Of a DNA stretch of 64,000 nt, positions 1 to 64,000 are shown piece after piece. The stretch's first letter is position 1. Every line of letters starts with the position of its first letter. The notes under the pieces are model-generated. The model saw only the letters and a program-made list of their open reading frames with translations, was not told the origin of the DNA and searched no databases. Source of the stretch: Mangrovimonas sp. ST2L15 (lineage in GTDB: Bacteria; Bacteroidota; Bacteroidia; Flavobacteriales; Flavobacteriaceae). The translations under genes were made by a program, and so were the position numbers. The DNA lies in contig NZ_LBIQ01000030.1 of the NCBI RefSeq assembly GCF_001280515.1, forward strand, positions 62,001 through 126,000, written 5' to 3'.

Positions 1-1
1 T

Positions 2-496
2 TTAAAGCAATATGATGCCAGGGCGACTTTCTTTTGTATTGGCCATAATATTGAAAAACACCCCGATATTTTTAACCAAATTGTAAATGAGGGCCACCAA
101 ATTGGGAATCATACCTTTAATCATTTAAAGGGTTGGAAAACGGATTTGGACACTTACATTTCCAACGCAGTTAAAACAGAAAGAGAGATTGAAAAACATA
201 CAAACCTTTCTTCAAATCTTTTTAGACCCCCCTACGGAAGAATCAAAAAAAAGCAAGGAATGCAATTGATAGATATGGGCTATCATATCATTATGTGGTC
301 TGTTATTTCCATTGATTGGGACAAAACGGTATGTGGTGAAACCTGTCTAAAGAATGTAACAAACAATGCGAAAGAAGGCAGTATTGTAGTTTTTCATGAC
401 AGCATTAAGGCTTCTAAAAACATGAAATATGCGCTTCCAAGAACATTAGAATACTATAGAGATTTAGGTTTTAGCTTTAAAGCTATTAGCTTTTAA
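2..496 (+). CDS. Polysaccharide deacetylase family protein (NodB homology domain), 5' end missing
   Basis: The reading frame is open from the first bases of the window, so the N-terminus lies upstream and about 164 residues are visible. The NodB-homology motifs are clear: ATFFCIGHNI, then the metal-binding HxxxH segment in GNHTFNHLKGW, then RPPYGR (motif 3) and a late IVVFHDS. The family removes N- or O-acetyl groups from chitin, peptidoglycan or exopolysaccharide with a divalent metal; the exact substrate cannot be told from this fragment. The motif-1 TxDD segment would lie before position 1. The stop codon overlaps the stop of the convergent thioredoxin-fold gene by four bases (TTAA at 493-496). 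Short proteins of this type are common in Flavobacteriaceae. Confidence 0.88.
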   Translation, partial: LKQYDARATFFCIGHNIEKHPDIFNQIVNEGHQIGNHTFNHLKGWKTDLDTYISNAVKTEREIEKHTNLSSNLFRPPYGRIKKKQGMQLIDMGYHIIMWSVISIDWDKTVCGETCLKNVTNNAKEGSIVVFHDSIKASKNMKYALPRTLEYYRDLGFSFKAISF

Positions 497-801
497 AGGT
501 ATTCCTGAATAATACCTATTAGAGTATTTGCGTCTTGTTCACCACTATAACGCCACTTCATTTCACCATTTTTATAGATGATTAACGTAGGAAGACCTTT
601 AACCCTTAAAGCTTCTGCAAGTTCTTGATTTTTCTCGACATCAATTTTAATCACTTTGGCTTTATCACCAAGTGCAGCGGCCACATCCCTGAGTACAGGG
701 TGCATAGCAGTAGATTGATCGTTCCATTCTGTGAAAAAGTCCAATAGGACTGGAACATCAACATCTATTAATTCACCAAATTTTGACATACTTTGTACCA
801 T
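493..801 (-). CDS. Thioredoxin-fold protein lacking the CxxC active site
   Basis: This 102-residue protein has the full thioredoxin pattern: a beta strand VPVLLDFFTEW, the helix after the active site, VIKIDVEKNQELAEALRVKGLPTLIIYKNG with the cis-proline, and a closing helix. The place of the WCGPC redox site is taken by W26-N-D-Q-S, and the protein contains no cysteine at all, so it cannot act as a dithiol oxidoreductase. A chaperone, scaffold or partner-binding role is inferred. An internal ATG at 789 (MSKFGEL) is an alternative start and may be the better one, because the first four residues add little to the fold. The gene follows the metallophosphoesterase gene on the same strand after about 100 bp. 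Confidence 0.82.
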   Translation of the reverse strand: MVQSMSKFGELIDVDVPVLLDFFTEWNDQSTAMHPVLRDVAAALGDKAKVIKIDVEKNQELAEALRVKGLPTLIIYKNGEMKWRYSGEQDANTLIGIIQEYL

Positions 802-852
802 TTTAAGTCAATGCCTTGATGTAAATCTACACATTTTTTTTATATTTTGAAT

Positions 853-876
853 AACAGGCACTTATAATGGCCTGTT
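853..876 (-). terminator. Weak hairpin between metallophosphoesterase and thioredoxin-like genes
   Basis: AACAGGC (853-859) and GCCTGTT (870-876) form a seven-pair stem with a ten-base loop. On the minus strand no proper T-run follows the stem, so termination is uncertain. Confidence 0.3.
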
Positions 877-899
877 TTCAGCAGTCATTTAAAAATCCC

Positions 900-2129
900 T
901 TAGCTATTTTGCTCTTTCCGCTTAAGTTCAATGACCGTTATTTCGGGCCAAATTCCAGCTCTACCAGGATATCCTAAATACCCCAACCCTCTGTTGACAT
1001 TAATGTATTGACCTAATTCATTATAAACACCTGCCCAATATTTATAACGCCACTTAATGGGACTCCATTTCACCCAGCCCGGTATTTCCACTCCAAATTG
1101 CATCCCATGTGTGTGACCACTTAAGGTTAAATGGTAATGGTAAGGATCATGCAAGACCACATCTTCCCAGTGTGAAGGGTCATGACTCATTAAAATTTTA
1201 AAATCATCAGGTTTAACACCTTCAGACGCCTTTGTAAGATCTCCTTTCTTAGTGAATCCTCCTCGCCCCCAATTCTCAACACCTACCAAGGCAATTTTAT
1301 CTCCATTTCGCTCTAAATATCTACTTTCATTAAGTAATAAGTCATACCCCATATCCTTATGCACCAGCTTTAAATCTTCTAGATTTTGATGCTTCGCCTC
1401 ATTGCTTTCCCACTCAACATAATCCCCATAATCATGATTCCCCAAAACGGAAAAAACTCCATCCTTGGCCTTTAGAGACCCAAACAATGGTTTCCACCGA
1501 TCCATTTCTGTAGCCGTATTATTTACCAAATCACCTGTAAACATAATCGCGTCCGATTCTTGCGCATTAATCATGTGTACAGCCTGCTGTATCTCCTCGT
1601 AATCTGTAAAACTACCAGAATGGATATCGCTAATTTGAGTAATTTTATATCCTTCAAAGCCCTGAGGTAAATCTTCAAAAAACAAAGTATGCTTGATAAC
1701 CCTAAAATTATACTTTCCCTTATACATCCCATAAAGCAAAGATGCTACAGGTATAGCAGCCAATCCCATAGCTACTTGACTGATAAACTTTCTACGTTCT
1801 GGAAAATAGAAATCCTCCTTAGTTGTAAAAAACCGATCGTATAAGCTTGACACCCCTCTAAAAATATCTTCACCAATTAATATTGGAATCATCACAAGCA
1901 AAAAACTCATGTAGGTTAAAAGAAACCCAAAGGCATAACTTTTACCAGGAGTTAAAACACGACCTTGGGAAGGTAGGGTAAACTGATAAATAAAATTACC
2001 AAACACTAAAACCGCCAAAATAAAAAACAGAACATGTATCCAAGTGGCTTTGGTAATGGTTCTAATGGCTTGAAATCCATAAATGGTAAGTAGAAGGTAA
2101 ACAACTATAAAAATTACCCAGCGAATCAT
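900..2129 (-). CDS. Membrane-anchored metallophosphoesterase
   Basis: This 409-residue protein has an N-terminal region of about four hydrophobic segments (roughly residues 1-20, 30-52, 65-87 and a weaker one near 120-135), followed by a calcineurin-like phosphoesterase domain from about 155 to the end. All metal-ligand blocks are present: QISDIHSG, FTGDLVNN, GNHDYGDY, MSHDP and LSGHTHGMQFG. The arrangement matches the YaeI/YkuE-like group, in which membrane helices precede the catalytic domain; some members act on UDP-diacylglucosamine or other phosphodiesters, but the substrate here is unknown. The ATG start gives a hydrophobic segment immediately, so the protein is probably an inner-membrane protein. 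cutC begins about 60 bp upstream and may be co-transcribed. Confidence 0.9.
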   Translation of the reverse strand: MIRWVIFIVVYLLLTIYGFQAIRTITKATWIHVLFFILAVLVFGNFIYQFTLPSQGRVLTPGKSYAFGFLLTYMSFLLVMIPILIGEDIFRGVSSLYDRFFTTKEDFYFPERRKFISQVAMGLAAIPVASLLYGMYKGKYNFRVIKHTLFFEDLPQGFEGYKITQISDIHSGSFTDYEEIQQAVHMINAQESDAIMFTGDLVNNTATEMDRWKPLFGSLKAKDGVFSVLGNHDYGDYVEWESNEAKHQNLEDLKLVHKDMGYDLLLNESRYLERNGDKIALVGVENWGRGGFTKKGDLTKASEGVKPDDFKILMSHDPSHWEDVVLHDPYHYHLTLSGHTHGMQFGVEIPGWVKWSPIKWRYKYWAGVYNELGQYINVNRGLGYLGYPGRAGIWPEITVIELKRKEQNS

Positions 2130-2192
2130 AAGTACAATTTGAGCAAAGATAAAGGATATTGCATGCGAAGTATTTTAACAGGATGTTAAAAA

Positions 2193-2906
2193 TCAACTAT
2201 TTGGTTTCGATATCAAATTAACCATGGCTTTAACCTTTTCTGTAGAGGTCACCGTTAATGTATCTTTACTAAAAAGACCTTCGCCCTGACCTTCACCTAT
2301 AATCATGGATGCCGAGGAATGAACCTCCTCAAACTCCATTTCTTTGAATTTTAAAATATTATCTTTATTAACTCCCGCTCCAGGCATAATCTTAATTTGG
2401 TTCAGACCCAGATCCCTTAATTGAGATAACAAGGTTATTCCCTCGAGGGCTGTGCTTTTTTGCCCAGAACTTAACACTCTGGTTACTCCCAAATCTATTA
2501 ACTGCAATAAACTTTCCATTGGATTTGGAACCTCATCAAATGCTCTATGAAATGTAAACGGTAAATCACCAGATGCATCTATCAACTCCCTAGTTTGACT
2601 GACATTAATAGTACCATCCAAATGTAAAGCTCCAGAAACAATTCCAGAGCAACCCAGTTTTTTAAGCAACTGGATATCATTCAGCATCACATCTATTTCC
2701 TCTCGGGAGTAAACAAAATGACCGCTTCTAGGCCTTACTAATACAAATACTGGGATAGACAATTTATCGACTACCTGTTTCACAAGACCATAACTAGGTG
2801 TAATCCCACCTACTGAAAGCTCTTGACAAAGCTCAATTCGTTTAGCGCCTCCCAATTGGGCATTCTTTGCAGATTCAAAGGAATTTGCACAAACTTCTAA
2901 AACCAT
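2193..2906 (-). CDS. cutC: CutC family TIM-barrel protein
   Basis: This 237-residue protein matches CutC from end to end: MVLEVCANSFESAKNAQLGGAKRIELC at the start, then VLVRPRSGHFVYS, the FTFHRAFDE block, and IKIMPGAGVNKDN. CutC was named for copper homeostasis in Escherichia coli, but its copper role has been disputed and its reaction is not firmly known; the family has a TIM-barrel fold. It starts one base after the stop of the GH20 hexosaminidase gene and so is almost certainly translated from the same mRNA. That placement suggests a role in sugar or glycoside metabolism rather than metal handling. No signal peptide is visible, so the protein is cytoplasmic. Confidence 0.93.
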   Translation of the reverse strand: MVLEVCANSFESAKNAQLGGAKRIELCQELSVGGITPSYGLVKQVVDKLSIPVFVLVRPRSGHFVYSREEIDVMLNDIQLLKKLGCSGIVSGALHLDGTINVSQTRELIDASGDLPFTFHRAFDEVPNPMESLLQLIDLGVTRVLSSGQKSTALEGITLLSQLRDLGLNQIKIMPGAGVNKDNILKFKEMEFEEVHSSASMIIGEGQGEGLFSKDTLTVTSTEKVKAMVNLISKPNS

Positions 2907-2907
2907 A

Positions 2908-5178
2908 CTATTTCACTACAATTTCATCTATAAAAGTCCAAGCTTTGTTTCCTGCTCCTTGCTTTCCTTCGGGAATAGTACCATAATTGGGGACTATCAA
3001 CTTAAAGCTTGTTGTTCTGATTTTTGGCTCTATTTTAAAATTTACTAGGACTCCTTCACTACTATTAACAGGATATGTAATTTGCTTTCCATTAGCTTCA
3101 AAAATAACTTCCTTTGGGGCATAAATCCATTGTCCTTGGCCATCATAAAATCTAGTTGATACAGAATCGATGTCAGTCTCCTCTTCAAAATTTATCATAA
3201 TTTCTAAATCATCTCCCCAAAATCCTAACCATTCCTTATCACCATAACGTGTGCTGCTACCCCATATACCATTAACCAAACCATTTGCACCACTTCCCTG
3301 ATAAGCTTTATGTGGTGACACATTCAATTCTATATGTTTTCCTACTGCTTTATGTAACCATAATTTTTGATGGAAATCGGATCCTACCTTTTCATCACCC
3401 CTAAAAACAGCTGCATGGATTTCCATATCTTTTGAGAACGGTATAGGCTGTTCATAAGTTAAGGATTCCTTATTAGGACTGCTGCCATCCAAGGTATATT
3501 TAATGATTTTACCATTTGTTAAAGTCTTCATTTCATAAACTGATTTTCCTTCATCCACTATTAAACCACCTTCAATATCATATAAATGATTCGCATAATG
3601 AATTCCCAAGGCATCCAATCTTTTATGAAAGTGTTCTATTCTTTGAACAAACCCCTTGTAATTCTTAAATTCAGGTTGCGTCCAAACAACTTCGCTTAAC
3701 GCCAGTATTCTAGGAAAAACCATATATTCCACCTGTTTGCTATTGGGTATGTATTCCGTCCATAAATTACCCTGGGCTCCCAATATATGCTTACTCTCCA
3801 TTTCATTCAATTCCTCTGGAATCGGCTCTAAACTATAAACTTTCTCCAAAGGTAAAAACCCTCCAATGGCTGTTGGCTCGTTACTTCCCTCGGACTGATA
3901 ATAATCAAAATAACAATGGGATGAAGGCGTCATCACCACATCATTCCCTTGTTTGGCAGCAGTAATGGCTCCTTCAAATCCGCGCCAAGACATCACCGTA
4001 GAATTTGGCGATAAACCTCCTTCTATAATTTCATCCCAACCAATAATTCTTTTCCCTTTAAGACTTAAGTACTTTTCAATTCGTTTAATAAAATAACTCT
4101 GAAGTTCAAATTCATCTTTCAATCCCTCTTCTTGAATTCTTTTTTGGCAATTTTCACAAGCTTTCCATCTCGTTTTAGGTGCTTCATCACCTCCAATATG
4201 GATATATTCGCTAGGAAATAACTCCACCACCTCATCTAACACGCCTTTTAAGAATTCAAAGGTTTCATCGTTTGAACAAAAAATATCCTCAAAAACGCCC
4301 CAAGTGGTAGCCGTTTCTATGGAATTTCCGGTACAGCCCAATTCAGGATAAGCCGACAATGCTGCTTGAGCATGACCCGGCATCTCAATTTCTGGGATAA
4401 CCGTTATATGCCTTTCTTTTGCATAAGCCACCACTTCCCTGATTTCTTCCTGAGAATAAAAGCCGCCATAACGTTCATTTTGATATTGAACCGGTTCATC
4501 ATTGTAATGCCCTTTTAGGGTTTTATCTCTAAAAGCTGCTTCTCCCTGTAGTTTCGGAAACTTTTTTATTTCAATGCGCCACCCCTGATCATCTGTTAAA
4601 TGCCAATGAAATTTATTGATTTTCAGGAGAGCCAGAGCATCGATATAAGACTTAATAAAAGATACAGGAAACATATGCCTACTTACATCCAAGTGCATTC
4701 CTCTATACTGAAATCGTGGCTCATCTATAATTTCTAAACAAGGTATAACAGCTTTAGAATCACTGAAAGTTCCATTTTCAAAAGAGACAGGAAGCAACTG
4801 CCTCAAAGATTGAACCGCATAAAAAGCCCCTTGGTCTGTAGCAGCCTTAATTACTATCCTATTTTTTGTTACATTTAATTGATATCCTTCTACACTTAGA
4901 TTTTTATTTTCAACAAACTCAATTTCCTTTTCAGAAGAACTATTCAATTCCCAACTAGCGCCTTTCTCTATAAACGCTTTTAAATAATTTGAAGAACCTA
5001 AGAACAAGGTAGGTGACTTAATTCCAATTGTAGGATTCAATTCGAAAGCTCCTTCAGTGATTTCCAATTGGTTTGGTTGCGGAATGATTTGAGGTAAGAT
5101 GACAACTTCCTGTTCTTTTTTACAGGAAAGTAAGCCTAACAAAAAAAGACAACTTGCCAAAAGTTTCTTGATATTCAT
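2908..5178 (-). CDS. GH20 beta-N-acetylhexosaminidase lipoprotein
   Basis: This 756-residue exo-beta-N-acetylhexosaminidase removes terminal GlcNAc or GalNAc. A lipoprotein signal peptide ends at LLGLLSC with Cys19 as the lipidation site. A GH20b-type domain covers about residues 25-150, and the catalytic TIM barrel about 155-500. The catalytic Asp-Glu pair lies in HIGGDEAPKTRW near residue 330, as expected for substrate-assisted catalysis. The C-terminus carries a chitobiase-C-like segment (YTLDGSSPNKESL) and then a discoidin-like module ending WTFIDEIVV. The gene is divergent from the GH92 mannosidase gene across a 43-bp spacer and is followed directly by cutC. The C-terminal architecture resembles that of the GH92 protein. 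The location is probably the outer membrane, facing the periplasm or the surface. Confidence 0.95.
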   Translation of the reverse strand: MNIKKLLASCLFLLGLLSCKKEQEVVILPQIIPQPNQLEITEGAFELNPTIGIKSPTLFLGSSNYLKAFIEKGASWELNSSSEKEIEFVENKNLSVEGYQLNVTKNRIVIKAATDQGAFYAVQSLRQLLPVSFENGTFSDSKAVIPCLEIIDEPRFQYRGMHLDVSRHMFPVSFIKSYIDALALLKINKFHWHLTDDQGWRIEIKKFPKLQGEAAFRDKTLKGHYNDEPVQYQNERYGGFYSQEEIREVVAYAKERHITVIPEIEMPGHAQAALSAYPELGCTGNSIETATTWGVFEDIFCSNDETFEFLKGVLDEVVELFPSEYIHIGGDEAPKTRWKACENCQKRIQEEGLKDEFELQSYFIKRIEKYLSLKGKRIIGWDEIIEGGLSPNSTVMSWRGFEGAITAAKQGNDVVMTPSSHCYFDYYQSEGSNEPTAIGGFLPLEKVYSLEPIPEELNEMESKHILGAQGNLWTEYIPNSKQVEYMVFPRILALSEVVWTQPEFKNYKGFVQRIEHFHKRLDALGIHYANHLYDIEGGLIVDEGKSVYEMKTLTNGKIIKYTLDGSSPNKESLTYEQPIPFSKDMEIHAAVFRGDEKVGSDFHQKLWLHKAVGKHIELNVSPHKAYQGSGANGLVNGIWGSSTRYGDKEWLGFWGDDLEIMINFEEETDIDSVSTRFYDGQGQWIYAPKEVIFEANGKQITYPVNSSEGVLVNFKIEPKIRTTSFKLIVPNYGTIPEGKQGAGNKAWTFIDEIVVK

Positions 5179-5221
5179 TTTTACTATATTAGAAGCCTTA
5201 AATGTAGCAATCTAAATTTTA

Positions 5222-8146
5222 ATGAAATTCAAATTTTCTCCTCTTTTTATTGTCGTTCTTTTAATTAGCAGTTGTCAAAAACCTTCATCATCAACAAATC
5301 CTGAAACAGAAGACCAAAACCTTACTTCCTATGTGAATCCGTTTATTGGAACTGGAGGCCACGGCCATACTTTTCCGGGTGCCACTCTTCCATTTGGAAT
5401 GATGCAATTAAGCCCAGACACAAGACTAGATGGATGGGATGGATGTTCAGGATATCATTACTCAGACTCTTATATTTATGGTTTTTCACATACCCACCTA
5501 AGCGGAACAGGAGTTAGCGATTATGGTGATATTTTGTTAATGCCCACTACAAGTGTTCAATTCAACAATGGCTCTGATGGCAAACCCGGTTACAAAGCGC
5601 CTTTTACACATAAAAATGAAATAGCAACGCCAGGATATTATGAAGTTAAATTGGATTCTACAGATATTAAAGTGAATTTAACGGTATCACAAAGAAGTGG
5701 TATTCACCAATATCAATTTCCGAGTCATGACAATCAATATGTAGTTTTGGATCTGGAACACCGAGACAAGCTATTATCCCACGAAATCACCCAAATTGAC
5801 AATAAAACCATTCAAGGACATAGGCATAGTGCCGCTTGGGCTACAGACCAACGTTTGTATTTTTATATCACTTTTTCCGAAGAAATTGCATCTATACAAT
5901 ACAATCAAGAAAATCAACCTACCAAGGCGGTTTTTGAATTCAAAAATCCAAACAATAATCCTGTTTATGCAAAAGTTGGCATTTCAGCTGTTGATGGGGA
6001 TGGAGCAAGAAAAAACTTAGAGCAAGAAATAGGTCAAAAATCATTTGACGAAGTTAAATCTGAAGCTCAAAACTTGTGGGAAAGTCAATTACAAAAAATA
6101 GTAGTAAAAACACCTCATCAAGACGACAAGGTTAATTTTTATTCGGCGCTTTACCACACGATGATTGCCCCTAATTTATATCAAGATGTGGATGGTAGGT
6201 ATCGAGGTATGGATTTAAAAATCCATCAAAATGAAGATTTTGACTACTATACTGTTTTTTCGCTTTGGGACACTTACAGAGCCACCCATCCGCTTTACAC
6301 AATTATAGAACAGGAACGCACCAATGATTTCATCAATACATTTATTGCAAAAAATAAAGAGGGAGGTATCATGCCAATCTGGGACTTATCTGGCTGCTAT
6401 ACCGGTTGCATGATTGGTTACCATGCGGTTCCTGTCATTGCAGATGCCTATTTAAAAGGTATTCGAGGTTATGATGCAGATCAGGCTTTTGAGGCCATGG
6501 TAAATTCTGCCACTCAAGACCATTTAGGTCTCGACTCATATAAATCTTTTGCTTTTATTCCCGTGGAAAACGAAAGTGAATCCGTTTCAAAAACATTGGA
6601 ATATGCTTATGACGATTGGACCATTGCCCAAATGGCCAAAGCCATGGGAAATGAAAGAGCCTATGAAGATTATCTGCAGCGGGCCCAATTCTACAAAAAC
6701 ATATTTGACCCAGAAAGCCAATTCATGAGAGGTCGTTTTAGAAATACCTGGTTTGCTCCGTTTGACCCTTATGAAGTAAATTTTAATTATACCGAGGCAA
6801 ACTCATGGCAATATAGCTTTTATGTCCCTCAGGATATCTCAGGCTTTATGACCTTATTGGGCGGAAAAGAGGCTTTAGAAAAAAGATTGGATAATCTGTT
6901 TACAGCAAATGTAGAAACCTCAGGTAGGCAACAAGCAGATATTACAGGGCTTATAGGGCAATATGCCCATGGAAACGAGCCTAGTCATCATATGGCTTAC
7001 CTCTATAATTTTGTAAACAAACCTTATAAAACCCAAGAACGCGTTTCTCAAATTTTAAACGAGTTATACAAAAATGATCCAGACGGTATTTCAGGCAATG
7101 AAGACTGCGGACAAATGAGTGCTTGGTATGTGTTTAGTTCCATGGGATTTTATCCCGTTACACCAGGCTCTAATACTTACATTATAGGAACGCCACTAAT
7201 GGAAGAATCAACCATTCATTTAGAGAATGGCAACACTTTTACCATCATTGCTGAAAACCTCTCTAAAGAAAATAAATACATTCAATCGGTCCTTCTTAAT
7301 GATACCTCCTTAGAACAAACATTTATCAATCATGAGGATATTACCAAGGGAGGCACCCTCAAGTTTACAATGGGAAATACCCCTTCAGAATGGGGAACTC
7401 AAGAAGGCAATCAACCGAAAACCTCTATAGACGAACACCTTATTGTTCCGGTTCCATTTATAGCTGAAGGAGATGTTGCCTTTAAAGGCGAAACATTAGT
7501 AGCTTTAAAGAGTGTTGATGTAAAGTCTAACATTTTCTATAGTGTTAATGGCATAGACTTTATTGAGTACAAAAAGCCTTTTAAAATCTCTGATAAAACT
7601 GAATTAAAAGTTTATGCAGAATCCCAAGGAAAAAGGAGTCCTATTGTTTCTACCCAATTTTACAAGATTGATCCAAATATTTCTATTCATTTAAAAAAAC
7701 CTTACGCCAACCAATATAATGGCGGAGGTCAAAACGCACTCATCGACGGGATTTTTGGAACTCAAGATTTCAGAACAGGTGTTTGGCAAGGTTTCCATGA
7801 GAATGATTTAATAGCTACTGTCAATCTGGGATCAACTAGAACCATTAAGGAGATTGGCATAGGCTTCTTGGAAGACCAACGCTCTTGGATATTCCTGCCT
7901 TCAGAAGTAGAGTGCTTTGGGTCATTGGACGGCACTAAATTTGAAAAAATTGATACCAGTATCAACTTTGATTCTTCCACTCCCAAAGAAAATTCAAGCA
8001 TCCAACGTATAACTTTTAAAACGAAACCAAAATCTTATCAATACATAAAAATCCACGCAAAAACGCTTGGTCAACTTCCTGAGTGGCATATAAGTCATGA
8101 AGATGGTCGTTCATGGCTTTTTGCAGATGAAATTAGTATCAATTAA
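5222..8146 (+). CDS. GH92 alpha-mannosidase lipoprotein
   Basis: This 974-residue protein belongs to glycoside hydrolase family 92, calcium-dependent exo-alpha-mannosidases that trim high-mannose N-glycans. The lipobox LLISSC gives Cys18 as lipid anchor. The N-terminal domain opens with the family hallmark YVNPFIGTGGHGHTFPGA. The catalytic (alpha/alpha)6 domain includes FNYTEANSWQY (acid Glu near residue 525) and SGNEDCGQMSAWY, which holds the catalytic-base region. After about residue 740 come a chitobiase-C-like segment and a discoidin (F5/8 type C) module (ALIDGIFGTQDFRTG...SWIFLPSEVE). It starts a plus-strand operon with a permease and glycosylasparaginase. The alpha-1,2 linkage preference cannot be assigned from sequence alone. 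Confidence 0.95.
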   Translation: MKFKFSPLFIVVLLISSCQKPSSSTNPETEDQNLTSYVNPFIGTGGHGHTFPGATLPFGMMQLSPDTRLDGWDGCSGYHYSDSYIYGFSHTHLSGTGVSDYGDILLMPTTSVQFNNGSDGKPGYKAPFTHKNEIATPGYYEVKLDSTDIKVNLTVSQRSGIHQYQFPSHDNQYVVLDLEHRDKLLSHEITQIDNKTIQGHRHSAAWATDQRLYFYITFSEEIASIQYNQENQPTKAVFEFKNPNNNPVYAKVGISAVDGDGARKNLEQEIGQKSFDEVKSEAQNLWESQLQKIVVKTPHQDDKVNFYSALYHTMIAPNLYQDVDGRYRGMDLKIHQNEDFDYYTVFSLWDTYRATHPLYTIIEQERTNDFINTFIAKNKEGGIMPIWDLSGCYTGCMIGYHAVPVIADAYLKGIRGYDADQAFEAMVNSATQDHLGLDSYKSFAFIPVENESESVSKTLEYAYDDWTIAQMAKAMGNERAYEDYLQRAQFYKNIFDPESQFMRGRFRNTWFAPFDPYEVNFNYTEANSWQYSFYVPQDISGFMTLLGGKEALEKRLDNLFTANVETSGRQQADITGLIGQYAHGNEPSHHMAYLYNFVNKPYKTQERVSQILNELYKNDPDGISGNEDCGQMSAWYVFSSMGFYPVTPGSNTYIIGTPLMEESTIHLENGNTFTIIAENLSKENKYIQSVLLNDTSLEQTFINHEDITKGGTLKFTMGNTPSEWGTQEGNQPKTSIDEHLIVPVPFIAEGDVAFKGETLVALKSVDVKSNIFYSVNGIDFIEYKKPFKISDKTELKVYAESQGKRSPIVSTQFYKIDPNISIHLKKPYANQYNGGGQNALIDGIFGTQDFRTGVWQGFHENDLIATVNLGSTRTIKEIGIGFLEDQRSWIFLPSEVECFGSLDGTKFEKIDTSINFDSSTPKENSSIQRITFKTKPKSYQYIKIHAKTLGQLPEWHISHEDGRSWLFADEISIN

Positions 8147-8163
8147 ATCCACAACCTTATCCC

Positions 8164-9474
8164 ATGGATCAACCAAAATCTTATCGCTCCTCTTTTATCT
8201 TATTAACCATATTGTTCTTTTTATGGGGGTTTATTACTGTTTTAGTAGACTCACTAATCCCTAGATTAAGAGAGTTATTCACCTTAAGTTATTTTCAAGC
8301 AGGCATGGTGCAATTCGCCTTTTTTGGCGCCTACTTTCTTTTGTCTATCCCTGCCAGTTATATCCTATCCAAAATTGGATATAAAAAAGGAATTATATTA
8401 GGATTAATCACCATGGCTCTTGGATGCTTTCTATTTTATCCTGCGGCTTCCTACCGTGTTTTCGGTATTTTTATGTTGGCTTACTTTATTCTAGCTGGTG
8501 GTATCACCATTCTTCAAGTGGCCGCTAATCCCTATGTTGCCGTATTGGGAAGTGAAGAAACAGCTTCCAGTCGATTGAATTTATCCCAAGCTTTTAATTC
8601 TCTTGGAACTGCCATTGCTCCTGCCATTGGCGCCTTGTTTATTTTAAGTGATAAAATTAAAACCAAAGAGGAAATCGATGCTTTAGTTGGAGTGGCGAAA
8701 GAAAGTTATTTAAGTGCCGAGGCTTCAGCAGTTCAAACACCCTTTGTAGGCTTAGCTATTTTTATCTGTTTGATTGCGGTTTATTTCTTTTTCGCAAAAC
8801 TGCCCAAGCTTATAAATGAAGAAGAAAAAAGTACCTACGGGGAAGCTTTAAAAGAAAAGAACCTGATGTTGGGCGTTTTAGGTATTTTCTGCTATGTAGG
8901 AGCCGAAGTAGCCATAGGAAGTTACTTAGTGAATTACTTTCTAGACATGAATTTGGTTTCTATTATTAATGAAAACGGATTTATGAAAAGTATAGCCGAA
9001 ACCTTATTGAATTCTGGTTTAGCCGAAACAGACGACAAAGCCGTGGTAGGTGTTTTTGTAACCTTCTACTGGTCTGGTGCTATGATAGGCAGGTTTATCG
9101 GTTCTTATCTAACAACCATTTTTAACCCAGGAAAAGTGCTGTCCAGCTTTGCTATCATAACCATTTGTCTCATAGGTGTTTCCATAAGCACCACAGGGTT
9201 AATTTCCATGTGGAGTATTTTAGCCGTTGGGCTATTCAATTCCATAATGTTCCCAACTATTTTTACCTTGGCAATTGATGGTATCGGGAAACTCAAGCCG
9301 AAAGGTTCAGGACTCTTATGTACGGCCATTGTTGGTGGCGCCATCATTCCTCCTACATATGGCTTCCTTACGGATAATATTGGTTTCAAATGGGCATTAT
9401 TATTTGTAATTTGCTGCTATGGGTACATTATGTATTATGGTTATAGAAATTCCAAAAAACAAATTGAAATATGA
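8164..9474 (+). CDS. FHS-family sugar:proton permease (FucP/NagP-like MFS)
   Basis: This 436-residue protein of the major facilitator superfamily has about twelve membrane helices. The Bacteroidota FHS signature is clear: FLWGFITVLVDSLIPRLRELF in helix 1, AANPYVAVLG with the following SRLNLSQAFNSLG loop, and FPTIFTLAIDGIGK near helix 10. Relatives carry fucose, glucose/galactose, mannose or N-acetylglucosamine into the cytoplasm with protons. The position between a GH92 mannosidase gene (17-bp gap) and a glycosylasparaginase gene (ATGA overlap) suggests import of mannose or GlcNAc released from N-glycans. There is no signal peptide beyond the first helix. The cargo is an inference. Confidence 0.9.
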   Translation: MDQPKSYRSSFILLTILFFLWGFITVLVDSLIPRLRELFTLSYFQAGMVQFAFFGAYFLLSIPASYILSKIGYKKGIILGLITMALGCFLFYPAASYRVFGIFMLAYFILAGGITILQVAANPYVAVLGSEETASSRLNLSQAFNSLGTAIAPAIGALFILSDKIKTKEEIDALVGVAKESYLSAEASAVQTPFVGLAIFICLIAVYFFFAKLPKLINEEEKSTYGEALKEKNLMLGVLGIFCYVGAEVAIGSYLVNYFLDMNLVSIINENGFMKSIAETLLNSGLAETDDKAVVGVFVTFYWSGAMIGRFIGSYLTTIFNPGKVLSSFAIITICLIGVSISTTGLISMWSILAVGLFNSIMFPTIFTLAIDGIGKLKPKGSGLLCTAIVGGAIIPPTYGFLTDNIGFKWALLFVICCYGYIMYYGYRNSKKQIEI

Positions 9475-10475
9475 AACGAAGAGATTTCATTAAAAGTACA
9501 TCACTAACCGGGATGAGTTTGGCCGTTGGATCAACTTTAATAGGATGTGAATCTAACACGTCCAAGGTAGCCTCACAAACAAATGAAAGCGTGGGAGCCC
9601 GTGAAAATGCATTCCCCGTCGTAGTTGCCACTTGGAATGTTAAAGAATCTACCGCCAAAGCCTGGGAGGTTCTTCAAGCTGGAGGTAAGGCACTTGATGC
9701 TGTTGAACAGGGATGCATGGTTGAAGAAGCTAATGAAAAAGGTCAATCTGTAGGGAAAGGAGGGCTACCCGACAGAGATGGACATGTCACTTTGGATGCC
9801 TGCATTATGAATGAAAATGGGGATTGTGGTTCAGTCGTTTATTTGGAAAACATCACCCATGCGGTTTCTGTGGCAAGAAAGGTGATGGAAGAAACTCCAC
9901 ATGTGATGTTGGCTGGTAAGGGCGCTGAACGATTTGCTTATGAACAAGGGTTCCAGAAGGAAGATCTCCTAACCGAATCTTCAAAGAAGGCTTGGGAAGA
10001 TTGGAAAGTAAAAAGCGAGTACAAACCTATTATCAATATTGAAAATCATGATACTATAGGCATGTTAGCCATAGATCAAAATGGTGATATTTCTGGTGCA
10101 TGTACTACGAGTGGATTGGCCTATAAAATGTCAGGACGCGTGGGTGATTCCCCTATTATAGGCTCTGGGCTTTTCGTCGATAATGAAGTTGGTGCCTGTG
10201 TAGCTACAGGATTAGGAGAAGAGGTTGTAAAGACCGTAGGAAGCTTTTTGGTAGTGGAACTCATGAGACAGGGAAAAACACCTCAAGAGGCTTGTGAAGA
10301 AGCCATTAGGCGTATCGTAAGCAAACCAAATAGCAATTATAAAAACTTTCAAGTAGGTTATATAGCTTTAAATAAAAAGGGCGAAACTGGATTTCATTCC
10401 ATTCATAAAGGATTTACCATGACCAAATTTCAAAATGGTGAAAATGAGCAAATTGAATCAACTCATTATGTATAA
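9471..10475 (+). CDS. N4-(beta-N-acetylglucosaminyl)-L-asparaginase (glycosylasparaginase)
   Basis: This 334-residue Ntn-hydrolase cleaves the GlcNAc-asparagine bond, the last step in N-glycan breakdown. The precursor carries the autoprocessing site NHDTIGM; cleavage before Thr195 would create the N-terminal nucleophile of the beta subunit. The alpha-subunit landmarks NVKESTAKAWEVLQAGGKALDAVEQG and SVGKGGLPDRDG are present, as are SGRVGDSPIIGSG and the late ATGLGEE segment. The N-terminus has a Tat-type RRDFIK motif and a hydrophobic stretch ending LIGC (Cys26), so export as a folded Tat lipoprotein is likely. The ATG overlaps the stop of the permease gene (ATGA), indicating translational coupling. 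Confidence 0.94.
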   Translation: MKRRDFIKSTSLTGMSLAVGSTLIGCESNTSKVASQTNESVGARENAFPVVVATWNVKESTAKAWEVLQAGGKALDAVEQGCMVEEANEKGQSVGKGGLPDRDGHVTLDACIMNENGDCGSVVYLENITHAVSVARKVMEETPHVMLAGKGAERFAYEQGFQKEDLLTESSKKAWEDWKVKSEYKPIINIENHDTIGMLAIDQNGDISGACTTSGLAYKMSGRVGDSPIIGSGLFVDNEVGACVATGLGEEVVKTVGSFLVVELMRQGKTPQEACEEAIRRIVSKPNSNYKNFQVGYIALNKKGETGFHSIHKGFTMTKFQNGENEQIESTHYV

Positions 10476-10632
10476 AGATTAGAATTTTTATCGAAAAGTG
10501 CATTTCGTCGATGTTTTTTGATTCAAGATGCAGATAATCAAAAAGTTTCCGTGATTCAACTAATTTTTTTCATTTCAACCTATTAGGTAATGTTTCTTTG
10601 TTGCAGAAATTAATCAAACAAGCATTACAATC

Positions 10633-10875
10633 ATGAAAAAATTAGTTTTCACTTTCATTCTAACAATAACCACTACGGCGTTTTACGCTCAAGAAGATGT
10701 TAAGAAAGAGTCACAGGATTTAAGTAATGATACCACAGAAGTTGTTGTAACTCTTGTTAAAAATACAGTTGCTCTAAAAAATAGCACTAAAAAGAGATTG
10801 TTGATTGAGTCTAACTTTGACAAGTCTTTATTCCTTTTCAGAGGAAGAAAATCTAAAAGAGAAAAACTTTGCTAG
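10633..10875 (+). CDS. Small secreted protein of unknown function
   Basis: This 80-residue protein begins with a clear Sec signal peptide (MKKLVFTFILTITTTAFYAQ, cleavage probably after YAQ). The mature part of about 60 residues is first acidic and Thr-rich (QDLSNDTTEVVVTLV), then basic, ending RGRKSKREKLC with one terminal cysteine. I do not recognise a family. It stands alone after a 157-bp AT-rich spacer and runs convergently into the aldehyde dehydrogenase gene, with only four bases between the two stops and no obvious terminator. The signal peptide supports it being a real gene; the function is unknown. Confidence 0.6.
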   Translation: MKKLVFTFILTITTTAFYAQEDVKKESQDLSNDTTEVVVTLVKNTVALKNSTKKRLLIESNFDKSLFLFRGRKSKREKLC

Positions 10876-10879
10876 GACT

Positions 10880-12280
10880 CTAAAACCATTTGATTGTCCA
10901 CTCCATCAATCTTTGTTTAAAATTCGAATAAGGAGGAAATAATAAACTTAAAGCCCCTCCAAGATACTGCTTCATAACCGATCTTTTATTTGAAAAGGTC
11001 TCAAAGCCATAATATCCATGGCTTTTCCCAATACCACTATTATTAACTCCTCCAAATGGCAAATGGTGATTTGCATATTGCAAAACGCTCGTGTTAATTG
11101 CCGTAGAACCAGCACGGGTATTTTTAATGATTTTTTTTGAATTCCTTTTTTTGGACGTATAAATATAAAGTGCCAAAGGTTTTTCTCTCGAGTTCACATA
11201 ATTGATGGCTTCATCCAATTCTTTAAATGTTTTAATTGGGAGAATAGGCCCAAAAATTTCCTCTTGCATGAGACCAGAAGAATCCGATAGATTTGAAATC
11301 ACTGTTGGTTCAATAAACCTCTCCTCCATTTGATAATCCCCTCCAATATGAATATTTGACTCGTTTGTTTTAGCTTCTTCAATCAAAGCAGTTAATCTTA
11401 AAAAATGTTTTTCATTAACTGTTCGGCTGTAATCTGGAGAAGATTTAATGTCTTTTGAATACATGTCAGTTATTTGATCTGCCAATTCTTGCAAAAATGC
11501 CTCTTTAACTGATTCCTGAATAAATACATAATCTGGAGAAACACATATCTGTCCATTATTTAAAAATTTCGCCCATGCAATTCGTTTGGCCGCAGTTTTT
11601 AGGTTGGCCGTTTCATCGACAATGGTTGGAGACTTCCCTCCCAACTCAAGAGTTACTGAAGTTAAATGCTTTGAAGCTGCTTCCATGACTATTTTTCCAA
11701 CAAAGGGAGAACCCGTAAAAAAGATATGATTAAAAGGTAACTGTAATAAATCTTTTGAAGCTTGCGTTTCACCTTCCACTAATGCCACTTCCTCCTCATC
11801 AAAAATCTCATTTATAATTTTTGCCATCACCCTTGAAGCATGTGGTGTCATTTCAGATGGTTTCAAAATCACAGTATTACCCGCAGCAATGGCACTAACC
11901 AAAGGCCCAAAAGTTAAATTAACAGGAAAGTTCCAAGGTGAAATAATTAGGCAAACCCCTTTAGGTTCATGTCTTACCCAAGATGTAGTTCCCCAAAGTG
12001 ATAATGGTGTCTTTACTCTTTCATTTTTCATCCACTTTTTCAGATGCCGCTTAACGTACTTGATCTCCCCAATTACCGGATAGATTTCGGTCAAATCAGT
12101 CTCTAAATATGGCTTTCTAAAATCTTCATAAAGGGCTTTTTTGATTTCCTCCCTATAGGTAAGCTCTAGGGCATGTTTTAAAGCACTGAGCTTTTTGATT
12201 CGTTCCCTATAAGAGGTATTCCCTACATTAAATTGATATCCCTTTTGCTTATTGAAAAGTGGTAGATATGGATTTTCCAC
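10880..12280 (-). CDS. Aldehyde dehydrogenase, class-3-like
   Basis: This 466-residue NAD(P)+-dependent aldehyde dehydrogenase oxidises aldehydes to acids. The Rossmann and cofactor segments WNFPVNLTFGPLVSAIAAGN and FTGSPFVGK are intact, the general base Glu is in VTLELGGKSP, and the catalytic cysteine is Cys246 in NNGQICVSPDY. The length and the C-terminal PFGGVNNSGIGKSHG followed by a short hydrophobic tail (LGGALSLLFPPYS) fit the class 3/fatty-aldehyde group, whose tail can contact membrane. It is transcribed away from polA across about 100 bp. There is no operon partner, and the physiological substrate cannot be told. Confidence 0.92.
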   Translation of the reverse strand: MENPYLPLFNKQKGYQFNVGNTSYRERIKKLSALKHALELTYREEIKKALYEDFRKPYLETDLTEIYPVIGEIKYVKRHLKKWMKNERVKTPLSLWGTTSWVRHEPKGVCLIISPWNFPVNLTFGPLVSAIAAGNTVILKPSEMTPHASRVMAKIINEIFDEEEVALVEGETQASKDLLQLPFNHIFFTGSPFVGKIVMEAASKHLTSVTLELGGKSPTIVDETANLKTAAKRIAWAKFLNNGQICVSPDYVFIQESVKEAFLQELADQITDMYSKDIKSSPDYSRTVNEKHFLRLTALIEEAKTNESNIHIGGDYQMEERFIEPTVISNLSDSSGLMQEEIFGPILPIKTFKELDEAINYVNSREKPLALYIYTSKKRNSKKIIKNTRAGSTAINTSVLQYANHHLPFGGVNNSGIGKSHGYYGFETFSNKRSVMKQYLGGALSLLFPPYSNFKQRLMEWTIKWF

Positions 12281-12380
12281 AACATTGATGTTTATAATCA
12301 GAAAAATACAAATTGTAATTTAATTAATATTAGATACCCATCTAGTTTTTGTAGTTTTATATCCTTACAAATACGCGACT

Positions 12381-15221
12381 ATGTCTGATAAAAAACGATT
12401 ATTTCTAGTTGATGCCTATGCCCTAATTTTCAGAGGGTATTATGCATTTATAAAAAACCCAAGAATCAACTCCCAAGGCATTGACACCTCTGCCATCATG
12501 GGATTTATGAATTCCCTACTAGACGTAATAAAAAGGGAGCGACCAGACCATTTGGCCGTTTGTTTTGACAAAGGAGGAAGTGCTGACAGAGTAGAAATGT
12601 TTGAAGCCTATAAAGCCAATAGGGATGAAACTCCAGAAGCTATCAAAATTGCGGTTCCATATATTCATGAAATCCTAAAAGCAATGCACATCCCTATCAT
12701 GGAAAAGGAGGGTTTTGAGGCGGATGATATTATAGGAACCCTCTCCAAACAAGCCGAGGAGCAAGGATACCAAACTTTTATGGTGACTCCCGATAAGGAT
12801 TTTGGCCAATTAGTAACGGAAAACACTTTTATGTATCGTCCCAAATCCTTTGGAGGCGGATACGAAATTTGGGGCATTCCAGAAGTGCAAAAGAAATTTG
12901 AAGTTGAAAGACCTGAGCAAGTCATTGACTTTTTGGGAATGATGGGTGATGCCTCCGACAATATACCTGGCTTACCGGGTGTGGGCGAAAAAACTGCCAA
13001 AAAGTTCATACAACAATACGGGAGTATGGAAGCTCTTTTTGAAAACACCCATGAACTTAAAGGGAAGATGAAGGAAAAGGTGGAAGCCAATAAAGAATTG
13101 GGGTTACTCTCCAAGAAATTGGCAACCATCATGCTTGATGTGCCAGTAACTTTTGATTACAAAGATTTTGAAATGTCAGAGCCCGATATTGAGGCTGTAA
13201 AAAACATTTTTCAAACGCTTGAATTTAGAAGATTAACAGAGAATTTCATCAAAACATTTGCTTCAGAAAAAGAGGAGGCTCTTTTTGATAAACCGAAGCA
13301 AGAAGACGTTACCAAAGTCAAAAAGCCGGCTTCAGCGGGATCTGGACAATTTTCATTGTTTGGTGGCGATGAGGAAGATGTTGCAAATTCTACCAACACG
13401 TTTACCCGAAGCACTTCAGAATCTATATCCCATTTTTATCAAAGTATCGCAACACCCAAAGCTTTTCAGTTGTTCTTTGAAAAATTAATGAAACAATCAT
13501 CTGTCTGTTTTGATACTGAGACCACAGGATTGGATCCCTTAACAGCAGAATTGGTTGGGATTGCCTTCTCTTGGGAAGCAGGAAAAGGATTTTACCTTCC
13601 CTTTCCAGAAAAAAGGGAAGAAGCACAAGAATTAATTGAAAAATTACGCCCCTTTTTTGAAAATGACCAAATTGAAAAAATTGGTCAGAATCTAAAATAC
13701 GACATTAAGGTTTTAGCCAAATATCAATTAGAAGTGAAAGGAAAACTGTTTGATACCATGTTGGCCCATTACCTTATTAATCCAGATATGAGGCATAACA
13801 TGGATGTGTTAAGCGAGACCTATCTTAACTATACTCCTATTTCCATTGAAAGTCTAATTGGAAAAAAAGGAAAAAACCAACTGTCCATGAGGGAAGTCCC
13901 TCTAAATAAACAAACCGAATATGCCGTTGAAGATGCCGATATTACACTGCAATTAAAGCAACATTTTCAGAATGAATTAGGAGAAGCAAACACCCAAACT
14001 CTTTTTAATGATATTGAAATACCACTGTTAAGAGTTCTTGCAGCTATGGAATTAGAGGGAATCAATTTAGATTGTGACTATTTGAAGACCCTTTCTGAAG
14101 CATTAGAAAAAGACATTAAGAGTTTAGAGGAACGCATTTATAAAGAAGCAGGAGAAACCTTTAACATTGCCTCCCCAAAACAGCTAGGGGACATTTTATT
14201 TGATAAAATGAAGTTGGTTGATAAACCCAAGAAAACGAAGTCTGGTCAATATAGTACTGCCGAAGATGTATTGAGTTACCTAGCCAAAGATCACGAAATC
14301 ATTCAGGATGTATTGGAATATAGAGGACTAACCAAATTAAAGAGCACTTATGTAGATGCCCTACCCCTTCAAGTGGAAAAAAGCACTGGAAGAGTACACA
14401 CAGACTATATGCAAACCGTAGCGGCCACTGGTAGATTGAGCAGCAATAACCCGAACCTTCAAAACATACCTATCAGAACTGAACGAGGAAGACAAGTAAG
14501 AAAAGCATTTATTCCCAAAAATGAGGAATTTACACTTATGGCCGCAGATTATTCCCAAATTGAATTGCGTATTATTGCGGCATTGAGTGAGGAAGAAACG
14601 ATGATTGAGGCCTTTAATCATGGTGAAGACATCCATGCCTCCACCGCCGCCAAGGTATTCAATGTCGATATTAAGGATGTGACTCGAGAACAGAGAAGCA
14701 ATGCGAAAACTGTTAACTTCGGAATCATTTATGGGGTATCTGCCTTTGGTTTGAGCAATCAAACCGATCTATCCAGAAGCGAAGCTAAGGAACTCATAGA
14801 CACCTACTATGAAACCTATCCTAAATTAAAAAGTTACATAGGCAAACAAGTTGATTTTGCGAGGGATCACGGTTATGTGCAAACCGTTTTGGGAAGACGT
14901 CGTTATTTAAAGGACATTAATTCTAGAAATGCCGTAGTTCGTGGAGCAGCAGAAAGAAATGCCGTTAACGCACCCATTCAAGGAAGTGCAGCAGACATTA
15001 TCAAATTAGCTATGATTGCCATCCATAAAAAATTGAAGGAAGGCCAATTTAAAACAAAAATGCTCCTTCAAGTTCATGACGAATTAGTATTTGATGTTTA
15101 CAAACCTGAACTGAAAGATATAAAAGAACTCATCAAGTATGAGATGGAAAATGCATTTAAGATGGCGGTCCCTCTTGAGGTAGAAATCGACACTGGAACA
15201 AATTGGCTAGAGGCACATTAA
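12381..15221 (+). CDS. polA: DNA polymerase I
   Basis: This 946-residue polymerase has all three activities. The 5' nuclease domain covers about residues 1-300 (FLVDAYALIFRGYYAF; DNIPGLPGVGEKTAKK helix-hairpin-helix). The 3'-5' proofreading domain (about 350-550) keeps its acidic residues in CFDTETTGLD, IGQNLKYDIK and YAVEDADITL, so it should be active, unlike the degenerate domain of Bacillus or Thermus enzymes. The polymerase domain has motif A (DYSQIELRI, Asp near 723), motif B (RSNAKTVNFGIIYG) and motif C (VHDELVF). It fills gaps in repair and replaces Okazaki primers. It is transcribed alone and followed by a strong terminator. Confidence 0.98.
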   Translation: MSDKKRLFLVDAYALIFRGYYAFIKNPRINSQGIDTSAIMGFMNSLLDVIKRERPDHLAVCFDKGGSADRVEMFEAYKANRDETPEAIKIAVPYIHEILKAMHIPIMEKEGFEADDIIGTLSKQAEEQGYQTFMVTPDKDFGQLVTENTFMYRPKSFGGGYEIWGIPEVQKKFEVERPEQVIDFLGMMGDASDNIPGLPGVGEKTAKKFIQQYGSMEALFENTHELKGKMKEKVEANKELGLLSKKLATIMLDVPVTFDYKDFEMSEPDIEAVKNIFQTLEFRRLTENFIKTFASEKEEALFDKPKQEDVTKVKKPASAGSGQFSLFGGDEEDVANSTNTFTRSTSESISHFYQSIATPKAFQLFFEKLMKQSSVCFDTETTGLDPLTAELVGIAFSWEAGKGFYLPFPEKREEAQELIEKLRPFFENDQIEKIGQNLKYDIKVLAKYQLEVKGKLFDTMLAHYLINPDMRHNMDVLSETYLNYTPISIESLIGKKGKNQLSMREVPLNKQTEYAVEDADITLQLKQHFQNELGEANTQTLFNDIEIPLLRVLAAMELEGINLDCDYLKTLSEALEKDIKSLEERIYKEAGETFNIASPKQLGDILFDKMKLVDKPKKTKSGQYSTAEDVLSYLAKDHEIIQDVLEYRGLTKLKSTYVDALPLQVEKSTGRVHTDYMQTVAATGRLSSNNPNLQNIPIRTERGRQVRKAFIPKNEEFTLMAADYSQIELRIIAALSEEETMIEAFNHGEDIHASTAAKVFNVDIKDVTREQRSNAKTVNFGIIYGVSAFGLSNQTDLSRSEAKELIDTYYETYPKLKSYIGKQVDFARDHGYVQTVLGRRRYLKDINSRNAVVRGAAERNAVNAPIQGSAADIIKLAMIAIHKKLKEGQFKTKMLLQVHDELVFDVYKPELKDIKELIKYEMENAFKMAVPLEVEIDTGTNWLEAH

Positions 15222-15255
15222 TGTATTTATTATACAACCTCCCTAATGACTCATT

Positions 15256-15290
15256 AAAGCCTTCATTAAAAATAAATCGAAGGCTTTTTT
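15256..15290 (+). terminator. Rho-independent terminator of polA
   Basis: AAAGCCTTC (15256-15264) pairs perfectly with GAAGGCTTT (15279-15287), followed by a T-run to 15290. It lies 34 bp after the polA stop. Confidence 0.85.
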
Positions 15291-15323
15291 ATACTCGTAT
15301 TCAAGATTATGATTCGAAAAGTA

Positions 15324-15331
15324 TACTTTTG
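15324..15331 (+). promoter_or_regulatory. Bacteroidota -7 element before SBF-like transporter
   Basis: TACTTTTG matches the TAnnTTTG consensus exactly and ends 17 bp before the ATG at 15349. No clear TTTG is present at -33. Confidence 0.55.
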
Positions 15332-15348
15332 CCTACCAGTGTTCCCAA

Positions 15349-16314
15349 ATGAAATTTAAACTAGATAAATTTGTTTTAGCTATTATAACGGTGGTTATTA
15401 TAGCTTATTTTTTTCCAGATCTGGCTAAAGAAGATAGCACTATAAACTTGGGTAGAATAGGCAGTATTGGTATTTCATTTATTTTTTTCTTTTACGGTTT
15501 GAAATTAAGCCCTAAGGAAATCGCTTCCGGCCTTAAAAACTGGAGACTACATGTATTAATTCAAGCTAGTACTTTTTTACTGTTCCCTTTATTGGTGCTT
15601 CCATTTAAACCGCTTATTTCAACTGAAAATGAAACCTTGTGGTTGGCATTTTTGTTTTTGGCGGCACTCCCATCTACGGTATCTTCATCTGTGGTAATGG
15701 TCTCCATAGCAAAAGGCAATATTCCTGCTGCCATTTTTAACGCCAGTATTTCTGGATTAATTGGTATAGTTGTGACACCGCTTTGGATTGGATTGTTCCA
15801 AAATCAAAGTAATTCTGATTATGATTTAGGGAAAATTTACCTCAAATTATTAACTGAAATATTACTCCCAGTTTTTATAGGTTTGATCCTCCATCGCTTT
15901 CTAGGGAAATTCGCCAAGAAGAACAGCAAGTACTTGACCCTTTTTGATAAATCGGTTATTCTCCTTATAATATATAAGAGTTTTTCTGAATCTTTTCTTG
16001 GGAAAATTTTTGAATCCGTTAATTTCATGGATTTGATTCTTATTTTTTGTTTGGTGATCACCATCTTTATAATAGTCTATTTAACCATAGGGAAAATTTC
16101 AAAATGGTTGGGTTTTTCAAAAGAAGATCAAATAACAGCCAAGTTTTGTGGCACTAAAAAATCACTAGTACATGGAACCGTTTTCTCAGATATTCTATTT
16201 CAACACACTTCGGCCATCGGAATCATATTTTTGCCTTTAATGTTATTTCACGCCATCCAGATTTTCATCATCAGCATCATAGCTAATAAATTATCCCAAC
16301 ACAGCATAGAATAA
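15349..16314 (+). CDS. SBF-like (bile acid:sodium symporter-like) transporter
   Basis: This 321-residue integral membrane protein has about nine to ten helices. The N-terminal part (IGSIGISFIFFFYGLKLSPKEI), the central LAALPSTVSSSVVMVSIAKGN segment and the later KFCGTKKSLVHGTVFSDILF segment are typical of the SBF-like branch related to YfeH and human SLC10A7. Family members are secondary transporters of organic anions, usually sodium-coupled; the bacterial substrates are mostly unknown. The gene is single, with its own -7 promoter element 17 bp upstream and the polA terminator between it and polA. Confidence 0.85.
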   Translation: MKFKLDKFVLAIITVVIIAYFFPDLAKEDSTINLGRIGSIGISFIFFFYGLKLSPKEIASGLKNWRLHVLIQASTFLLFPLLVLPFKPLISTENETLWLAFLFLAALPSTVSSSVVMVSIAKGNIPAAIFNASISGLIGIVVTPLWIGLFQNQSNSDYDLGKIYLKLLTEILLPVFIGLILHRFLGKFAKKNSKYLTLFDKSVILLIIYKSFSESFLGKIFESVNFMDLILIFCLVITIFIIVYLTIGKISKWLGFSKEDQITAKFCGTKKSLVHGTVFSDILFQHTSAIGIIFLPLMLFHAIQIFIISIIANKLSQHSIE

Positions 16315-16481
16315 AATTAAAAATATCACAATAATCGTTATAAGAAACCTAGTTTAACCTTGGAATTGAATCACGCGCACCAGAAGACCCTAAAAATATT
16401 TTTAAAACATCCTTGAATAATCTTCTTTATACCAAACTTTTACCTTAAAAACAAGCCTTTCTAAAAAATAAAACCATACTA

Positions 16482-16512
16482 TTTGGTAATCAGCAAGATT
16501 ATCGTAAATTTG
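16482..16512 (+). promoter_or_regulatory. Promoter of the rplM-rpsI operon
   Basis: TTTG at 16482-16485 and TAAATTTG at 16505-16512 are separated by exactly 19 bp, a full match to the Bacteroidota housekeeping promoter (TTTG-N19-TAnnTTTG). Transcription would start near 16518, giving a leader of about 40 nt. In that leader an AGGAG sequence stands before a four-codon mini-ORF (ATG at 16534, stop at 16546-16548). Confidence 0.75.
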
Positions 16513-16559
16513 CAAACTCTTTTTAGGAGAGGAATGTTTAATTATTAAATTTTAAAAGT

Positions 16560-17015
16560 GTGGACACATTAAGCTACAAAACAGTTTCAGCAAACAAAGC
16601 CACTGTAAACAAAGAGTGGGTTTTGGTTGATGCTGAAGGACAGTCTTTAGGTCGCTTAGCTTCTAAAGTTGCAAAACTTTTAAGAGGTAAGCACAAGCCT
16701 AACTTCACGCCACACGTTGATTGTGGGGATAACGTGATTGTTATCAACGCGGAAAAAATCAACTTAACCGGAAACAAGTGGACGGAAAAGGTTTACCTAC
16801 GTCATACAGGTTATCCAGGTGGGCAAAGAAGTTTAACCGCTACCGAAATGTTCGCTAAAGATCCAGCGAGATTGGTAGAAAAATCAGTAAAAGGAATGTT
16901 GCCTAAGAACAAATTAGGGGCAAATTTATTCCGTAACCTTAGCGTTGTTGTTGGTTCAGAGCACACTCACGAAGCTCAAAAACCAAAAACAATCAATTTA
17001 AACGAATTTAACTAA
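16560..17015 (+). CDS. rplM: 50S ribosomal protein L13
   Basis: This 151-residue protein of the large subunit has the family core [34 protein letters not shown] and the signature region near [22 protein letters not shown]. The start is GTG at 16560; the encoded [14 protein letters not shown] fits the usual N-terminus of flavobacterial L13, and no ATG lies nearby in frame. The stop shares one base with the ATG of rpsI (TAATG), so the two are translationally coupled, as in most bacteria. A consensus promoter lies about 50 bp upstream. The long Bacteroidota-type N-terminal extension is normal. Confidence 0.97.
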
Positions 17016-17401
17016 TGGAAGTAATTCACAAAATTGGCCGTAGAAAAACGGCTGTTGCACGTGTGTATGTTGCCCCAGGAAAAGGGAACATCACGATTAA
17101 CAAAAAGGACTTGGCTATCTACTTTCCTACTGCTACATTACAGTACAAAGTAAATCAACCTCTAGCCATGACCAACAATGATGGCAACTTTGACATTACT
17201 GTTAATGTCTATGGTGGTGGTATTACTGGTCAAGCAGAAGCAGTTCGTTTGGCTCTTTCTCGTGCTATGTGCGAAATTGATGCTGAAAACAGAACTATTT
17301 TGAAACCAGAGGGATTATTGACAAGAGATCCAAGAATGGTAGAGCGTAAGAAATTCGGTCAGAAGAAAGCTCGTAAGAAATTCCAGTTCTCTAAACGTTA
17401 A
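17015..17401 (+). CDS. rpsI: 30S ribosomal protein S9
   Basis: This 128-residue protein of the small subunit has the family pattern throughout: IGRRKTAVARVYVAPGKGNI, the GGGITGQAEAVRLALSRAM block, and the conserved basic tail ending KKARKKFQFSKR whose terminal Lys-Arg reaches the ribosomal P site. The ATG overlaps the L13 stop by one base. No hairpin terminator is evident directly after it; a 187-bp spacer leads to rpsB. Confidence 0.97.
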   Translation: MEVIHKIGRRKTAVARVYVAPGKGNITINKKDLAIYFPTATLQYKVNQPLAMTNNDGNFDITVNVYGGGITGQAEAVRLALSRAMCEIDAENRTILKPEGLLTRDPRMVERKKFGQKKARKKFQFSKR

Positions 17402-17588
17402 TATATTCCGCTTGATTTGGGATATCATCCAGAATTACTCAAATCATTATATAAAATTAAATTATTAACCGTTTTTGTTGTCCTAGAGTAATTTCGGGAT
17501 TTAGTTTAGCATCTAAATGGCTAAGGCATCTTTTTAAAGTACCACTTAACCATTGCTAATTCAACAGAACGTAAACTATTTACAAAAA

Positions 17589-18353
17589 ATGGCAAACGCA
17601 GACGTAAAAGAGTTATTAAAAGCAGGTGTTCACTTTGGACACTTAACTCGCAAATGGGATCCAAACATGGCTCCTTACGTGTATATGGAGCGTAATGGCA
17701 TCCATATCATTAACCTTTACAAAACAGCAGCTAAAATTGATGAGGCTTCTGAGGCATTGAGCAAAATTGCTGCTTCAGGTCGTAAAATTTTATTTGTTGC
17801 TACTAAAAAGCAAGCAAAAGATATCGTAGCTGAAAAAGCTGGAGGAATCAACATGCCTTACATCACTGAAAGATGGCCAGGTGGAATGTTGACCAACTTT
17901 GTAACTATCAGAAAAGCTGTGAAGAAAATGGCTTCTATTGATAGAATGAAAAAAGACGGTACTTTCGCTTCTCTTTCTAAAAAAGAGAAATTACAAATTG
18001 ATCGTCAAAGAGCTAAACTAGAAAAGAACTTAGGTTCTATTAGCGACATGACCCGTATTCCAGGAGCATTATTTGTGGTGGACATTAAGCGTGAGCACAT
18101 CGCGATTAAAGAAGCACAAAAATTAAACATTCCAATCTTCGCGATGGTGGATACAAACTCTGATCCACGTCAAGTTGATTACGTAATTCCATCAAATGAT
18201 GATGCTACTAAATCAATTGAAAAAATCTTAACCTATGTAACAGAAGCTATTTCTGGAGGTTTAGCAGAACGTAAAGCTGAGAAAGATTCTTCTAAAGCTG
18301 ATAAGCCTGCAAAAGCTGCAAAGAAAAAAGCAGTTTCAGAGGAAGAAGAATAA
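17589..18353 (+). CDS. rpsB: 30S ribosomal protein S2
   Basis: The start is placed at ATG 17589 (MANADVKELLKAGVHFGHLTRKW), which fits the usual S2 N-terminus; an in-frame upstream start at 17553 would add twelve residues with no match to the family. The protein has 254 residues and contains the signatures GIHIINLYKT and RWPGGMLTNFVTIRK. The last 30 residues are a Lys/Ala/Glu-rich tail of the kind common in Bacteroidota. The 187-bp region between rpsI and this start may hold a regulatory leader (S2 autoregulates in other bacteria), but I cannot fold it confidently. rpsB is followed by a strong hairpin before tsf. Confidence 0.97.
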   Translation: MANADVKELLKAGVHFGHLTRKWDPNMAPYVYMERNGIHIINLYKTAAKIDEASEALSKIAASGRKILFVATKKQAKDIVAEKAGGINMPYITERWPGGMLTNFVTIRKAVKKMASIDRMKKDGTFASLSKKEKLQIDRQRAKLEKNLGSISDMTRIPGALFVVDIKREHIAIKEAQKLNIPIFAMVDTNSDPRQVDYVIPSNDDATKSIEKILTYVTEAISGGLAERKAEKDSSKADKPAKAAKKKAVSEEEE

Positions 18354-18383
18354 ACTAAACATAATCATTACATAACATTAAAC

Positions 18384-18433
18384 AAGTCGTTTAGTTTGTT
18401 TCTTTACTGAACATCAACTAAACGACTTTTTTT
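18384..18433 (+). terminator. Strong terminator-like hairpin between rpsB and tsf
   Basis: AAGTCGTTTAGT (18384-18395) pairs perfectly over 12 bp with ACTAAACGACTT (18417-18428), followed by seven Ts ending at 18433. It lies only 14 bp before the tsf start codon, leaving little room for a separate promoter, so partial read-through (attenuation) is likely. Confidence 0.8.
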
Positions 18434-18447
18434 AAAATACATAGACT

Positions 18448-19422
18448 ATGAGTACTACAGTAAAAGTAACAGCTGCAGAAGTAAATAAACTAAGACAAGC
18501 TACTGGTGCAGGTATGATGGACTGCAAGAAAGCTTTAGTTGAGGCTGAAGGTGACTTTGATAAAGCCATTGATGTATTACGTAAAAAAGGACAAAAAGTA
18601 GCTGAGAAAAGAGCAGATAGAGATTCTTCTGAAGGAGCTGCTGTTGCTAAAATCAATGCAGACCAAACTGCTGGTGTTGCTATTGTTTTAGGTTGTGAAA
18701 CTGATTTCGTTGGTAAAAATGAAAACTTTTTAGCGTTAGCTAACGAGTTTGCTGAGCTAGCTTTGAATTATGACTCAAAAGAAGCCTTTTTAGCAGCAGA
18801 CTTTGGTGGAATGACCGTGGCTGATAAATTAGTTGAGCAAACTGGTGTTATCGGTGAAAAACTAGATATTACTTCTTTCGAGAAATTAGAAGCTGCTTAT
18901 GTAGGTTCTTATGTTCATATCAATAAAATTGCTGCTTTAGTAGGAATCACTGCTAAAGTTGACAATGCTGATGTTTTAGTGAAAGATGTTGCAATGCAAG
19001 TAGCCTCTATGGGAGCAACTACTTTATCTTACAAAGATTTTGATCCTGCATTCGTTGCTTCAGAAACTGAAGCTAGAATTGCTGTTATTGAAAAAGATAA
19101 TGAAGAATTAGCTCGTTTAGGAAAAACATTGAAAAATGTTCCTAAATACATTTCTATGGCGCAATTAACTCCTGAAGTATTGGCTCAAGCTGAAGCAGAT
19201 GCTAAAGCGGAATTGGCTGCTGAAGGAAAACCAGAACAAATCTGGGATAGAATTTTACCAGGTAAAATGGAGCGTTTCATTTCTGACAACACAACTCTTG
19301 ACCAAGAGAAATGTTTGTTAGATCAGAAATTCATCAAAGATGAAAAGCAAACCGTTGCTGATTACGTTTCTTCATATGGTGATGTTGAAATCTCTGGATT
19401 TAAACGTGCTACAGTAGGATAA
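18448..19422 (+). CDS. tsf: Elongation factor Ts
   Basis: This 324-residue nucleotide-exchange factor for EF-Tu has an N-terminal UBA-like domain (VNKLRQATGAGMMDCKKALVEAEGD), the core with the CETDFVGKNENFLALAN signature, and the dimerisation and C-terminal modules (YVGSYVHINKIAALVGI). Length and order are normal for Bacteroidota. It follows rpsB as in most bacteria, but a 12-bp-stem terminator-like hairpin ends 14 bp before its ATG, which could set the S2:EF-Ts ratio. Confidence 0.97.
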   Translation: MSTTVKVTAAEVNKLRQATGAGMMDCKKALVEAEGDFDKAIDVLRKKGQKVAEKRADRDSSEGAAVAKINADQTAGVAIVLGCETDFVGKNENFLALANEFAELALNYDSKEAFLAADFGGMTVADKLVEQTGVIGEKLDITSFEKLEAAYVGSYVHINKIAALVGITAKVDNADVLVKDVAMQVASMGATTLSYKDFDPAFVASETEARIAVIEKDNEELARLGKTLKNVPKYISMAQLTPEVLAQAEADAKAELAAEGKPEQIWDRILPGKMERFISDNTTLDQEKCLLDQKFIKDEKQTVADYVSSYGDVEISGFKRATVG

Positions 19423-19458
19423 TAAACGGTCCTGATAAGTCAGGTAACCAATAAATAT

Positions 19459-19493
19459 AACCACCTTTCTTTTATTAGAATGGTGGTTTTTTT
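19459..19493 (+). terminator. Rho-independent terminator of tsf
   Basis: AACCACCTTTC (19459-19469) pairs with GAATGGTGGTT (19478-19488) with one mismatch, followed by a T-run to 19493. Confidence 0.82.
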
Positions 19494-19539
19494 ATTCATA
19501 AAACACAATTGATATAAATTCAAAAAAGAAAAAATTATG

Positions 19540-19547
19540 TAGTTTTG
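19540..19547 (+). promoter_or_regulatory. -7 element before pyrH
   Basis: TAGTTTTG matches TAnnTTTG exactly and ends 19 bp before the pyrH ATG; it lies after the tsf terminator. No good -33 TTTG is seen. Confidence 0.55.
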
Positions 19548-19566
19548 CTAAACTTTCAAAGTCAGC

Positions 19567-20274
19567 ATGAAATACAAAAGAATTCTCTTAAAATTATCAG
19601 GTGAAGCCTTAATGGGCGGTCGCCAATATGGAATTGATCCAGAACGTTTAGCCGAATATGCAGAAGACATTAAAGCCATAACAGAGCTAGGTGTAGAAGT
19701 TGCCGTTGTTATAGGTGGTGGTAACATTTTTAGAGGTGTTGCAGGAGCCAGTAATGGTATGGATCGTGTGCAAGGAGACCATATGGGTATGTTGGCAACC
19801 ATTATCAACGGGTTGGCCCTCCAAAGTGCTTTAGAAAATGCAGGTGTTGGAACCCGACTTCAAAGTGCCATTAAAATCAATGAGGTGGCAGAGCCATTTA
19901 TTAGAAGACGTGCCATGAGACACCTTGAAAAAGGCCGTGTGGTCATTTTTGGTGGTGGTACAGGGAATCCTTATTTCACTACAGATTCAGCTGCTGTTTT
20001 AAGAGCTATTGAAATTGAAGCTGATGTGATTTTAAAGGGAACTCGTGTAGATGGTATATATACAGCCGACCCTGAAAAAGATTCCAATGCAGTTAAGTTT
20101 GATTACATTTCTTTTGATGAAGTCCTTAAGAAAGGTCTTAAAGTTATGGATACAACCGCTTTCACTCTAAGCCAAGAAAACGAATTACCTATCATTGTAT
20201 TTGACATGAATAAAAAGGGGAATTTGTTGAAAGTAGTTTCAGGTGAAAAAGTTGGAACTAAGGTTAATTTATAA
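19567..20274 (+). CDS. pyrH: UMP kinase
   Basis: This 235-residue bacterial UMP kinase (amino-acid-kinase fold) phosphorylates UMP to UDP. Family motifs include [45 protein letters not shown] and [17 protein letters not shown]. It is hexameric and allosterically controlled by GTP and UTP in relatives. The tsf-pyrH-frr order is widely conserved. A -7 promoter element lies just upstream and a weak hairpin separates it from frr. Confidence 0.97.
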
Positions 20275-20286
20275 TATCTTTTACAT

Positions 20287-20306
20287 CAAGCTTTGGCTTG
20301 TTTTTT
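20287..20306 (+). terminator. Short hairpin with T-run between pyrH and frr
   Basis: CAAGC (20287-20291) and GCTTG (20296-20300) form a five-pair stem with a TTTG loop, followed by six Ts. The stem is short, so termination is probably partial and frr likely also receives read-through. Confidence 0.45.
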
Positions 20307-20340
20307 GTAGCTATCATTTAATTTTTAATTACAATATTCT

Positions 20341-20895
20341 ATGAACGAAGAGATTGATTTCATTTTAGATACCACAAAAGAATCTATGGATAGTGCGCTT
20401 AAGCACTTAGAAAAACAACTCGTAAACATTCGTGCCGGTAAAGCAAGTCCTGCTATGCTAGGAAGTGTCATGGTTGATTATTATGGATCACAAACTCCTT
20501 TAAGCCAAGTGGCCAATGTCAATACTCCTGATGGTAGAACCATTTCAGTACAACCTTGGGAAAAATCCATGCTTCAAGAAATAGAAAAAGCCATCATGAT
20601 TGCTAACTTAGGTTTCAATCCTATGAATAATGGCGACATGATCATCATTAATGTTCCACCTTTGACAGAGGAAAGAAGGAAAGATTTGGCTAAACAAGCA
20701 AAATCTGAAGCCGAAGATGCCAAGGTAGGAGTTAGAAATGCACGAAAAGATGCAAACAATGATTTAAAAAAGTTGGACGCTTCAGAAGATTTAAAGAAGA
20801 ATGCAGAAATTGATGTACAAGAATTAACTGATAAATACGTTAAGCAAATAGACCAAATATTAGAAGTTAAGGAAAAAGAGATCATGACAGTATAA
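20341..20895 (+). CDS. frr: Ribosome recycling factor
   Basis: This 184-residue factor splits post-termination ribosomes together with EF-G. It has the usual three-helix bundle sequence: SALKHLEKQLVNIRAGKASPAML, YYGSQTPLSQVANVNTPDGRT, the PPLTEERRKDLAKQAKSEAEDAKVGVRNARKDAN segment and a charged C-terminal helix. Length is normal. It is followed at once by a terminator whose upstream arm begins two bases after the stop. Confidence 0.97.
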   Translation: MNEEIDFILDTTKESMDSALKHLEKQLVNIRAGKASPAMLGSVMVDYYGSQTPLSQVANVNTPDGRTISVQPWEKSMLQEIEKAIMIANLGFNPMNNGDMIIINVPPLTEERRKDLAKQAKSEAEDAKVGVRNARKDANNDLKKLDASEDLKKNAEIDVQELTDKYVKQIDQILEVKEKEIMTV

Positions 20896-20896
20896 G

Positions 20897-20924
20897 AAAA
20901 AGCGACTTCTATAGGTCGCTTTTT
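20897..20924 (+). terminator. Rho-independent terminator of frr
   Basis: AAAAAGCGAC (20897-20906) and GTCGCTTTTT (20915-20924) form a perfect ten-pair stem with an eight-base loop; the stem itself provides the T-run. Confidence 0.85.
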
Positions 20925-20953
20925 AATTGCTATTATAAACCCACATACTATTA

Positions 20954-22237
20954 ATGCTGAAGTACTGTGCCATTTTTTTCATTTTACTGTCCTTCCAATT
21001 TGCACAGTGCCAGATCAAAGGCGCTAAAGAACAAGACAGCATTAAATCCCAAAATGATTCTATAAGAAGATCCCAATTTCTTAAAAAATTAGGAAACGGT
21101 TATATAACACTCGGACAAGCCTTTGAAGTAGATATTAAATATCTATTCAAATACAACCAACATGAAGCCATACGAACTGGTTTTGGAGGTGTTACCAATG
21201 ACGAGTTTTCAAAGCGCTATCATTTGGATGGTTATGGAGCTTATGGATTTGGAGATCAAAAATTTAAATATTCCTTAGGTGGTGGTTTTCGACTAGCCCC
21301 CAAAAGCAATACCTGGATTGATCTCTCCTATACCGATGATATTGAGGAGACGGGTAGTTCTACATTTTTAACAGACAAACGCTTTTTTACTTTTTTCCAA
21401 CCCCGCCTTCTTAATATTGAGCTTTTTCATAGACATGTAACAAAATCTATTTCTATAAGCCATAAATTATCTCCTAAATTACTTTCTGAAGTAAAACTAG
21501 CAGTAAGCAATATCAATCCAACATACGATTACACCCTGCAGGTAGGCAATAAATCTTATCAAGATTTCGACTTAACGTTTTCCACTTTTTCATTCCAATG
21601 GAGTCCCTTTAGTATCTATGAGTTCAAGGATGACGTGTTAAAAGAGGTAAAAAACGGATATCCCAAATTCACGCTTCAATACACCCAAAACTTTAGAAAT
21701 GTTTTTGCCAGTGAATTTGATTTTTCAAAAGTTGAATTTAGATCGGTCTATGTCCTGGAACATAAAAACAAGTCAAAAACAGGTGTCAATCTTTGGGCTG
21801 GGATAGCAAGAGGTGTTACACCCCTCACTCACATGTACCATGCCTACCCTAACAATATTAATAAAGGCAGTGTGATGAAACGATTTTCAGTAGCTGGCAT
21901 TAATAGCTTTGAAACTATGTTTTTCAATGAATTCTTTTCCGACAAACTTTCAACTCTTCAAATCAAACACTATTTCAAACCTTTTGAAATCTCACCAAGA
22001 TACCAACCACAATTGGTACTGATCAGTCGTTTTGCTCTGGGAAATATGTCAAACATAGAACGCCATCAAGGTTTTGAGTTTGACACATTAGATAAAGGGT
22101 ATTCAGAAATAGGCCTTGAATTAAACAAAATACTCTTCCCATTTGGACTTAGTTTTGCATATAGATATGGGGCTTACCACTTACCTAATTTTGAGGACAA
22201 TCTTGCTTTTAAATTCACTTTCAACCTAACTTTATAA
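20954..22237 (+). CDS. DUF5686-type outer-membrane beta-barrel protein, short form
   Basis: This 427-residue protein has a signal peptide (MLKYCAIFFILLSFQFAQC) and a region that looks like the C-terminal barrel of the DUF5686/carboxypeptidase-regulatory-like outer-membrane family: EAIRTGFGGVTNDEFSKRYHLDGYGAYGFGDQKFKYSLGGG, many alternating aromatic/polar strands, and a C-terminal FAYRYG...FKFTFNLTL strand ending in Leu. Full-length relatives have about 800 residues with an N-terminal CarboxypepD_reg-like domain, which is absent here, so this is a short form or a truncated relative. The function of the family is unknown. It lies between the frr terminator and the MMPL exporter gene; the latter has its own -7 element. 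Confidence 0.72.
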   Translation: MLKYCAIFFILLSFQFAQCQIKGAKEQDSIKSQNDSIRRSQFLKKLGNGYITLGQAFEVDIKYLFKYNQHEAIRTGFGGVTNDEFSKRYHLDGYGAYGFGDQKFKYSLGGGFRLAPKSNTWIDLSYTDDIEETGSSTFLTDKRFFTFFQPRLLNIELFHRHVTKSISISHKLSPKLLSEVKLAVSNINPTYDYTLQVGNKSYQDFDLTFSTFSFQWSPFSIYEFKDDVLKEVKNGYPKFTLQYTQNFRNVFASEFDFSKVEFRSVYVLEHKNKSKTGVNLWAGIARGVTPLTHMYHAYPNNINKGSVMKRFSVAGINSFETMFFNEFFSDKLSTLQIKHYFKPFEISPRYQPQLVLISRFALGNMSNIERHQGFEFDTLDKGYSEIGLELNKILFPFGLSFAYRYGAYHLPNFEDNLAFKFTFNLTL

Positions 22238-22270
22238 GCAATTTAACTTAAGTAATCCACATGTTTTTAA

Positions 22271-22278
22271 TACCTTTG
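22271..22278 (+). promoter_or_regulatory. -7 element before MMPL/RND exporter
   Basis: TACCTTTG matches TAnnTTTG exactly and ends 19 bp before the ATG at 22298. No convincing -33 element is visible. Confidence 0.5.
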
Positions 22279-22297
22279 CGGCTGTTTTATTTTATCT

Positions 22298-24715
22298 ATG
22301 TTTAAACTGCTTACAAAAGGGTTTTGGGATGTTGTAGCCAGACTTATTCTTAGGAATAAAATCATTATCCTATTAGGTATTTTGGCAATTACAGTTTTCT
22401 TGGCATCTAAGTGGGAAAACATGAGATTTACCTATACTGAAGCCAATTTACTACCCAGTGACCATCCTGCAAATATTGAATACGACCATTTCTTAGATAT
22501 TTTCGGAGAAGAGGGTAATTTAATCGTTCTTGGGATTAAAGATTCCACCTTTTTTTCTCAAGAAAAATTAAATGCCTGGAATGATCTATCTGATAAATTC
22601 AAGCAGTATGACGAGGTCGAATCGGTAGTGTCCATCAGAGACTTGCAAAAACTGGTCAAAAACACCGAGAAACAGAGCTTTGAGTTAGAACCTTTTATCA
22701 AAGACTCCCTTAAATCTCAACAGGAAGTCGCAGAATTAAAAGAAGACCTTTTCCACAAATATCCGTTTTATGATAACTTCCTGTTCAACACCAAAACACA
22801 GACCATCAGAACGGCTATTTATCTTAAAAAAGATATCGTAAATACCCCAATCAGAAAAGACTTTATCTTTAATATTCTTGAACCACAGATTGCTTCTTTT
22901 AAAAAAGACACGGGACTAAATGTTAGGGTTTCAGGAATGCCTTATGTTAGAACCTTAAATGCTCAAAACATTGTTGATGAAATAGGAGAGTTCATTGCGT
23001 TGGCCCTTGCCGTCACCTCCATGATTTTCTTTTTCTTTTTCAGGTCCTTTAGAGCCACGTTTATATCCCTATTTGTAGTCTGTATAGGTGTTATGTGGAC
23101 CTTTGGTATTATTGGTCTTTTAAACTATGAGATTACGGTTTTAACGGCCTTGATTCCACCACTTATTATTGTTATAGGAATTCCTAATTGCATTTTCCTC
23201 ATCAACAAATACCAGCATGAGGTTAAAAGCCACGGAAACAAAGTGAAATCTTTACAAAGAGTTATCACCAAAATTGGGAATGCTACGTTAATGACCAATG
23301 TTACTACAGCCAGTGGTTTTGCCACTTTTATATTGACAGAAAGTAATCTACTTAAGGAATTTGGTACTGTAGCGTCCTTGAGTATTATAGGTATCTTCAT
23401 TTTATGCCTTTTGATTATACCCATTATTTATACTTTTTTACCCTATCCAAAAGATCGTCACCTTGAACACCTAAATAGAAAATGGATAGGCGGGTTTGTG
23501 AACTGGATTGAGAAAATGGTTCGTGAAAGACGAATCACCATTTACATTGCTTCTGTAGTCCTTTTAATTGCCAGTATCATTGGAATATATCAAATAAGAA
23601 TTTCAGGTAGCTTAATTGAAGACATGTCAAAAGATTCTCAATTTTTTAAAGACATTCAATTCTTTGAAACCGAGTTTGACGGTATTATGCCTTTAGAGAT
23701 TCTTATAGACACGCAAAGGAAAAAAGGTGTCATGAAATTGAATACCTTAAAAAGAATGGAAGAATTGGAGGAGGTTATTGAAGAAACTCCAGAACTATCA
23801 AGGCCTATTTCTGTTGTAAGCCTAACCAAATATTTCAAGCAAGCTTATTACAATGGCAATCCAAAATATTATCAATTGCCGTCATCGCAAGAAAATAGCT
23901 TTATTCTGAGTTACGTAAAAAATACCTCGACCAACGATAACACTTTAATCAATACCTTGATGGATAGCACGGGGCAATATGCCAGAATTACAACCTTCAT
24001 GAAAGACATTGGTACTGATAAGATGGAAAAGATTGAAGAAAACTTGGAAACGAGAATTCATAAAGTATTTCCAGATGACAGGTACAAAGTGTCCATCACC
24101 GGAAAAGCTCTAGTCTTTCAAAAAGGAACTAAATACCTGGTTAAAAATCTAGCTATTTCATTAACCTTAGCCATCGTTTTAATTTCAATTTTCATGGCCT
24201 TTATGTTTAGGTCCTTTAGAATGATTATTGTATCACTTGTTCCTAATATTTTGCCATTGGTAATTACTGCAGGAATTATGGGATTCATAGGTGTTCCTAT
24301 CAAACCTTCAACCATTTTGGTTTTTAGTATCGCCTTCGGAATTTCCGTAGACGACACCATCCACTTTTTAGCAAAATATAGACAAGAACTACAATTCTAT
24401 AATTGGAAAATCAGAAAATCAGTTTACGCTGCCTTACGAGAAACGGGGGTTAGTATGTTTTATACCTCTATTGTTCTGTTCTTTGGATTTTCGGTATTCA
24501 CAGTTTCCAGTTTTGGGGGAACAGTGGCATTGGGAGCGTTAGTTTCTACGACTCTTTTATTTGCGATGTTATCCAATTTACTATTACTACCATCCTTATT
24601 ACTAGGTTTGGAACGAAACATAGCCAATAAGGAAGTTTTAAAGGAACCTGTTATCGATATTTTAAGTGAAAACGATGAGGAGGTTCAAGAATTAGAGGAA
24701 AATCACCAAAAATAA
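22298..24715 (+). CDS. RND-superfamily (MMPL-type) exporter
   Basis: This 805-residue membrane protein has two repeats, each with one helix, a large extracytoplasmic loop, and a group of five or six helices. The first group starts near residue 225 (FIALALAVTSMIFFFFF), the second near 610 (LAISLTLAIVLISIFMAFMF). The sterol-sensing-like helix pairs LTALIPPLIIVIGIPNCIFLINKY and STILVFSIAFGISVDDTIHFLAKY are typical of the predicted-exporter group related to MmpL and HpnN, which move lipids or hydrophobic molecules. The Asp-Asp pair in the second repeat (ISVDDTIHF) is a likely proton-relay site. The C-terminal tail is acidic. Substrate unknown; the upstream DUF5686-like barrel may or may not be a partner. 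Confidence 0.88.
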   Translation: MFKLLTKGFWDVVARLILRNKIIILLGILAITVFLASKWENMRFTYTEANLLPSDHPANIEYDHFLDIFGEEGNLIVLGIKDSTFFSQEKLNAWNDLSDKFKQYDEVESVVSIRDLQKLVKNTEKQSFELEPFIKDSLKSQQEVAELKEDLFHKYPFYDNFLFNTKTQTIRTAIYLKKDIVNTPIRKDFIFNILEPQIASFKKDTGLNVRVSGMPYVRTLNAQNIVDEIGEFIALALAVTSMIFFFFFRSFRATFISLFVVCIGVMWTFGIIGLLNYEITVLTALIPPLIIVIGIPNCIFLINKYQHEVKSHGNKVKSLQRVITKIGNATLMTNVTTASGFATFILTESNLLKEFGTVASLSIIGIFILCLLIIPIIYTFLPYPKDRHLEHLNRKWIGGFVNWIEKMVRERRITIYIASVVLLIASIIGIYQIRISGSLIEDMSKDSQFFKDIQFFETEFDGIMPLEILIDTQRKKGVMKLNTLKRMEELEEVIEETPELSRPISVVSLTKYFKQAYYNGNPKYYQLPSSQENSFILSYVKNTSTNDNTLINTLMDSTGQYARITTFMKDIGTDKMEKIEENLETRIHKVFPDDRYKVSITGKALVFQKGTKYLVKNLAISLTLAIVLISIFMAFMFRSFRMIIVSLVPNILPLVITAGIMGFIGVPIKPSTILVFSIAFGISVDDTIHFLAKYRQELQFYNWKIRKSVYAALRETGVSMFYTSIVLFFGFSVFTVSSFGGTVALGALVSTTLLFAMLSNLLLLPSLLLGLERNIANKEVLKEPVIDILSENDEEVQELEENHQK

Positions 24716-24768
24716 CCTTCATTAAAATTCTATAAAGAATTAAATTTACACATTAAATTACGAATTAA

Positions 24769-26202
24769 ATGAAAGCAAGTACTGTTTCAGAATTATTAAA
24801 AAGCGATAAAAAGCTTCACGACATTGAGATTAAAGGATGGGTTAGAACTTTTAGAGCCAATAGGTTTATTGCTCTAAATGATGGTTCAACCATAAATAAT
24901 ATTCAATGCGTTGTTGATTTTGAAAATACTGATGAAGCAATTTTAAAACGTATTACAACTGGTGCAGCAGTTCACATTAAAGGGGAATTGGTAGAAAGCC
25001 AAGGAAAAGGTCAGTCTGTAGAAGTTCAAGTGAAATCTATAGAAATATTAGGTGATTCTGACCCCGAGGAATACCCTATCCAACCTAAAAAGCACACGTT
25101 TGAATTCTTACGTGAAAATGCCCATTTAAGAACAAGAACCAATACGTTTAGCGCGGTAATGCGTCTACGTTCGTCTTTGTCTTTTGCCATCCATAAATAT
25201 TTCAATGAAAATGGCTTCTATTATATGCACACACCTATAATTACAGGAAGTGATGCAGAAGGTGCTGGAGAAATGTTCCGTGTGAGCTCATTGGATGCTA
25301 AAAACCCACCTTTAAATGAAGATGGAACTGTAAATTACAAAGAGGATTTCTTTGGGAAAGAGACCAATTTGACGGTTTCTGGACAGTTGGAAGCTGAAAC
25401 CTATGCCATGTCACTTGGTAAGGTCTACACCTTTGGCCCTACTTTTAGAGCCGAAAACTCTAATACATCACGTCACCTAGCTGAATTCTGGATGATTGAA
25501 CCAGAGGTAGCTTTTATGGACTTAGATGGCAACATGGATTTGGCAGAGGATTTTCTTAAATATACCATCAACTATCTATTAAAGAACAACCGTGAAGACT
25601 TGGAATTTCTTGAAAGCAGATTGTTGGAAGAAGAAAAAACGAAGCCTCAAAATGAACGTAGCAGCATGAGTTTGATTGAAAAATTGAACTTTGTTGTCGA
25701 TAATAATTTTAAAAGGGTAAGCTATACGGAGGCTATAGATATTTTAAGAAATAGCAAACCAAACAAAAAGAAAAAATTCAAATATCTTATTGATGAATGG
25801 GGTGCAGACCTGCAAAGTGAGCACGAACGATTTTTAGTGGAAAAACACTTTAATTGCCCAGTAATTTTGTTTGATTACCCAGCTAACATCAAAGCGTTTT
25901 ACATGCGATTGAATGAAGATGGTAAAACCGTTAGAGCTATGGATATTCTATTCCCAGGAATTGGGGAAATTGTAGGTGGCTCTCAACGTGAAGAACGCTT
26001 GGAAGTTTTACAAGAAAAAATGGCGCAACTAGATATTCCAGAAGAAGAATTATGGTGGTACTTAGATTTGAGAAAATATGGAACCGCTGTGCATTCTGGT
26101 TTTGGCCTAGGTTTTGAAAGATTGGTTATGTTTACAACGGGTATGACAAACATTAGAGATGTGATTCCTTACCCAAGAACACCTCAAAACGCCGAATTTT
26201 AA
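24769..26202 (+). CDS. asnS: Asparaginyl-tRNA synthetase
   Basis: This 477-residue class II enzyme attaches Asn to tRNA-Asn. An N-terminal OB-fold anticodon-binding domain (IEIKGWVRTFRANRFIALNDG, about residues 15-110) precedes the catalytic domain. Class II motif 2 is in FGPTFRAENSNTSRHLAEFWMIEPE and motif 3 in GFGLGFERLVMFTTGM. SGQLEAETYAMSLGKVYTFGP is specific to the AsnRS/AspRS group, and length and order favour AsnRS. An insertion near residues 275-330 (SRLLEEEKTKPQNERSSMS...) is usual in Bacteroidota. It is followed by a terminator. Confidence 0.96.
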   Translation: MKASTVSELLKSDKKLHDIEIKGWVRTFRANRFIALNDGSTINNIQCVVDFENTDEAILKRITTGAAVHIKGELVESQGKGQSVEVQVKSIEILGDSDPEEYPIQPKKHTFEFLRENAHLRTRTNTFSAVMRLRSSLSFAIHKYFNENGFYYMHTPIITGSDAEGAGEMFRVSSLDAKNPPLNEDGTVNYKEDFFGKETNLTVSGQLEAETYAMSLGKVYTFGPTFRAENSNTSRHLAEFWMIEPEVAFMDLDGNMDLAEDFLKYTINYLLKNNREDLEFLESRLLEEEKTKPQNERSSMSLIEKLNFVVDNNFKRVSYTEAIDILRNSKPNKKKKFKYLIDEWGADLQSEHERFLVEKHFNCPVILFDYPANIKAFYMRLNEDGKTVRAMDILFPGIGEIVGGSQREERLEVLQEKMAQLDIPEEELWWYLDLRKYGTAVHSGFGLGFERLVMFTTGMTNIRDVIPYPRTPQNAEF

Positions 26203-26228
26203 TTAAAAACATTTAATATTTTCATAAA

Positions 26229-26265
26229 ACAATCTACCACACACCATTGGTAGGTTGTTTTTTTT
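26229..26265 (+). terminator. Rho-independent terminator of asnS
   Basis: ACAATCTACCA (26229-26239) pairs with TGGTAGGTTGT (26248-26258) with one G-T pair, followed by a T-run to 26265. It ends about 28 bp before the rpoN start. Confidence 0.82.
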
Positions 26266-26293
26266 TATTTTTATAAGAAACCAAATCACATCA

Positions 26294-27760
26294 ATGCTTA
26301 AACAACATTTACAGTTTAAACTATCTCAGAAGTTATCTCCTCAACAAATTCAATTGATGAAGTTAATTCAATTGCCAACCTTGGCTTTTGAACAAAAATT
26401 GAAACAGGAAATAGAGGAAAACCCTGCCTTGGATACAGGTAGAGAAAAGACCAATGAAGATGATTATGACAATTATGATGATAGTTATGAAGACCCTGAT
26501 TACAATGACAATGACAGCATAAACGCAGAGGATATTAATGTAGATGAATATTTAAGCGATGATGAAATTCCAGATTACAGAACACGCTCAAATAATTACA
26601 GCAGTGATGATGAGGAAAAAAATGTGCCTTATGCAGCTGGAACTTCCTTTACACAACACCTAAAAAACCAATTAAGCACCTTTATTCTAGATGAGGAAGA
26701 GGAAGAAATTGCTGAATTTTTGGTTGGCAGTATTGATGAAAGTGGTTATATCAGAAGATCATTAACCGAAATAATGGATGATTTGGCCTTCACCCAGAAC
26801 ATTTTCACCTCGGAGAAAAAAATAGGTGAGGTTTTTAAAATAGTTCATCAACTAGATCCTTCTGGGGTTGGCGCCAGAAATTTACAGGAATGTTTGAGTA
26901 TCCAGCTACACCGTAAGGACAAGTCTGAAAGTACTGATTTAGCAATCAAAATAATAGATGACGCCTTTGAGCAATTCACAAAAAAGCACTATAAAAAGTT
27001 AATTCAAAAATTTGACATTACCGAGGAGCAATTAAAAGCTGCAATTGAGGAAATAGAGCATTTAAATCCCAAACCTGGTGGCTCCTATTCTGGTAACAAC
27101 CGTATCGTGGAACATGTAATTCCCGACTTTTCAATCAAAATTGCTGATGGAGAGTTGGAGCTATCCCTCAATGGAAGAAACGCTCCAGAACTGCATGTAT
27201 CTAAAGAATACAATGACATGCTTAAAGGTTATAAGGAGTCCAAAGAAAAATCGAAATCCCAAAAGGATGCGGTTCTGTTTATAAAACAAAAGTTGGACGC
27301 TGCCAAATGGTTTATAGAAGCTGTTAGACAACGTCAACAGACCTTATTTGTAACCATGAGCGCTATTATGCATTACCAAAAGGAATATTTTTTGACTGGA
27401 GATGAAAGGAAATTAAAGCCAATGATCCTGAAAGATATTGCTGATGAAATTGAAATGGATGTTTCTACCGTATCCAGGGTAGCTAATAGTAAATATGTTG
27501 ACACACCCTATGGGACCAAGTTAATTAAGGAATTTTTCTCTGAATCCATGAAAAACGATCAAGGAGAGGATGTCTCTACTCGAGAAATCAAAAAAATCTT
27601 GGAAACAGTTATAGATGAAGAAAACAAAAAGAAACCTTTAACTGATGATGCTTTAGCTAAAATATTAAAGGAAAAGGGCTATCCTATAGCTAGAAGAACT
27701 GTGGCTAAATATCGAGAGCAATTAGATATTCCTGTGGCCAGGTTACGGAAAAAAATATGA
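26294..27760 (+). CDS. rpoN: RNA polymerase sigma-54 factor
   Basis: The start is placed at ATG 26294 (MLKQHLQFKLSQKLSPQQIQLMKLIQ), which is the conserved activator-interacting N-terminus; the in-frame upstream start at 26255 would lie in the terminator T-run. The 488-residue protein has a highly acidic linker (about residues 45-110, many Asp/Glu), a core-binding domain, a helix-turn-helix (MILKDIADEIEMDVSTVSRVANSKYV) and the RpoN box ARRTVAKYR, followed by EQLDIPVARLRKKI. It directs transcription that depends on AAA+ enhancer-binding proteins; no such activator is in the window. The stop overlaps the next ATG (ATGA). Confidence 0.97.
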   Translation: MLKQHLQFKLSQKLSPQQIQLMKLIQLPTLAFEQKLKQEIEENPALDTGREKTNEDDYDNYDDSYEDPDYNDNDSINAEDINVDEYLSDDEIPDYRTRSNNYSSDDEEKNVPYAAGTSFTQHLKNQLSTFILDEEEEEIAEFLVGSIDESGYIRRSLTEIMDDLAFTQNIFTSEKKIGEVFKIVHQLDPSGVGARNLQECLSIQLHRKDKSESTDLAIKIIDDAFEQFTKKHYKKLIQKFDITEEQLKAAIEEIEHLNPKPGGSYSGNNRIVEHVIPDFSIKIADGELELSLNGRNAPELHVSKEYNDMLKGYKESKEKSKSQKDAVLFIKQKLDAAKWFIEAVRQRQQTLFVTMSAIMHYQKEYFLTGDERKLKPMILKDIADEIEMDVSTVSRVANSKYVDTPYGTKLIKEFFSESMKNDQGEDVSTREIKKILETVIDEENKKKPLTDDALAKILKEKGYPIARRTVAKYREQLDIPVARLRKKI

Positions 27761-28365
27761 TCAACCAACTCATCAAAAGCATATCATTTATATTCCACCC
27801 CATTCTTATGCCCATGCTTGGAGTGGTGTTTTATTTTTCCAAGACACCTAGATTCATCCCTGGTGAAATTGTTCAAGCCAAAGTATTTTCAATACTTATT
27901 CTAACCATCGTTTTACCCATTCTAACGTACTATCTACTTAAAACCATAGGTAGGACTAGATCAATCTATATGAATGAGCCAAAAGAGCGTATAATACCTC
28001 TTTTTTTAAATTGTTTGATTGTACTTTTAATTATTTTAAAGGTTTTTCCCTCAGCTGAAGTTATAGAGCTTTATTATTTCTTTATTGGCGTCTTGATTTC
28101 TACATTCTGTTGCCTAATATTAGCTTTTTTTGACTTTAAAGCCAGCATCCATATGATAGCTGTTTCTGGCGTTTATATGTTCTTTATTGCATTAAGCATG
28201 CATTTCAGTATAAACATCAATGGAACCTTAGCTTTAATGGCGATACTTACAGGAGCCATTGCTTCTTCACGCCTACAATTTAAAGCCCATACCTATATTG
28301 AATTGTTAATTGGTATTCTTATCGGGGTTATACCTCAATTGACTTTGATTACATATTGGCTATAA
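27757..28365 (+). CDS. Membrane protein, degenerate PAP2-like
   Basis: This 202-residue protein has about six hydrophobic helices. Its ATG overlaps the rpoN stop (ATGA), so the two are coupled. The last part, SSRLQFKAHTYIELLIGILIG, fits the third PAP2 phosphatase motif (SRx5HxxxD) except that Glu replaces Asp; an AVSGVYMF segment sits where PSGH is expected, and NEPKERIIP where KxxxxxxRP is expected. It looks like a PAP2-fold membrane protein whose first two motifs have decayed, so phosphatase activity is doubtful. Link to sigma-54 function unknown. Confidence 0.65.
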   Translation: MINQLIKSISFIFHPILMPMLGVVFYFSKTPRFIPGEIVQAKVFSILILTIVLPILTYYLLKTIGRTRSIYMNEPKERIIPLFLNCLIVLLIILKVFPSAEVIELYYFFIGVLISTFCCLILAFFDFKASIHMIAVSGVYMFFIALSMHFSININGTLALMAILTGAIASSRLQFKAHTYIELLIGILIGVIPQLTLITYWL

Positions 28366-29073
28366 AATGTAAAACATCAGACCCAATTTGACAGAGTACA
28401 TATCTAAATTTTCATTCCCAACCATAGTTCCTTCTTTGAAAATAGGATTGAGACCAAAACAAGCATGAAAATTCCAAACGCTATATCCAGCGCTTAAGGT
28501 AACAGCATATTGTAAATCATTGATATTATCAATATTCTTGAGTCTAAAATCTCCATAGCCACCTTTATGTTTAGACAAATTAGCAAATTGATATCCAACT
28601 TTAAATCCGGGATAAATTCGCCAAAATTTAGATTCAGTAGCCGTTGAAGTACGCCACCTAAATTCGATAGGTAATTCTATTAAATATAAATTGAATCGAT
28701 TCTTACTATAGGAAATATTTTCTGTATCCAAGTTTAAAAATCCAATCTGGCTTCGTTCATCTTGGTAAACCAGAATATTACTATTGAAAGAATTCATAGA
28801 ACCTCCAAGACCAATAGCCAAGGCTACATTACGACGTTGATTGATTGGAAAATCTCTCATAAAACCCAAATGTAACCCACTTGAAAACCCCGATTGGGCA
28901 CCATTACTAGGTTTCCTAACCAAAGCATTGTAAGTAATCCCCAAATAAAATTGATCCTCCCGATACTTTGAATCAACAATAGAGTCTTCCTTATGAACAG
29001 GAATTTCTTCGTTTTGACCAAAAGCCATTGAGTTAAAAACAAATAGAAAAATAAAGGAATAATAATATTTCAT
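28360..29073 (-). CDS. PorT-like outer-membrane beta-barrel protein
   Basis: The start is set at 29073 (MKYYYSFIFLFVFNSMAFGQ), which gives a clean signal peptide; an upstream in-frame ATG at 29127 would add 18 residues lying inside the terminator of the exb operon. The mature protein of about 218 residues consists of alternating strands (YLGITYNALVRKP, FSSGLHLGFMRDFPI, LYLIELPIEFRWR, YPGFKVGYQFA) and ends in YSVKLGLMFYIL with a hydrophobic terminal residue, as expected for an eight-stranded barrel of the PorT/OMP_b-brl_2 type. PorT itself takes part in type IX secretion, but small barrels of this class are many and no specific role can be given. It overlaps the convergent PAP2-like gene by six bases. 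Confidence 0.75.
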   Translation of the reverse strand: MKYYYSFIFLFVFNSMAFGQNEEIPVHKEDSIVDSKYREDQFYLGITYNALVRKPSNGAQSGFSSGLHLGFMRDFPINQRRNVALAIGLGGSMNSFNSNILVYQDERSQIGFLNLDTENISYSKNRFNLYLIELPIEFRWRTSTATESKFWRIYPGFKVGYQFANLSKHKGGYGDFRLKNIDNINDLQYAVTLSAGYSVWNFHACFGLNPIFKEGTMVGNENLDMYSVKLGLMFYIL

Positions 29074-29101
29074 GGGTTCCCCAATTCTAAAGTTAAAAAT
29101 A

Positions 29102-29141
29102 AAACAAAAGGCGTATTGATTTCTCAAAACGCCTTTTGTTT
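29102..29141 (-). terminator. Terminator of the exb operon
   Basis: AAACAAAAGGCGT (29102-29114) and ACGCCTTTTGTTT (29129-29141) form a perfect 13-pair stem flanked by A and T runs, so it can act on either strand. It lies between the ExbD stop (29162) and the next minus-strand gene. Confidence 0.85.
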
Positions 29142-29161
29142 TTATAAAATTAAGAGTAAAA

Positions 29162-29647
29162 TTACCTATTCAAGCTTGCCAAGGCATCGCCATTGATCGT
29201 TGTATAGTTAATTTTTAATGCATTAGCTTTACGTAGTTCTTGTTTTATGTCGGTTACAAGTCCCATGTTAGCCTCTCTATCAACTTTAAGAGCAGTTGTT
29301 AAAAAAGGAACTAATTCCTCTCTTTTGGATGCTCTCTCAGCCGCTATAAAAGCTTGTATTTCTGATACATCAGCAAATTTATCATTTAACTGAATTCTTG
29401 GTTCAGTACCATATTTATCCTTGTAAGAAGAACTAGGTTTACCCACGTAAATATACATCACCAAGTCTTTTTTATCCAGTTTCTCAACTTGATCAGCAGC
29501 TGGCAATCTGTTTTCTATCATCAAGGTGTTTTCTCTCATCACGGTAGCAACCATGAAAAAGAAAAGCAACATGAAAACGATATCAGGCAATGATGCTGTT
29601 GAAATAGCTGGTAAATCTCCTGACTTTTTCTTTTTAAATTTAGACAT
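29162..29647 (-). CDS. exbD: ExbD/TolR-type biopolymer transport protein
   Basis: This 161-residue protein has a short basic cytoplasmic start (MSKFKKKKSG), one membrane helix with the essential aspartate in SLPDIVFMLLFFFMVAT (Asp22), and a periplasmic domain. With ExbB it forms the proton-driven motor that energises TonB and so the outer-membrane uptake of siderophores and SusC-type glycan import. It is the last gene of the exbB-unknown-exbD-exbD operon, 24 bp after the other exbD. Two different ExbD copies in one operon are common in Flavobacteriia. Confidence 0.9.
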   Translation of the reverse strand: MSKFKKKKSGDLPAISTASLPDIVFMLLFFFMVATVMRENTLMIENRLPAADQVEKLDKKDLVMYIYVGKPSSSYKDKYGTEPRIQLNDKFADVSEIQAFIAAERASKREELVPFLTTALKVDREANMGLVTDIKQELRKANALKINYTTINGDALASLNR

Positions 29648-29671
29648 TATCTCGTGTTTATCTAATTATAC

Positions 29672-30304
29672 TTACGATTTCTTAGGCTCTGCTTCAGAGA
29701 ATTTCTGAGGAATTAACAATTTAATTTTCTCAAGTTTTTCTTTTAGACGCTCTTTGTCTTCTTCTGAAGTTCTAGGATCGTTATACATCTTTTCTGCTTC
29801 AACAAAGTTAACACCTAAATTAGGATTGTCTCTTAAGAATTCTCTGTTTCTCAACTGATTATAGGCTGCTAATATCTCGTTTTGGACAGCAATGTAAGTC
29901 TCATATTTCGTTCCTCTATCATTTTGAAGAGAAATAATAGCCTTATCAAAATTGTCTGACGATCTAGGATTTTTCTTTCCTTGGCAACGTCTACAAGCAT
30001 CATCGCCTGCACCTCCACCATTATCTAGAAAATCCACAGCTGCTTTTTGAAGATCTTTAAGCTTAATTACCTTTTCTTCTCCCCCAGTTTTTAAGAACAA
30101 CTCATTGTTCTTATTCACATTCAATTGGAAGATATTCTTCTCCTTAATAACCGGAGGATCTACTACATCTTCCATTGGAGGTAACTTTCTACTTAAACCA
30201 GAATCGGTTTCAATGGTAGTAGTTACCAAGAAAAATATTAAAAGTAAGAAAGCAATGTCGGCCATAGAGCCTGCATTAACTTCTGGTGCTGCTCGTTTTG
30301 CCAT
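29672..30304 (-). CDS. exbD: ExbD-type protein with extended periplasmic domain
   Basis: This 210-residue ExbD paralogue has one helix after a short start, with the motor aspartate at Asp16 in GSMADIAFLLLIFFLVTTT. The periplasmic part is about 50 residues longer than in the second copy and contains a CRRC motif (Cys104 and Cys107) in a Gly-rich loop, and then a charged helical tail rich in Lys and Glu. The cysteines may form a disulfide or bind a metal; this is an inference. It starts two bases after the stop of the small membrane protein gene, so co-translation is likely. Confidence 0.88.
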   Translation of the reverse strand: MAKRAAPEVNAGSMADIAFLLLIFFLVTTTIETDSGLSRKLPPMEDVVDPPVIKEKNIFQLNVNKNNELFLKTGGEEKVIKLKDLQKAAVDFLDNGGGAGDDACRRCQGKKNPRSSDNFDKAIISLQNDRGTKYETYIAVQNEILAAYNQLRNREFLRDNPNLGVNFVEAEKMYNDPRTSEEDKERLKEKLEKIKLLIPQKFSEAEPKKS

Positions 30305-30306
30305 AA

Positions 30307-30756
30307 TTATCTACTTGTTATTTTTTTCACTCCAGAGAACAACATAGCAACGGCAGCAGTAACGATTAAGATATAAAAAGCTATCAAACCTGCTCCTACC
30401 ATATGAGATTCTCCTTCACTTACAGCTTCACCACCATATAAATATGTTTTTGGATCACCTCCAGAAACCATATATGCAATGATCAATACAGCTGCAAAGA
30501 TTCCTACTCCTATTAACGTATTTTTAAGCGTTGCCGTATTTGTAAAGAGGTTTTTTAACATAAAAACCACAACAAATACGATCGCTATCACCATAATGAA
30601 GTACGCAACATATGCAAATGGATCTACTATAGAGGTATCTCCCATTGCAGCTGCCGACTTGATCGCATCATCTCCTTCAGCAATAATTCTGACAAGGAAA
30701 ATGAGCCCAAGTACTCCTAAAATGGCTGCTAGTATTTTTAAAATTTTATGTAACAT
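30307..30756 (-). CDS. Small four-helix membrane protein in exb operon
   Basis: This 149-residue protein has four predicted membrane helices (about residues 5-24, 47-68, 80-98, 120-142) and short polar loops. I do not recognise a named family. Its fixed place between exbB and the two exbD genes, with gaps of 21 and 2 bp, suggests an accessory subunit of the ExbB/ExbD motor or a regulator of it. No catalytic motif is visible. Confidence 0.72.
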   Translation of the reverse strand: MLHKILKILAAILGVLGLIFLVRIIAEGDDAIKSAAAMGDTSIVDPFAYVAYFIMVIAIVFVVVFMLKNLFTNTATLKNTLIGVGIFAAVLIIAYMVSGGDPKTYLYGGEAVSEGESHMVGAGLIAFYILIVTAAVAMLFSGVKKITSR

Positions 30757-30777
30757 GTTATGTTTTTTAAGCAGTTA

Positions 30778-31554
30778 TTACTTTCTATTATGTCTAATCA
30801 ACAAGTCCATTAAAGTAATTGACGCATCTTCCATGTCGTTAACGATGCTATCAATCTTAGCAATAATGTAGTTATAGAATATTTGAAGAATAATTGCTAC
30901 GATCAAACCGAAAACGGTTGTCAATAAGGCTACTTTAATACCTCCCGCAACTAATGACGGTTGCATATCCCCAGCAGCTTCAATTTTATCGAATGCTTGA
31001 ATCATACCAATTACCGTACCCATGAATCCTAACATCGGAGCCAAAGCGATAAATAATGAAATCCAAGAAACATTTTTCTCTAATTGTCCCATTTGAACAC
31101 CTCCATAAGCCACAACAGCCTTTTCAGCAGCGTCTAAACCTTCATCAACTCTATCTAAACCTTGATAGTAGATTGAGGCAACAGGACCTTTTGTATTTCT
31201 ACAAACCTCTTTAGCAGCTTCTACTCCTCCAGAATTCAGAGCGTCTTCTACTTCTGCTGTTAATTTTTTGGTGTTGGTTGTGGAAAGATTTAAAAAGATA
31301 ATTCTCTCAATAGCTATAGCTAGACCAAGAATTAAACACAATAATACAATCCCCATAAATCCTGGGCCACCTTCTATAAAACGCTTTTTTAATTCTTGAT
31401 GAAATGAAACTTTTTCTTCAGTTACCGAATCATCAGCATCGTCTTGAATAGGTGAAACAACTGTTGCAGCTGCAGTCATTGCAGTTGTCGTTGCATTAGC
31501 TTTTCCGATTGCCATAAAACACATAATGGCTAGGATAGAAAATAATCTTTTCAT
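30778..31554 (-). CDS. exbB: ExbB/TolQ/MotA-type proton channel protein
   Basis: This 258-residue proton-channel protein has an N-terminal hydrophobic segment (residues 1-20, possibly a cleaved signal) and an acidic linker, absent from E. coli ExbB. Three helices follow: one near 70-90 (GIVLLCLILGLAIAIERIIFL) and two near 165-220, with LFIALAPMLGFMGTVIGMIQAFD and PSLVAGGIKVALLTTVFGLIVAI, which contain the conserved Gly/Thr/Pro residues of the proton path. It heads a four-gene operon that ends at the hairpin near 29102-29141. Confidence 0.92.
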   Translation of the reverse strand: MKRLFSILAIMCFMAIGKANATTTAMTAAATVVSPIQDDADDSVTEEKVSFHQELKKRFIEGGPGFMGIVLLCLILGLAIAIERIIFLNLSTTNTKKLTAEVEDALNSGGVEAAKEVCRNTKGPVASIYYQGLDRVDEGLDAAEKAVVAYGGVQMGQLEKNVSWISLFIALAPMLGFMGTVIGMIQAFDKIEAAGDMQPSLVAGGIKVALLTTVFGLIVAIILQIFYNYIIAKIDSIVNDMEDASITLMDLLIRHNRK

Positions 31555-31627
31555 TGTTATTGTTCTTAATTTTATTAGTTAAAGTGTTAAAGATAAAAAA
31601 AAATGCGCTTATAAAACAAAAAAGTAG

Positions 31628-31715
31628 CAGAGAGGAAGGGATTCGAACCCTCGATACGCTTTTGGCGTATACACACTTTCCAGGCGTGCTCCTTCGACCA
31701 CTCGGACACCTCTCT
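31628..31715 (-). tRNA. tRNA-Ser (anticodon GGA)
   Basis: This is an 88-nt class II tRNA on the minus strand. The acceptor arm AGAGAGG pairs with CCTCTCT, discriminator G; U8 and a serine-type D-arm (TCCGAGTGG) follow. The anticodon stem CACGC/GTGTG encloses loop CTGGAAA, giving anticodon GGA, which reads UCC and UCU. A long variable arm (TACGC/GCGTA) and a T-arm with loop TTCGAAT complete it. CCA is not encoded, so it must be added after transcription. Confidence 0.96.
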
Positions 31716-31789
31716 ATTATTATGCTCTACAAAATAGCGTAGCAAATAACAAAAAAACTTTTGAAAGCTAAAAATTTTAGGAGTTAATT

Positions 31790-32818
31790 TTATGTGATTT
31801 CTCCGCGTAATGAGGCTTCAAACATGGTTTTGAATGAGTTAGAAGAAATCTTCTCACCTAGCATATACATTAGTTTTGCCACCGCAGCCTCTGATGTCAT
31901 GTCTTTTCCAGAAATCACCCCTATTTGTTTTAACTCGGAACTGGTTTCATACTGCCCCATGTTAACACTTCCTCCAGGACACTGGGTTACATTAACCACT
32001 TGTACGCCTCTTTCTATGGCCTTTTTGAGGGCATTCACAAACCATTTTTCTGTTGTAGCGTTCCCAGCTCCATAAGTTTCCAAAACAATCCCCTTTATTG
32101 AAGGATGGTTGACCATGCACTCCAATATGGTATCACTAATTCCCGGAAACATTTTAACCAAAACTATATTGGTGTCGAAATGTTTGTGAACCAAAAGTTT
32201 TTCGTTAACATCTGGGACAAAAAGCGCCTCATGGTTTACTTTTAGATGAACACCAGACTCTGCTAAATTGGGATAATTAAAAGACTCAAAAGCCTCAAAA
32301 TGCTCCGCATTAATTTTTGTGGTTCTGTTTCCTCTGTATAATTTGTATTCAAAATAGAGACCCACCTCTCTTACCACAGGTTGATTATTCTCCTGCAAAG
32401 AAGCCATTTGAATCGAAGTTATCAAATTCTCCTTGGCATCGGTTCTCAAATCTCCAATAGGCAACTGTGAACCAGTTAGTATAACTGGTTTAGCCAAATT
32501 TTCAAGCATAAAACTTAATGCGGATGCCGTATAACTCATAGTGTCACTTCCATGTAACACTACAAAGCCATCAAACCTATCGTAACTGGATTCAATTATT
32601 TCTGAAATTTGAACCCAAAACTTTGGATTCATATTGGAAGAGTCAATTGGCTCTTTAAAAGATAATGCTGTAATATCACAACTCAATAATCTTAACTCAG
32701 GTATACGTTTTAAAAGATTGGCAAAATCAAATGCCTTAAGCACACCTGATTTTGGATCTTTCATCATTCCTATGGTACCTCCCGTGTATATAAGCAGGAT
32801 TTTAGGTTTTTGTTGCAT
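31790..32818 (-). CDS. ansA: L-asparaginase, type I (cytoplasmic)
   Basis: This 342-residue amidohydrolase converts asparagine to aspartate and ammonia. The two catalytic threonine motifs are present: IYTGGTIGM near the start and VLHGSDTMSYTASALSF near residue 90, the latter with the Thr/Asp pair of the second active-site block. No signal peptide is present, consistent with the cytoplasmic type I enzyme. It starts one base before the stop region of the tatD-like gene, forming a two-gene unit. In this genome segment it could act on asparagine freed by the exported glycosylasparaginase; that link is inference. Confidence 0.94.
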   Translation of the reverse strand: MQQKPKILLIYTGGTIGMMKDPKSGVLKAFDFANLLKRIPELRLLSCDITALSFKEPIDSSNMNPKFWVQISEIIESSYDRFDGFVVLHGSDTMSYTASALSFMLENLAKPVILTGSQLPIGDLRTDAKENLITSIQMASLQENNQPVVREVGLYFEYKLYRGNRTTKINAEHFEAFESFNYPNLAESGVHLKVNHEALFVPDVNEKLLVHKHFDTNIVLVKMFPGISDTILECMVNHPSIKGIVLETYGAGNATTEKWFVNALKKAIERGVQVVNVTQCPGGSVNMGQYETSSELKQIGVISGKDMTSEAAVAKLMYMLGEKISSNSFKTMFEASLRGEIT

Positions 32819-32819
32819 A

Positions 32820-33587
32820 TTAAATCTTAAAGACGTCTTTCGAATTTTGAGTTGTCATACGGGCAATTTCCTCTTCTGGCACACCATACAATTCGGATAG
32901 TTTTTCAAGCACTTTAACTATGTAAGCGCTTTCATTTCTTTTTCCTCGAAAAGGTTTCGGTGCCAGATAGGGAGAATCGGTTTCCAAAACTATATGTTTT
33001 AAATCAATTTTATTCAAAAACTGATCTATTTTACCATTTTTAAAAGTAACTACACCTCCTATACCTAATTTCATATTATAGGATAATGCTTTTTCTGCCT
33101 GATCTAAAGTGCCAGTGAAACAATGAAAAATACCAAATAATTGTTCATCGTTCTCTTCATCCAGTATTTCAAAGATTTCATCAAAAGCATCCCTACAATG
33201 AATAACAATGGGCAATTGATGCTTTTTGGCCAATTGAATTTGAAATTTAAAAGCCTCTTGTTGAATTCCTAAAGTTGATTGATCCCAATACAAATCAATT
33301 CCTATTTCACCGACAGCACAAAATTTTCGTTCCGATAGAAAAGATTCAACCAAGGCTAACTCTTCCTTGTAATTCTCTTTCACAGATGTTGGATGTAATC
33401 CCATCATTAAAAAAACATGATCGGGAAACATCCCTTCAAGTTCAAACATCGCTTTATTGTATGAAGAATCTATCGCTGGAATAAAAAACCTCTCAACTCC
33501 AAGATCCAATGCACGCTGAACCATTTCCTTCCTATCATCAATGAAAGCATCACTATAAAGATGTGTATGTGTATCTGTTATAATCAT
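32820..33587 (-). CDS. TatD-family metal-dependent deoxyribonuclease
   Basis: This 255-residue TIM-barrel hydrolase has the TatD signatures TDTHTHLYSDAF (HxH metal site), the Glu block VGEIGIDLYWD, IVIHCRDAFDE, FHCFTGT and the closing ETDSPYLAPKPFRGKRNE. Relatives are 3'-5' exonucleases involved in DNA repair or in turnover. The likely promoter TATTTTTG on the minus strand ends only four bases before the ATG, suggesting a leaderless or nearly leaderless mRNA. The next gene is ansA. Confidence 0.95.
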   Translation of the reverse strand: MIITDTHTHLYSDAFIDDRKEMVQRALDLGVERFFIPAIDSSYNKAMFELEGMFPDHVFLMMGLHPTSVKENYKEELALVESFLSERKFCAVGEIGIDLYWDQSTLGIQQEAFKFQIQLAKKHQLPIVIHCRDAFDEIFEILDEENDEQLFGIFHCFTGTLDQAEKALSYNMKLGIGGVVTFKNGKIDQFLNKIDLKHIVLETDSPYLAPKPFRGKRNESAYIVKVLEKLSELYGVPEEEIARMTTQNSKDVFKI

Positions 33588-33591
33588 GCCG

Positions 33592-33599
33592 CAAAAATA
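33592..33599 (-). promoter_or_regulatory. -7 element of tatD-ansA, next to the start codon
   Basis: On the minus strand TATTTTTG is an exact TAnnTTTG match and ends four bases before the ATG at 33587. A start site five to seven bases downstream would fall on or next to the ATG. Confidence 0.55.
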
Positions 33600-33614
33600 G
33601 TCCTTTTACTTAAG

Positions 33615-33622
33615 TATATTTG
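33615..33622 (+). promoter_or_regulatory. -7 element of retropepsin-like protease gene
   Basis: TATATTTG matches TAnnTTTG exactly and ends 14 bp before the ATG at 33637. It shares a 49-bp divergent spacer with the tatD promoter. Confidence 0.55.
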
Positions 33623-33636
33623 CAAGAAAACTTTAA

Positions 33637-34080
33637 ATGGAAAACAACCTCAGGGATTACCTTGTTGACAAAGGATATACAAAAATCAAGTTGCATCTCA
33701 CCAAAACGAATCATTTTGAAATTAGAGCGAGTATCAATGGTGTAAAAGGTGTCTTTATTTTAGATACGGGAGCTTCCAATTCCTGTGTCGGGTTTGAGAC
33801 AGCCGAAACCTTTAAGCTCAAAACCATGGAGTCTGAGATTAAAGCCGCAGGTGCAGGAGCCATTGACATGGAAACCCAATTATCAAAAAAGAATAAAATA
33901 AAGATAGGTAAGTGGAAAAAGGACAAAGTAGCATTGATCCTTTTTAATCTCACTCATGTCAATACAGCATTAGTAAATCACAATGCACAACCAGTAGATG
34001 GCATTCTCGGAGCTGATATTTTAAAAAAAGGAAAAGCAATCATTGACTATGATAAAAAATACCTGTATTTAAAATTGTAA
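33637..34080 (+). CDS. Retropepsin-like clan AA aspartic protease
   Basis: This 147-residue single-domain protein has the aspartic protease active-site motif FILDTGASNSCVG near residue 45 and a second hydrophobic block, DGILGADILKKGKAIIDYDKKYLYL, that matches the ILG/flap-return part of retropepsins. Like retroviral protease it would need to dimerise to form one active site with two aspartates. There is no signal peptide or transmembrane segment, so it is cytoplasmic. Bacterial relatives are found in many Bacteroidota; their substrates are mostly unknown. It is expressed from its own promoter, divergent from tatD. Confidence 0.82.
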   Translation: MENNLRDYLVDKGYTKIKLHLTKTNHFEIRASINGVKGVFILDTGASNSCVGFETAETFKLKTMESEIKAAGAGAIDMETQLSKKNKIKIGKWKKDKVALILFNLTHVNTALVNHNAQPVDGILGADILKKGKAIIDYDKKYLYLKL

Positions 34081-34141
34081 AATTTTTCTTTCCTTAATTC
34101 CCGACAGTCAGTATCTTTACATTCCCCTGAAAGACTGATTT

Positions 34142-34768
34142 ATGGAAACTTCTATCGTCATAGCCGATGACCACCCATTAATATTAAAGGGCCTTTTTGA
34201 TTTCTTGGTAGAAAAAGGCTATAATGTTATAGATAGTGCTGAAAATGGAAAAGATGCGTTTGAACTTATCTCTTCCCAAAAACCAGATATCGCTATTTTA
34301 GATATTCAAATGCCTTATTTAACGGGATTACAGATTGCAGAAAAGTGTCAAGAACTACAATTACCCACTAAAATTATTTTAATTACGGTCGAAAAAGATG
34401 AATCCATATACCTAAAGGCCAAGGAATTAGATATTTACGGATATGTATTAAAGGAGTTTGCCCTAGCAGAAATTGAAATATGTATTGCTTCAGTACTAAA
34501 TGATAAAGCCTACTTTAGTCCAGAACTCTTGTCTCATTTAGAGGTTGAACAGGTCCCCGAAGAATTGGAATCGCTCACAAAAACTGAAAAAGAAGTTTTA
34601 AAACATATCGCTCAAAATAAAACGGCTAAGGAAATTGCAGATATTATGTTTATCTCTGACAGAACCGTTGAAAAACATAAGAGCAACATGCTTAAGAAAT
34701 TAAAATTAGAATCCAAACACACCACCTTAGCTCTATTTGCTAAAGAAATTGAACCCTTTTTAGACTAA
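34142..34768 (+). CDS. NarL/FixJ-type response regulator
   Basis: This 208-residue protein has a receiver domain at residues 1-120 with acidic pocket ADDHP, phospho-acceptor Asp in IAILDIQMPYLTG, switch Thr in IILITVEKD and Lys in YVLKEFA. A LuxR-type helix-turn-helix follows at about 143-208 (LTKTEKEVLKHIAQNKTAKEIADIMFISDRTVEKHK). No histidine kinase gene adjoins it. Immediately after its stop lie two copies of an inverted repeat with 7-2-7 spacing, the geometry recognised by NarL-type dimers, so autoregulation or control of the downstream small transcripts is likely but unproven. Confidence 0.93.
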   Translation: METSIVIADDHPLILKGLFDFLVEKGYNVIDSAENGKDAFELISSQKPDIAILDIQMPYLTGLQIAEKCQELQLPTKIILITVEKDESIYLKAKELDIYGYVLKEFALAEIEICIASVLNDKAYFSPELLSHLEVEQVPEELESLTKTEKEVLKHIAQNKTAKEIADIMFISDRTVEKHKSNMLKKLKLESKHTTLALFAKEIEPFLD

Positions 34769-34771
34769 AAA

Positions 34772-34831
34772 TACGTAGTTCTACGTATTGTTTGGTATGT
34801 AATTTATTCCGAATTTTACAATGCTATTAAT
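34772..34831 (+). promoter_or_regulatory. Regulatory module A with 7-2-7 inverted repeat
   Basis: TACGTAG-TT-CTACGTA (34772-34787) is a perfect seven-base inverted repeat with a two-base spacer. It is followed by TTG and, 43 bp from the start of the repeat, by TTTACAATGCTATTAAT (34815-34831). Module B repeats the same elements at identical spacing. The block looks like an activator site plus promoter. The transcription start is unknown. Confidence 0.6.
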
Positions 34832-34853
34832 TAGTTCTTAGGGAGAATTAAGA

Positions 34854-34887
34854 GGCTCTGTCAACCAAAAGTTTTCAGGGCCTTTTT
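34854..34887 (+). terminator. Hairpin terminator after module A
   Basis: GGCTCTG (34854-34860) pairs with CAGGGCC (34876-34882) with one G-T pair and an inner AAC/GTT stem, followed by TTTTT at 34883-34887. It would end either the response-regulator mRNA or a short RNA of about 60 nt started at module A. Confidence 0.65.
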
Positions 34888-34899
34888 ATTTATAAAAAT

Positions 34900-34959
34900 T
34901 ACGTATTTCTACGTATTGCATCATAGCGAAATAATAGCGAGCTTTACAAAGCTATTAAT
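34900..34959 (+). promoter_or_regulatory. Regulatory module B with 7-2-7 inverted repeat
   Basis: TACGTAT-TT-CTACGTA (34900-34915), then TTG, then TTTACAAAGCTATTAAT at 34943-34959. It is offset by 128 bp from module A. Between the repeat and the conserved 17-mer the two modules differ at most positions, so the conserved parts are probably under selection. It lies about 80 bp before the start of a 33-codon gene. Confidence 0.6.
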
Positions 34960-34987
34960 CGATTGCCTAATTAAGGGATTTTCAACG

Positions 34988-35009
34988 CCCTGTGCCACAT
35001 GGCACAGGG
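34988..35009 (+). other. Perfect hairpin in the leader of the microprotein gene
   Basis: CCCTGTGCCA and TGGCACAGGG form a perfect inverted repeat around the central CA. No T-run follows, so it is more likely an RNA stability or regulatory structure than a terminator. It ends 30 bp before the ATG at 35040. Confidence 0.55.
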
Positions 35010-35039
35010 TTCCTTAAATCTACAAAACCTATTTAAACC

Positions 35040-35141
35040 ATGGAAAAAGAATCTAATTCTCTAAACAAATATTTGATCATTGGATTGATGGTTATAGTGT
35101 TAATTGTTATCTCAATCAACATCTTTGTAAATTTTTATTAG
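35040..35141 (+). CDS. 33-residue single-helix membrane microprotein
   Basis: The ATG at 35040 opens a 33-codon frame encoding MEKESNSLNKYL, then a hydrophobic stretch of about 18 residues (IIGLMVIVLIVISINIFV), and NFY. This is a short polar head and one membrane helix, as found in many real small membrane proteins. Support comes from the upstream regulatory module, the leader hairpin, and a strong terminator 28 bp after the stop. No homologue can be named. The gene could also be a chance frame inside a regulatory RNA. Confidence 0.5.
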   Translation: MEKESNSLNKYLIIGLMVIVLIVISINIFVNFY

Positions 35142-35168
35142 TTTTAGTTTTTCACGTTAAAAAAGAAA

Positions 35169-35196
35169 GGGCTTTCAGATATCTGAAAGCCCTTTT
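35169..35196 (+). terminator. Bidirectional terminator between microprotein gene and sucB
   Basis: GGGCTTTCAGAT (35169-35180) is followed directly by its complement ATCTGAAAGCCC (35181-35192) and TTTT, with A-rich sequence on the other side. It can serve the plus-strand microprotein unit and the minus-strand sucA-sucB operon, whose stop is at 35223. Confidence 0.85.
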
Positions 35197-35222
35197 AATA
35201 AATCATATTGTATGCACTTAGC

Positions 35223-36440
35223 TTATAGCTCGAGTGCTTTCTTCACATCTCCATTCATTAAAAATTCCACAGGATTTTCCAAGGCTTCTTTAACCGCCAC
35301 TAAGAATCCTACAGACTCCTTACCATCAATAATTCTATGATCATAAGATAGGGCTAAGTACATCATTGGGTGAATTTCAACTTTTCCGTCGACTGCAATA
35401 GGTCTTTCAATAATGTTATGCATTCCTAAAATGGCACTTTGAGGAGGATTAATGATTGGTGTTGACAACATACTTCCAAAAACCCCTCCATTTGAAATGG
35501 TAAAAGTTCCACCTGTCATTTCATCAACCGTTATTTGCCCATCACGAGCTCTAATTGCCAATCGTTTTACCTCAGCTTCTACACCTCTAAAAGTTAAATT
35601 CTCTGCGTTTCTAATAACAGGAACCATCAAACCTTTAGGGCCAGAAACAGCGATGCTAATATCACAAAAATCATAGCTCACCATTTCCTTTTCATCAATC
35701 ATGGAATTAACCGCAGGATACATTTCCAAGGCTCTAACACACGCCAGAGTAAAAAACGACATAAACCCAAGTCCTACTCCATGTTTGCTCTTAAATTCTT
35801 CTTTATATTGGTTTCTAAGCTCAAAAATAGGTGTCATGTTTGCCTCATTGAACGTTGTCAACATGGCTGTCTCGTTTTTAGCAGAGACCAATCTCTCAGC
35901 TACTTTACGACGTAACATAGACAACTTAGAACGAGATTCTCCACGAGTTCCTCCTGTTGGGGTTCCCATGGATACCTTGGCATTAATTGCATCTTCCTTA
36001 GTCACCCTTCCATCTTTACCTGTTCCAGTTACTTGAGAAGCTTCCATCCCTTTCTCAGCAAGAATCTTTTTAGCTGCAGGACTTGCAGATCCAGTAGCAT
36101 AGGTACTTTTCTCTGCTACAGGCTCAGCTTTCTTCTCTTCAGCTTTAGGCTCTGCTGGTTTGCTCTCCTCTTTCTTTTCAGATCCACTTCCCTCTGGTTT
36201 TGCCGCGTTGGTGTCTATCAAACATACAACTTGGCCCACAGCAACAGCATCCCCTTCTTCAGCTTTTAAGGTAATAGTCCCACTGGCTTCTGCAGGAAGC
36301 TCCAGGGTGGCTTTATCACTATCTACTTCAGCAATGGCTTGATCTTTTTCTACATAGTCACCATCTTGTACTAGCCATTCAGCGATTTCAACTTCTGTAA
36401 TGGATTCTCCTGGTGAAGGAACTTTCATTTCTAAAATCAT
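35223..36440 (-). CDS. sucB: 2-oxoglutarate dehydrogenase E2 (dihydrolipoyl succinyltransferase)
   Basis: This 405-residue E2 component of the TCA-cycle 2-oxoglutarate dehydrogenase complex transfers the succinyl group to CoA. One N-terminal lipoyl domain has the modified lysine in [12 protein letters not shown] Pro/Ala/Lys/Glu-rich linker (about 80-115), a peripheral subunit-binding domain ([14 protein letters not shown]...[14 protein letters not shown]) and the catalytic domain follow, with the active-site SYDHRIIDG near the C-terminus. The gene starts 26 bp after the sucA stop. The E3 subunit gene is not in the window, as is usual. Confidence 0.96.
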
Positions 36441-36466
36441 TGGTCTATAATTTTATGTTTTGGGTA

Positions 36467-39226
36467 TTATATCTTTTGGTTATCTTTTGTTTTATCAAAA
36501 ACGTAATCTATGACTTCTTGATGACGTCTTTTTGATCTAGTCGAGCTTCCAGCTGCCGGAGCTCCATAAGCTCTTCTGCTGGCTACTCTAAAGGACCTTG
36601 CTTCATTAAAATGCATAAGTATAAAGCCATAAGCCCCCATATTTCTTGGTTCTTCTTGAGCCCAAACAACATCATCAACATGTCCATATTTACTAAGAAC
36701 TTCTCTCATTTCTTCTGCAGGCAGAGGAAATAGCTGTTCAACTCTCACTAAGGCAACATCGCTTCTTCCTAACGTTTCTCTTTGTTCCAATAAATCATAA
36801 TAAAATTTACCAGTAACAAAGACTAATGTTTTCACATCTTTTGTATTAACTGACTGATCATCAATTAACATCTCAAACTTGCCATTTGCAAATTCATCCG
36901 CAGTTGAGACACATTTAGGATGACGCAACAAACTTTTTGGAGTAAATACAATAAGAGGCTTTCTATAATTGGCCTTCACCTGTCTTCTTAGCAAGTGATA
37001 CATGTTAGCTGGTGTTGTACAATCGGCTATAAACATGTTATCCTTAGCACATAACTGAAGGTAACGTTCCATTCTTGCTGAAGAGTGCTCTGCTCCCTGA
37101 CCTTCATAGCCATGAGGCAGTAACATCACCACACCGTTTTGGGTTTTCCACTTATCTTCTCCAGAAGAAATATACTGGTCAATCACGATTTGAGCCCCAT
37201 TACTAAAGTCTCCAAATTGTGCTTCCCAAACAGTTAAGGTATTTGGGCTTGCCATGGCATAACCGTATTCAAAGCCTAAGACCCCATACTCTGACAATAA
37301 GGAATTGTAAATAAAGAAACGTCCTTGATCTTTGCTTACATTGTTAAGCAATACCACTTCCTCTTCACTATCTTCAACTTTTACAACAGCATGACGGTGT
37401 GAGAATGTTCCTCTTTCTACATCCTGACCTGAAATTCTAACCTCATAGCCTTCTTCCAATAAAGTTCCGTAGGCTAAATGTTCTGCCATGGCCCAATCTA
37501 ACCTATCCTCTTCGAACATGGTTTTTCTAGACTGAACCAACTTTTCAATTTTCCGGATGAATTTTTTATCTGATGGCAAAGTTGAAATAACATCAGCAAT
37601 TCGTTCCAAACCAGATTTAGAGAACGTGGTGTCAACATTCTTCATCATGGTATCTTCCATGACTCTTTCTAGACCTTTCCATTCATCTTGCATAAATGGC
37701 GTAATGACGGTCTTTTCAATTTTTCTTGAATCCTCTAGATTCTCTTCTAATTTAGCTTTGTATTCCTCTTCTAGTTGCGATACATAATCAGCATCAATGA
37801 CCCCTTCAGACATCAACCTTTCAGCATAGATATCTCGTGGATTTTGATGCTTAGAAATCAATTTATACAACTTAGGTTGTGTAAATCTTGGTTCATCTCC
37901 TTCATTATGTCCATATTTACGGTACCCTAGCAGGTCAATAAACACATCCTTTTTGAATGCCATTCTAAAATCCAAAGCAAATAAAGTAGCGTGAACTACG
38001 GCTTCAGCATCATCAGCATTCACGTGAAGCACCGGCGATAGGGTTACTTTACCTACATCTGTACAATAAGTACTTGAACGGGCATCCAAATAATTGGTTG
38101 TAAAACCAATCTGGTTATTTACTACAATATGAATGGTTCCATTGGTCTTATACCCATCCAATTGTGCCATTTGCACCACTTCATAAGCAATCCCTTGACC
38201 AGCAATAGCAGCATCTCCATGCACTACAATTGGCAATACTTTTGAAGGATTGTCTACATATTTATCATCTTGTTTTGCTCTTGCAATTCCTTCAACAACT
38301 GAAGCAACAGTTTCTAGGTGCGATGGATTGGGAGCAATGTTTAAATTGATTTCGTTCCCTTTAGAAGTAACCCTGTTACTGGTCCAACCAAGGTGGTATT
38401 TGACATCACCATCAAAGATTTCTTCTTCATAGTCCTTACCATCAAATTCACTGAAGATATCTTTTGCCGATTTCCCAAAAATATTGGTCAAGGTGCTTAA
38501 ACGTCCACGGTGGGCCATACCCATTACAAACTCTTTCACACCATAATCAGCGGCCTGTTCAACCAAAGCATCCAATGCCGGAATTAAAGTTTCTCCTCCT
38601 TCCAACGAAAAACGTTTTTGCCCAACATATTTGGTATGCAGAAAGCTTTCAAATGAAACCGCTTCATTCAGTTTCTTTAAGATATGTTTCTTTCTTTCGG
38701 TTGAAAATTCTGGATGGTTATCGTTAATGTTAAGTTTATTCTGAATCCACTGAATATGCTCGGGAGTACGAATGTACATGTACTCAATCCCGATGGATTC
38801 ACAGTAAATCTTATTTAAATGACGAAGAATCTCTCGAAGGTTCTGAGCTCCGATGCCTAAAATCTCTCCGGCATTAAAAACGGTGTCCAAATCAGCTTCG
38901 GTCAACCCAAAATTCTCTAATGCCAAAGTTGGCTCATATTTTCTTCTATCCCTAACCGGATTGGTTTTGGTAAATAAATGTCCACGAGTCCTGTAGCCAT
39001 CAATCAACTTAACAACCTGAAACTCTTTTTGAACATGTTCTGGAATTTGGGCTGAAACCCCTTCCACGATCTCTCCGTTCATTCCATAGCTTTCACTCCC
39101 AAAATCATAACCTTGAAAAAAGGCTCTCCAGCTGGGTTCTATTGAATCGGGATTTTTTTGGTATTGTTCGTATAAATCAGCGAAAAATGCTGTATGTGCG
39201 GCGTTTAAAAAGGAATATTTATCCAT
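36467..39226 (-). CDS. sucA: 2-oxoglutarate dehydrogenase E1 component
   Basis: This 919-residue thiamine-diphosphate enzyme decarboxylates 2-oxoglutarate. The N-terminal segment (FLNAAHTAFFADLYEQYQKNPDSIEPSWRAFF) is the E2-binding region typical of OdhA/SucA. VMGMAHRGRLSTLTNIF, HLETVASVVEGIARAKQ, VHGDAAIAGQGIAYEVVQM, and YRKYGHNEGDEPRFTQP mark the ThDP domain; LLPHGYEGQGAEHSSARMERYLQL marks the pyrimidine domain. Length is normal. A minus-strand TATTTTTG lies 37 bp before the ATG. It is co-transcribed with sucB. Confidence 0.97.
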   Translation of the reverse strand: MDKYSFLNAAHTAFFADLYEQYQKNPDSIEPSWRAFFQGYDFGSESYGMNGEIVEGVSAQIPEHVQKEFQVVKLIDGYRTRGHLFTKTNPVRDRRKYEPTLALENFGLTEADLDTVFNAGEILGIGAQNLREILRHLNKIYCESIGIEYMYIRTPEHIQWIQNKLNINDNHPEFSTERKKHILKKLNEAVSFESFLHTKYVGQKRFSLEGGETLIPALDALVEQAADYGVKEFVMGMAHRGRLSTLTNIFGKSAKDIFSEFDGKDYEEEIFDGDVKYHLGWTSNRVTSKGNEINLNIAPNPSHLETVASVVEGIARAKQDDKYVDNPSKVLPIVVHGDAAIAGQGIAYEVVQMAQLDGYKTNGTIHIVVNNQIGFTTNYLDARSSTYCTDVGKVTLSPVLHVNADDAEAVVHATLFALDFRMAFKKDVFIDLLGYRKYGHNEGDEPRFTQPKLYKLISKHQNPRDIYAERLMSEGVIDADYVSQLEEEYKAKLEENLEDSRKIEKTVITPFMQDEWKGLERVMEDTMMKNVDTTFSKSGLERIADVISTLPSDKKFIRKIEKLVQSRKTMFEEDRLDWAMAEHLAYGTLLEEGYEVRISGQDVERGTFSHRHAVVKVEDSEEEVVLLNNVSKDQGRFFIYNSLLSEYGVLGFEYGYAMASPNTLTVWEAQFGDFSNGAQIVIDQYISSGEDKWKTQNGVVMLLPHGYEGQGAEHSSARMERYLQLCAKDNMFIADCTTPANMYHLLRRQVKANYRKPLIVFTPKSLLRHPKCVSTADEFANGKFEMLIDDQSVNTKDVKTLVFVTGKFYYDLLEQRETLGRSDVALVRVEQLFPLPAEEMREVLSKYGHVDDVVWAQEEPRNMGAYGFILMHFNEARSFRVASRRAYGAPAAGSSTRSKRRHQEVIDYVFDKTKDNQKI

Positions 39227-39263
39227 TATTAATTTCTGCTTTCTAGCTTTTGGAAAATTTTGT

Positions 39264-39271
39264 CAAAAATA
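39264..39271 (-). promoter_or_regulatory. -7 element before sucA
   Basis: On the minus strand TATTTTTG matches TAnnTTTG and ends 37 bp before the sucA ATG. The -33 region is poor. Confidence 0.4.
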
Positions 39272-39338
39272 CAACTTTTACCAAAATTAGATGCGGTTTT
39301 ATTATATTTATGATAACTTTAATTCAAGTATTTACACC

Positions 39339-39872
39339 ATGATGCCAACCTACAAACCATTTTCGCAAAAAACCATTTCTATATTTTGCTTTATCCTGTT
39401 AATCAGCACTTCCATTCAAGCACAAGAAAAAAAATCTGACTTTTGGAATCATGTGCGATTTGGGGGTGGTATCGGACTGAGTTTTGGAAACGAATTTTTT
39501 AGTGGCACCTTGGCTCCGAGCGCCCTTTATGACATCAATCCTTATGTTTCTGTTGGACTCGGACTGAACGGAACCTACAGCAGCAGAAAATACTATCACA
39601 AATCAACCATTTTTGGAGGCAGTGTCATAGGCATTTTCAATCCCATTCCACAACTTCAGATATCCACAGAATTTGAGCAATTAAACGTAAACAGGGATTG
39701 GGACAGTCGCTGGGGAATTGCCGATGAAAATTACTGGTATCCGGCCCTATTCCTTGGAGCCGGATTTAGAGCTCAAAACGTCACTGTGGGAATGCGCTTT
39801 GATGTGCTTTATGATAGCGACAAAAGCATTTATGCCCAATCTTGGATGCCGTTTGTAAGGGTTTATTTTTAG
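39339..39872 (+). CDS. Small outer-membrane beta-barrel-like protein
   Basis: The start is placed at ATG 39339 (MMPTYKPFSQKTISIFCFILLISTSIQAQ), giving a normal signal peptide cleaved after QAQ; the upstream in-frame ATG would put 16 polar residues before it. The mature part of about 150 residues has alternating strands such as FGGGIGLSFGNEFFSG, YVSVGLGLNGTY, LFLGAGFRAQ and TVGMRFDVLYD, and ends with a terminal Phe (MPFVRVYF), as in small outer-membrane barrels. Relatives next to sucA are sometimes labelled alpha-ketoglutarate decarboxylase; nothing in this sequence supports an enzyme. It is divergent from sucA and convergent with the 116-residue gene, overlapping it by four bases. Confidence 0.72.
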   Translation: MMPTYKPFSQKTISIFCFILLISTSIQAQEKKSDFWNHVRFGGGIGLSFGNEFFSGTLAPSALYDINPYVSVGLGLNGTYSSRKYYHKSTIFGGSVIGIFNPIPQLQISTEFEQLNVNRDWDSRWGIADENYWYPALFLGAGFRAQNVTVGMRFDVLYDSDKSIYAQSWMPFVRVYF

Positions 39873-40219
39873 GAATATTGATTTCTTAACCACACCTTTT
39901 GCCACTCGCGTTGCAGAATCAAAAAGACCACATCCTCAGATAATTTTAAGGCATCCATTCCGTCTAATTGTTTGATCTTGGACTCTGATACATCTACAAT
40001 ATAGAGCAGATTAAGGTATTCGGCGAACCGTTCCTGAATCAGTTTGTAAATGGTTTCATGCAGGATTAACTTGAGGCTACTAGGCAAGATGTCTTGATCA
40101 AAATCCAAATCGATATTGGCATATAAAAAGTCCTTATTCAACTGTTTGACAAGCTTTGCATAAAGCTCCTTACCCTGAGCTTCTTCTATTAAATCATTAA
40201 AAGTTGCCGGAAGTACCAT
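39869..40219 (-). CDS. Conserved-looking protein of unknown function in polyprenyl synthetase operon
   Basis: This 116-residue mostly helical, acidic protein (LPATFNDLIEEAQGKELYAKLVKQLNKDFLYANIDLDF...) has no signal peptide, membrane helix, cysteine, or recognised motif. Its ATG overlaps the stop of the polyprenyl synthetase gene by one base, so it is translationally coupled to it. A link with isoprenoid or quinone synthesis is suggested only by that position. The gene is probably real: length, codon use and coupling all fit. Confidence 0.7.
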   Translation of the reverse strand: MVLPATFNDLIEEAQGKELYAKLVKQLNKDFLYANIDLDFDQDILPSSLKLILHETIYKLIQERFAEYLNLLYIVDVSESKIKQLDGMDALKLSEDVVFLILQREWQKVWLRNQYS

Positions 40220-41193
40220 TATACCGTTCTGTTCATCAATTGTTCTCCAAAAGCTCGCAACAATTGTTTCTTGTCTGCTGAAATATCAAGATTGTCCAAC
40301 ATCGAGAATGCTTTTTCTGTATATTCTTTAATAGCCAATTTGGTGGCATCGGCAGATCCACTGTCAGCAAATATGGTTTTGACGGCTTCTATTTTTTCAC
40401 CCGCATCGTTAGTTTTTGCCGAATAAAAACCTTGAAGCTGATTTCTACTATCGGAAGAAGCCATTTCCAATCCTTTTAAATACAGATAGGTCTTCTTATT
40501 CTCAATGATATCTCCTCCCACCTGTTTCCCAAAGGTTTTTGGGTCTCCAAAAGCATCCAAATAATCATCTTGCAATTGGAAAGCTACCCCAAGATTCTTT
40601 CCAAAATCATATATGCGATCTTGATCTTCTTTTGAAGCTTGAGCAACAATTGCTCCCATTTTCATGGCGGCACCAATCAGAACAGCCGTTTTATATTCGA
40701 TCATTTTAAGGTATTCCGCAATGGTGACATCGTCTCGAGTTTCAAAATCGATGTCATATTGTTGACCCTCACAAACCTCTAAGGCCGTTTTGCTAAATAA
40801 TTTGGCCAAGTCCTTAAATATTTCTGACTCATAATTTTCAAACAATTGATAAGCCAAAATTAACATAGCATCTCCAGAAAGGATTCCCGTATTGATATCC
40901 CATTTCTCATGAACGGTTTCATTTCCTCTTCTCAGCGGTGCATCATCCATAATATCATCGTGAATCAAGGAAAAATTATGAAACACTTCTATGCTTAATG
41001 CCGCATCAAGGGCTTTTTGGTGGTCTCCACTAAAAATATCTGAAGTCATTAAGGTTAAAACGGGCCTTAAGCGCTTTCCTCCTAAAGACAAAATATAATT
41101 GATGGGATTGTAGAGATTGGCGGGTTCTTTCTGAACTTTAAAGGTCTCCAAATAATTTAAAAATACCTCTTGGTAAAATGAAATTTGCTGCAT
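40219..41193 (-). CDS. Polyprenyl diphosphate synthase (trans-type isoprenyl synthetase)
   Basis: This 324-residue enzyme condenses isopentenyl diphosphate with allylic diphosphates. It is all helical with the two aspartate-rich motifs: the first DDIMDDAPLRRG, the second FQLQDDYLDAFGDP, plus GGKRLRPVLTLM near the start and KTAVLIGAAMKMGA. The residues before the first motif (SLIHDDIMDD preceded by IEVFHNF) favour a medium-chain product such as geranylgeranyl diphosphate, but length cannot be set from sequence. The minus-strand promoter TATTTTTG ends four bases before the ATG. The TetR gene is divergent. Confidence 0.93.
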   Translation of the reverse strand: MQQISFYQEVFLNYLETFKVQKEPANLYNPINYILSLGGKRLRPVLTLMTSDIFSGDHQKALDAALSIEVFHNFSLIHDDIMDDAPLRRGNETVHEKWDINTGILSGDAMLILAYQLFENYESEIFKDLAKLFSKTALEVCEGQQYDIDFETRDDVTIAEYLKMIEYKTAVLIGAAMKMGAIVAQASKEDQDRIYDFGKNLGVAFQLQDDYLDAFGDPKTFGKQVGGDIIENKKTYLYLKGLEMASSDSRNQLQGFYSAKTNDAGEKIEAVKTIFADSGSADATKLAIKEYTEKAFSMLDNLDISADKKQLLRAFGEQLMNRTV

Positions 41194-41197
41194 GAAA

Positions 41198-41205
41198 CAA
41201 AAATA
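41198..41205 (-). promoter_or_regulatory. -7 element of polyprenyl synthase gene, next to the start codon
   Basis: On the minus strand TATTTTTG matches TAnnTTTG and ends four bases before the ATG at 41193; an ATTG is found about 20 bp upstream at the -33 position. The transcript would begin at or beside the ATG. Confidence 0.55.
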
Positions 41206-41251
41206 GTTTAAATGCGGGAAGAAGGCAATATTAAAAAATTGTTAAAACTTA

Positions 41252-41279
41252 GGAAACTTTTTTTGTTTTAAAAGTTTCC
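41252..41279. promoter_or_regulatory. Probable TetR operator (28-bp inverted repeat)
   Basis: GGAAACTTTT (41252-41261) and AAAAGTTTCC (41270-41279) are perfect ten-base arms around an eight-base centre. The centre holds the TTTG of the -33 element of the downstream promoter, so a bound dimer would block RNA polymerase. Confidence 0.7.
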
Positions 41280-41292
41280 TTGATTACTTTTG
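41262..41292 (+). promoter_or_regulatory. Promoter of the tetR-efflux operon
   Basis: TTTG at 41262-41265 and TACTTTTG at 41285-41292 are 19 bp apart, an exact Bacteroidota promoter. It ends eight bases before the ATG of the regulator, so the leader is very short. Confidence 0.75.
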
Positions 41293-41300
41293 TCCCGATT

Positions 41301-41936
41301 ATGAAGAATGAAATTTTAAAGACGGCAGCAGACATGTTCTTGAACTATGGATTCAAGAGTGTCACCATGGATGAAATTGCCAATGCTTTGGGAATGTCAA
41401 AAAAAACACTCTATCAAAATTACTCCAATAAGGAAACCCTTGTTGAAGCAGTAGTGCTTTATATGTTTGAAATTATTTCCACGGGTATTGACGAAATCAG
41501 AAAAAAAGAAAACAATCCTATTGAAGAAATTTTTGAAATAAAGGAGTTCCTTATGAGACACCTCAAGGATGAAAAATCATCTCCTCAATTTCAACTTCAA
41601 AAGTATTACCCTAAAATATTTGAAAATGTAAAATCCAAACAACTTTGCGTCATGCAAGATTGTGTGGTGTGTAATTTGGAACTAGGTGTTTCCTTAGGGT
41701 TATATAGAGAATCCATTGATGTTCCATTTATATCAAAAATATATTTCAACTGTATGATGGCTTTAAAGGACAAAGAATTATTCCCACTAGAACGATTCTC
41801 CATGCGGTCCTTGATGAATCATTATTTGGAATACCACCTTAGGGGAATTTGTACCCCAAAAGGATCTGAAATTCTTGAAACCTATTTAAAAAATCAAACA
41901 TTACCCAATGAAACAAACCCTGATACTAATCTTTAG
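41301..41936 (+). CDS. TetR/AcrR-family transcriptional regulator
   Basis: The start is set at ATG 41301 (MKNEILKTAADMFLNYGFKSVTMDEIANALGMSKKTLYQNYSNKETLVEAV); an upstream in-frame ATG at 41280 would lie inside the promoter. The 211-residue protein has a classic TetR helix-turn-helix in residues 5-50 and a helical ligand and dimer domain. It heads a tripartite efflux operon and most likely represses it through the inverted repeat at 41252-41279. Its 3' end overlaps the TolC-like gene by 29 bp. The inducer is unknown. Confidence 0.92.
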   Translation: MKNEILKTAADMFLNYGFKSVTMDEIANALGMSKKTLYQNYSNKETLVEAVVLYMFEIISTGIDEIRKKENNPIEEIFEIKEFLMRHLKDEKSSPQFQLQKYYPKIFENVKSKQLCVMQDCVVCNLELGVSLGLYRESIDVPFISKIYFNCMMALKDKELFPLERFSMRSLMNHYLEYHLRGICTPKGSEILETYLKNQTLPNETNPDTNL

Positions 41937-43254
41937 CCTTTTATTAGGCCTTCCTATCCTTTCTCAGGAAATTCAGGAGCAAAGTTTTAGTTTACAAGAA
42001 GCAATCGATTATGCATTGGAGCATAACCGATCTGCGTTAAATGCTCAAAAAGACATTGAGGCAGCCGAACAACAAAAATGGGAAACCACGGCAACCGGTT
42101 TACCACAACTGGATGCTAAAATTGACTATCAAAACTTCATAAAACAGCAAGTTCAATTAGTTCCTGCAGAATTTTTTGGCGGAAATCAAGGCGAATTCTT
42201 ACCTGTTACCTTTGGAACGAAGCAAAGCGTCAATGCTTCAGCTACATTGAACCAATTGTTATTTGATGGTTCCTACCTAGTAGGCTTACAATCTGCCAAA
42301 GTGTATTTGGAAATCTCAGAAAACGCCAAAGAAAAAACCGATTTAGAAGTTCGCAGAGCGGTAATCAATGCGTATGGAAATGTTTTGCTCTCTAAAGAAT
42401 CTGTAGAAATATTGAATAGAAACATTCAGGTAGTTGAAGAAAACTTGAATGAAACGGATAAGATTTTTCAAGAAGGATTGGAAGAGCAAGAGAGTGTCGA
42501 GCAATTGCAAATCACCCTTTCTGGTTTAAAGAGCAACTTAAACAGATCTGAAAGACTGGAGAAATTGGCTTATCAAATGCTTAACATTACTCTTGGTTTG
42601 GATATCAATTCTCCTGTAACGCTTACCGATGATTTGGAAGCCTTGGCATTACAAAACATGAGTTTAGACCTACTGAATGTTGAAGAAAATGTGAGTAATA
42701 ATATTGACTTTCAAATTGCAGAAAACGATAAAATTTCCAAAGAGCTACTATTGAAATTAGAAAAAAGCAAGTTTTTACCAACTCTTAGTGCTTTTGTTAA
42801 TGGAGCCTATATGGGTAACAGTAATGATTTCTCTTTCTTGCAAAACGACCAGCTTTGGTATGGTTCCTCCCTCTTAGGTGTTAGTTTGAACATTCCCATA
42901 TTTAGTTCTGGAATGCGAAGTGCCGCAACCCAACGGGCAAAAATCAATTTGGAAAAGGCCGAAACAGATTTAACCGAAACAGAGCAACAAATAAAACTGG
43001 AAATCGCAAAAGCCAAAACGGAGTATCAATATGCCATCGAAGATTATGAAATCAAAAAAGAGAATTTGGAATTGGCAGAACGCATTGAGCAAAAAAACCA
43101 AACAAAATTCTTTGAGGGAATTGGCTCCAGTTTTGACTTAAGACAAGCCCAAACTCAGCTATATCAAGCACAACAAGACTTTTTACAAGCCATGTTAAAT
43201 GTGATCAACTTCAAAGTTGACCTAGAAACGGCTTTAAATACTATTAACAACTAA
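41908..43254 (+). CDS. TolC-family outer-membrane efflux protein
   Basis: This 448-residue outer-membrane channel subunit has signal peptide MKQTLILIFSLLLGLPILSQ. Two repeats of the outer-membrane efflux domain follow, with long coiled helices (SLQEAIDYALEHNRSALNAQKDIEAAEQQ at the first, and KINLEKAETDLTETEQQIKLEIAKAKTEYQYA in the second) and barrel strands such as SLLGVSLNIPIFSSG. As a trimer it would form the exit duct for the adaptor and RND pump encoded next. The ATG lies inside the 3' end of the tetR-like gene. Confidence 0.94.
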   Translation: MKQTLILIFSLLLGLPILSQEIQEQSFSLQEAIDYALEHNRSALNAQKDIEAAEQQKWETTATGLPQLDAKIDYQNFIKQQVQLVPAEFFGGNQGEFLPVTFGTKQSVNASATLNQLLFDGSYLVGLQSAKVYLEISENAKEKTDLEVRRAVINAYGNVLLSKESVEILNRNIQVVEENLNETDKIFQEGLEEQESVEQLQITLSGLKSNLNRSERLEKLAYQMLNITLGLDINSPVTLTDDLEALALQNMSLDLLNVEENVSNNIDFQIAENDKISKELLLKLEKSKFLPTLSAFVNGAYMGNSNDFSFLQNDQLWYGSSLLGVSLNIPIFSSGMRSAATQRAKINLEKAETDLTETEQQIKLEIAKAKTEYQYAIEDYEIKKENLELAERIEQKNQTKFFEGIGSSFDLRQAQTQLYQAQQDFLQAMLNVINFKVDLETALNTINN

Positions 43255-43272
43255 TTTTTGAAAATCCTTATC

Positions 43273-44448
43273 ATGAAAAAGATATACATCCTTTTGGCCA
43301 CTGTCCTTATTCTTACCTCTTGTGGAGGAGAAAAGAAGAAGAATTCCGTAGAGAATGTCTTAGAGTCAAAAAATATTGAATTACTTAGAAATAAAAGGAC
43401 TGAAATTGTTGCAAAGCAACAGGAGATTGCCGACCAGCTTAAGCTTATTGATGCAGAAATCTCTAAGCTGGATACCGTTAAGCATGCTCCTTTGATTACT
43501 ACCATCAAGGTGAATACTGAAGAATTTGTGCATTACTTAGAAATACAAGGAAATGTTACCACCAAAAACTTAATTACCATTTACCCTGAATATAATGGAA
43601 TCCTAACTCAAGTTTTTGTAAAAGAGGGGCAAAAAGTAAACAAAGGTCAAATTCTCGCCAAGATTGATGACGGTGGATTAAGCCAGCAATTGGCCCAACT
43701 TAAGATTCAAGAAGATTTGGCTAAAACCACATTTGATCGCCAAAAAAGACTTTGGGAGCAAAATATTGGTAGCGAAATGCAATACCTTCAAGCCAAATCA
43801 AATTATGAAACACAAGCTGAAGCAGTCAATCAATTAAAACAACAAATCGGAAAAACTACGGTGACAGCTCCTTTTTCTGGAACCATTGACGATGTTATTA
43901 CAGAACAGGGCAATGTGGTTTCGGTAGGCATGTCTCCCCTATTCAGATTGGTGAATTTAAGCGATATGTATATAGAGACCGATGTGCCTGAAAGCTATTT
44001 GACAGATATCAAAAAAGGGAAATCGGTAATCGTTGATTTCCCAATTCTAGGAAAACAAATAGATACCGAAATCAGACAAGTGGGTGATTATATCAATCCG
44101 GCAAACCGCACCTTCAAAGTGGAAGTAGCCATTCCAAATGATGATAAATCTATTAAGCCAAACTTAACGGCCAAACTGAAGATCAATGATTACACCAGTG
44201 AAAAAGCCCTATTGATTCCTCAGAGTATTATTTCTGAGAATGCCCAAGGCGAACAATTTATCTATACAGTTAAGGATAAACAAGGTGAAAATGAAGGAAA
44301 AGCCCAAAAAACCATTATTAAAACAGGTAGAAACCAGGGGGACATTGTTGAAGTACTTGATGGAATTACAGATGGAGAAGAAATAATCATGGAAGGTGCC
44401 AGAAGTGTTAAAGACGGGCAACCTGTAAAAATCATTGAGGTTAAATAA
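43273..44448 (+). CDS. RND efflux periplasmic adaptor lipoprotein (MFP/HlyD-like)
   Basis: The start is placed at ATG 43273; the TTG at 43258 would only add five residues before the signal peptide. MKKIYILLATVLILTSC gives a lipobox with Cys17. The 391-residue protein has a coiled-coil region near residues 25-60 and again near 145-190, a biotinyl-lipoyl-like half motif (YNGILTQVFVKEGQKVNKGQILAKIDDGGL) with its partner (GTIDDVITEQGNVVSVGMSPLFRLV), and the beta-barrel and membrane-proximal domains (AKLKINDYTSEKALLIPQSII...GARSVKDGQPVKIIEV). It links the inner-membrane pump with the TolC-like channel. Confidence 0.94.
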   Translation: MKKIYILLATVLILTSCGGEKKKNSVENVLESKNIELLRNKRTEIVAKQQEIADQLKLIDAEISKLDTVKHAPLITTIKVNTEEFVHYLEIQGNVTTKNLITIYPEYNGILTQVFVKEGQKVNKGQILAKIDDGGLSQQLAQLKIQEDLAKTTFDRQKRLWEQNIGSEMQYLQAKSNYETQAEAVNQLKQQIGKTTVTAPFSGTIDDVITEQGNVVSVGMSPLFRLVNLSDMYIETDVPESYLTDIKKGKSVIVDFPILGKQIDTEIRQVGDYINPANRTFKVEVAIPNDDKSIKPNLTAKLKINDYTSEKALLIPQSIISENAQGEQFIYTVKDKQGENEGKAQKTIIKTGRNQGDIVEVLDGITDGEEIIMEGARSVKDGQPVKIIEVK

Positions 44449-44486
44449 CCTTGTTACAGCTATTCATTGATCCAAACTAGAAACCA

Positions 44487-47400
44487 ATGACCAAAAATAA
44501 AAAACAAGTCGATAAAGAATTTAAATGGTCTTCTTGGGCCATTAACAACAAGACCACCATTTATGTCCTCATTTTGGTTTTCTTTTACTTAGGTATTTCC
44601 GCCTTTTTTGAGATGCCAAGAGAAAACTTTCCTGAGGTAAATGAAACCAAAATTTATGTCAGCACCATATTTCCTGGAAATACGGCTGAGGACATTGAAA
44701 AATTGGTCACAGACCCTCTTGAAGATGAGCTGAACACGGTGAGTAATGTGGTTGAAATAACCTCAACCTCTCAGGAAGATTACTCCATGATTGTAGTGGA
44801 ATTTGATGAGCACTTAACCGTAGAACAAGCCAAACAAAAGGTTAAAGATAAAATTGACACCAAAAAATCCAGTGAAGATTGGCCCACATTTAATGAGGCC
44901 AAAGTAGAACCAGATGTGTTTGAGTTGAGCATGTCTGAAGAGATGCCCATTTTAAATATCAATATCTCTGGGGATTATCCTATTGAGAAACTGAAGGAAT
45001 ACGGAGAAGTTCTTCAAGATGAGATTGAAGACCTTATGGAAATCAAAGAGGTTGCCATTAGAGGTGCTCAAGAAAAAGAAGTTGAAGTAGCTGTAGACAT
45101 CTATAAAATGATGGCGTCTCAAGTTACTTTCAATGATATCATTGGAGCTATAAATGGAGGAAATACGACCATGTCTGCCGGAAATCTTATAGTAAGTGGA
45201 CAGCGGAGAACCATCCGTATTTTAGGAGAAATTGATAATCCTGCACAACTAAACAATTTTGTTGTTAAGTCTGAAGACGGACATGCCATTTACTTAAAGG
45301 ATGTAGCTAAAGTTTCTTTTCAAGAAGAAGATAAAACCACATTTGCACGTGAATTTGGACAACCTGTGGTGATGCTTGACGTGAAAAAACGAGCTGGAAA
45401 AAACATGGTGGATGCCGTTGATAAGATAAAAGTGATTGTAGAAGATGCTATTGAAAATGAATTTCCGCAGGATTTAAAAATCACTTACGCAAACGACCAA
45501 TCATCTGTTACCATTGGTCAAGTAGATGACCTAGTAAACAACATCATCTTTGGGGTGATTCTGGTTGTTACCGTTTTGATGTTCTTTCTTGGATTTAAAA
45601 ACGCAGTATTTGTTGGTTTTGCCATACCTATGTCTATGTTCATGTCTTTGATGATTCTAAATTTCTTTGACATTACGCTGAATACCATGGTGCTTTTTGG
45701 ACTCATTATGGGACTAGGAATGTTAGTTGACAATGGTATTGTAGTTGTTGAGAACGTATACCGACTAATGGATGAAGAAGGCATGAGCCGTAAGAAAGCA
45801 GCCAAAATGGGAATAGGGGAAATTGCGTTTCCTATTATCATTTCTACAGCGACGACCGTGGCAGCATTTATCCCCTTAGGTCTTTGGCCAGGAATTATGG
45901 GTGAATTTATGATTATCCTACCGCAAACCTTATCCATTGTACTTGGGTCATCTCTTTTCGTTGCTATTTTCTTTAATTCGGTACTAGTATCCCAATTTAT
46001 GAGTACTGAAGATAAAGACATGCCTCTCAAGCGTATCATTGTATTGACCTCGATTATTGCCTTTTTTGGTATCATAGTTTATGTCGTGGGTGGTGATTAC
46101 CGCGCCTTGGGAAGTTTGATGGTTTTTACCGCGATTATGTTATGGGTGTACCGCATCTTTTTACGTAAATGGGCAAACAATTTCCAAACCAAGACACTAG
46201 TTAAACTCGAGCGCTGGTATGAAGGTCAATTGCGTTGGGCGCTTTCGGGATGGAGACCTTATGGTTTGACTATTGGAATCTTTGCAATGTTAATTATTTC
46301 AATTTTTGGATTTAAAATTTCTCTAGAACAAAAAAGAACCAAAGTGGAGTTCTTCCCTGACAACAAGCCCAATCAAATTATTGTTTATATCGAATATCCT
46401 GAAGGAACAGCCATTGAAAAAACAAATGCTATTACCAAGGAAATAGAGAAACGTGTTTATACCGTTTTGAATGATAAAGAATATACTGACGATGACTATA
46501 ACTATATGGTGGAAAGCGCTGTTTCCCAAGTGGGAGAAGGAGCTGGAAACCCGCAAACTGACGGTGGATCTGCAGCAGAAATGCCCCATAAGGCTAAGAT
46601 TACGGCCTCTATGCGTGAGTTTAAATACCGAAGAGGAAAAGACAGTGAATTACTAAGACAAAAGGTTCAGGAAGAATTAGCTGGTATTTATCCAGGGGTA
46701 CTAATATCCGTAGAAAAGGATGCTGCTGGTCCACCAGCTGGATCTCCAATTAATATTGAGCTACAAGGTGAAGATTACGATCAATTGATTAACACCGCAG
46801 AACAAATGCGCGAATTCATCAACAGTAAAAATGTCCCTGGAGTTGATGAACTTAAAATTGATGTGAATAAGGACAAACCAACCATGCGTGTTGTTGTAGA
46901 TCGGGAAAAAGCAGGGGAAATGGGTATAAGCGCCGCTCAAGTAGGTCAACAACTTCGAAACTCCGTTTTTGGTTCCAAGGCAGGAATCTATAAAGAAGGT
47001 GGGGACGATTTTGATATTTATGTGAGGTTTAATGAGGCTAACAGATATAATTTAAATGCCTTATTCAATCAAAGAATCACATTCAGAAACAATAAAGGAC
47101 AATTGATTGAAGTTCCTGTTTCTGCAGTGGCTTCCTATGAGAACAATTCTGGATTTAATGCCATTAAACACAAAGACACCAAAAGGGTTGTTACCGTGTA
47201 TTCTGCTTTAGCACCTGGTTTTACAGATGCAGGTGCTGTAGTATCTCAAATTCAAAATGAAATGAAATCCTATGAAGGACTTCCTGAGAGTATTAAAATT
47301 GATTACACAGGGCAAATTGAAGAGCAAAAAAAACAAATGACCTTCTTGGTAAGTGCCTTTTTCACAGGACTGATGTTGATTTTCTTTATCCTAATCTTTC

Positions 47401-47972
47401 AATTCAATTCAATCTCCAAGCCAGCTATTATTATGATTGCTATCTTCCTAAGTTTTATTGGGGTATTTGGTGGACTCATAATTACAGGAAAGGCCTTCGT
47501 TATTATGATGACAATGGTGGGGATTATTTCCTTGGCTGGGATTGTTGTAAACAACGGGGTGGTTCTTTTGGATTATGCACAACTATTGATTGACAGGAAG
47601 AAAAATGAATTGGATCTAGACGATGAGGAATATCTTGAAGAAAAGGACCTGTTTGAAGCTATTGTTAGAGCAGGGAAAGCACGTTTAAGACCGGTATTGC
47701 TAACCGCGATAACCACCATTTTGGGCTTGATCCCTTTGGCCATAGGTTTAAACATCAACTTCTTTACCCTGTTTAAAGAGTTTGACGCCAATATCTATTT
47801 TGGAGGAGATAATGTAGTCTTCTGGGGGCCATTGGCTTGGACTGTAATTTATGGTCTGTTTATAGCCACCTTCTTGACCTTGATCATTGTTCCTATTTTG
47901 TTTTTCCTAATTACGAAATTCAAAATGTGGTTAAAAAATAGAGTTAAGGATACCGAAGCTTTAACCTCCTAA
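44487..47972 (+). CDS. RND multidrug efflux permease (AcrB/HAE-1-like) with extra membrane segment
   Basis: This 1161-residue proton-driven pump is about 110 residues longer than AcrB. Helix 1 (TTIYVLILVFFYLGISAFF) is followed by the first porter loop; the helix 4 proton-relay region reads GLGMLVDNGIVVVENVYR, with Asp-Asn in place of the Asp-Asp of AcrB. After helix 6 comes an added hydrophobic stretch of about 60 residues (IIVLTSIIAFFGIIVYVVGG and GSLMVFTAIMLWVYRIF), likely two extra helices. The second half has FNSISKPAIIMIAIFLSFIG, IISLAGIVVNNGVVLLDY and RLRPVLLTAITTILGLIPLA. Substrate not predictable. The operon ends at the terminator following this gene. Confidence 0.94.
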   Translation: MTKNKKQVDKEFKWSSWAINNKTTIYVLILVFFYLGISAFFEMPRENFPEVNETKIYVSTIFPGNTAEDIEKLVTDPLEDELNTVSNVVEITSTSQEDYSMIVVEFDEHLTVEQAKQKVKDKIDTKKSSEDWPTFNEAKVEPDVFELSMSEEMPILNINISGDYPIEKLKEYGEVLQDEIEDLMEIKEVAIRGAQEKEVEVAVDIYKMMASQVTFNDIIGAINGGNTTMSAGNLIVSGQRRTIRILGEIDNPAQLNNFVVKSEDGHAIYLKDVAKVSFQEEDKTTFAREFGQPVVMLDVKKRAGKNMVDAVDKIKVIVEDAIENEFPQDLKITYANDQSSVTIGQVDDLVNNIIFGVILVVTVLMFFLGFKNAVFVGFAIPMSMFMSLMILNFFDITLNTMVLFGLIMGLGMLVDNGIVVVENVYRLMDEEGMSRKKAAKMGIGEIAFPIIISTATTVAAFIPLGLWPGIMGEFMIILPQTLSIVLGSSLFVAIFFNSVLVSQFMSTEDKDMPLKRIIVLTSIIAFFGIIVYVVGGDYRALGSLMVFTAIMLWVYRIFLRKWANNFQTKTLVKLERWYEGQLRWALSGWRPYGLTIGIFAMLIISIFGFKISLEQKRTKVEFFPDNKPNQIIVYIEYPEGTAIEKTNAITKEIEKRVYTVLNDKEYTDDDYNYMVESAVSQVGEGAGNPQTDGGSAAEMPHKAKITASMREFKYRRGKDSELLRQKVQEELAGIYPGVLISVEKDAAGPPAGSPINIELQGEDYDQLINTAEQMREFINSKNVPGVDELKIDVNKDKPTMRVVVDREKAGEMGISAAQVGQQLRNSVFGSKAGIYKEGGDDFDIYVRFNEANRYNLNALFNQRITFRNNKGQLIEVPVSAVASYENNSGFNAIKHKDTKRVVTVYSALAPGFTDAGAVVSQIQNEMKSYEGLPESIKIDYTGQIEEQKKQMTFLVSAFFTGLMLIFFILIFQFNSISKPAIIMIAIFLSFIGVFGGLIITGKAFVIMMTMVGIISLAGIVVNNGVVLLDYAQLLIDRKKNELDLDDEEYLEEKDLFEAIVRAGKARLRPVLLTAITTILGLIPLAIGLNINFFTLFKEFDANIYFGGDNVVFWGPLAWTVIYGLFIATFLTLIIVPILFFLITKFKMWLKNRVKDTEALTS

Positions 47973-47996
47973 AATTAATTTTAATTAAAGAAAAGA

Positions 47997-48024
47997 AAAA
48001 CGCTTCCAAATGGAAGCGTTTTTT
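47997..48024. terminator. Bidirectional terminator between efflux operon and polysaccharide operon
   Basis: AAAACGCTTCCA and TGGAAGCGTTTT form a perfect 12-pair stem with a two-base loop, A-rich on one side and T-rich on the other. It separates the convergent stops at 47972 and 48026. Confidence 0.87.
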
Positions 48025-48025
48025 A

Positions 48026-48853
48026 TTAGTTTAAATGAAGTTCTACCACTATAGGAAAATGATCAGAAGGATAGTGTAAATCCCAATTATCACTCAAAAC
48101 GGCATACTTGTTTACCTGGATGTTTTCACTTACGAATATAAAATCAATTCTTCTTGTGACCGGTTCATTGAAATGAAACCCATTGAAGGTCCCAGTGGGC
48201 CCAAAAGCCATATTGGAAATGGTTTTGGAATCCTTTAAAGTCCGAAGAATATATTGTATACTTTCATGTTCTGGCTCCATATTAAAATCACCCGTTAAGA
48301 TTACTGGTAAACGTTCCTTGTTTAGCTCTTGGATTTTTTCAATAATTAATAGGGCACTATTTTTTCTAGCTTCCTTTCCAACGTGATCAAAATGGGTATT
48401 GAAGACCCAAAATTTCTCATCGGTATCTTGATTTTGCAGCAAAGCATAAGTACAAACACGGTTACAAACAGCATCCCAACCCATACCAACTTTTTCGGGA
48501 GTTTCAGACAACCAGAAGGTAGAAGATTCCAGTACTTTAAATTTCTTCTTTTTATAAAAAATAGCCGAGTATTCCCCTTCATCCTTACCATCGTCCCTAC
48601 CAACTCCCAATGAGGCATATTCTGGTAATAAAAGAGACATATCTTTCATCTGATTAGGCATCGCTTCTTGAACTCCCATCACGTCTGGCTCATGAAATTT
48701 TATTTGATTTATAAAAAATGGCTTTCGGTTGGTCCAGCTATTTTCACCTTCCTTAGGGTAATCCAGCTTAATATTATAAGTCATTACTTTTAATTCTTGC
48801 GATTGCGCAAGAACAACCAATAACATAAAAATTCCAGTAACTATTTTTTTCAT
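48026..48853 (-). CDS. Secreted endonuclease/exonuclease/phosphatase (EEP) family hydrolase
   Basis: This 275-residue protein has a signal peptide (MKKIVTGIFMLLVVLAQSQ). The EEP catalytic blocks are present: LKVMTYNIKLD (Asn), GVQEA (metal-binding Glu), ILTGDFNMEP (Asp/Asn) and the closing YPSDHFPIVVEL (Asp-His). Relatives cleave phosphodiesters in DNA, inositol phosphates or sphingomyelin. It is the last gene of the operon, two bases after the GH43-like gene. The role in a glycan locus is unclear; similar secreted EEP proteins are common next to glycan operons in Bacteroidota. Confidence 0.9.
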   Translation of the reverse strand: MKKIVTGIFMLLVVLAQSQELKVMTYNIKLDYPKEGENSWTNRKPFFINQIKFHEPDVMGVQEAMPNQMKDMSLLLPEYASLGVGRDDGKDEGEYSAIFYKKKKFKVLESSTFWLSETPEKVGMGWDAVCNRVCTYALLQNQDTDEKFWVFNTHFDHVGKEARKNSALLIIEKIQELNKERLPVILTGDFNMEPEHESIQYILRTLKDSKTISNMAFGPTGTFNGFHFNEPVTRRIDFIFVSENIQVNKYAVLSDNWDLHYPSDHFPIVVELHLN

Positions 48854-48855
48854 GA

Positions 48856-50700
48856 TTACTCAACTAGTATAATTTCACTCTTGTCTGAAATACCGTTTTC
48901 ATTAAAAGCTTCAATGGTAAAATAGTAAGGTGTATCTCTATCTAAACAACGCATAAAATGTTCATTGGTATCATAAACCAGCCATGACTGGTACAATTTA
49001 TCTGGAGCAATTCCCCAACGAATATTATATCCTTGTGCTCCATTTACCGCATTCCATTTAAAAGTTGCATCCCTTCTATCTTTTTCACGCTCAATATTAA
49101 ATCCTTCAACCTTTTTGGGTTTTTCACCAAGACCCAAACCAAAAACTCGAAATTCTGACATGGCAAAATTGGCTCCCGGTACTTTAATATTTTTATAACG
49201 AACAAACTTGGCCTGTACGGGGTCATCCAGTACGATGTATGCATTTGGAGCATCAATGTCACTTTGACTTCTATCAACCACCGTTTGCCATTGCTCACCA
49301 TCCTCTGACACCTCTATTACAAATTGATGTTTCAACCCTTCCGTACGGGTATAGATACCTGTCTCGTAATCGTGAAAATTAAGTTGGAAAGCGTGAACTT
49401 TTCCAGGGTTTACCATTTCAATTTTAATCCATTGTTTATCGTCATTAGCTTCAGACACCCAAAACGTCTTTGGATTTTCATCCGTAAAGACTTTAGAAAT
49501 TATTTCTCCCTTAGCATTAGTTTCTACAGGTAATTCTGTAACCTTTACTTCATCATCATTCGAAGTAAATTTCATGATTTGTTTTAAGGAGGAGGAAACC
49601 GTAGCATCCCCTTTATAAGAAAGTAACATCCATCCGTTATGCTCTCCTGCTTTTGTAGGATGACTGGGGGCATATCTAGGATAATCGCCATAGGACGTAT
49701 TAGAGTACATCAAACCATCGGTATCAAAAAAGGTAGGAAACATACATAAACGGCGCTCCCATTGTGAATTTGAAGCCAAGGCCATCGTTGCAAAATGCCA
49801 ATATTGTCCATTGGTTTGTTTTACGGTAATACCGTGTCCCGCCCCATTAGTAAAACCTCCCGGTTTGAAACTCATAGGGTTGTTTTTCATGTATGTAAAT
49901 GGCCCTAGTGGTGTTTCACCCACATAAACTCCATCAGCATACACATTAAACTGGGTTCCAGGAGCTGCAAATTGTAAATAGTATTTTCCGTTGTGTTTGG
50001 TCATGGAAGCTCCTTCCATATAACCTTCTTTTAAAGTAGGATGAAAATTATTTTCTCCAAATCGCTCCCAGCCATGTTCATCTTCAACTAAGTTGATTAA
50101 TTCTTTCCTGACTCCTGTTTCTAAAAAACGATCATCTCGATTCAGCATTTTCACCTGAATGGGGTGCACATTTGATGAACCCCAATACAAATATGCTTTT
50201 CCATCATCATCTATGAATAATTCGGAATCTTGAATGTTATTTGAAATGGAAGAGGTTGGTGTCCACAAACCTTTTTTAGGATCATCGGTGTACAAGATAC
50301 TTCCGTAACCTGCCGGATCACCAGCAAAATACACTAAGGAATCTTTATAGTTAAAAGCTGTTGGCGCGTTGCTGCCTTCAAAAAACCATTGTTGCGGTTT
50401 TATGAATTTCCAGTTGACTAAATCTGTGGAATGCCAATACCCAAACGAACGTGTTACGAACATATAATATTCGCCTTTAAACTCGATAACTGCTGGATCT
50501 GCACCAGAGCGATACGATATGTTTCTACTTGAATTATAGACCATATAGGTGTAGTCTATATCTAGCGGATTGATGTAAGTTTCTGAAGTATTTTTAAGCT
50601 GTTCTTTGTTGGTTTCAGCTGATTTAGATTCATTATTTTCCTCTTTTTCTTTACAAGAAAAAAGCGTTAAAACCAATAATATCAATAGTTGTAATCTCAT
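48856..50700 (-). CDS. GH43-like glycosidase lipoprotein with discoidin and FN3-like domains
   Basis: This 614-residue lipoprotein has lipobox LTLFSC (Cys16). The N-terminal 330 residues resemble a five-bladed beta-propeller of the GH43/GH117 kind: YRSGADPAVIEFKGEYYMF would hold the base Asp, QDSELFIDDDGKAYLYWG the second Asp, and YMEGASMTKHNGKYYL the acid Glu. After about residue 380 come a discoidin-like module (WIKIEMVNPGKVHAFQLNFHDYE...) and a C-terminal FN3-like domain (GYNIRWGIAPDKLY, YYFTIEAFNENGISD). The family is assigned with caution. It is a paralogue of the partial gene at the right edge. It starts three bases after the sulfatase stop. Confidence 0.8.
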   Translation of the reverse strand: MRLQLLILLVLTLFSCKEKEENNESKSAETNKEQLKNTSETYINPLDIDYTYMVYNSSRNISYRSGADPAVIEFKGEYYMFVTRSFGYWHSTDLVNWKFIKPQQWFFEGSNAPTAFNYKDSLVYFAGDPAGYGSILYTDDPKKGLWTPTSSISNNIQDSELFIDDDGKAYLYWGSSNVHPIQVKMLNRDDRFLETGVRKELINLVEDEHGWERFGENNFHPTLKEGYMEGASMTKHNGKYYLQFAAPGTQFNVYADGVYVGETPLGPFTYMKNNPMSFKPGGFTNGAGHGITVKQTNGQYWHFATMALASNSQWERRLCMFPTFFDTDGLMYSNTSYGDYPRYAPSHPTKAGEHNGWMLLSYKGDATVSSSLKQIMKFTSNDDEVKVTELPVETNAKGEIISKVFTDENPKTFWVSEANDDKQWIKIEMVNPGKVHAFQLNFHDYETGIYTRTEGLKHQFVIEVSEDGEQWQTVVDRSQSDIDAPNAYIVLDDPVQAKFVRYKNIKVPGANFAMSEFRVFGLGLGEKPKKVEGFNIEREKDRRDATFKWNAVNGAQGYNIRWGIAPDKLYQSWLVYDTNEHFMRCLDRDTPYYFTIEAFNENGISDKSEIILVE

Positions 50701-50703
50701 TTT

Positions 50704-52497
50704 TTAGTTTATTTTTTCAATTGAAAATCCATCAATTCCAACCAAATATCCATTAGAATATCCAGAAGATTTATAGTCTTTTCCAACAATTTCAATTTCA
50801 AAATTATTAATCCCTTTATTGAGTTGGACTTCACCATAGGAAATAGCTCCAGTTGGCTGAACACCTTCAGCAAAACCATCAACCAATTCGCCTACTTTTT
50901 TGCCATTTACAGACAACTGAATAATGGAATAATCTTTGGCTTTTGTGAAAAAACCATCAAGCTTATACAAACCGGATTCTTCAATGGTAATAGGCATTTT
51001 AAGTGTTGCTCCAGATTGCGCCTCAACCCACCATAACTGTTGGTCATTTCCCCAAAGATGTCTTTCGACAGGCATATTTTGAATTTTCAACGAACCGTGA
51101 GAAACGGTTACATTGTCAATAAAATCCTCAGCTTCAATATTGGGTTTGGGCTCAAAAGATTTTACGGTTTTTTCGTGAGCTTTCTTTAAGCCAATTATTT
51201 TTTCAATGATATCAGGATGGGCTTCGGAAACATTATATTTTTCAGATGGATCGTTTTCCAAATTGAATAATAATGGTGGATTATGAACGTTTTTTGGTCC
51301 GCTAGGATAAGCCGTTTGGGTTATAAAATGTGCTTTCCATTGCCCTGACCTAACTGCAAAAACTTCTTTTCCACGATAAAACATAAACGCATCATTTGTA
51401 ACTGCTTTTTCACCTTTTAGTGATGATAAAATATTTTGTCCGTCTAATTGCGTTTCGGGTAATTTGGTGTCACTTAAGGCGGCAATGGTTGGTAATAAAT
51501 CCAAAGTATTTGTCACGTCTTCGTTTACAATGCCTTTTGGTATTTGGGTTGGCCACCACGCAACCATTGGTACTCGGTAACCGCCTTCCCAAGTGGTTCC
51601 TTTTCCGTCTTTTAGTAAGCCTGCTGAACCGCCCTTTTCTTTGTGCATTAACCACGGACCGTTATCACTTGTGAAAATAACCAAAGTATTTTCAAGCTTT
51701 AATTCTTTTAGTTTTTTAAGGATTTGCCCAACGCTCCAATCCAATTCTTCAACCACATCGCCATACAATCCTCGCTTGCTTTTGCCTTCAAAATCGTTGG
51801 AGGCAAATAGCGGAATATGAGGCATACTATGCGCTAAATACAAAAAGAATGGTTTGTCTTTGTTATCAGAAATGAAATCCAAAGCTTTTTCAGTATATCG
51901 TTTTGTAAGTGTGGTTTGTTCTGCTGGTCGTTCAATAATATCTTCATTGTGCATTAATGGCACATTAAAAATGTTCTTTTCGGCGATGTAATCCATATCG
52001 TTAGAATACGGAATACCATAATATTCGTCAAATCCCTGAGTAGTTGGCAGGTATTGTGGCAAATGTCCTAAATGCCATTTACCAACTGCCATAGTCGCAT
52101 AATCTTTTTGTTTTAAAACTTCGGCAATAGTTACTTCTTCGGCTTTTAAACCGTTTTCAGAATCTGGAAATAACACGCCACCTTTCATAATACCTTCAAC
52201 CAAACCAGTTCTAACAGGATATCTTCCGGTTAGTAACCCAGCGCGACTTGGTGTGCAAACCGGTGCAGCCACGTAAAATTGAGTGAAGCGCATACCTTCA
52301 TGAGCCATTTGGTCTAAATGCGGTGTTCTTATGGTTGGATGACCATAACTGGACAGATCGCCATAACCCATATCATCCACAAAAATCACGATGACATTTG
52401 GTGGATTTTTAGGTTTTGATTTCTCTTCAAATTTTATCTGTTTACTTCCTAAAAAAAAACTAATACAGTATAAAATTGAAAGCCCTAATTTGATCAT
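50704..52497 (-). CDS. Type I sulfatase (formylglycine-dependent), arylsulfatase A-like
   Basis: This 597-residue protein has a signal peptide. VIVIFVDDMGYGDLSSYGHP holds the metal-binding aspartates, and the signature CTPSRAGLLTGR has Cys81 for conversion to formylglycine. Further landmarks are VGKWHLGH, FTSDNGPW and RVPMVAWWP. After about residue 470 comes a beta-rich C-terminal module (LWWVEAQSGATLKMPITIEESG...), probably carbohydrate-binding. It hydrolyses sulfate esters of the polysaccharide. The required maturase (FGE or anSME) is not in the window. Its start overlaps the stop of the upstream sulfatase gene by four bases. Confidence 0.95.
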   Translation of the reverse strand: MIKLGLSILYCISFFLGSKQIKFEEKSKPKNPPNVIVIFVDDMGYGDLSSYGHPTIRTPHLDQMAHEGMRFTQFYVAAPVCTPSRAGLLTGRYPVRTGLVEGIMKGGVLFPDSENGLKAEEVTIAEVLKQKDYATMAVGKWHLGHLPQYLPTTQGFDEYYGIPYSNDMDYIAEKNIFNVPLMHNEDIIERPAEQTTLTKRYTEKALDFISDNKDKPFFLYLAHSMPHIPLFASNDFEGKSKRGLYGDVVEELDWSVGQILKKLKELKLENTLVIFTSDNGPWLMHKEKGGSAGLLKDGKGTTWEGGYRVPMVAWWPTQIPKGIVNEDVTNTLDLLPTIAALSDTKLPETQLDGQNILSSLKGEKAVTNDAFMFYRGKEVFAVRSGQWKAHFITQTAYPSGPKNVHNPPLLFNLENDPSEKYNVSEAHPDIIEKIIGLKKAHEKTVKSFEPKPNIEAEDFIDNVTVSHGSLKIQNMPVERHLWGNDQQLWWVEAQSGATLKMPITIEESGLYKLDGFFTKAKDYSIIQLSVNGKKVGELVDGFAEGVQPTGAISYGEVQLNKGINNFEIEIVGKDYKSSGYSNGYLVGIDGFSIEKIN

Positions 52498-54185
52498 GGC
52501 GTATAATCTTTATCTTTAATAGGGTCATAAGCTGTGCCTGTATGACCTCTTAATTTTTCAAATTGTTTGTAAGCCCTCTCTACTTTTTCCTTTGGAGCTT
52601 GTTCCAACTCTTTTTCTGTGACTTGATATTGCTCTTCAAGTTCTGCCAGCCTTTTTCTTAATTCAGCTTCAATGGCATCATACTCTGGATTATCAATCTG
52701 ATTATGAATTTCCTTTGGGTCTTCTTCTAAATCATATAACTCCCAGGTATCAATATCATCATAAAAATGCATGAGCTTATAGCGATTGGTCCTTACTCCA
52801 TAATGCTTTTTCACCATGTGAAATGCTGGATAATCATAGTAATGGTAATACACGGCATCCCTAAAATCTTCATCTTCCATGGTGTTTTCCATTAAGGGCC
52901 TCAAGGATTTACCTTGCATATCATTTGGAATTTGAGCCCCTGCATAATCCAAAAATGTTTCGGCAAAATCTATATTTTGAGTCAGAGCGGTCACTTCAGA
53001 ACCTGCTTTGATATGGCCAGGGTACTTCATCATCAAAGGCATTGCCAAAGATTCTTCATACATGTAGCGCTTATCAAACCACCCCTTCTCTCCTAAATAA
53101 AATCCTTGATCTGTGGTATAAACCACTATGGTATTTTCCTCTAACCCATTTTCTTTAAGATAATCCAAAATTTCCCCAACACCTTCATCAACTGAAGCAA
53201 TCGTAGCCAAGTACTCTTGTAAAAATCGCTGTCCTTTATATTCTGCCAATTCCCTACCAGACAAATTAGCATCATGAAACGCATCATTTTTGGCAGCATA
53301 TGCTGAATCCCAAATTTTTCGTTGCTCAACAGTCATTCTATCAAAATCATTAGTCCAGGGATTCCAAGCCAATTCAGGGTTTCCCTTTTCTTTAGTTAAT
53401 TTTAAATCATGGCCCTCATAGGTGTCCTTATAAATGGTTTGAAGTTGTTCCTGAGAACCCAAGGATCCCTCATGATTCGTAAAATAAGTATCTGGAAGAG
53501 GGAACTTAATGGAATCGTATTTGTTCAAATGACGAATAGCTGGCATCCAATTTCTATGAGGCGCTTTGTGTTGAACCATTAGCATAAACGGTTGTCCCCC
53601 ATCCTTAGCAGCCTTCATAAAATCTAGGGCTTGATTGGTAATAATGTCTGTTGCATAGCCAGGAATATCCAAAGTATCAGCCGTTTTACCTTGTTCTCCT
53701 TGTTTGATAAAGGTGGGATTGTAATAGTGTCCTTGATCTTCAAGAATGTTCCAGTAGTCAAATCCTTGCGGTAATCCATTTAAGTGCCATTTTCCTACTA
53801 ACCCCGTTTTATAACCCTCTTTTTGAAGCATTTTTGGAAAGGTCGGTTGGCTTCCATCAAAACTTTCTCCATTCATCCTAAACCCATTAATGTGGCTAAA
53901 CTTACCTGTTAAAACTACCGCTCTACTTGGTCCACACAACGAATTGGTACAAAAATTATTTTTAAACAACACGCCTTCATCTGCAATTCGGTCAATATTT
54001 GGGGTGGGAGCCAACTGTCCAATAGGATGACCATATGCACTGATGGCTTGTTCGGCATGGTCATCTGCCATAATGTAAACGATATTAGGTCTTTTGGCGT
54101 CTTCCTGCTCGGGCTTTTCTTCTTCTTTTTGTTTACAACTTTGACTTATAAGTATTAAACAAATTAGGTATAAAATATGTTTCAT
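52494..54185 (-). CDS. Type I sulfatase lipoprotein
   Basis: This 563-residue lipoprotein has lipobox ISQSC (Cys17). NIVYIMADDHAEQAISAYGHP has the metal-binding Asp pair, and CGPSRAVVLTGK carries Cys84, the formylglycine precursor. GLVGKWHLNG and VVYTTDQGFYLGEKGWFDKRYMYEE match the group of S1 sulfatases that includes bacterial heparan and iduronate-type enzymes. The C-terminus is charged and helical. Together with the next sulfatase it suggests at least two distinct sulfate positions in the substrate. Its ATG shares one base with the stop of the esterase gene. Confidence 0.95.
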   Translation of the reverse strand: MKHILYLICLILISQSCKQKEEEKPEQEDAKRPNIVYIMADDHAEQAISAYGHPIGQLAPTPNIDRIADEGVLFKNNFCTNSLCGPSRAVVLTGKFSHINGFRMNGESFDGSQPTFPKMLQKEGYKTGLVGKWHLNGLPQGFDYWNILEDQGHYYNPTFIKQGEQGKTADTLDIPGYATDIITNQALDFMKAAKDGGQPFMLMVQHKAPHRNWMPAIRHLNKYDSIKFPLPDTYFTNHEGSLGSQEQLQTIYKDTYEGHDLKLTKEKGNPELAWNPWTNDFDRMTVEQRKIWDSAYAAKNDAFHDANLSGRELAEYKGQRFLQEYLATIASVDEGVGEILDYLKENGLEENTIVVYTTDQGFYLGEKGWFDKRYMYEESLAMPLMMKYPGHIKAGSEVTALTQNIDFAETFLDYAGAQIPNDMQGKSLRPLMENTMEDEDFRDAVYYHYYDYPAFHMVKKHYGVRTNRYKLMHFYDDIDTWELYDLEEDPKEIHNQIDNPEYDAIEAELRKRLAELEEQYQVTEKELEQAPKEKVERAYKQFEKLRGHTGTAYDPIKDKDYTP

Positions 54186-55069
54186 TAGGATTTAGTTTTA
54201 ATAATGGTCGTTTGAATAACCTCATCATTAATAATCGTTCTTTCAAAAAATTTGAAGACCATATCCAACTCCTCATAAGGAATTCGTGAAATTTCATGCT
54301 TTCCTCCTTTAACAATGTTAAAATAATATGAGGTTTCAAAGTCTTCTAACTTATCTACAATCACCTTTGCTCCATCTAGAAATAAATAACCAGGCTTCTC
54401 TGGGTCACAAAAGTGATGTGGCGCCGATGCAAATGGCACTAAGTTATCTTCTGTGCCATGGTAAAAGACACTAGGTATAGCATTCTCTTTTGTTATGTAT
54501 TCAGCATTTACAATAGCCCCAGCACATGAAAACATGCCAGCAAATTCAACTTGCTTATATTTCTCTAAATCATCTGCAAAATGCTCTTTCATAAACACCG
54601 CGTTCAAGGTGCCCTCTGCTCCAGCACTACTACCTCCGGCAATAAGGAGCTTGGTGTCGACATGCAATCGATTAGAATTGGAAACCACAAAGGCTGCTGC
54701 ATCTAAATAATCAATAGCTGCTTGTTTAAAAACCTCCAGTTTATCCTCTTTTGTACAATCGCAACCGAATCCTGTTTTGGTACCTTTTCTAAGTAATCTA
54801 TAAGAAATAGAAATACCGATATATCCATGCTGTGCCGCATATTGGCAAAGTTCTGCATCATCTTTAAAATCTCTAGAACCCACAGAAAATCCACCCCCAT
54901 GCATCCATAACAATGTAGGTAGTTTATCCCCTGCCTTAATATTCTCTGGAGTATAAACATCCAGTTTTAAAGTATCCTTTCCTTTAATAGAATAGGTATA
55001 AGTTGTTTTGGTTTGTGCGGTCGCATATACACCAAGAAATAAGAAAAGTGCAATAGTTAAAACTCTCAT
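54185..55069 (-). CDS. Secreted alpha/beta-hydrolase carboxylesterase
   Basis: This 294-residue protein has signal peptide MRVLTIALFLFLGVYATAQ. The alpha/beta-hydrolase fold shows the oxyanion motif LLWMHGGGFSVGSRD and the nucleophile elbow GGSSAGAEGTLNA; a later Asp (YHGTEDNLVPFA) and His (GGKHEISRI) complete a Ser-Asp-His triad. It belongs to the carboxylesterase/BD-FAE-like group that often removes acetyl or feruloyl groups from polysaccharides. It follows the GH2 gene with no gap and is joined to the sulfatase gene by a one-base overlap. Confidence 0.9.
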   Translation of the reverse strand: MRVLTIALFLFLGVYATAQTKTTYTYSIKGKDTLKLDVYTPENIKAGDKLPTLLWMHGGGFSVGSRDFKDDAELCQYAAQHGYIGISISYRLLRKGTKTGFGCDCTKEDKLEVFKQAAIDYLDAAAFVVSNSNRLHVDTKLLIAGGSSAGAEGTLNAVFMKEHFADDLEKYKQVEFAGMFSCAGAIVNAEYITKENAIPSVFYHGTEDNLVPFASAPHHFCDPEKPGYLFLDGAKVIVDKLEDFETSYYFNIVKGGKHEISRIPYEELDMVFKFFERTIINDEVIQTTIIKTKS

Positions 55070-57697
<2,628 letters not shown>

Positions 57698-57702
57698 TTA
57701 AG

Positions 57703-58620
57703 TTATTTCAATATCAATTTAGTGGTTTGTTCGCTATCGTTTACTTGCATTCTAAGGAAATAAACTCCTGAACTGATTTGCTGATTATCATGTCTATCCC
57801 AGGTAAATTGGAAATTCCCTGCAGGTTGCTGTGCATCTAGAAGTTTAGAAACCAAACTACCGTTTATATTATAAATTTCCATTTTAACTTGAGAAGATTC
57901 TTTCAAATCCATTCTTACCTCCAAAATATCAGCAACTGGATTTGGATAGAAACTCAACATGTTTTTTAATTTAAAATCGCTTACAGAAAGTGGTGCATCA
58001 GATTTAATAATCTCAATAGCTCCTAAATAATAAAACCCGAAACTATTGTCATTGTTTGGTCCAGGCTCTGCCGTAAAAGTTATTTCTCCACTTCCGTTTG
58101 GCTGAATGTTCATAGCATCTGCTGTATTTGCCGTATTGTTGGAAGTGTTCAACGCAACCACTTCTGTTGTAGAACCTGCAACTGTATATTGGGTTTCCCT
58201 GTTATCGCTCACCCCATTTCTTGAAGCAAAAATCGAAAATGAGTAATAAAAAGAGGGATCTAATCCAGTTAGGGTAAAACCTCCTGTAGCCTCTAAACTT
58301 CCATTAAAGGTAGACGTTTCACCAAAAAAACTATCTGCTGCTGCTGATGAAGGAAACGGCAATGAAGCATCTGGGGTAGGATTTCCTGCTGTATTAACCG
58401 TATCAAAAGCATCATCAATGGTTAAAGTAACTCCAGTACTAGCCCCATTTGAGTCTATTAAAACACCTGAAAGCCCATCAGCATCTACTGCATTTGCTAC
58501 TGAAAAGTTGTTCCAATTACCCTCAGTTTCATTCGTTGTAATACCAAAATCAATGTATGTATATTCCTGAGCGAAGGAAATACAAGAAAATAAAGCGAAA
58601 ATAAATGTAATTTTTTTCAT
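57703..58620 (-). CDS. T9SS-secreted protein with stand-alone YIDFG/NWNN domain
   Basis: This 305-residue protein has a signal peptide (MKKITFIFALFSCISFAQ). Residues about 19-205 form a beta-rich domain that begins YTYIDFGITTNETEGNWNNF and ends SFGFYYLGAIEII. The C-terminal 85 residues are a type IX secretion sorting domain (LSFYPNPVADILEVRMD ... GVYFLRMQVND ... TTKLILK). No catalytic motif is visible. The first domain is closely similar to the N-terminus of the SGNH hydrolase encoded just upstream, so a glycan-binding role is inferred. It lies seven bases from that gene. Confidence 0.85.
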   Translation of the reverse strand: MKKITFIFALFSCISFAQEYTYIDFGITTNETEGNWNNFSVANAVDADGLSGVLIDSNGASTGVTLTIDDAFDTVNTAGNPTPDASLPFPSSAAADSFFGETSTFNGSLEATGGFTLTGLDPSFYYSFSIFASRNGVSDNRETQYTVAGSTTEVVALNTSNNTANTADAMNIQPNGSGEITFTAEPGPNNDNSFGFYYLGAIEIIKSDAPLSVSDFKLKNMLSFYPNPVADILEVRMDLKESSQVKMEIYNINGSLVSKLLDAQQPAGNFQFTWDRHDNQQISSGVYFLRMQVNDSEQTTKLILK

Positions 58621-58626
58621 AATTCA

Positions 58627-60456
58627 TTAATTTAAAATTAGACGTTTGGTTAAAGACTTATCATTATTGGTTATAGTCATGAGATACACCCCATTTTCAA
58701 GATTCCCTCTAGACCAAGAAATTTTATGATTTGAAATTTGATGGTTACCGTCATAAACTCTTGAGCCTAGAAGGTCATAAACTTGAATATTGGCTTGATT
58801 TCCCACAAATTCGCTATTGCTTACAGTACAGGTTTCACTCACCGGATTAGGGAATAATTTAAATTCTGTGCTAAATAAAAATTCTTCAACACTCAAAGCA
58901 TTTTGGACTGCAATATGCACTCCCTTACCTAACACTCTTTCAAAAAGAATAAAATGGGCATCATCATTCATATGAATTCCATCCCCAGAATCGTATTCAG
59001 ATAAAATGCCATTCCCATCAGCTTCTCCTAAATCAGTCCAAAAGTCAATCGTATTTTCCCCAAACATGGTATATGTCTCATCTATCATATCCAATTGAAT
59101 ATTTAAATTGGTGGTATTAGATCCAAAATCTCTTGGTTGTGGTGTCGTTACCCAAAGTGGAATATTAGCATTTGCTGCCACGTCACTTATCAGACCATAG
59201 TTATACAATTGGTCAGCTACCGGGTAGCCACTAGCGGCGTCATTTGATGGAAGATTGATAATAATTCCACCTGCTTCCAGTTCGACAGCCTTTGATATGT
59301 TTCGTTCCACATCGATGGTTCTATTAACTCCCGCAGGAATTGGTGTCCCAGTTGGCAAAATATTGTATGTAGCAAATCCACCTAATGCCAAATTAACCAC
59401 CTCAAATCTGGTATCCATTTCCGTGAGATAGGTGTTATATCTCCACACCCATGCATTGTTAAGATCGGAAGGACCTGTTCCGGCCGCTGTTGAGGAACCA
59501 AGCACTATAATTCTATAAACTTCTCCCTCATTAGGGATTACTTCAAAAACATTTTCACTTGTATCAGTTAAACCCTCTCCCGAAATTCGAACCAAACATT
59601 CATTTGAAATTTCATCAGGAACTACCATATCATAATGTTGCGCTGAACCTACTGCAGTTGCTATAGTAGACCATGTGGCACCATTATCTGAAGAAAATTC
59701 TATCAGCATATCAGGAACTGATATACTAGTCCATTTAACTCTCACAGTCTTTCCAACTTCCCATAAATGACCTCCATTAGGATAATTAAGAGCCAGTTCT
59801 GGGTCAGGAGTGGTATCTGATATTGGTGTTTCACTAACAATCAACTGTACCGCCCCTAAATAATAAAACCCGAAACTATTATTGTTATTTGGGCCCGGCT
59901 CTGCGGTCAATACAATCTCCCCACTTCCGTTAGGTTGAATATTCAAAATATTGGCCGTATTCGTCGTGTTATTGGCTGGGTTTAATGCTTGAGAATCTGT
60001 AGTTGCTCCTTCTACAGTATACAAGGTTTCACGATTATCACTCACTCCTGATCTTGAGCTAAAAACGGAAAAAGAATAATATAGGGCAGGATCCAAATTA
60101 GACAATGTAAAACCGCCTGACGGATTCACATTACCATTAAATCCCGATTCTGTTTCCCCAAAGAAACTATCCATTGATGCCGAAGAAGGAAAAGGCAAAG
60201 CCCCATTAGGGCTTGATGTCCCGTTGGAATTAATATGGTCAAAAGAATCGGTGAGCGTAAACAGGATTCCCATATCAGCACCTGAATCATCTATCAAGTT
60301 TGCTGTAAGGCCTTCTTCGTTCTGTGAAGAAACCACTATGTTATTCCAATTGCCAGAAGTTGTGTTGGATGAACCTCCAAAATCTATGTAAGCATATTGT
60401 TGAGCAAAACCAACATAGCCTATCATAATTAATAAAAAAAGTAATAGTCTCTTCAT
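58627..60456 (-). CDS. T9SS-secreted SGNH/GDSL hydrolase with YIDFG/NWNN domain
   Basis: This 609-residue protein has signal peptide, then the same beta domain as its neighbour (about 19-210, YAYIDFGGSSNTTSGNWNN ... SFGFYYLGAVQLI). An Ig-like/Kre9-like segment follows (YPNGGHLWEVGKTVRVKWTS, about 225-310). The SGNH esterase domain runs from about 315 to 500: block I YRIIVLGSSTAAGTG, block II NLALGGFATYN, block III IINLPSNDAAS, block V DGIHMNDDAH. A T9SS sorting domain closes the protein (KLFPNPVSETCTVSN ... NGVYLMTITNNDK). It probably deacylates a polysaccharide at or outside the cell surface. Confidence 0.9.
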   Translation of the reverse strand: MKRLLLFLLIMIGYVGFAQQYAYIDFGGSSNTTSGNWNNIVVSSQNEEGLTANLIDDSGADMGILFTLTDSFDHINSNGTSSPNGALPFPSSASMDSFFGETESGFNGNVNPSGGFTLSNLDPALYYSFSVFSSRSGVSDNRETLYTVEGATTDSQALNPANNTTNTANILNIQPNGSGEIVLTAEPGPNNNNSFGFYYLGAVQLIVSETPISDTTPDPELALNYPNGGHLWEVGKTVRVKWTSISVPDMLIEFSSDNGATWSTIATAVGSAQHYDMVVPDEISNECLVRISGEGLTDTSENVFEVIPNEGEVYRIIVLGSSTAAGTGPSDLNNAWVWRYNTYLTEMDTRFEVVNLALGGFATYNILPTGTPIPAGVNRTIDVERNISKAVELEAGGIIINLPSNDAASGYPVADQLYNYGLISDVAANANIPLWVTTPQPRDFGSNTTNLNIQLDMIDETYTMFGENTIDFWTDLGEADGNGILSEYDSGDGIHMNDDAHFILFERVLGKGVHIAVQNALSVEEFLFSTEFKLFPNPVSETCTVSNSEFVGNQANIQVYDLLGSRVYDGNHQISNHKISWSRGNLENGVYLMTITNNDKSLTKRLILN

Positions 60457-60481
60457 AATTATAAAATTTAATTTGTGTGCT

Positions 60482-62704
60482 TTATTCTAAATAAAAACTC
60501 GTATTGAACTTAAATTCTGAGTTTGGGGCAATAGCAATTTCAAATTCTCCCGGTTCCACACCAAAAATCATGTCGCTGTTATAAAATTTCAAATCCTCAA
60601 TAGAAATTGAAAAGGAAACCTTTTTACTTTCACCCTTTTTCAAGAATATTTTTTCAAAACCTTTTAATTCTTTCACAGGTCGGGTAACACTTCCTACTTT
60701 GTCATGAATGTATAACTGCACGATTTCATGCCCATCCATATTTCCTGAATTAGTAATGGTTATTGAAGCCTTCAAAGTTCCATTAGCATTTAAGGTCTTG
60801 GAAGACAATGTGAGATTCGAATACGTAAATTGAGTGTAACTCAAACCATATCCAAATGAGAATAAAGGTGAATTTGGCACATCTATATAATTACTTTTAT
60901 AATCTTCCTTAGGATTAGTCTCAGGAATTGGCCTTCCTGTATTTTTCATGTTGTAATAAATAGGCACTTGCCCCACATTCCTGGGGAATGTCACTGATAG
61001 TTTACCAGAGGGGTTCACTTTACCAAATAATAAATCTGCAGTTGCTGCACCACCCATGGTACCTGGAAACCAAACTTCTAATATGGCATCAACCAATCCT
61101 ACTTCTTCAGAAAGATTTAATGGACGTCCATTCATGATCACCAAGGTGATTTTTTTATCAGGATTAGCTTCTCTAATTTTCTTAATAAGCTTAGGTTGTA
61201 ATCCAGGAATTTTCAAGTTGGTTCTTGAAGCCGCTTCCCCACTCATATGATGCCCTTCACCCATTACCAAAACAATTTCTTCTGCTTGTTTTGAAACTGA
61301 AATAGCTTCAGCAAAACCTGATTCATCATCCTTTAAAATATCACAACCCTTGGCATACAAAATTTGATTGGACTTGAGGTATTCTGAAACGCCCTCAAAG
61401 ACGCTGACTGCCTTCCCCTGCCTATCACCTTTGGCTGCCCAATTTCCTAGAATATCATATTCATCTTTGACTAAGGGTCCTATAAAAGCTATTTTATTTG
61501 TGCTTTTTGAAAGCGGTAAGGCTTCACTATTGTTTTGTAGTAATACCGAAGATGCCGCTGCGATCTCTCTGGCTTTAGCTAAAAACTCCGGTTTATATTT
61601 AGTAGTGTTTTCTCGTTCTTCATTAATGTATCTGTAGGGATCTTCAAATAATCCCAATTTGTATTTAGCTAATAGAATTCTTCTACAAGCATCATCTACA
61701 TAACGCTTAGGAATTTGACCTTCCTCTACAAGATCTTTTAAAAAATGATGGTACAATTTACCCACCATATCCATATCTACTCCTGCATTCATACCAATTC
61801 TAGCGGCGTCAATACTATCCTTGGCAAATCCGTGAGGAACTAGCTCATTAATAGATGTATAATCTGAAACCACAAATCCATTAAAATTCCATTCATCACG
61901 CAGGATATCTCGTAAGGTGAATTTATTCCCAGAAGTCGGCACCCCATTTAACTCATTAAATGCAGACATGAACGTTTCCACTCCAGCATCTACCGTAGCC
62001 TTGAAAGGGGGTAAATACACATTTCGTAATTCCCTTTCACCCATATTCACTGTGTGATAATCGCGGCCTGCTTGAGCTGCTCCATACGCTACATAATGTT
62101 TAGCACAAGCCAAAATCGTATTAGGCTGCGATAAGTCGTCACCCTGAAATCCTTTAACATAGGCTTTTGCTATTTGACTACCTAGGTACACATCTTCACC
62201 TGCACCTTCTGAAATGCGCCCCCAGCGTGGTTCTCTAGAAATATCCACCATGGGTGCAAAGGTCCAATGCAAGCCCTCTGCAGAGGCTTCTTCGGCTGCA
62301 ATACGCGAACTTTCTTTAACCATATTCAAATCCCAACTACATGACATTCCTAAATTGATTGGAAAAATGGTTCGGTGACCATGAATCACATCATAACCAA
62401 ACAACAACGGAATACCAAGTCTAGATTCTTCAATAGCGATTTTCTGTAAGTCTCTTGTACCTTTGACCGTAAATGCATTCAGCATTGCACCCAAATTGCC
62501 TTCACGGATGTATCTACCATTGTCTGTTCCTACGATAGGCCCCGTTTGATCCCAACTTCCACTATACATTACCGTCTGACCAATCTTTTCTTGAAGGGTC
62601 ATAAGCTTCATTAAGGAATCGACTTTTGCCTCATAGTTTTGGGACCAAGAGATAATTCCTGTCAGAAAAGAAATTAAAAAGGTCGTATGCTTAAGCTGAT
62701 TCAT
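60482..62704 (-). CDS. GH3 beta-glycosidase (BglX-like)
   Basis: This 740-residue GH3 enzyme has a signal peptide (MNQLKHTTFLISFLTGIISWSQ). The TIM barrel contains IPLLFGYDVIHGHRTIFPI and the nucleophile Asp281 in GFVVSDYTSINEL; the second domain contains the acid/base region VLVMGEGHHMSGEAASR; a fibronectin-III-like domain forms the C-terminus (SKKVSFSISIEDLKFYN). It is close to BglX in length and sequence and may cleave beta-glucosides, beta-xylosides or related sugars at non-reducing ends. It starts six bases after the stop of the GH43-like gene at the window edge. Confidence 0.95.
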   Translation of the reverse strand: MNQLKHTTFLISFLTGIISWSQNYEAKVDSLMKLMTLQEKIGQTVMYSGSWDQTGPIVGTDNGRYIREGNLGAMLNAFTVKGTRDLQKIAIEESRLGIPLLFGYDVIHGHRTIFPINLGMSCSWDLNMVKESSRIAAEEASAEGLHWTFAPMVDISREPRWGRISEGAGEDVYLGSQIAKAYVKGFQGDDLSQPNTILACAKHYVAYGAAQAGRDYHTVNMGERELRNVYLPPFKATVDAGVETFMSAFNELNGVPTSGNKFTLRDILRDEWNFNGFVVSDYTSINELVPHGFAKDSIDAARIGMNAGVDMDMVGKLYHHFLKDLVEEGQIPKRYVDDACRRILLAKYKLGLFEDPYRYINEERENTTKYKPEFLAKAREIAAASSVLLQNNSEALPLSKSTNKIAFIGPLVKDEYDILGNWAAKGDRQGKAVSVFEGVSEYLKSNQILYAKGCDILKDDESGFAEAISVSKQAEEIVLVMGEGHHMSGEAASRTNLKIPGLQPKLIKKIREANPDKKITLVIMNGRPLNLSEEVGLVDAILEVWFPGTMGGAATADLLFGKVNPSGKLSVTFPRNVGQVPIYYNMKNTGRPIPETNPKEDYKSNYIDVPNSPLFSFGYGLSYTQFTYSNLTLSSKTLNANGTLKASITITNSGNMDGHEIVQLYIHDKVGSVTRPVKELKGFEKIFLKKGESKKVSFSISIEDLKFYNSDMIFGVEPGEFEIAIAPNSEFKFNTSFYLE

Positions 62705-62710
62705 ATCAAT

Positions 62711-64000
62711 CTATTTTGCTTTAATTATTTTGGTTCGTTCTGAAATGCCGCTTTCATTAAAAGCTTCGATAGTGAAAAAATACTCGGTATCTTTATCCAT
62801 ACCTCGGAAATCGTAAAAATCCTCTTCATAAACCATGATGCTGTTATATAACTTATCAGGAGCAATTCCATAATAGATGTTATACCCTATTGCTTGTCCT
62901 TGCTTTTTCCAAGTAATCATAGCATTTCGCGAATCTTGCTGGCTTCTATCAACCTTAAAACCAGAAACTGATTTTGGCTTCTCTGATAACCCTTTTCCAA
63001 AAACTCTAAAATCGGACACTGCAAATAATCCAGAAGCATTATGAATATTTACCATCTTGATATAACGTGCTTGTTTGGATTTTGTTAGCTGCACATAATC
63101 ATGTGGCACATCTTTATCATTCCTAGATTTATCAACTACCAAAGTCCAATTTTCAGCATCATTTGACATGAATATTTGATATTGGTAATAGATATCCATC
63201 GCTTTATTAAATTGCGTTGCCTTATGGTCTGCATAGTTAATTTGAAGCGCCTTTATTTCCATGATTTTGCCCAAATCAACCTGAAGCCACTCACCATTAT
63301 CTGCTGTTTTTGCTGACCAGTAGGTTTGTATGTTTTCATCTGTTAGATTTGAAGCTCCATAACAGATTCTTTCATAAACCTTTTCTCCTCCATGATCCAT
63401 TCTGTTTGTCTCCACATCCTGACATGCTTCAAATGAAGAAACGGTCACAGGTTTTTTATAGGATAGTAACATCCAGCCTGAAGAAGCACCCTCTGAATGA
63501 TCTCTTCTTTCAGTTGGAAGCAGAATTGGAAAATCACCATAAGACGTAACAGAATACATCACATCATCTTTATCAAAACCAGCAGGAAACATATCAATTC
63601 TTCTTTCAAAACGATCTTTAACTGATATTTTACATGTTCCTGTATTCCAATAGTTTCCGTAGTTATCTGCAAAAGTATTTCCGTGACCTGCTCCAACTAC
63701 AAAGCCCCCTGGCTTATAGGACATGGGATTGTGTTTTTGATACTCAAACGGTCCTAATGGATGATCTCCAACATGAACACCGTTGGCATACCCCTTAAAT
63801 TCAGTTCCTGGAGCACCATATTGCATATAATATTTACCGTTGTGCTTAGTCATCCAAGCACCTTCAATAAAATTACCCCAAGGTGCAGGTTCCATATCAT
63901 TATTGGGTCCAAAACGTTCCCAGCCATGTTCTGAAGGCTCTAAACCGACAACTTCCTTTATTTCCCCGTATGGTTTCTGAATATCATCAACTTCGGTCGC
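62711..64000 (-). CDS. GH43-like glycosidase with discoidin and FN3-like domains, 5' end missing
   Basis: The reading frame is open to the right edge, so the N-terminus is outside; 429 residues are visible, and comparison with its paralogue at 48856-50700 suggests about 170 are missing. The visible part begins in the propeller (HGWERFG ... FIEGAWMTKHNGKYYMQYGAPGTEF, with the probable acid Glu), continues with a discoidin-like module (WLQVDLGKIMEIKALQINYADHK) and ends in an FN3-like domain (GYNIYYGIAPDKLYNS). The two proteins sit at the two ends of the visible operon. Whether their specificities differ cannot be told. Confidence 0.82.
   Translation of the reverse strand, partial: ATEVDDIQKPYGEIKEVVGLEPSEHGWERFGPNNDMEPAPWGNFIEGAWMTKHNGKYYMQYGAPGTEFKGYANGVHVGDHPLGPFEYQKHNPMSYKPGGFVVGAGHGNTFADNYGNYWNTGTCKISVKDRFERRIDMFPAGFDKDDVMYSVTSYGDFPILLPTERRDHSEGASSGWMLLSYKKPVTVSSFEACQDVETNRMDHGGEKVYERICYGASNLTDENIQTYWSAKTADNGEWLQVDLGKIMEIKALQINYADHKATQFNKAMDIYYQYQIFMSNDAENWTLVVDKSRNDKDVPHDYVQLTKSKQARYIKMVNIHNASGLFAVSDFRVFGKGLSEKPKSVSGFKVDRSQQDSRNAMITWKKQGQAIGYNIYYGIAPDKLYNSIMVYEEDFYDFRGMDKDTEYFFTIEAFNESGISERTKIIKAK

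Follow-up and report, generated by a model that had tools for sequence, protein, structure and literature searches.

A domain of about 193 residues occurs in two copies in the 64,000-nucleotide stretch of Mangrovimonas sp. ST2L15 DNA analysed here (the window), on two adjacent proteins that both carry a T9SS sorting tail. In one protein the domain precedes an SGNH esterase; in the other it stands alone. The reading that we favour, with somewhat better than even confidence, is that the domain is an unnamed module that resembles a carbohydrate-binding module (CBM) and targets ester hydrolases, while the neighbouring gene encodes the binder alone for the cell surface. In the 609-residue protein it would keep the SGNH esterase in contact with a decorated polysaccharide during the removal of acyl groups, the T9SS tail exporting the protein to the cell surface, while in the 305-residue protein the domain alone would bind the same or a similar glycan on the surface, beside a SusC/SusD uptake system. 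Glycan binding, acyl-ester removal and one ligand common to both copies are what we infer on this reading.

Two adjacent genes for exported domain proteins

The two open reading frames, listed at 57703-58620 and 58627-60456, lie on the minus strand with six bases between them. The 305-residue protein consists only of a signal peptide recognised by eye (residues 1-18; 58567..58620), the domain (residues 20-212; 57985..58563, delimited by BLASTP, alignment and structure model) and a T9SS type A sorting tail (57706..57948; 49.1 bits to Por_Secre_tail, 44.1 bits to TIGR04183). The 609-residue protein also has a signal peptide and the domain (residues 20-212; 59821..60399, from BLASTP and alignment), followed by an Ig-like linker of about 90 residues (approximately 59533..59817, placed by eye and lacking a Pfam match), an SGNH hydrolase domain (58897..59523, ends approximate, from the Pfam score and motifs) and a T9SS type A tail (58630..58857; 48.6 and 42.7 bits to the same two models). 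Both tails pass the TIGR04183 cut-off of 23 bits. A single BLASTP comparison of signal peptide plus domain aligns 124 identical residues among 214 (58%) with an E value of 3e-84, so the likeness of the two proteins is not due to chance.

These results confirm the first-pass annotation of this DNA, which had described the same domain on two adjacent T9SS cargo proteins. The strings that it named as shared are all present in both proteins, the one given as ‘SVSDNRET-like’ reading GVSDNRET in each. Its account of an SGNH esterase joined to one copy and a sorting domain alone to the other also holds, with the addition of the Ig-like linker that it had omitted.

The 609-residue protein contains the SGNH block I, II, III and V motifs, GSSTAAGTG (320), NLALGGFATY (355), IIINLPSNDA (398) and DGIHMND (492). 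The same motifs, with the Ser, Gly, Asn and Asp-x-x-His of these blocks, recur in four relatives (L004, L120, L109 and L117); in L119 fixed SGNH patterns missed three of the four, and variants were found by eye. Against Lipase_GDSL_2 the window enzyme scores 32.8 bits, 0.1 under the Pfam cut-off of 32.9, and two relatives scanned exceed that cut-off with 50.7 and 55.3 bits. The structure model of the 511-residue esterase stretch had a mean pLDDT of 43, and the stretch was left out of all fold searches. According to a 22-row profile at E 1, the whole genome holds only these two domain copies. A third weak match, returned by a two-row profile, is a signal peptide and was rejected.

Family membership and predicted fold

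No family of Pfam or NCBIfam takes in the domain when 96 members are scanned, and the earlier statement that it is not a recognised named family is upheld for these two libraries. Together the 96 members touch 24 Pfam families at E 0.1, none of them PF21254 (AGA-YXIM_GBD, cut-off 27 bits), which also has no match in the window’s genome at E 1e-5. Malectin (PF11721) and F5/8 type C are likewise not matched by any of the 96 at E 0.1, while one member touches PF12819 (Malectin_like) at E 0.04. CBM models of Pfam and NCBIfam are absent from the members’ matches. In NCBIfam, one of the 96 reaches E 0.00036 with a phage head spike model, which leaves the family uncovered. Among solved structures, no PDB sequence matches a 96-row profile along the length of the domain. 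Profile-profile comparison by hhalign with YxiM-type, malectin and F5/8 type C modules gave probabilities below 1%, from comparators of only 4, 4 and 6 rows; the controls (sulfatase, GH2 N-terminal and SusD sets and a reversed alignment) all fell below 1% like the test sets, and with sets this small (2-6 rows) distant kinship could escape. At the sequence level the domain is most likely an unnamed family, relative to Pfam and NCBIfam, of a known kind of module, and appears to lie in none of the families tested.

An AlphaFold2 model of the domain, built from a five-row alignment, is all beta, with a mean pLDDT of 67, a pTM of 0.74 and 50 of its 193 residues below a pLDDT of 50. The first row returned by VIA is the N-terminal module of YxiM from B. 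subtilis (residues 14-158; Z 8.6, rmsd 3.2, 133 residues aligned), at a Z score that only just exceeds the best value usually obtained for models with no clear match. Next come a pectate-lyase CBM and malectin-like plant receptors, with CBM61, CBM22, CBM35, CBM32 and Ape1 lower in the list. Foldseek on a predicted structure, one of the checks that the first-pass annotation had asked for, placed an alginate-binding CBM first (E 0.009) and returned nothing at E <0.001; among its hits, CBMs stand together with Cry toxins and other beta-sandwiches. The model thus supports a galactose-binding-like (jelly-roll) beta-sandwich as the predicted fold, which is not proof of family membership. The most conserved residues (W36-N37, S133-R134, R141 and N162, numbered as in the lone protein) map to predicted loops or to their edges and may form a common site. 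The suggestion of a carbohydrate-binding or surface-adhesion domain is supported in part, by a predicted fold class rich in sugar-binding modules and by a polysaccharide-utilisation locus with sulfatases.

It is unlikely, in our estimate, that the domain is a general structural or adhesive beta-sandwich, an FN3/Ig-like spacer with no ligand of its own. Such a spacer would agree with the match of the 96-row profile to fibronectin (E 2.5e-5), but this match covers positions 78-113, or 36 of 185, and the domain is about twice the length of FN3. The titin value of 3.4e-10 is summed over the whole chain, without any single passing stretch. Nine of the 96 members touch Pfam fn3, at E 0.0035 for the best, which is also the best Pfam value of all; copies of the domain also occur in proteins of at least 1,700 residues with FN3-like stretches discerned by eye. 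Against this, the conserved polar residues W36, N37, S133, R134, R141 and N162 exceed what a spacer needs, and the domain makes up whole exported proteins. Membership of the fibronectin type III family itself was rejected, as no match rises over the cut-off across the domain and the likeness is a short motif only; in the domain copies of L074, fn3 reaches 22.2 bits against a cut-off of 25, over a short stretch.

Several known systems resemble the CBM-like module that we favour. The N-terminal module of YxiM/CE12 (PF21254; PDB 2o14), besides heading the VIA list, resembles the window domain in that it follows a signal peptide, lies N-terminal to an SGNH esterase and starts with a DFG strand; its all-beta jelly-roll fold is the one predicted for the window domain. 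Unlike that module, the window domain has neither a PF21254 match nor profile-profile support, is about 50 residues longer than the PF21254 model, is separated from its esterase by an Ig-like linker, and also occurs alone, C-terminal to DUF4886 and as repeats. CE2, CE17 and Ape1-type enzymes likewise combine an SGNH esterase with a jelly-roll module, the fold predicted for the window domain, and in them the non-catalytic jelly-roll CBM helps the esterase to meet the polymer (PMC9487903). Their modules, however, belong to other families, and the available part of that review describes no lone anchored copy (PMC9487903). Malectin and F5/8 type C domains, both of which occur in neighbouring enzymes of the locus, share the predicted fold class but differ by the Pfam and hhalign results given above. 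CBM113 (UKD) of flavobacterial CelAly is a T9SS-borne binding module that was named recently and occurs mostly in Flavobacteriales; in the part of the source available, its usual partners are glucanases and alginate lyases, and it is described as close to CBM96/CBM80 (PMC13235733). By description only, it is comparable to the window domain as a T9SS-borne module, but its enzyme partners are others.

Spread, enzyme partners and the polysaccharide locus

Among the genomes sampled, the 22-row profile finds the domain in 12 of 395 from Bacteroidota and in 37 of 240 from Verrucomicrobiota, with up to 13 matches in one genome of the latter phylum and a tally there that includes weak matches down to E 3.8e-4. 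Verrucomicrobiota and Bacteroidota are phyla known for polysaccharide breakdown. A domain this widespread in the former and scattered in the latter has no entry in Pfam or NCBIfam. A plasmid search returned one Flammeovirgaceae plasmid only, at 32% identity over 76% of the 305-residue protein.

Parent architectures, read from part of the profile matches and with some parents cut by locus ends, repeatedly join the domain to ester hydrolases. In Bacteroidota there are six GDSL-type SGNH fusions (window, G097, G299, G214, G564 and G544) and eight DUF4886-type SGNH fusions, in which the order is DUF4886 followed by the domain. The partners in Verrucomicrobiota are SGNH, GDSL, sulfatase, metallophosphoesterase and alpha/beta esterase domains; the sulfatase fusions include L096:679-3402 and L205:5819-8722, and calcineurin-like phosphoesterases are fused to it in L088:1384-3534 and L089:1-2829. 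SGNH architectures comprise domain-Ig-SGNH-T9SS, domain-domain-Ig-SGNH and domain-Ig-SGNH-domain, and lone forms end in a T9SS tail (10 genes) or, by pattern and eye, a PEP-CTERM-like tail. The domain shows one of the traits by which CBMs are recognised, a separate non-catalytic module on (putative) carbohydrate-active enzymes, here GDSL- and DUF4886-type SGNH proteins and sulfatases in a polysaccharide-utilisation context, the activities of these enzymes being themselves predictions.

A quickly built tree places the DUF4886-borne domains together with L028 in a group of their own (SH-aLRT 98). A 2022 review describes DUF4886 as an SGNH family of no known function (PMC9487903). The present fusions suggest that DUF4886 proteins carrying the domain are carbohydrate esterases, and the repeated link to ester hydrolases would make DUF4886 testable as a carbohydrate esterase on a definite glycan. 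DUF4886 genes with the domain stand beside sulfatase or SusCD genes at L110:10530-12281, L115:9409-11160 and L118:8687-10684.

The two window genes belong to a run of minus-strand genes assigned by Pfam. On one side are a GH3 enzyme (60482..62704) and a GH43 with an F5/8 type C domain that continues beyond the window edge (62711..64000). On the other are a GH2 enzyme with a C-terminal malectin domain (55070..57631), a BD-FAE type alpha/beta esterase (54185..55069), two PF00884 sulfatases, one with SGSH_C (52494..54185) and one with Sulfatase_C (50704..52497), and a second GH43 with an F5/8 type C domain (48856..50700). The conserved locus ends with its marker gene, for an endonuclease/exonuclease/phosphatase family protein (EEP; 48026..48853, minus strand). 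Past the window edge the locus continues with GH3, an esterase, two PF10091 genes, LamG, SusD, SusC and a LuxR-tailed regulator. The conserved locus type (window 48026-64000 plus L099:2-17067) comprises the regulator, SusC, SusD, LamG, two PF10091, the esterase, GH3 and EEP, with GH97, GH43, GH2 and sulfatases as its variable part. Elsewhere in the window, a 193-residue ORF (39291-39872) lacks a Pfam match at E 0.001.

The sulfatases alone only suggest that the glycan of the locus is an algal sulfated glycan, the kind on which the first-pass annotation had proposed binding assays, and the locus also has two PF10091 enzymes. We take PF10091 to correspond to GH144. In Maribacter dokdonensis, a cluster contains two GH144 genes and one GH3 with susCD and sulfatases, and according to the part of that source available these GH144 genes are present in all Maribacter and Zobellia (PMC8072126).

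The EEP marker, at an identity of at least 63% (a limit chosen after a gap down to 57% was seen), is present in 22 of 397 Flavobacteriaceae, and PF10091 homologues occur in all 17 newly read neighbourhoods of this set. Within the locus itself, the domain is present in five of the 22 marker genomes. Three of them (window, G097 and G299) carry it on a GDSL-type SGNH protein and in a lone copy, in G029 it is at the C-terminus of a DUF4886-type SGNH protein, and in G015 there is a lone copy near a contig end. A sixth marker genome, G125, has the domain elsewhere. Outside the family, G548 combines the locus core (SusC, SusD, LamG, two PF10091 and esterase) with the DUF4886 form. One locus type therefore carries the domain on two SGNH families in opposite domain order (GDSL-type in three genomes, DUF4886 in two).

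The domain is found in 6 of the 22 marker genomes versus 9 of the 375 without the marker (p 5e-5 by Fisher's test, uncorrected for kinship among genomes). Of 19 Flavobacteriaceae genomes matched, 15 remained after four with best E values of 4e-4 to 9e-4 were dropped, G022 and G162 as signal-peptide matches and G326 and G342 as matches that fall partly on unlike proteins, all judged by eye; the signal-peptide match in the window’s own genome was likewise dropped before the counts. The domain is accessory to the locus, being absent from 16 of the 22 marker genomes and missing from the locus stretches read in 17 of the 22.

Pairing of enzyme-borne and lone copies

Enzyme-borne and lone copies lie side by side, or with a single gene between them, in the window, G097 and G299, and likewise in the Verrucomicrobiota genomes G904, G1001 and G951. 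Among Bacteroidota, this pairing accompanies three of the six GDSL-type fusions and, in the stretches read, none of the eight DUF4886 fusions. In Verrucomicrobiota it accompanies three of the six SGNH or GDSL fusions read with flanks (not those of G773, G866 and G821), a count that is no fair rate because the stretches were partly picked for neighbouring matches. In G1010 a lone copy, a 729-residue domain protein and a sulfatase fusion stand in a row. Because a similar pairing occurs in a distant phylum, the domain is probably an unnamed sugar-grip for esterases on decorated polysaccharides, and the enzyme-borne and lone copies offer a ready pair for asking what a free surface binder adds.

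The Verrucomicrobiota pairs differ in how close their copies are. In G1001 a long path separates the lone copy from its neighbour (2.19, against 1.91 to the nearest other row), and in G904 the two distances almost tie (1.34 vs 1.30), the esterase-borne copies of these two genomes being close to each other (1.06). The closest kin of the G951 lone copy are the copies of its neighbour (1.54), as local doubling would give.

The first-pass annotation had proposed that the domain is used once to target an enzyme and once as a free binder. The occurrence of two SGNH families in the same locus type and of the enzyme-borne/lone pair in a second phylum speaks for this division, but a free binder of the same glycan cannot be a general role, since six lone copies of other Flavobacteriaceae (L103-L108) lie in other surroundings. 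No homologue of the window-locus genes is found around them save a sulfatase at the edge of L105, as judged by homology to these genes and by ten Pfam scans that covered L102, L103, L105 and L106. At L106:7780-10750, a lone domain with a T9SS tail has as its neighbours a ZIP transporter and a repressor of the iron-dependent type, as assigned by Pfam on L106, and similar gene sizes are seen in L104 and L107.

Adjoining copies in two phyla could also reflect protein-protein docking, with lone and enzyme-borne copies binding each other or a common partner and the lone protein acting as a scaffold to keep the esterase on the cell surface. In G904, G1001 and G951 a PEP-CTERM-like end is seen by eye on the lone copy but not on the enzyme, and several copies stand in tandem within single chains (L034, L036 and L074), as docking would allow. 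Yet both window proteins own a T9SS tail and so need no anchor, the DUF4886 fusions read lack a lone neighbour, and for many lone copies there is no enzyme-borne one in the vicinity. We consider docking quite unlikely.

It is very hard to credit that the 305-residue protein is a mere leftover of esterase-gene duplication, since, although the genes adjoin and the esterase-borne domain counts the lone one among its closest kin (path 0.66), three genomes keep both copies, each kind groups with its own kind among the window, Subsaxibacter (G097) and G299 rows (support 99 and 96, the G299 esterase-borne row being absent from the tree), the lone copy is under about as much constraint as the catalytic domain (pN 0.18 and 0.16 in the comparison with Subsaxibacter, a statement that rests on pN because dS is near or past saturation), and a similar pairing recurs in Verrucomicrobiota.

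A wider extension of the favoured CBM-like reading is that the domain is a cross-phylum device targeting decorated glycans. Anchored lone copies and enzyme-borne copies would come together in a single assembly at the surface, the lone copy serving as scaffold or lure; the tails would be T9SS in Bacteroidota and PEP-CTERM-like in Verrucomicrobiota, the enzymes would cut acyl, sulfate and perhaps phosphate esters, and phages would borrow the domain to stick there. Taken as a whole, this extension strikes us as decidedly improbable. Searches of viral and phage collections gave no relatives of the domain. In genome G509, the domain is the whole of a 206-residue protein that ends a run with tape measure, collar fibre and endolysin genes (PHROGs on L121), a place that would suit a binding domain. 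The two G509 domain proteins (L121:9483-10103 and L188:9281-9901) belong to two related phage-like tail-lysis runs, L188 having nine proteins in common with L121.
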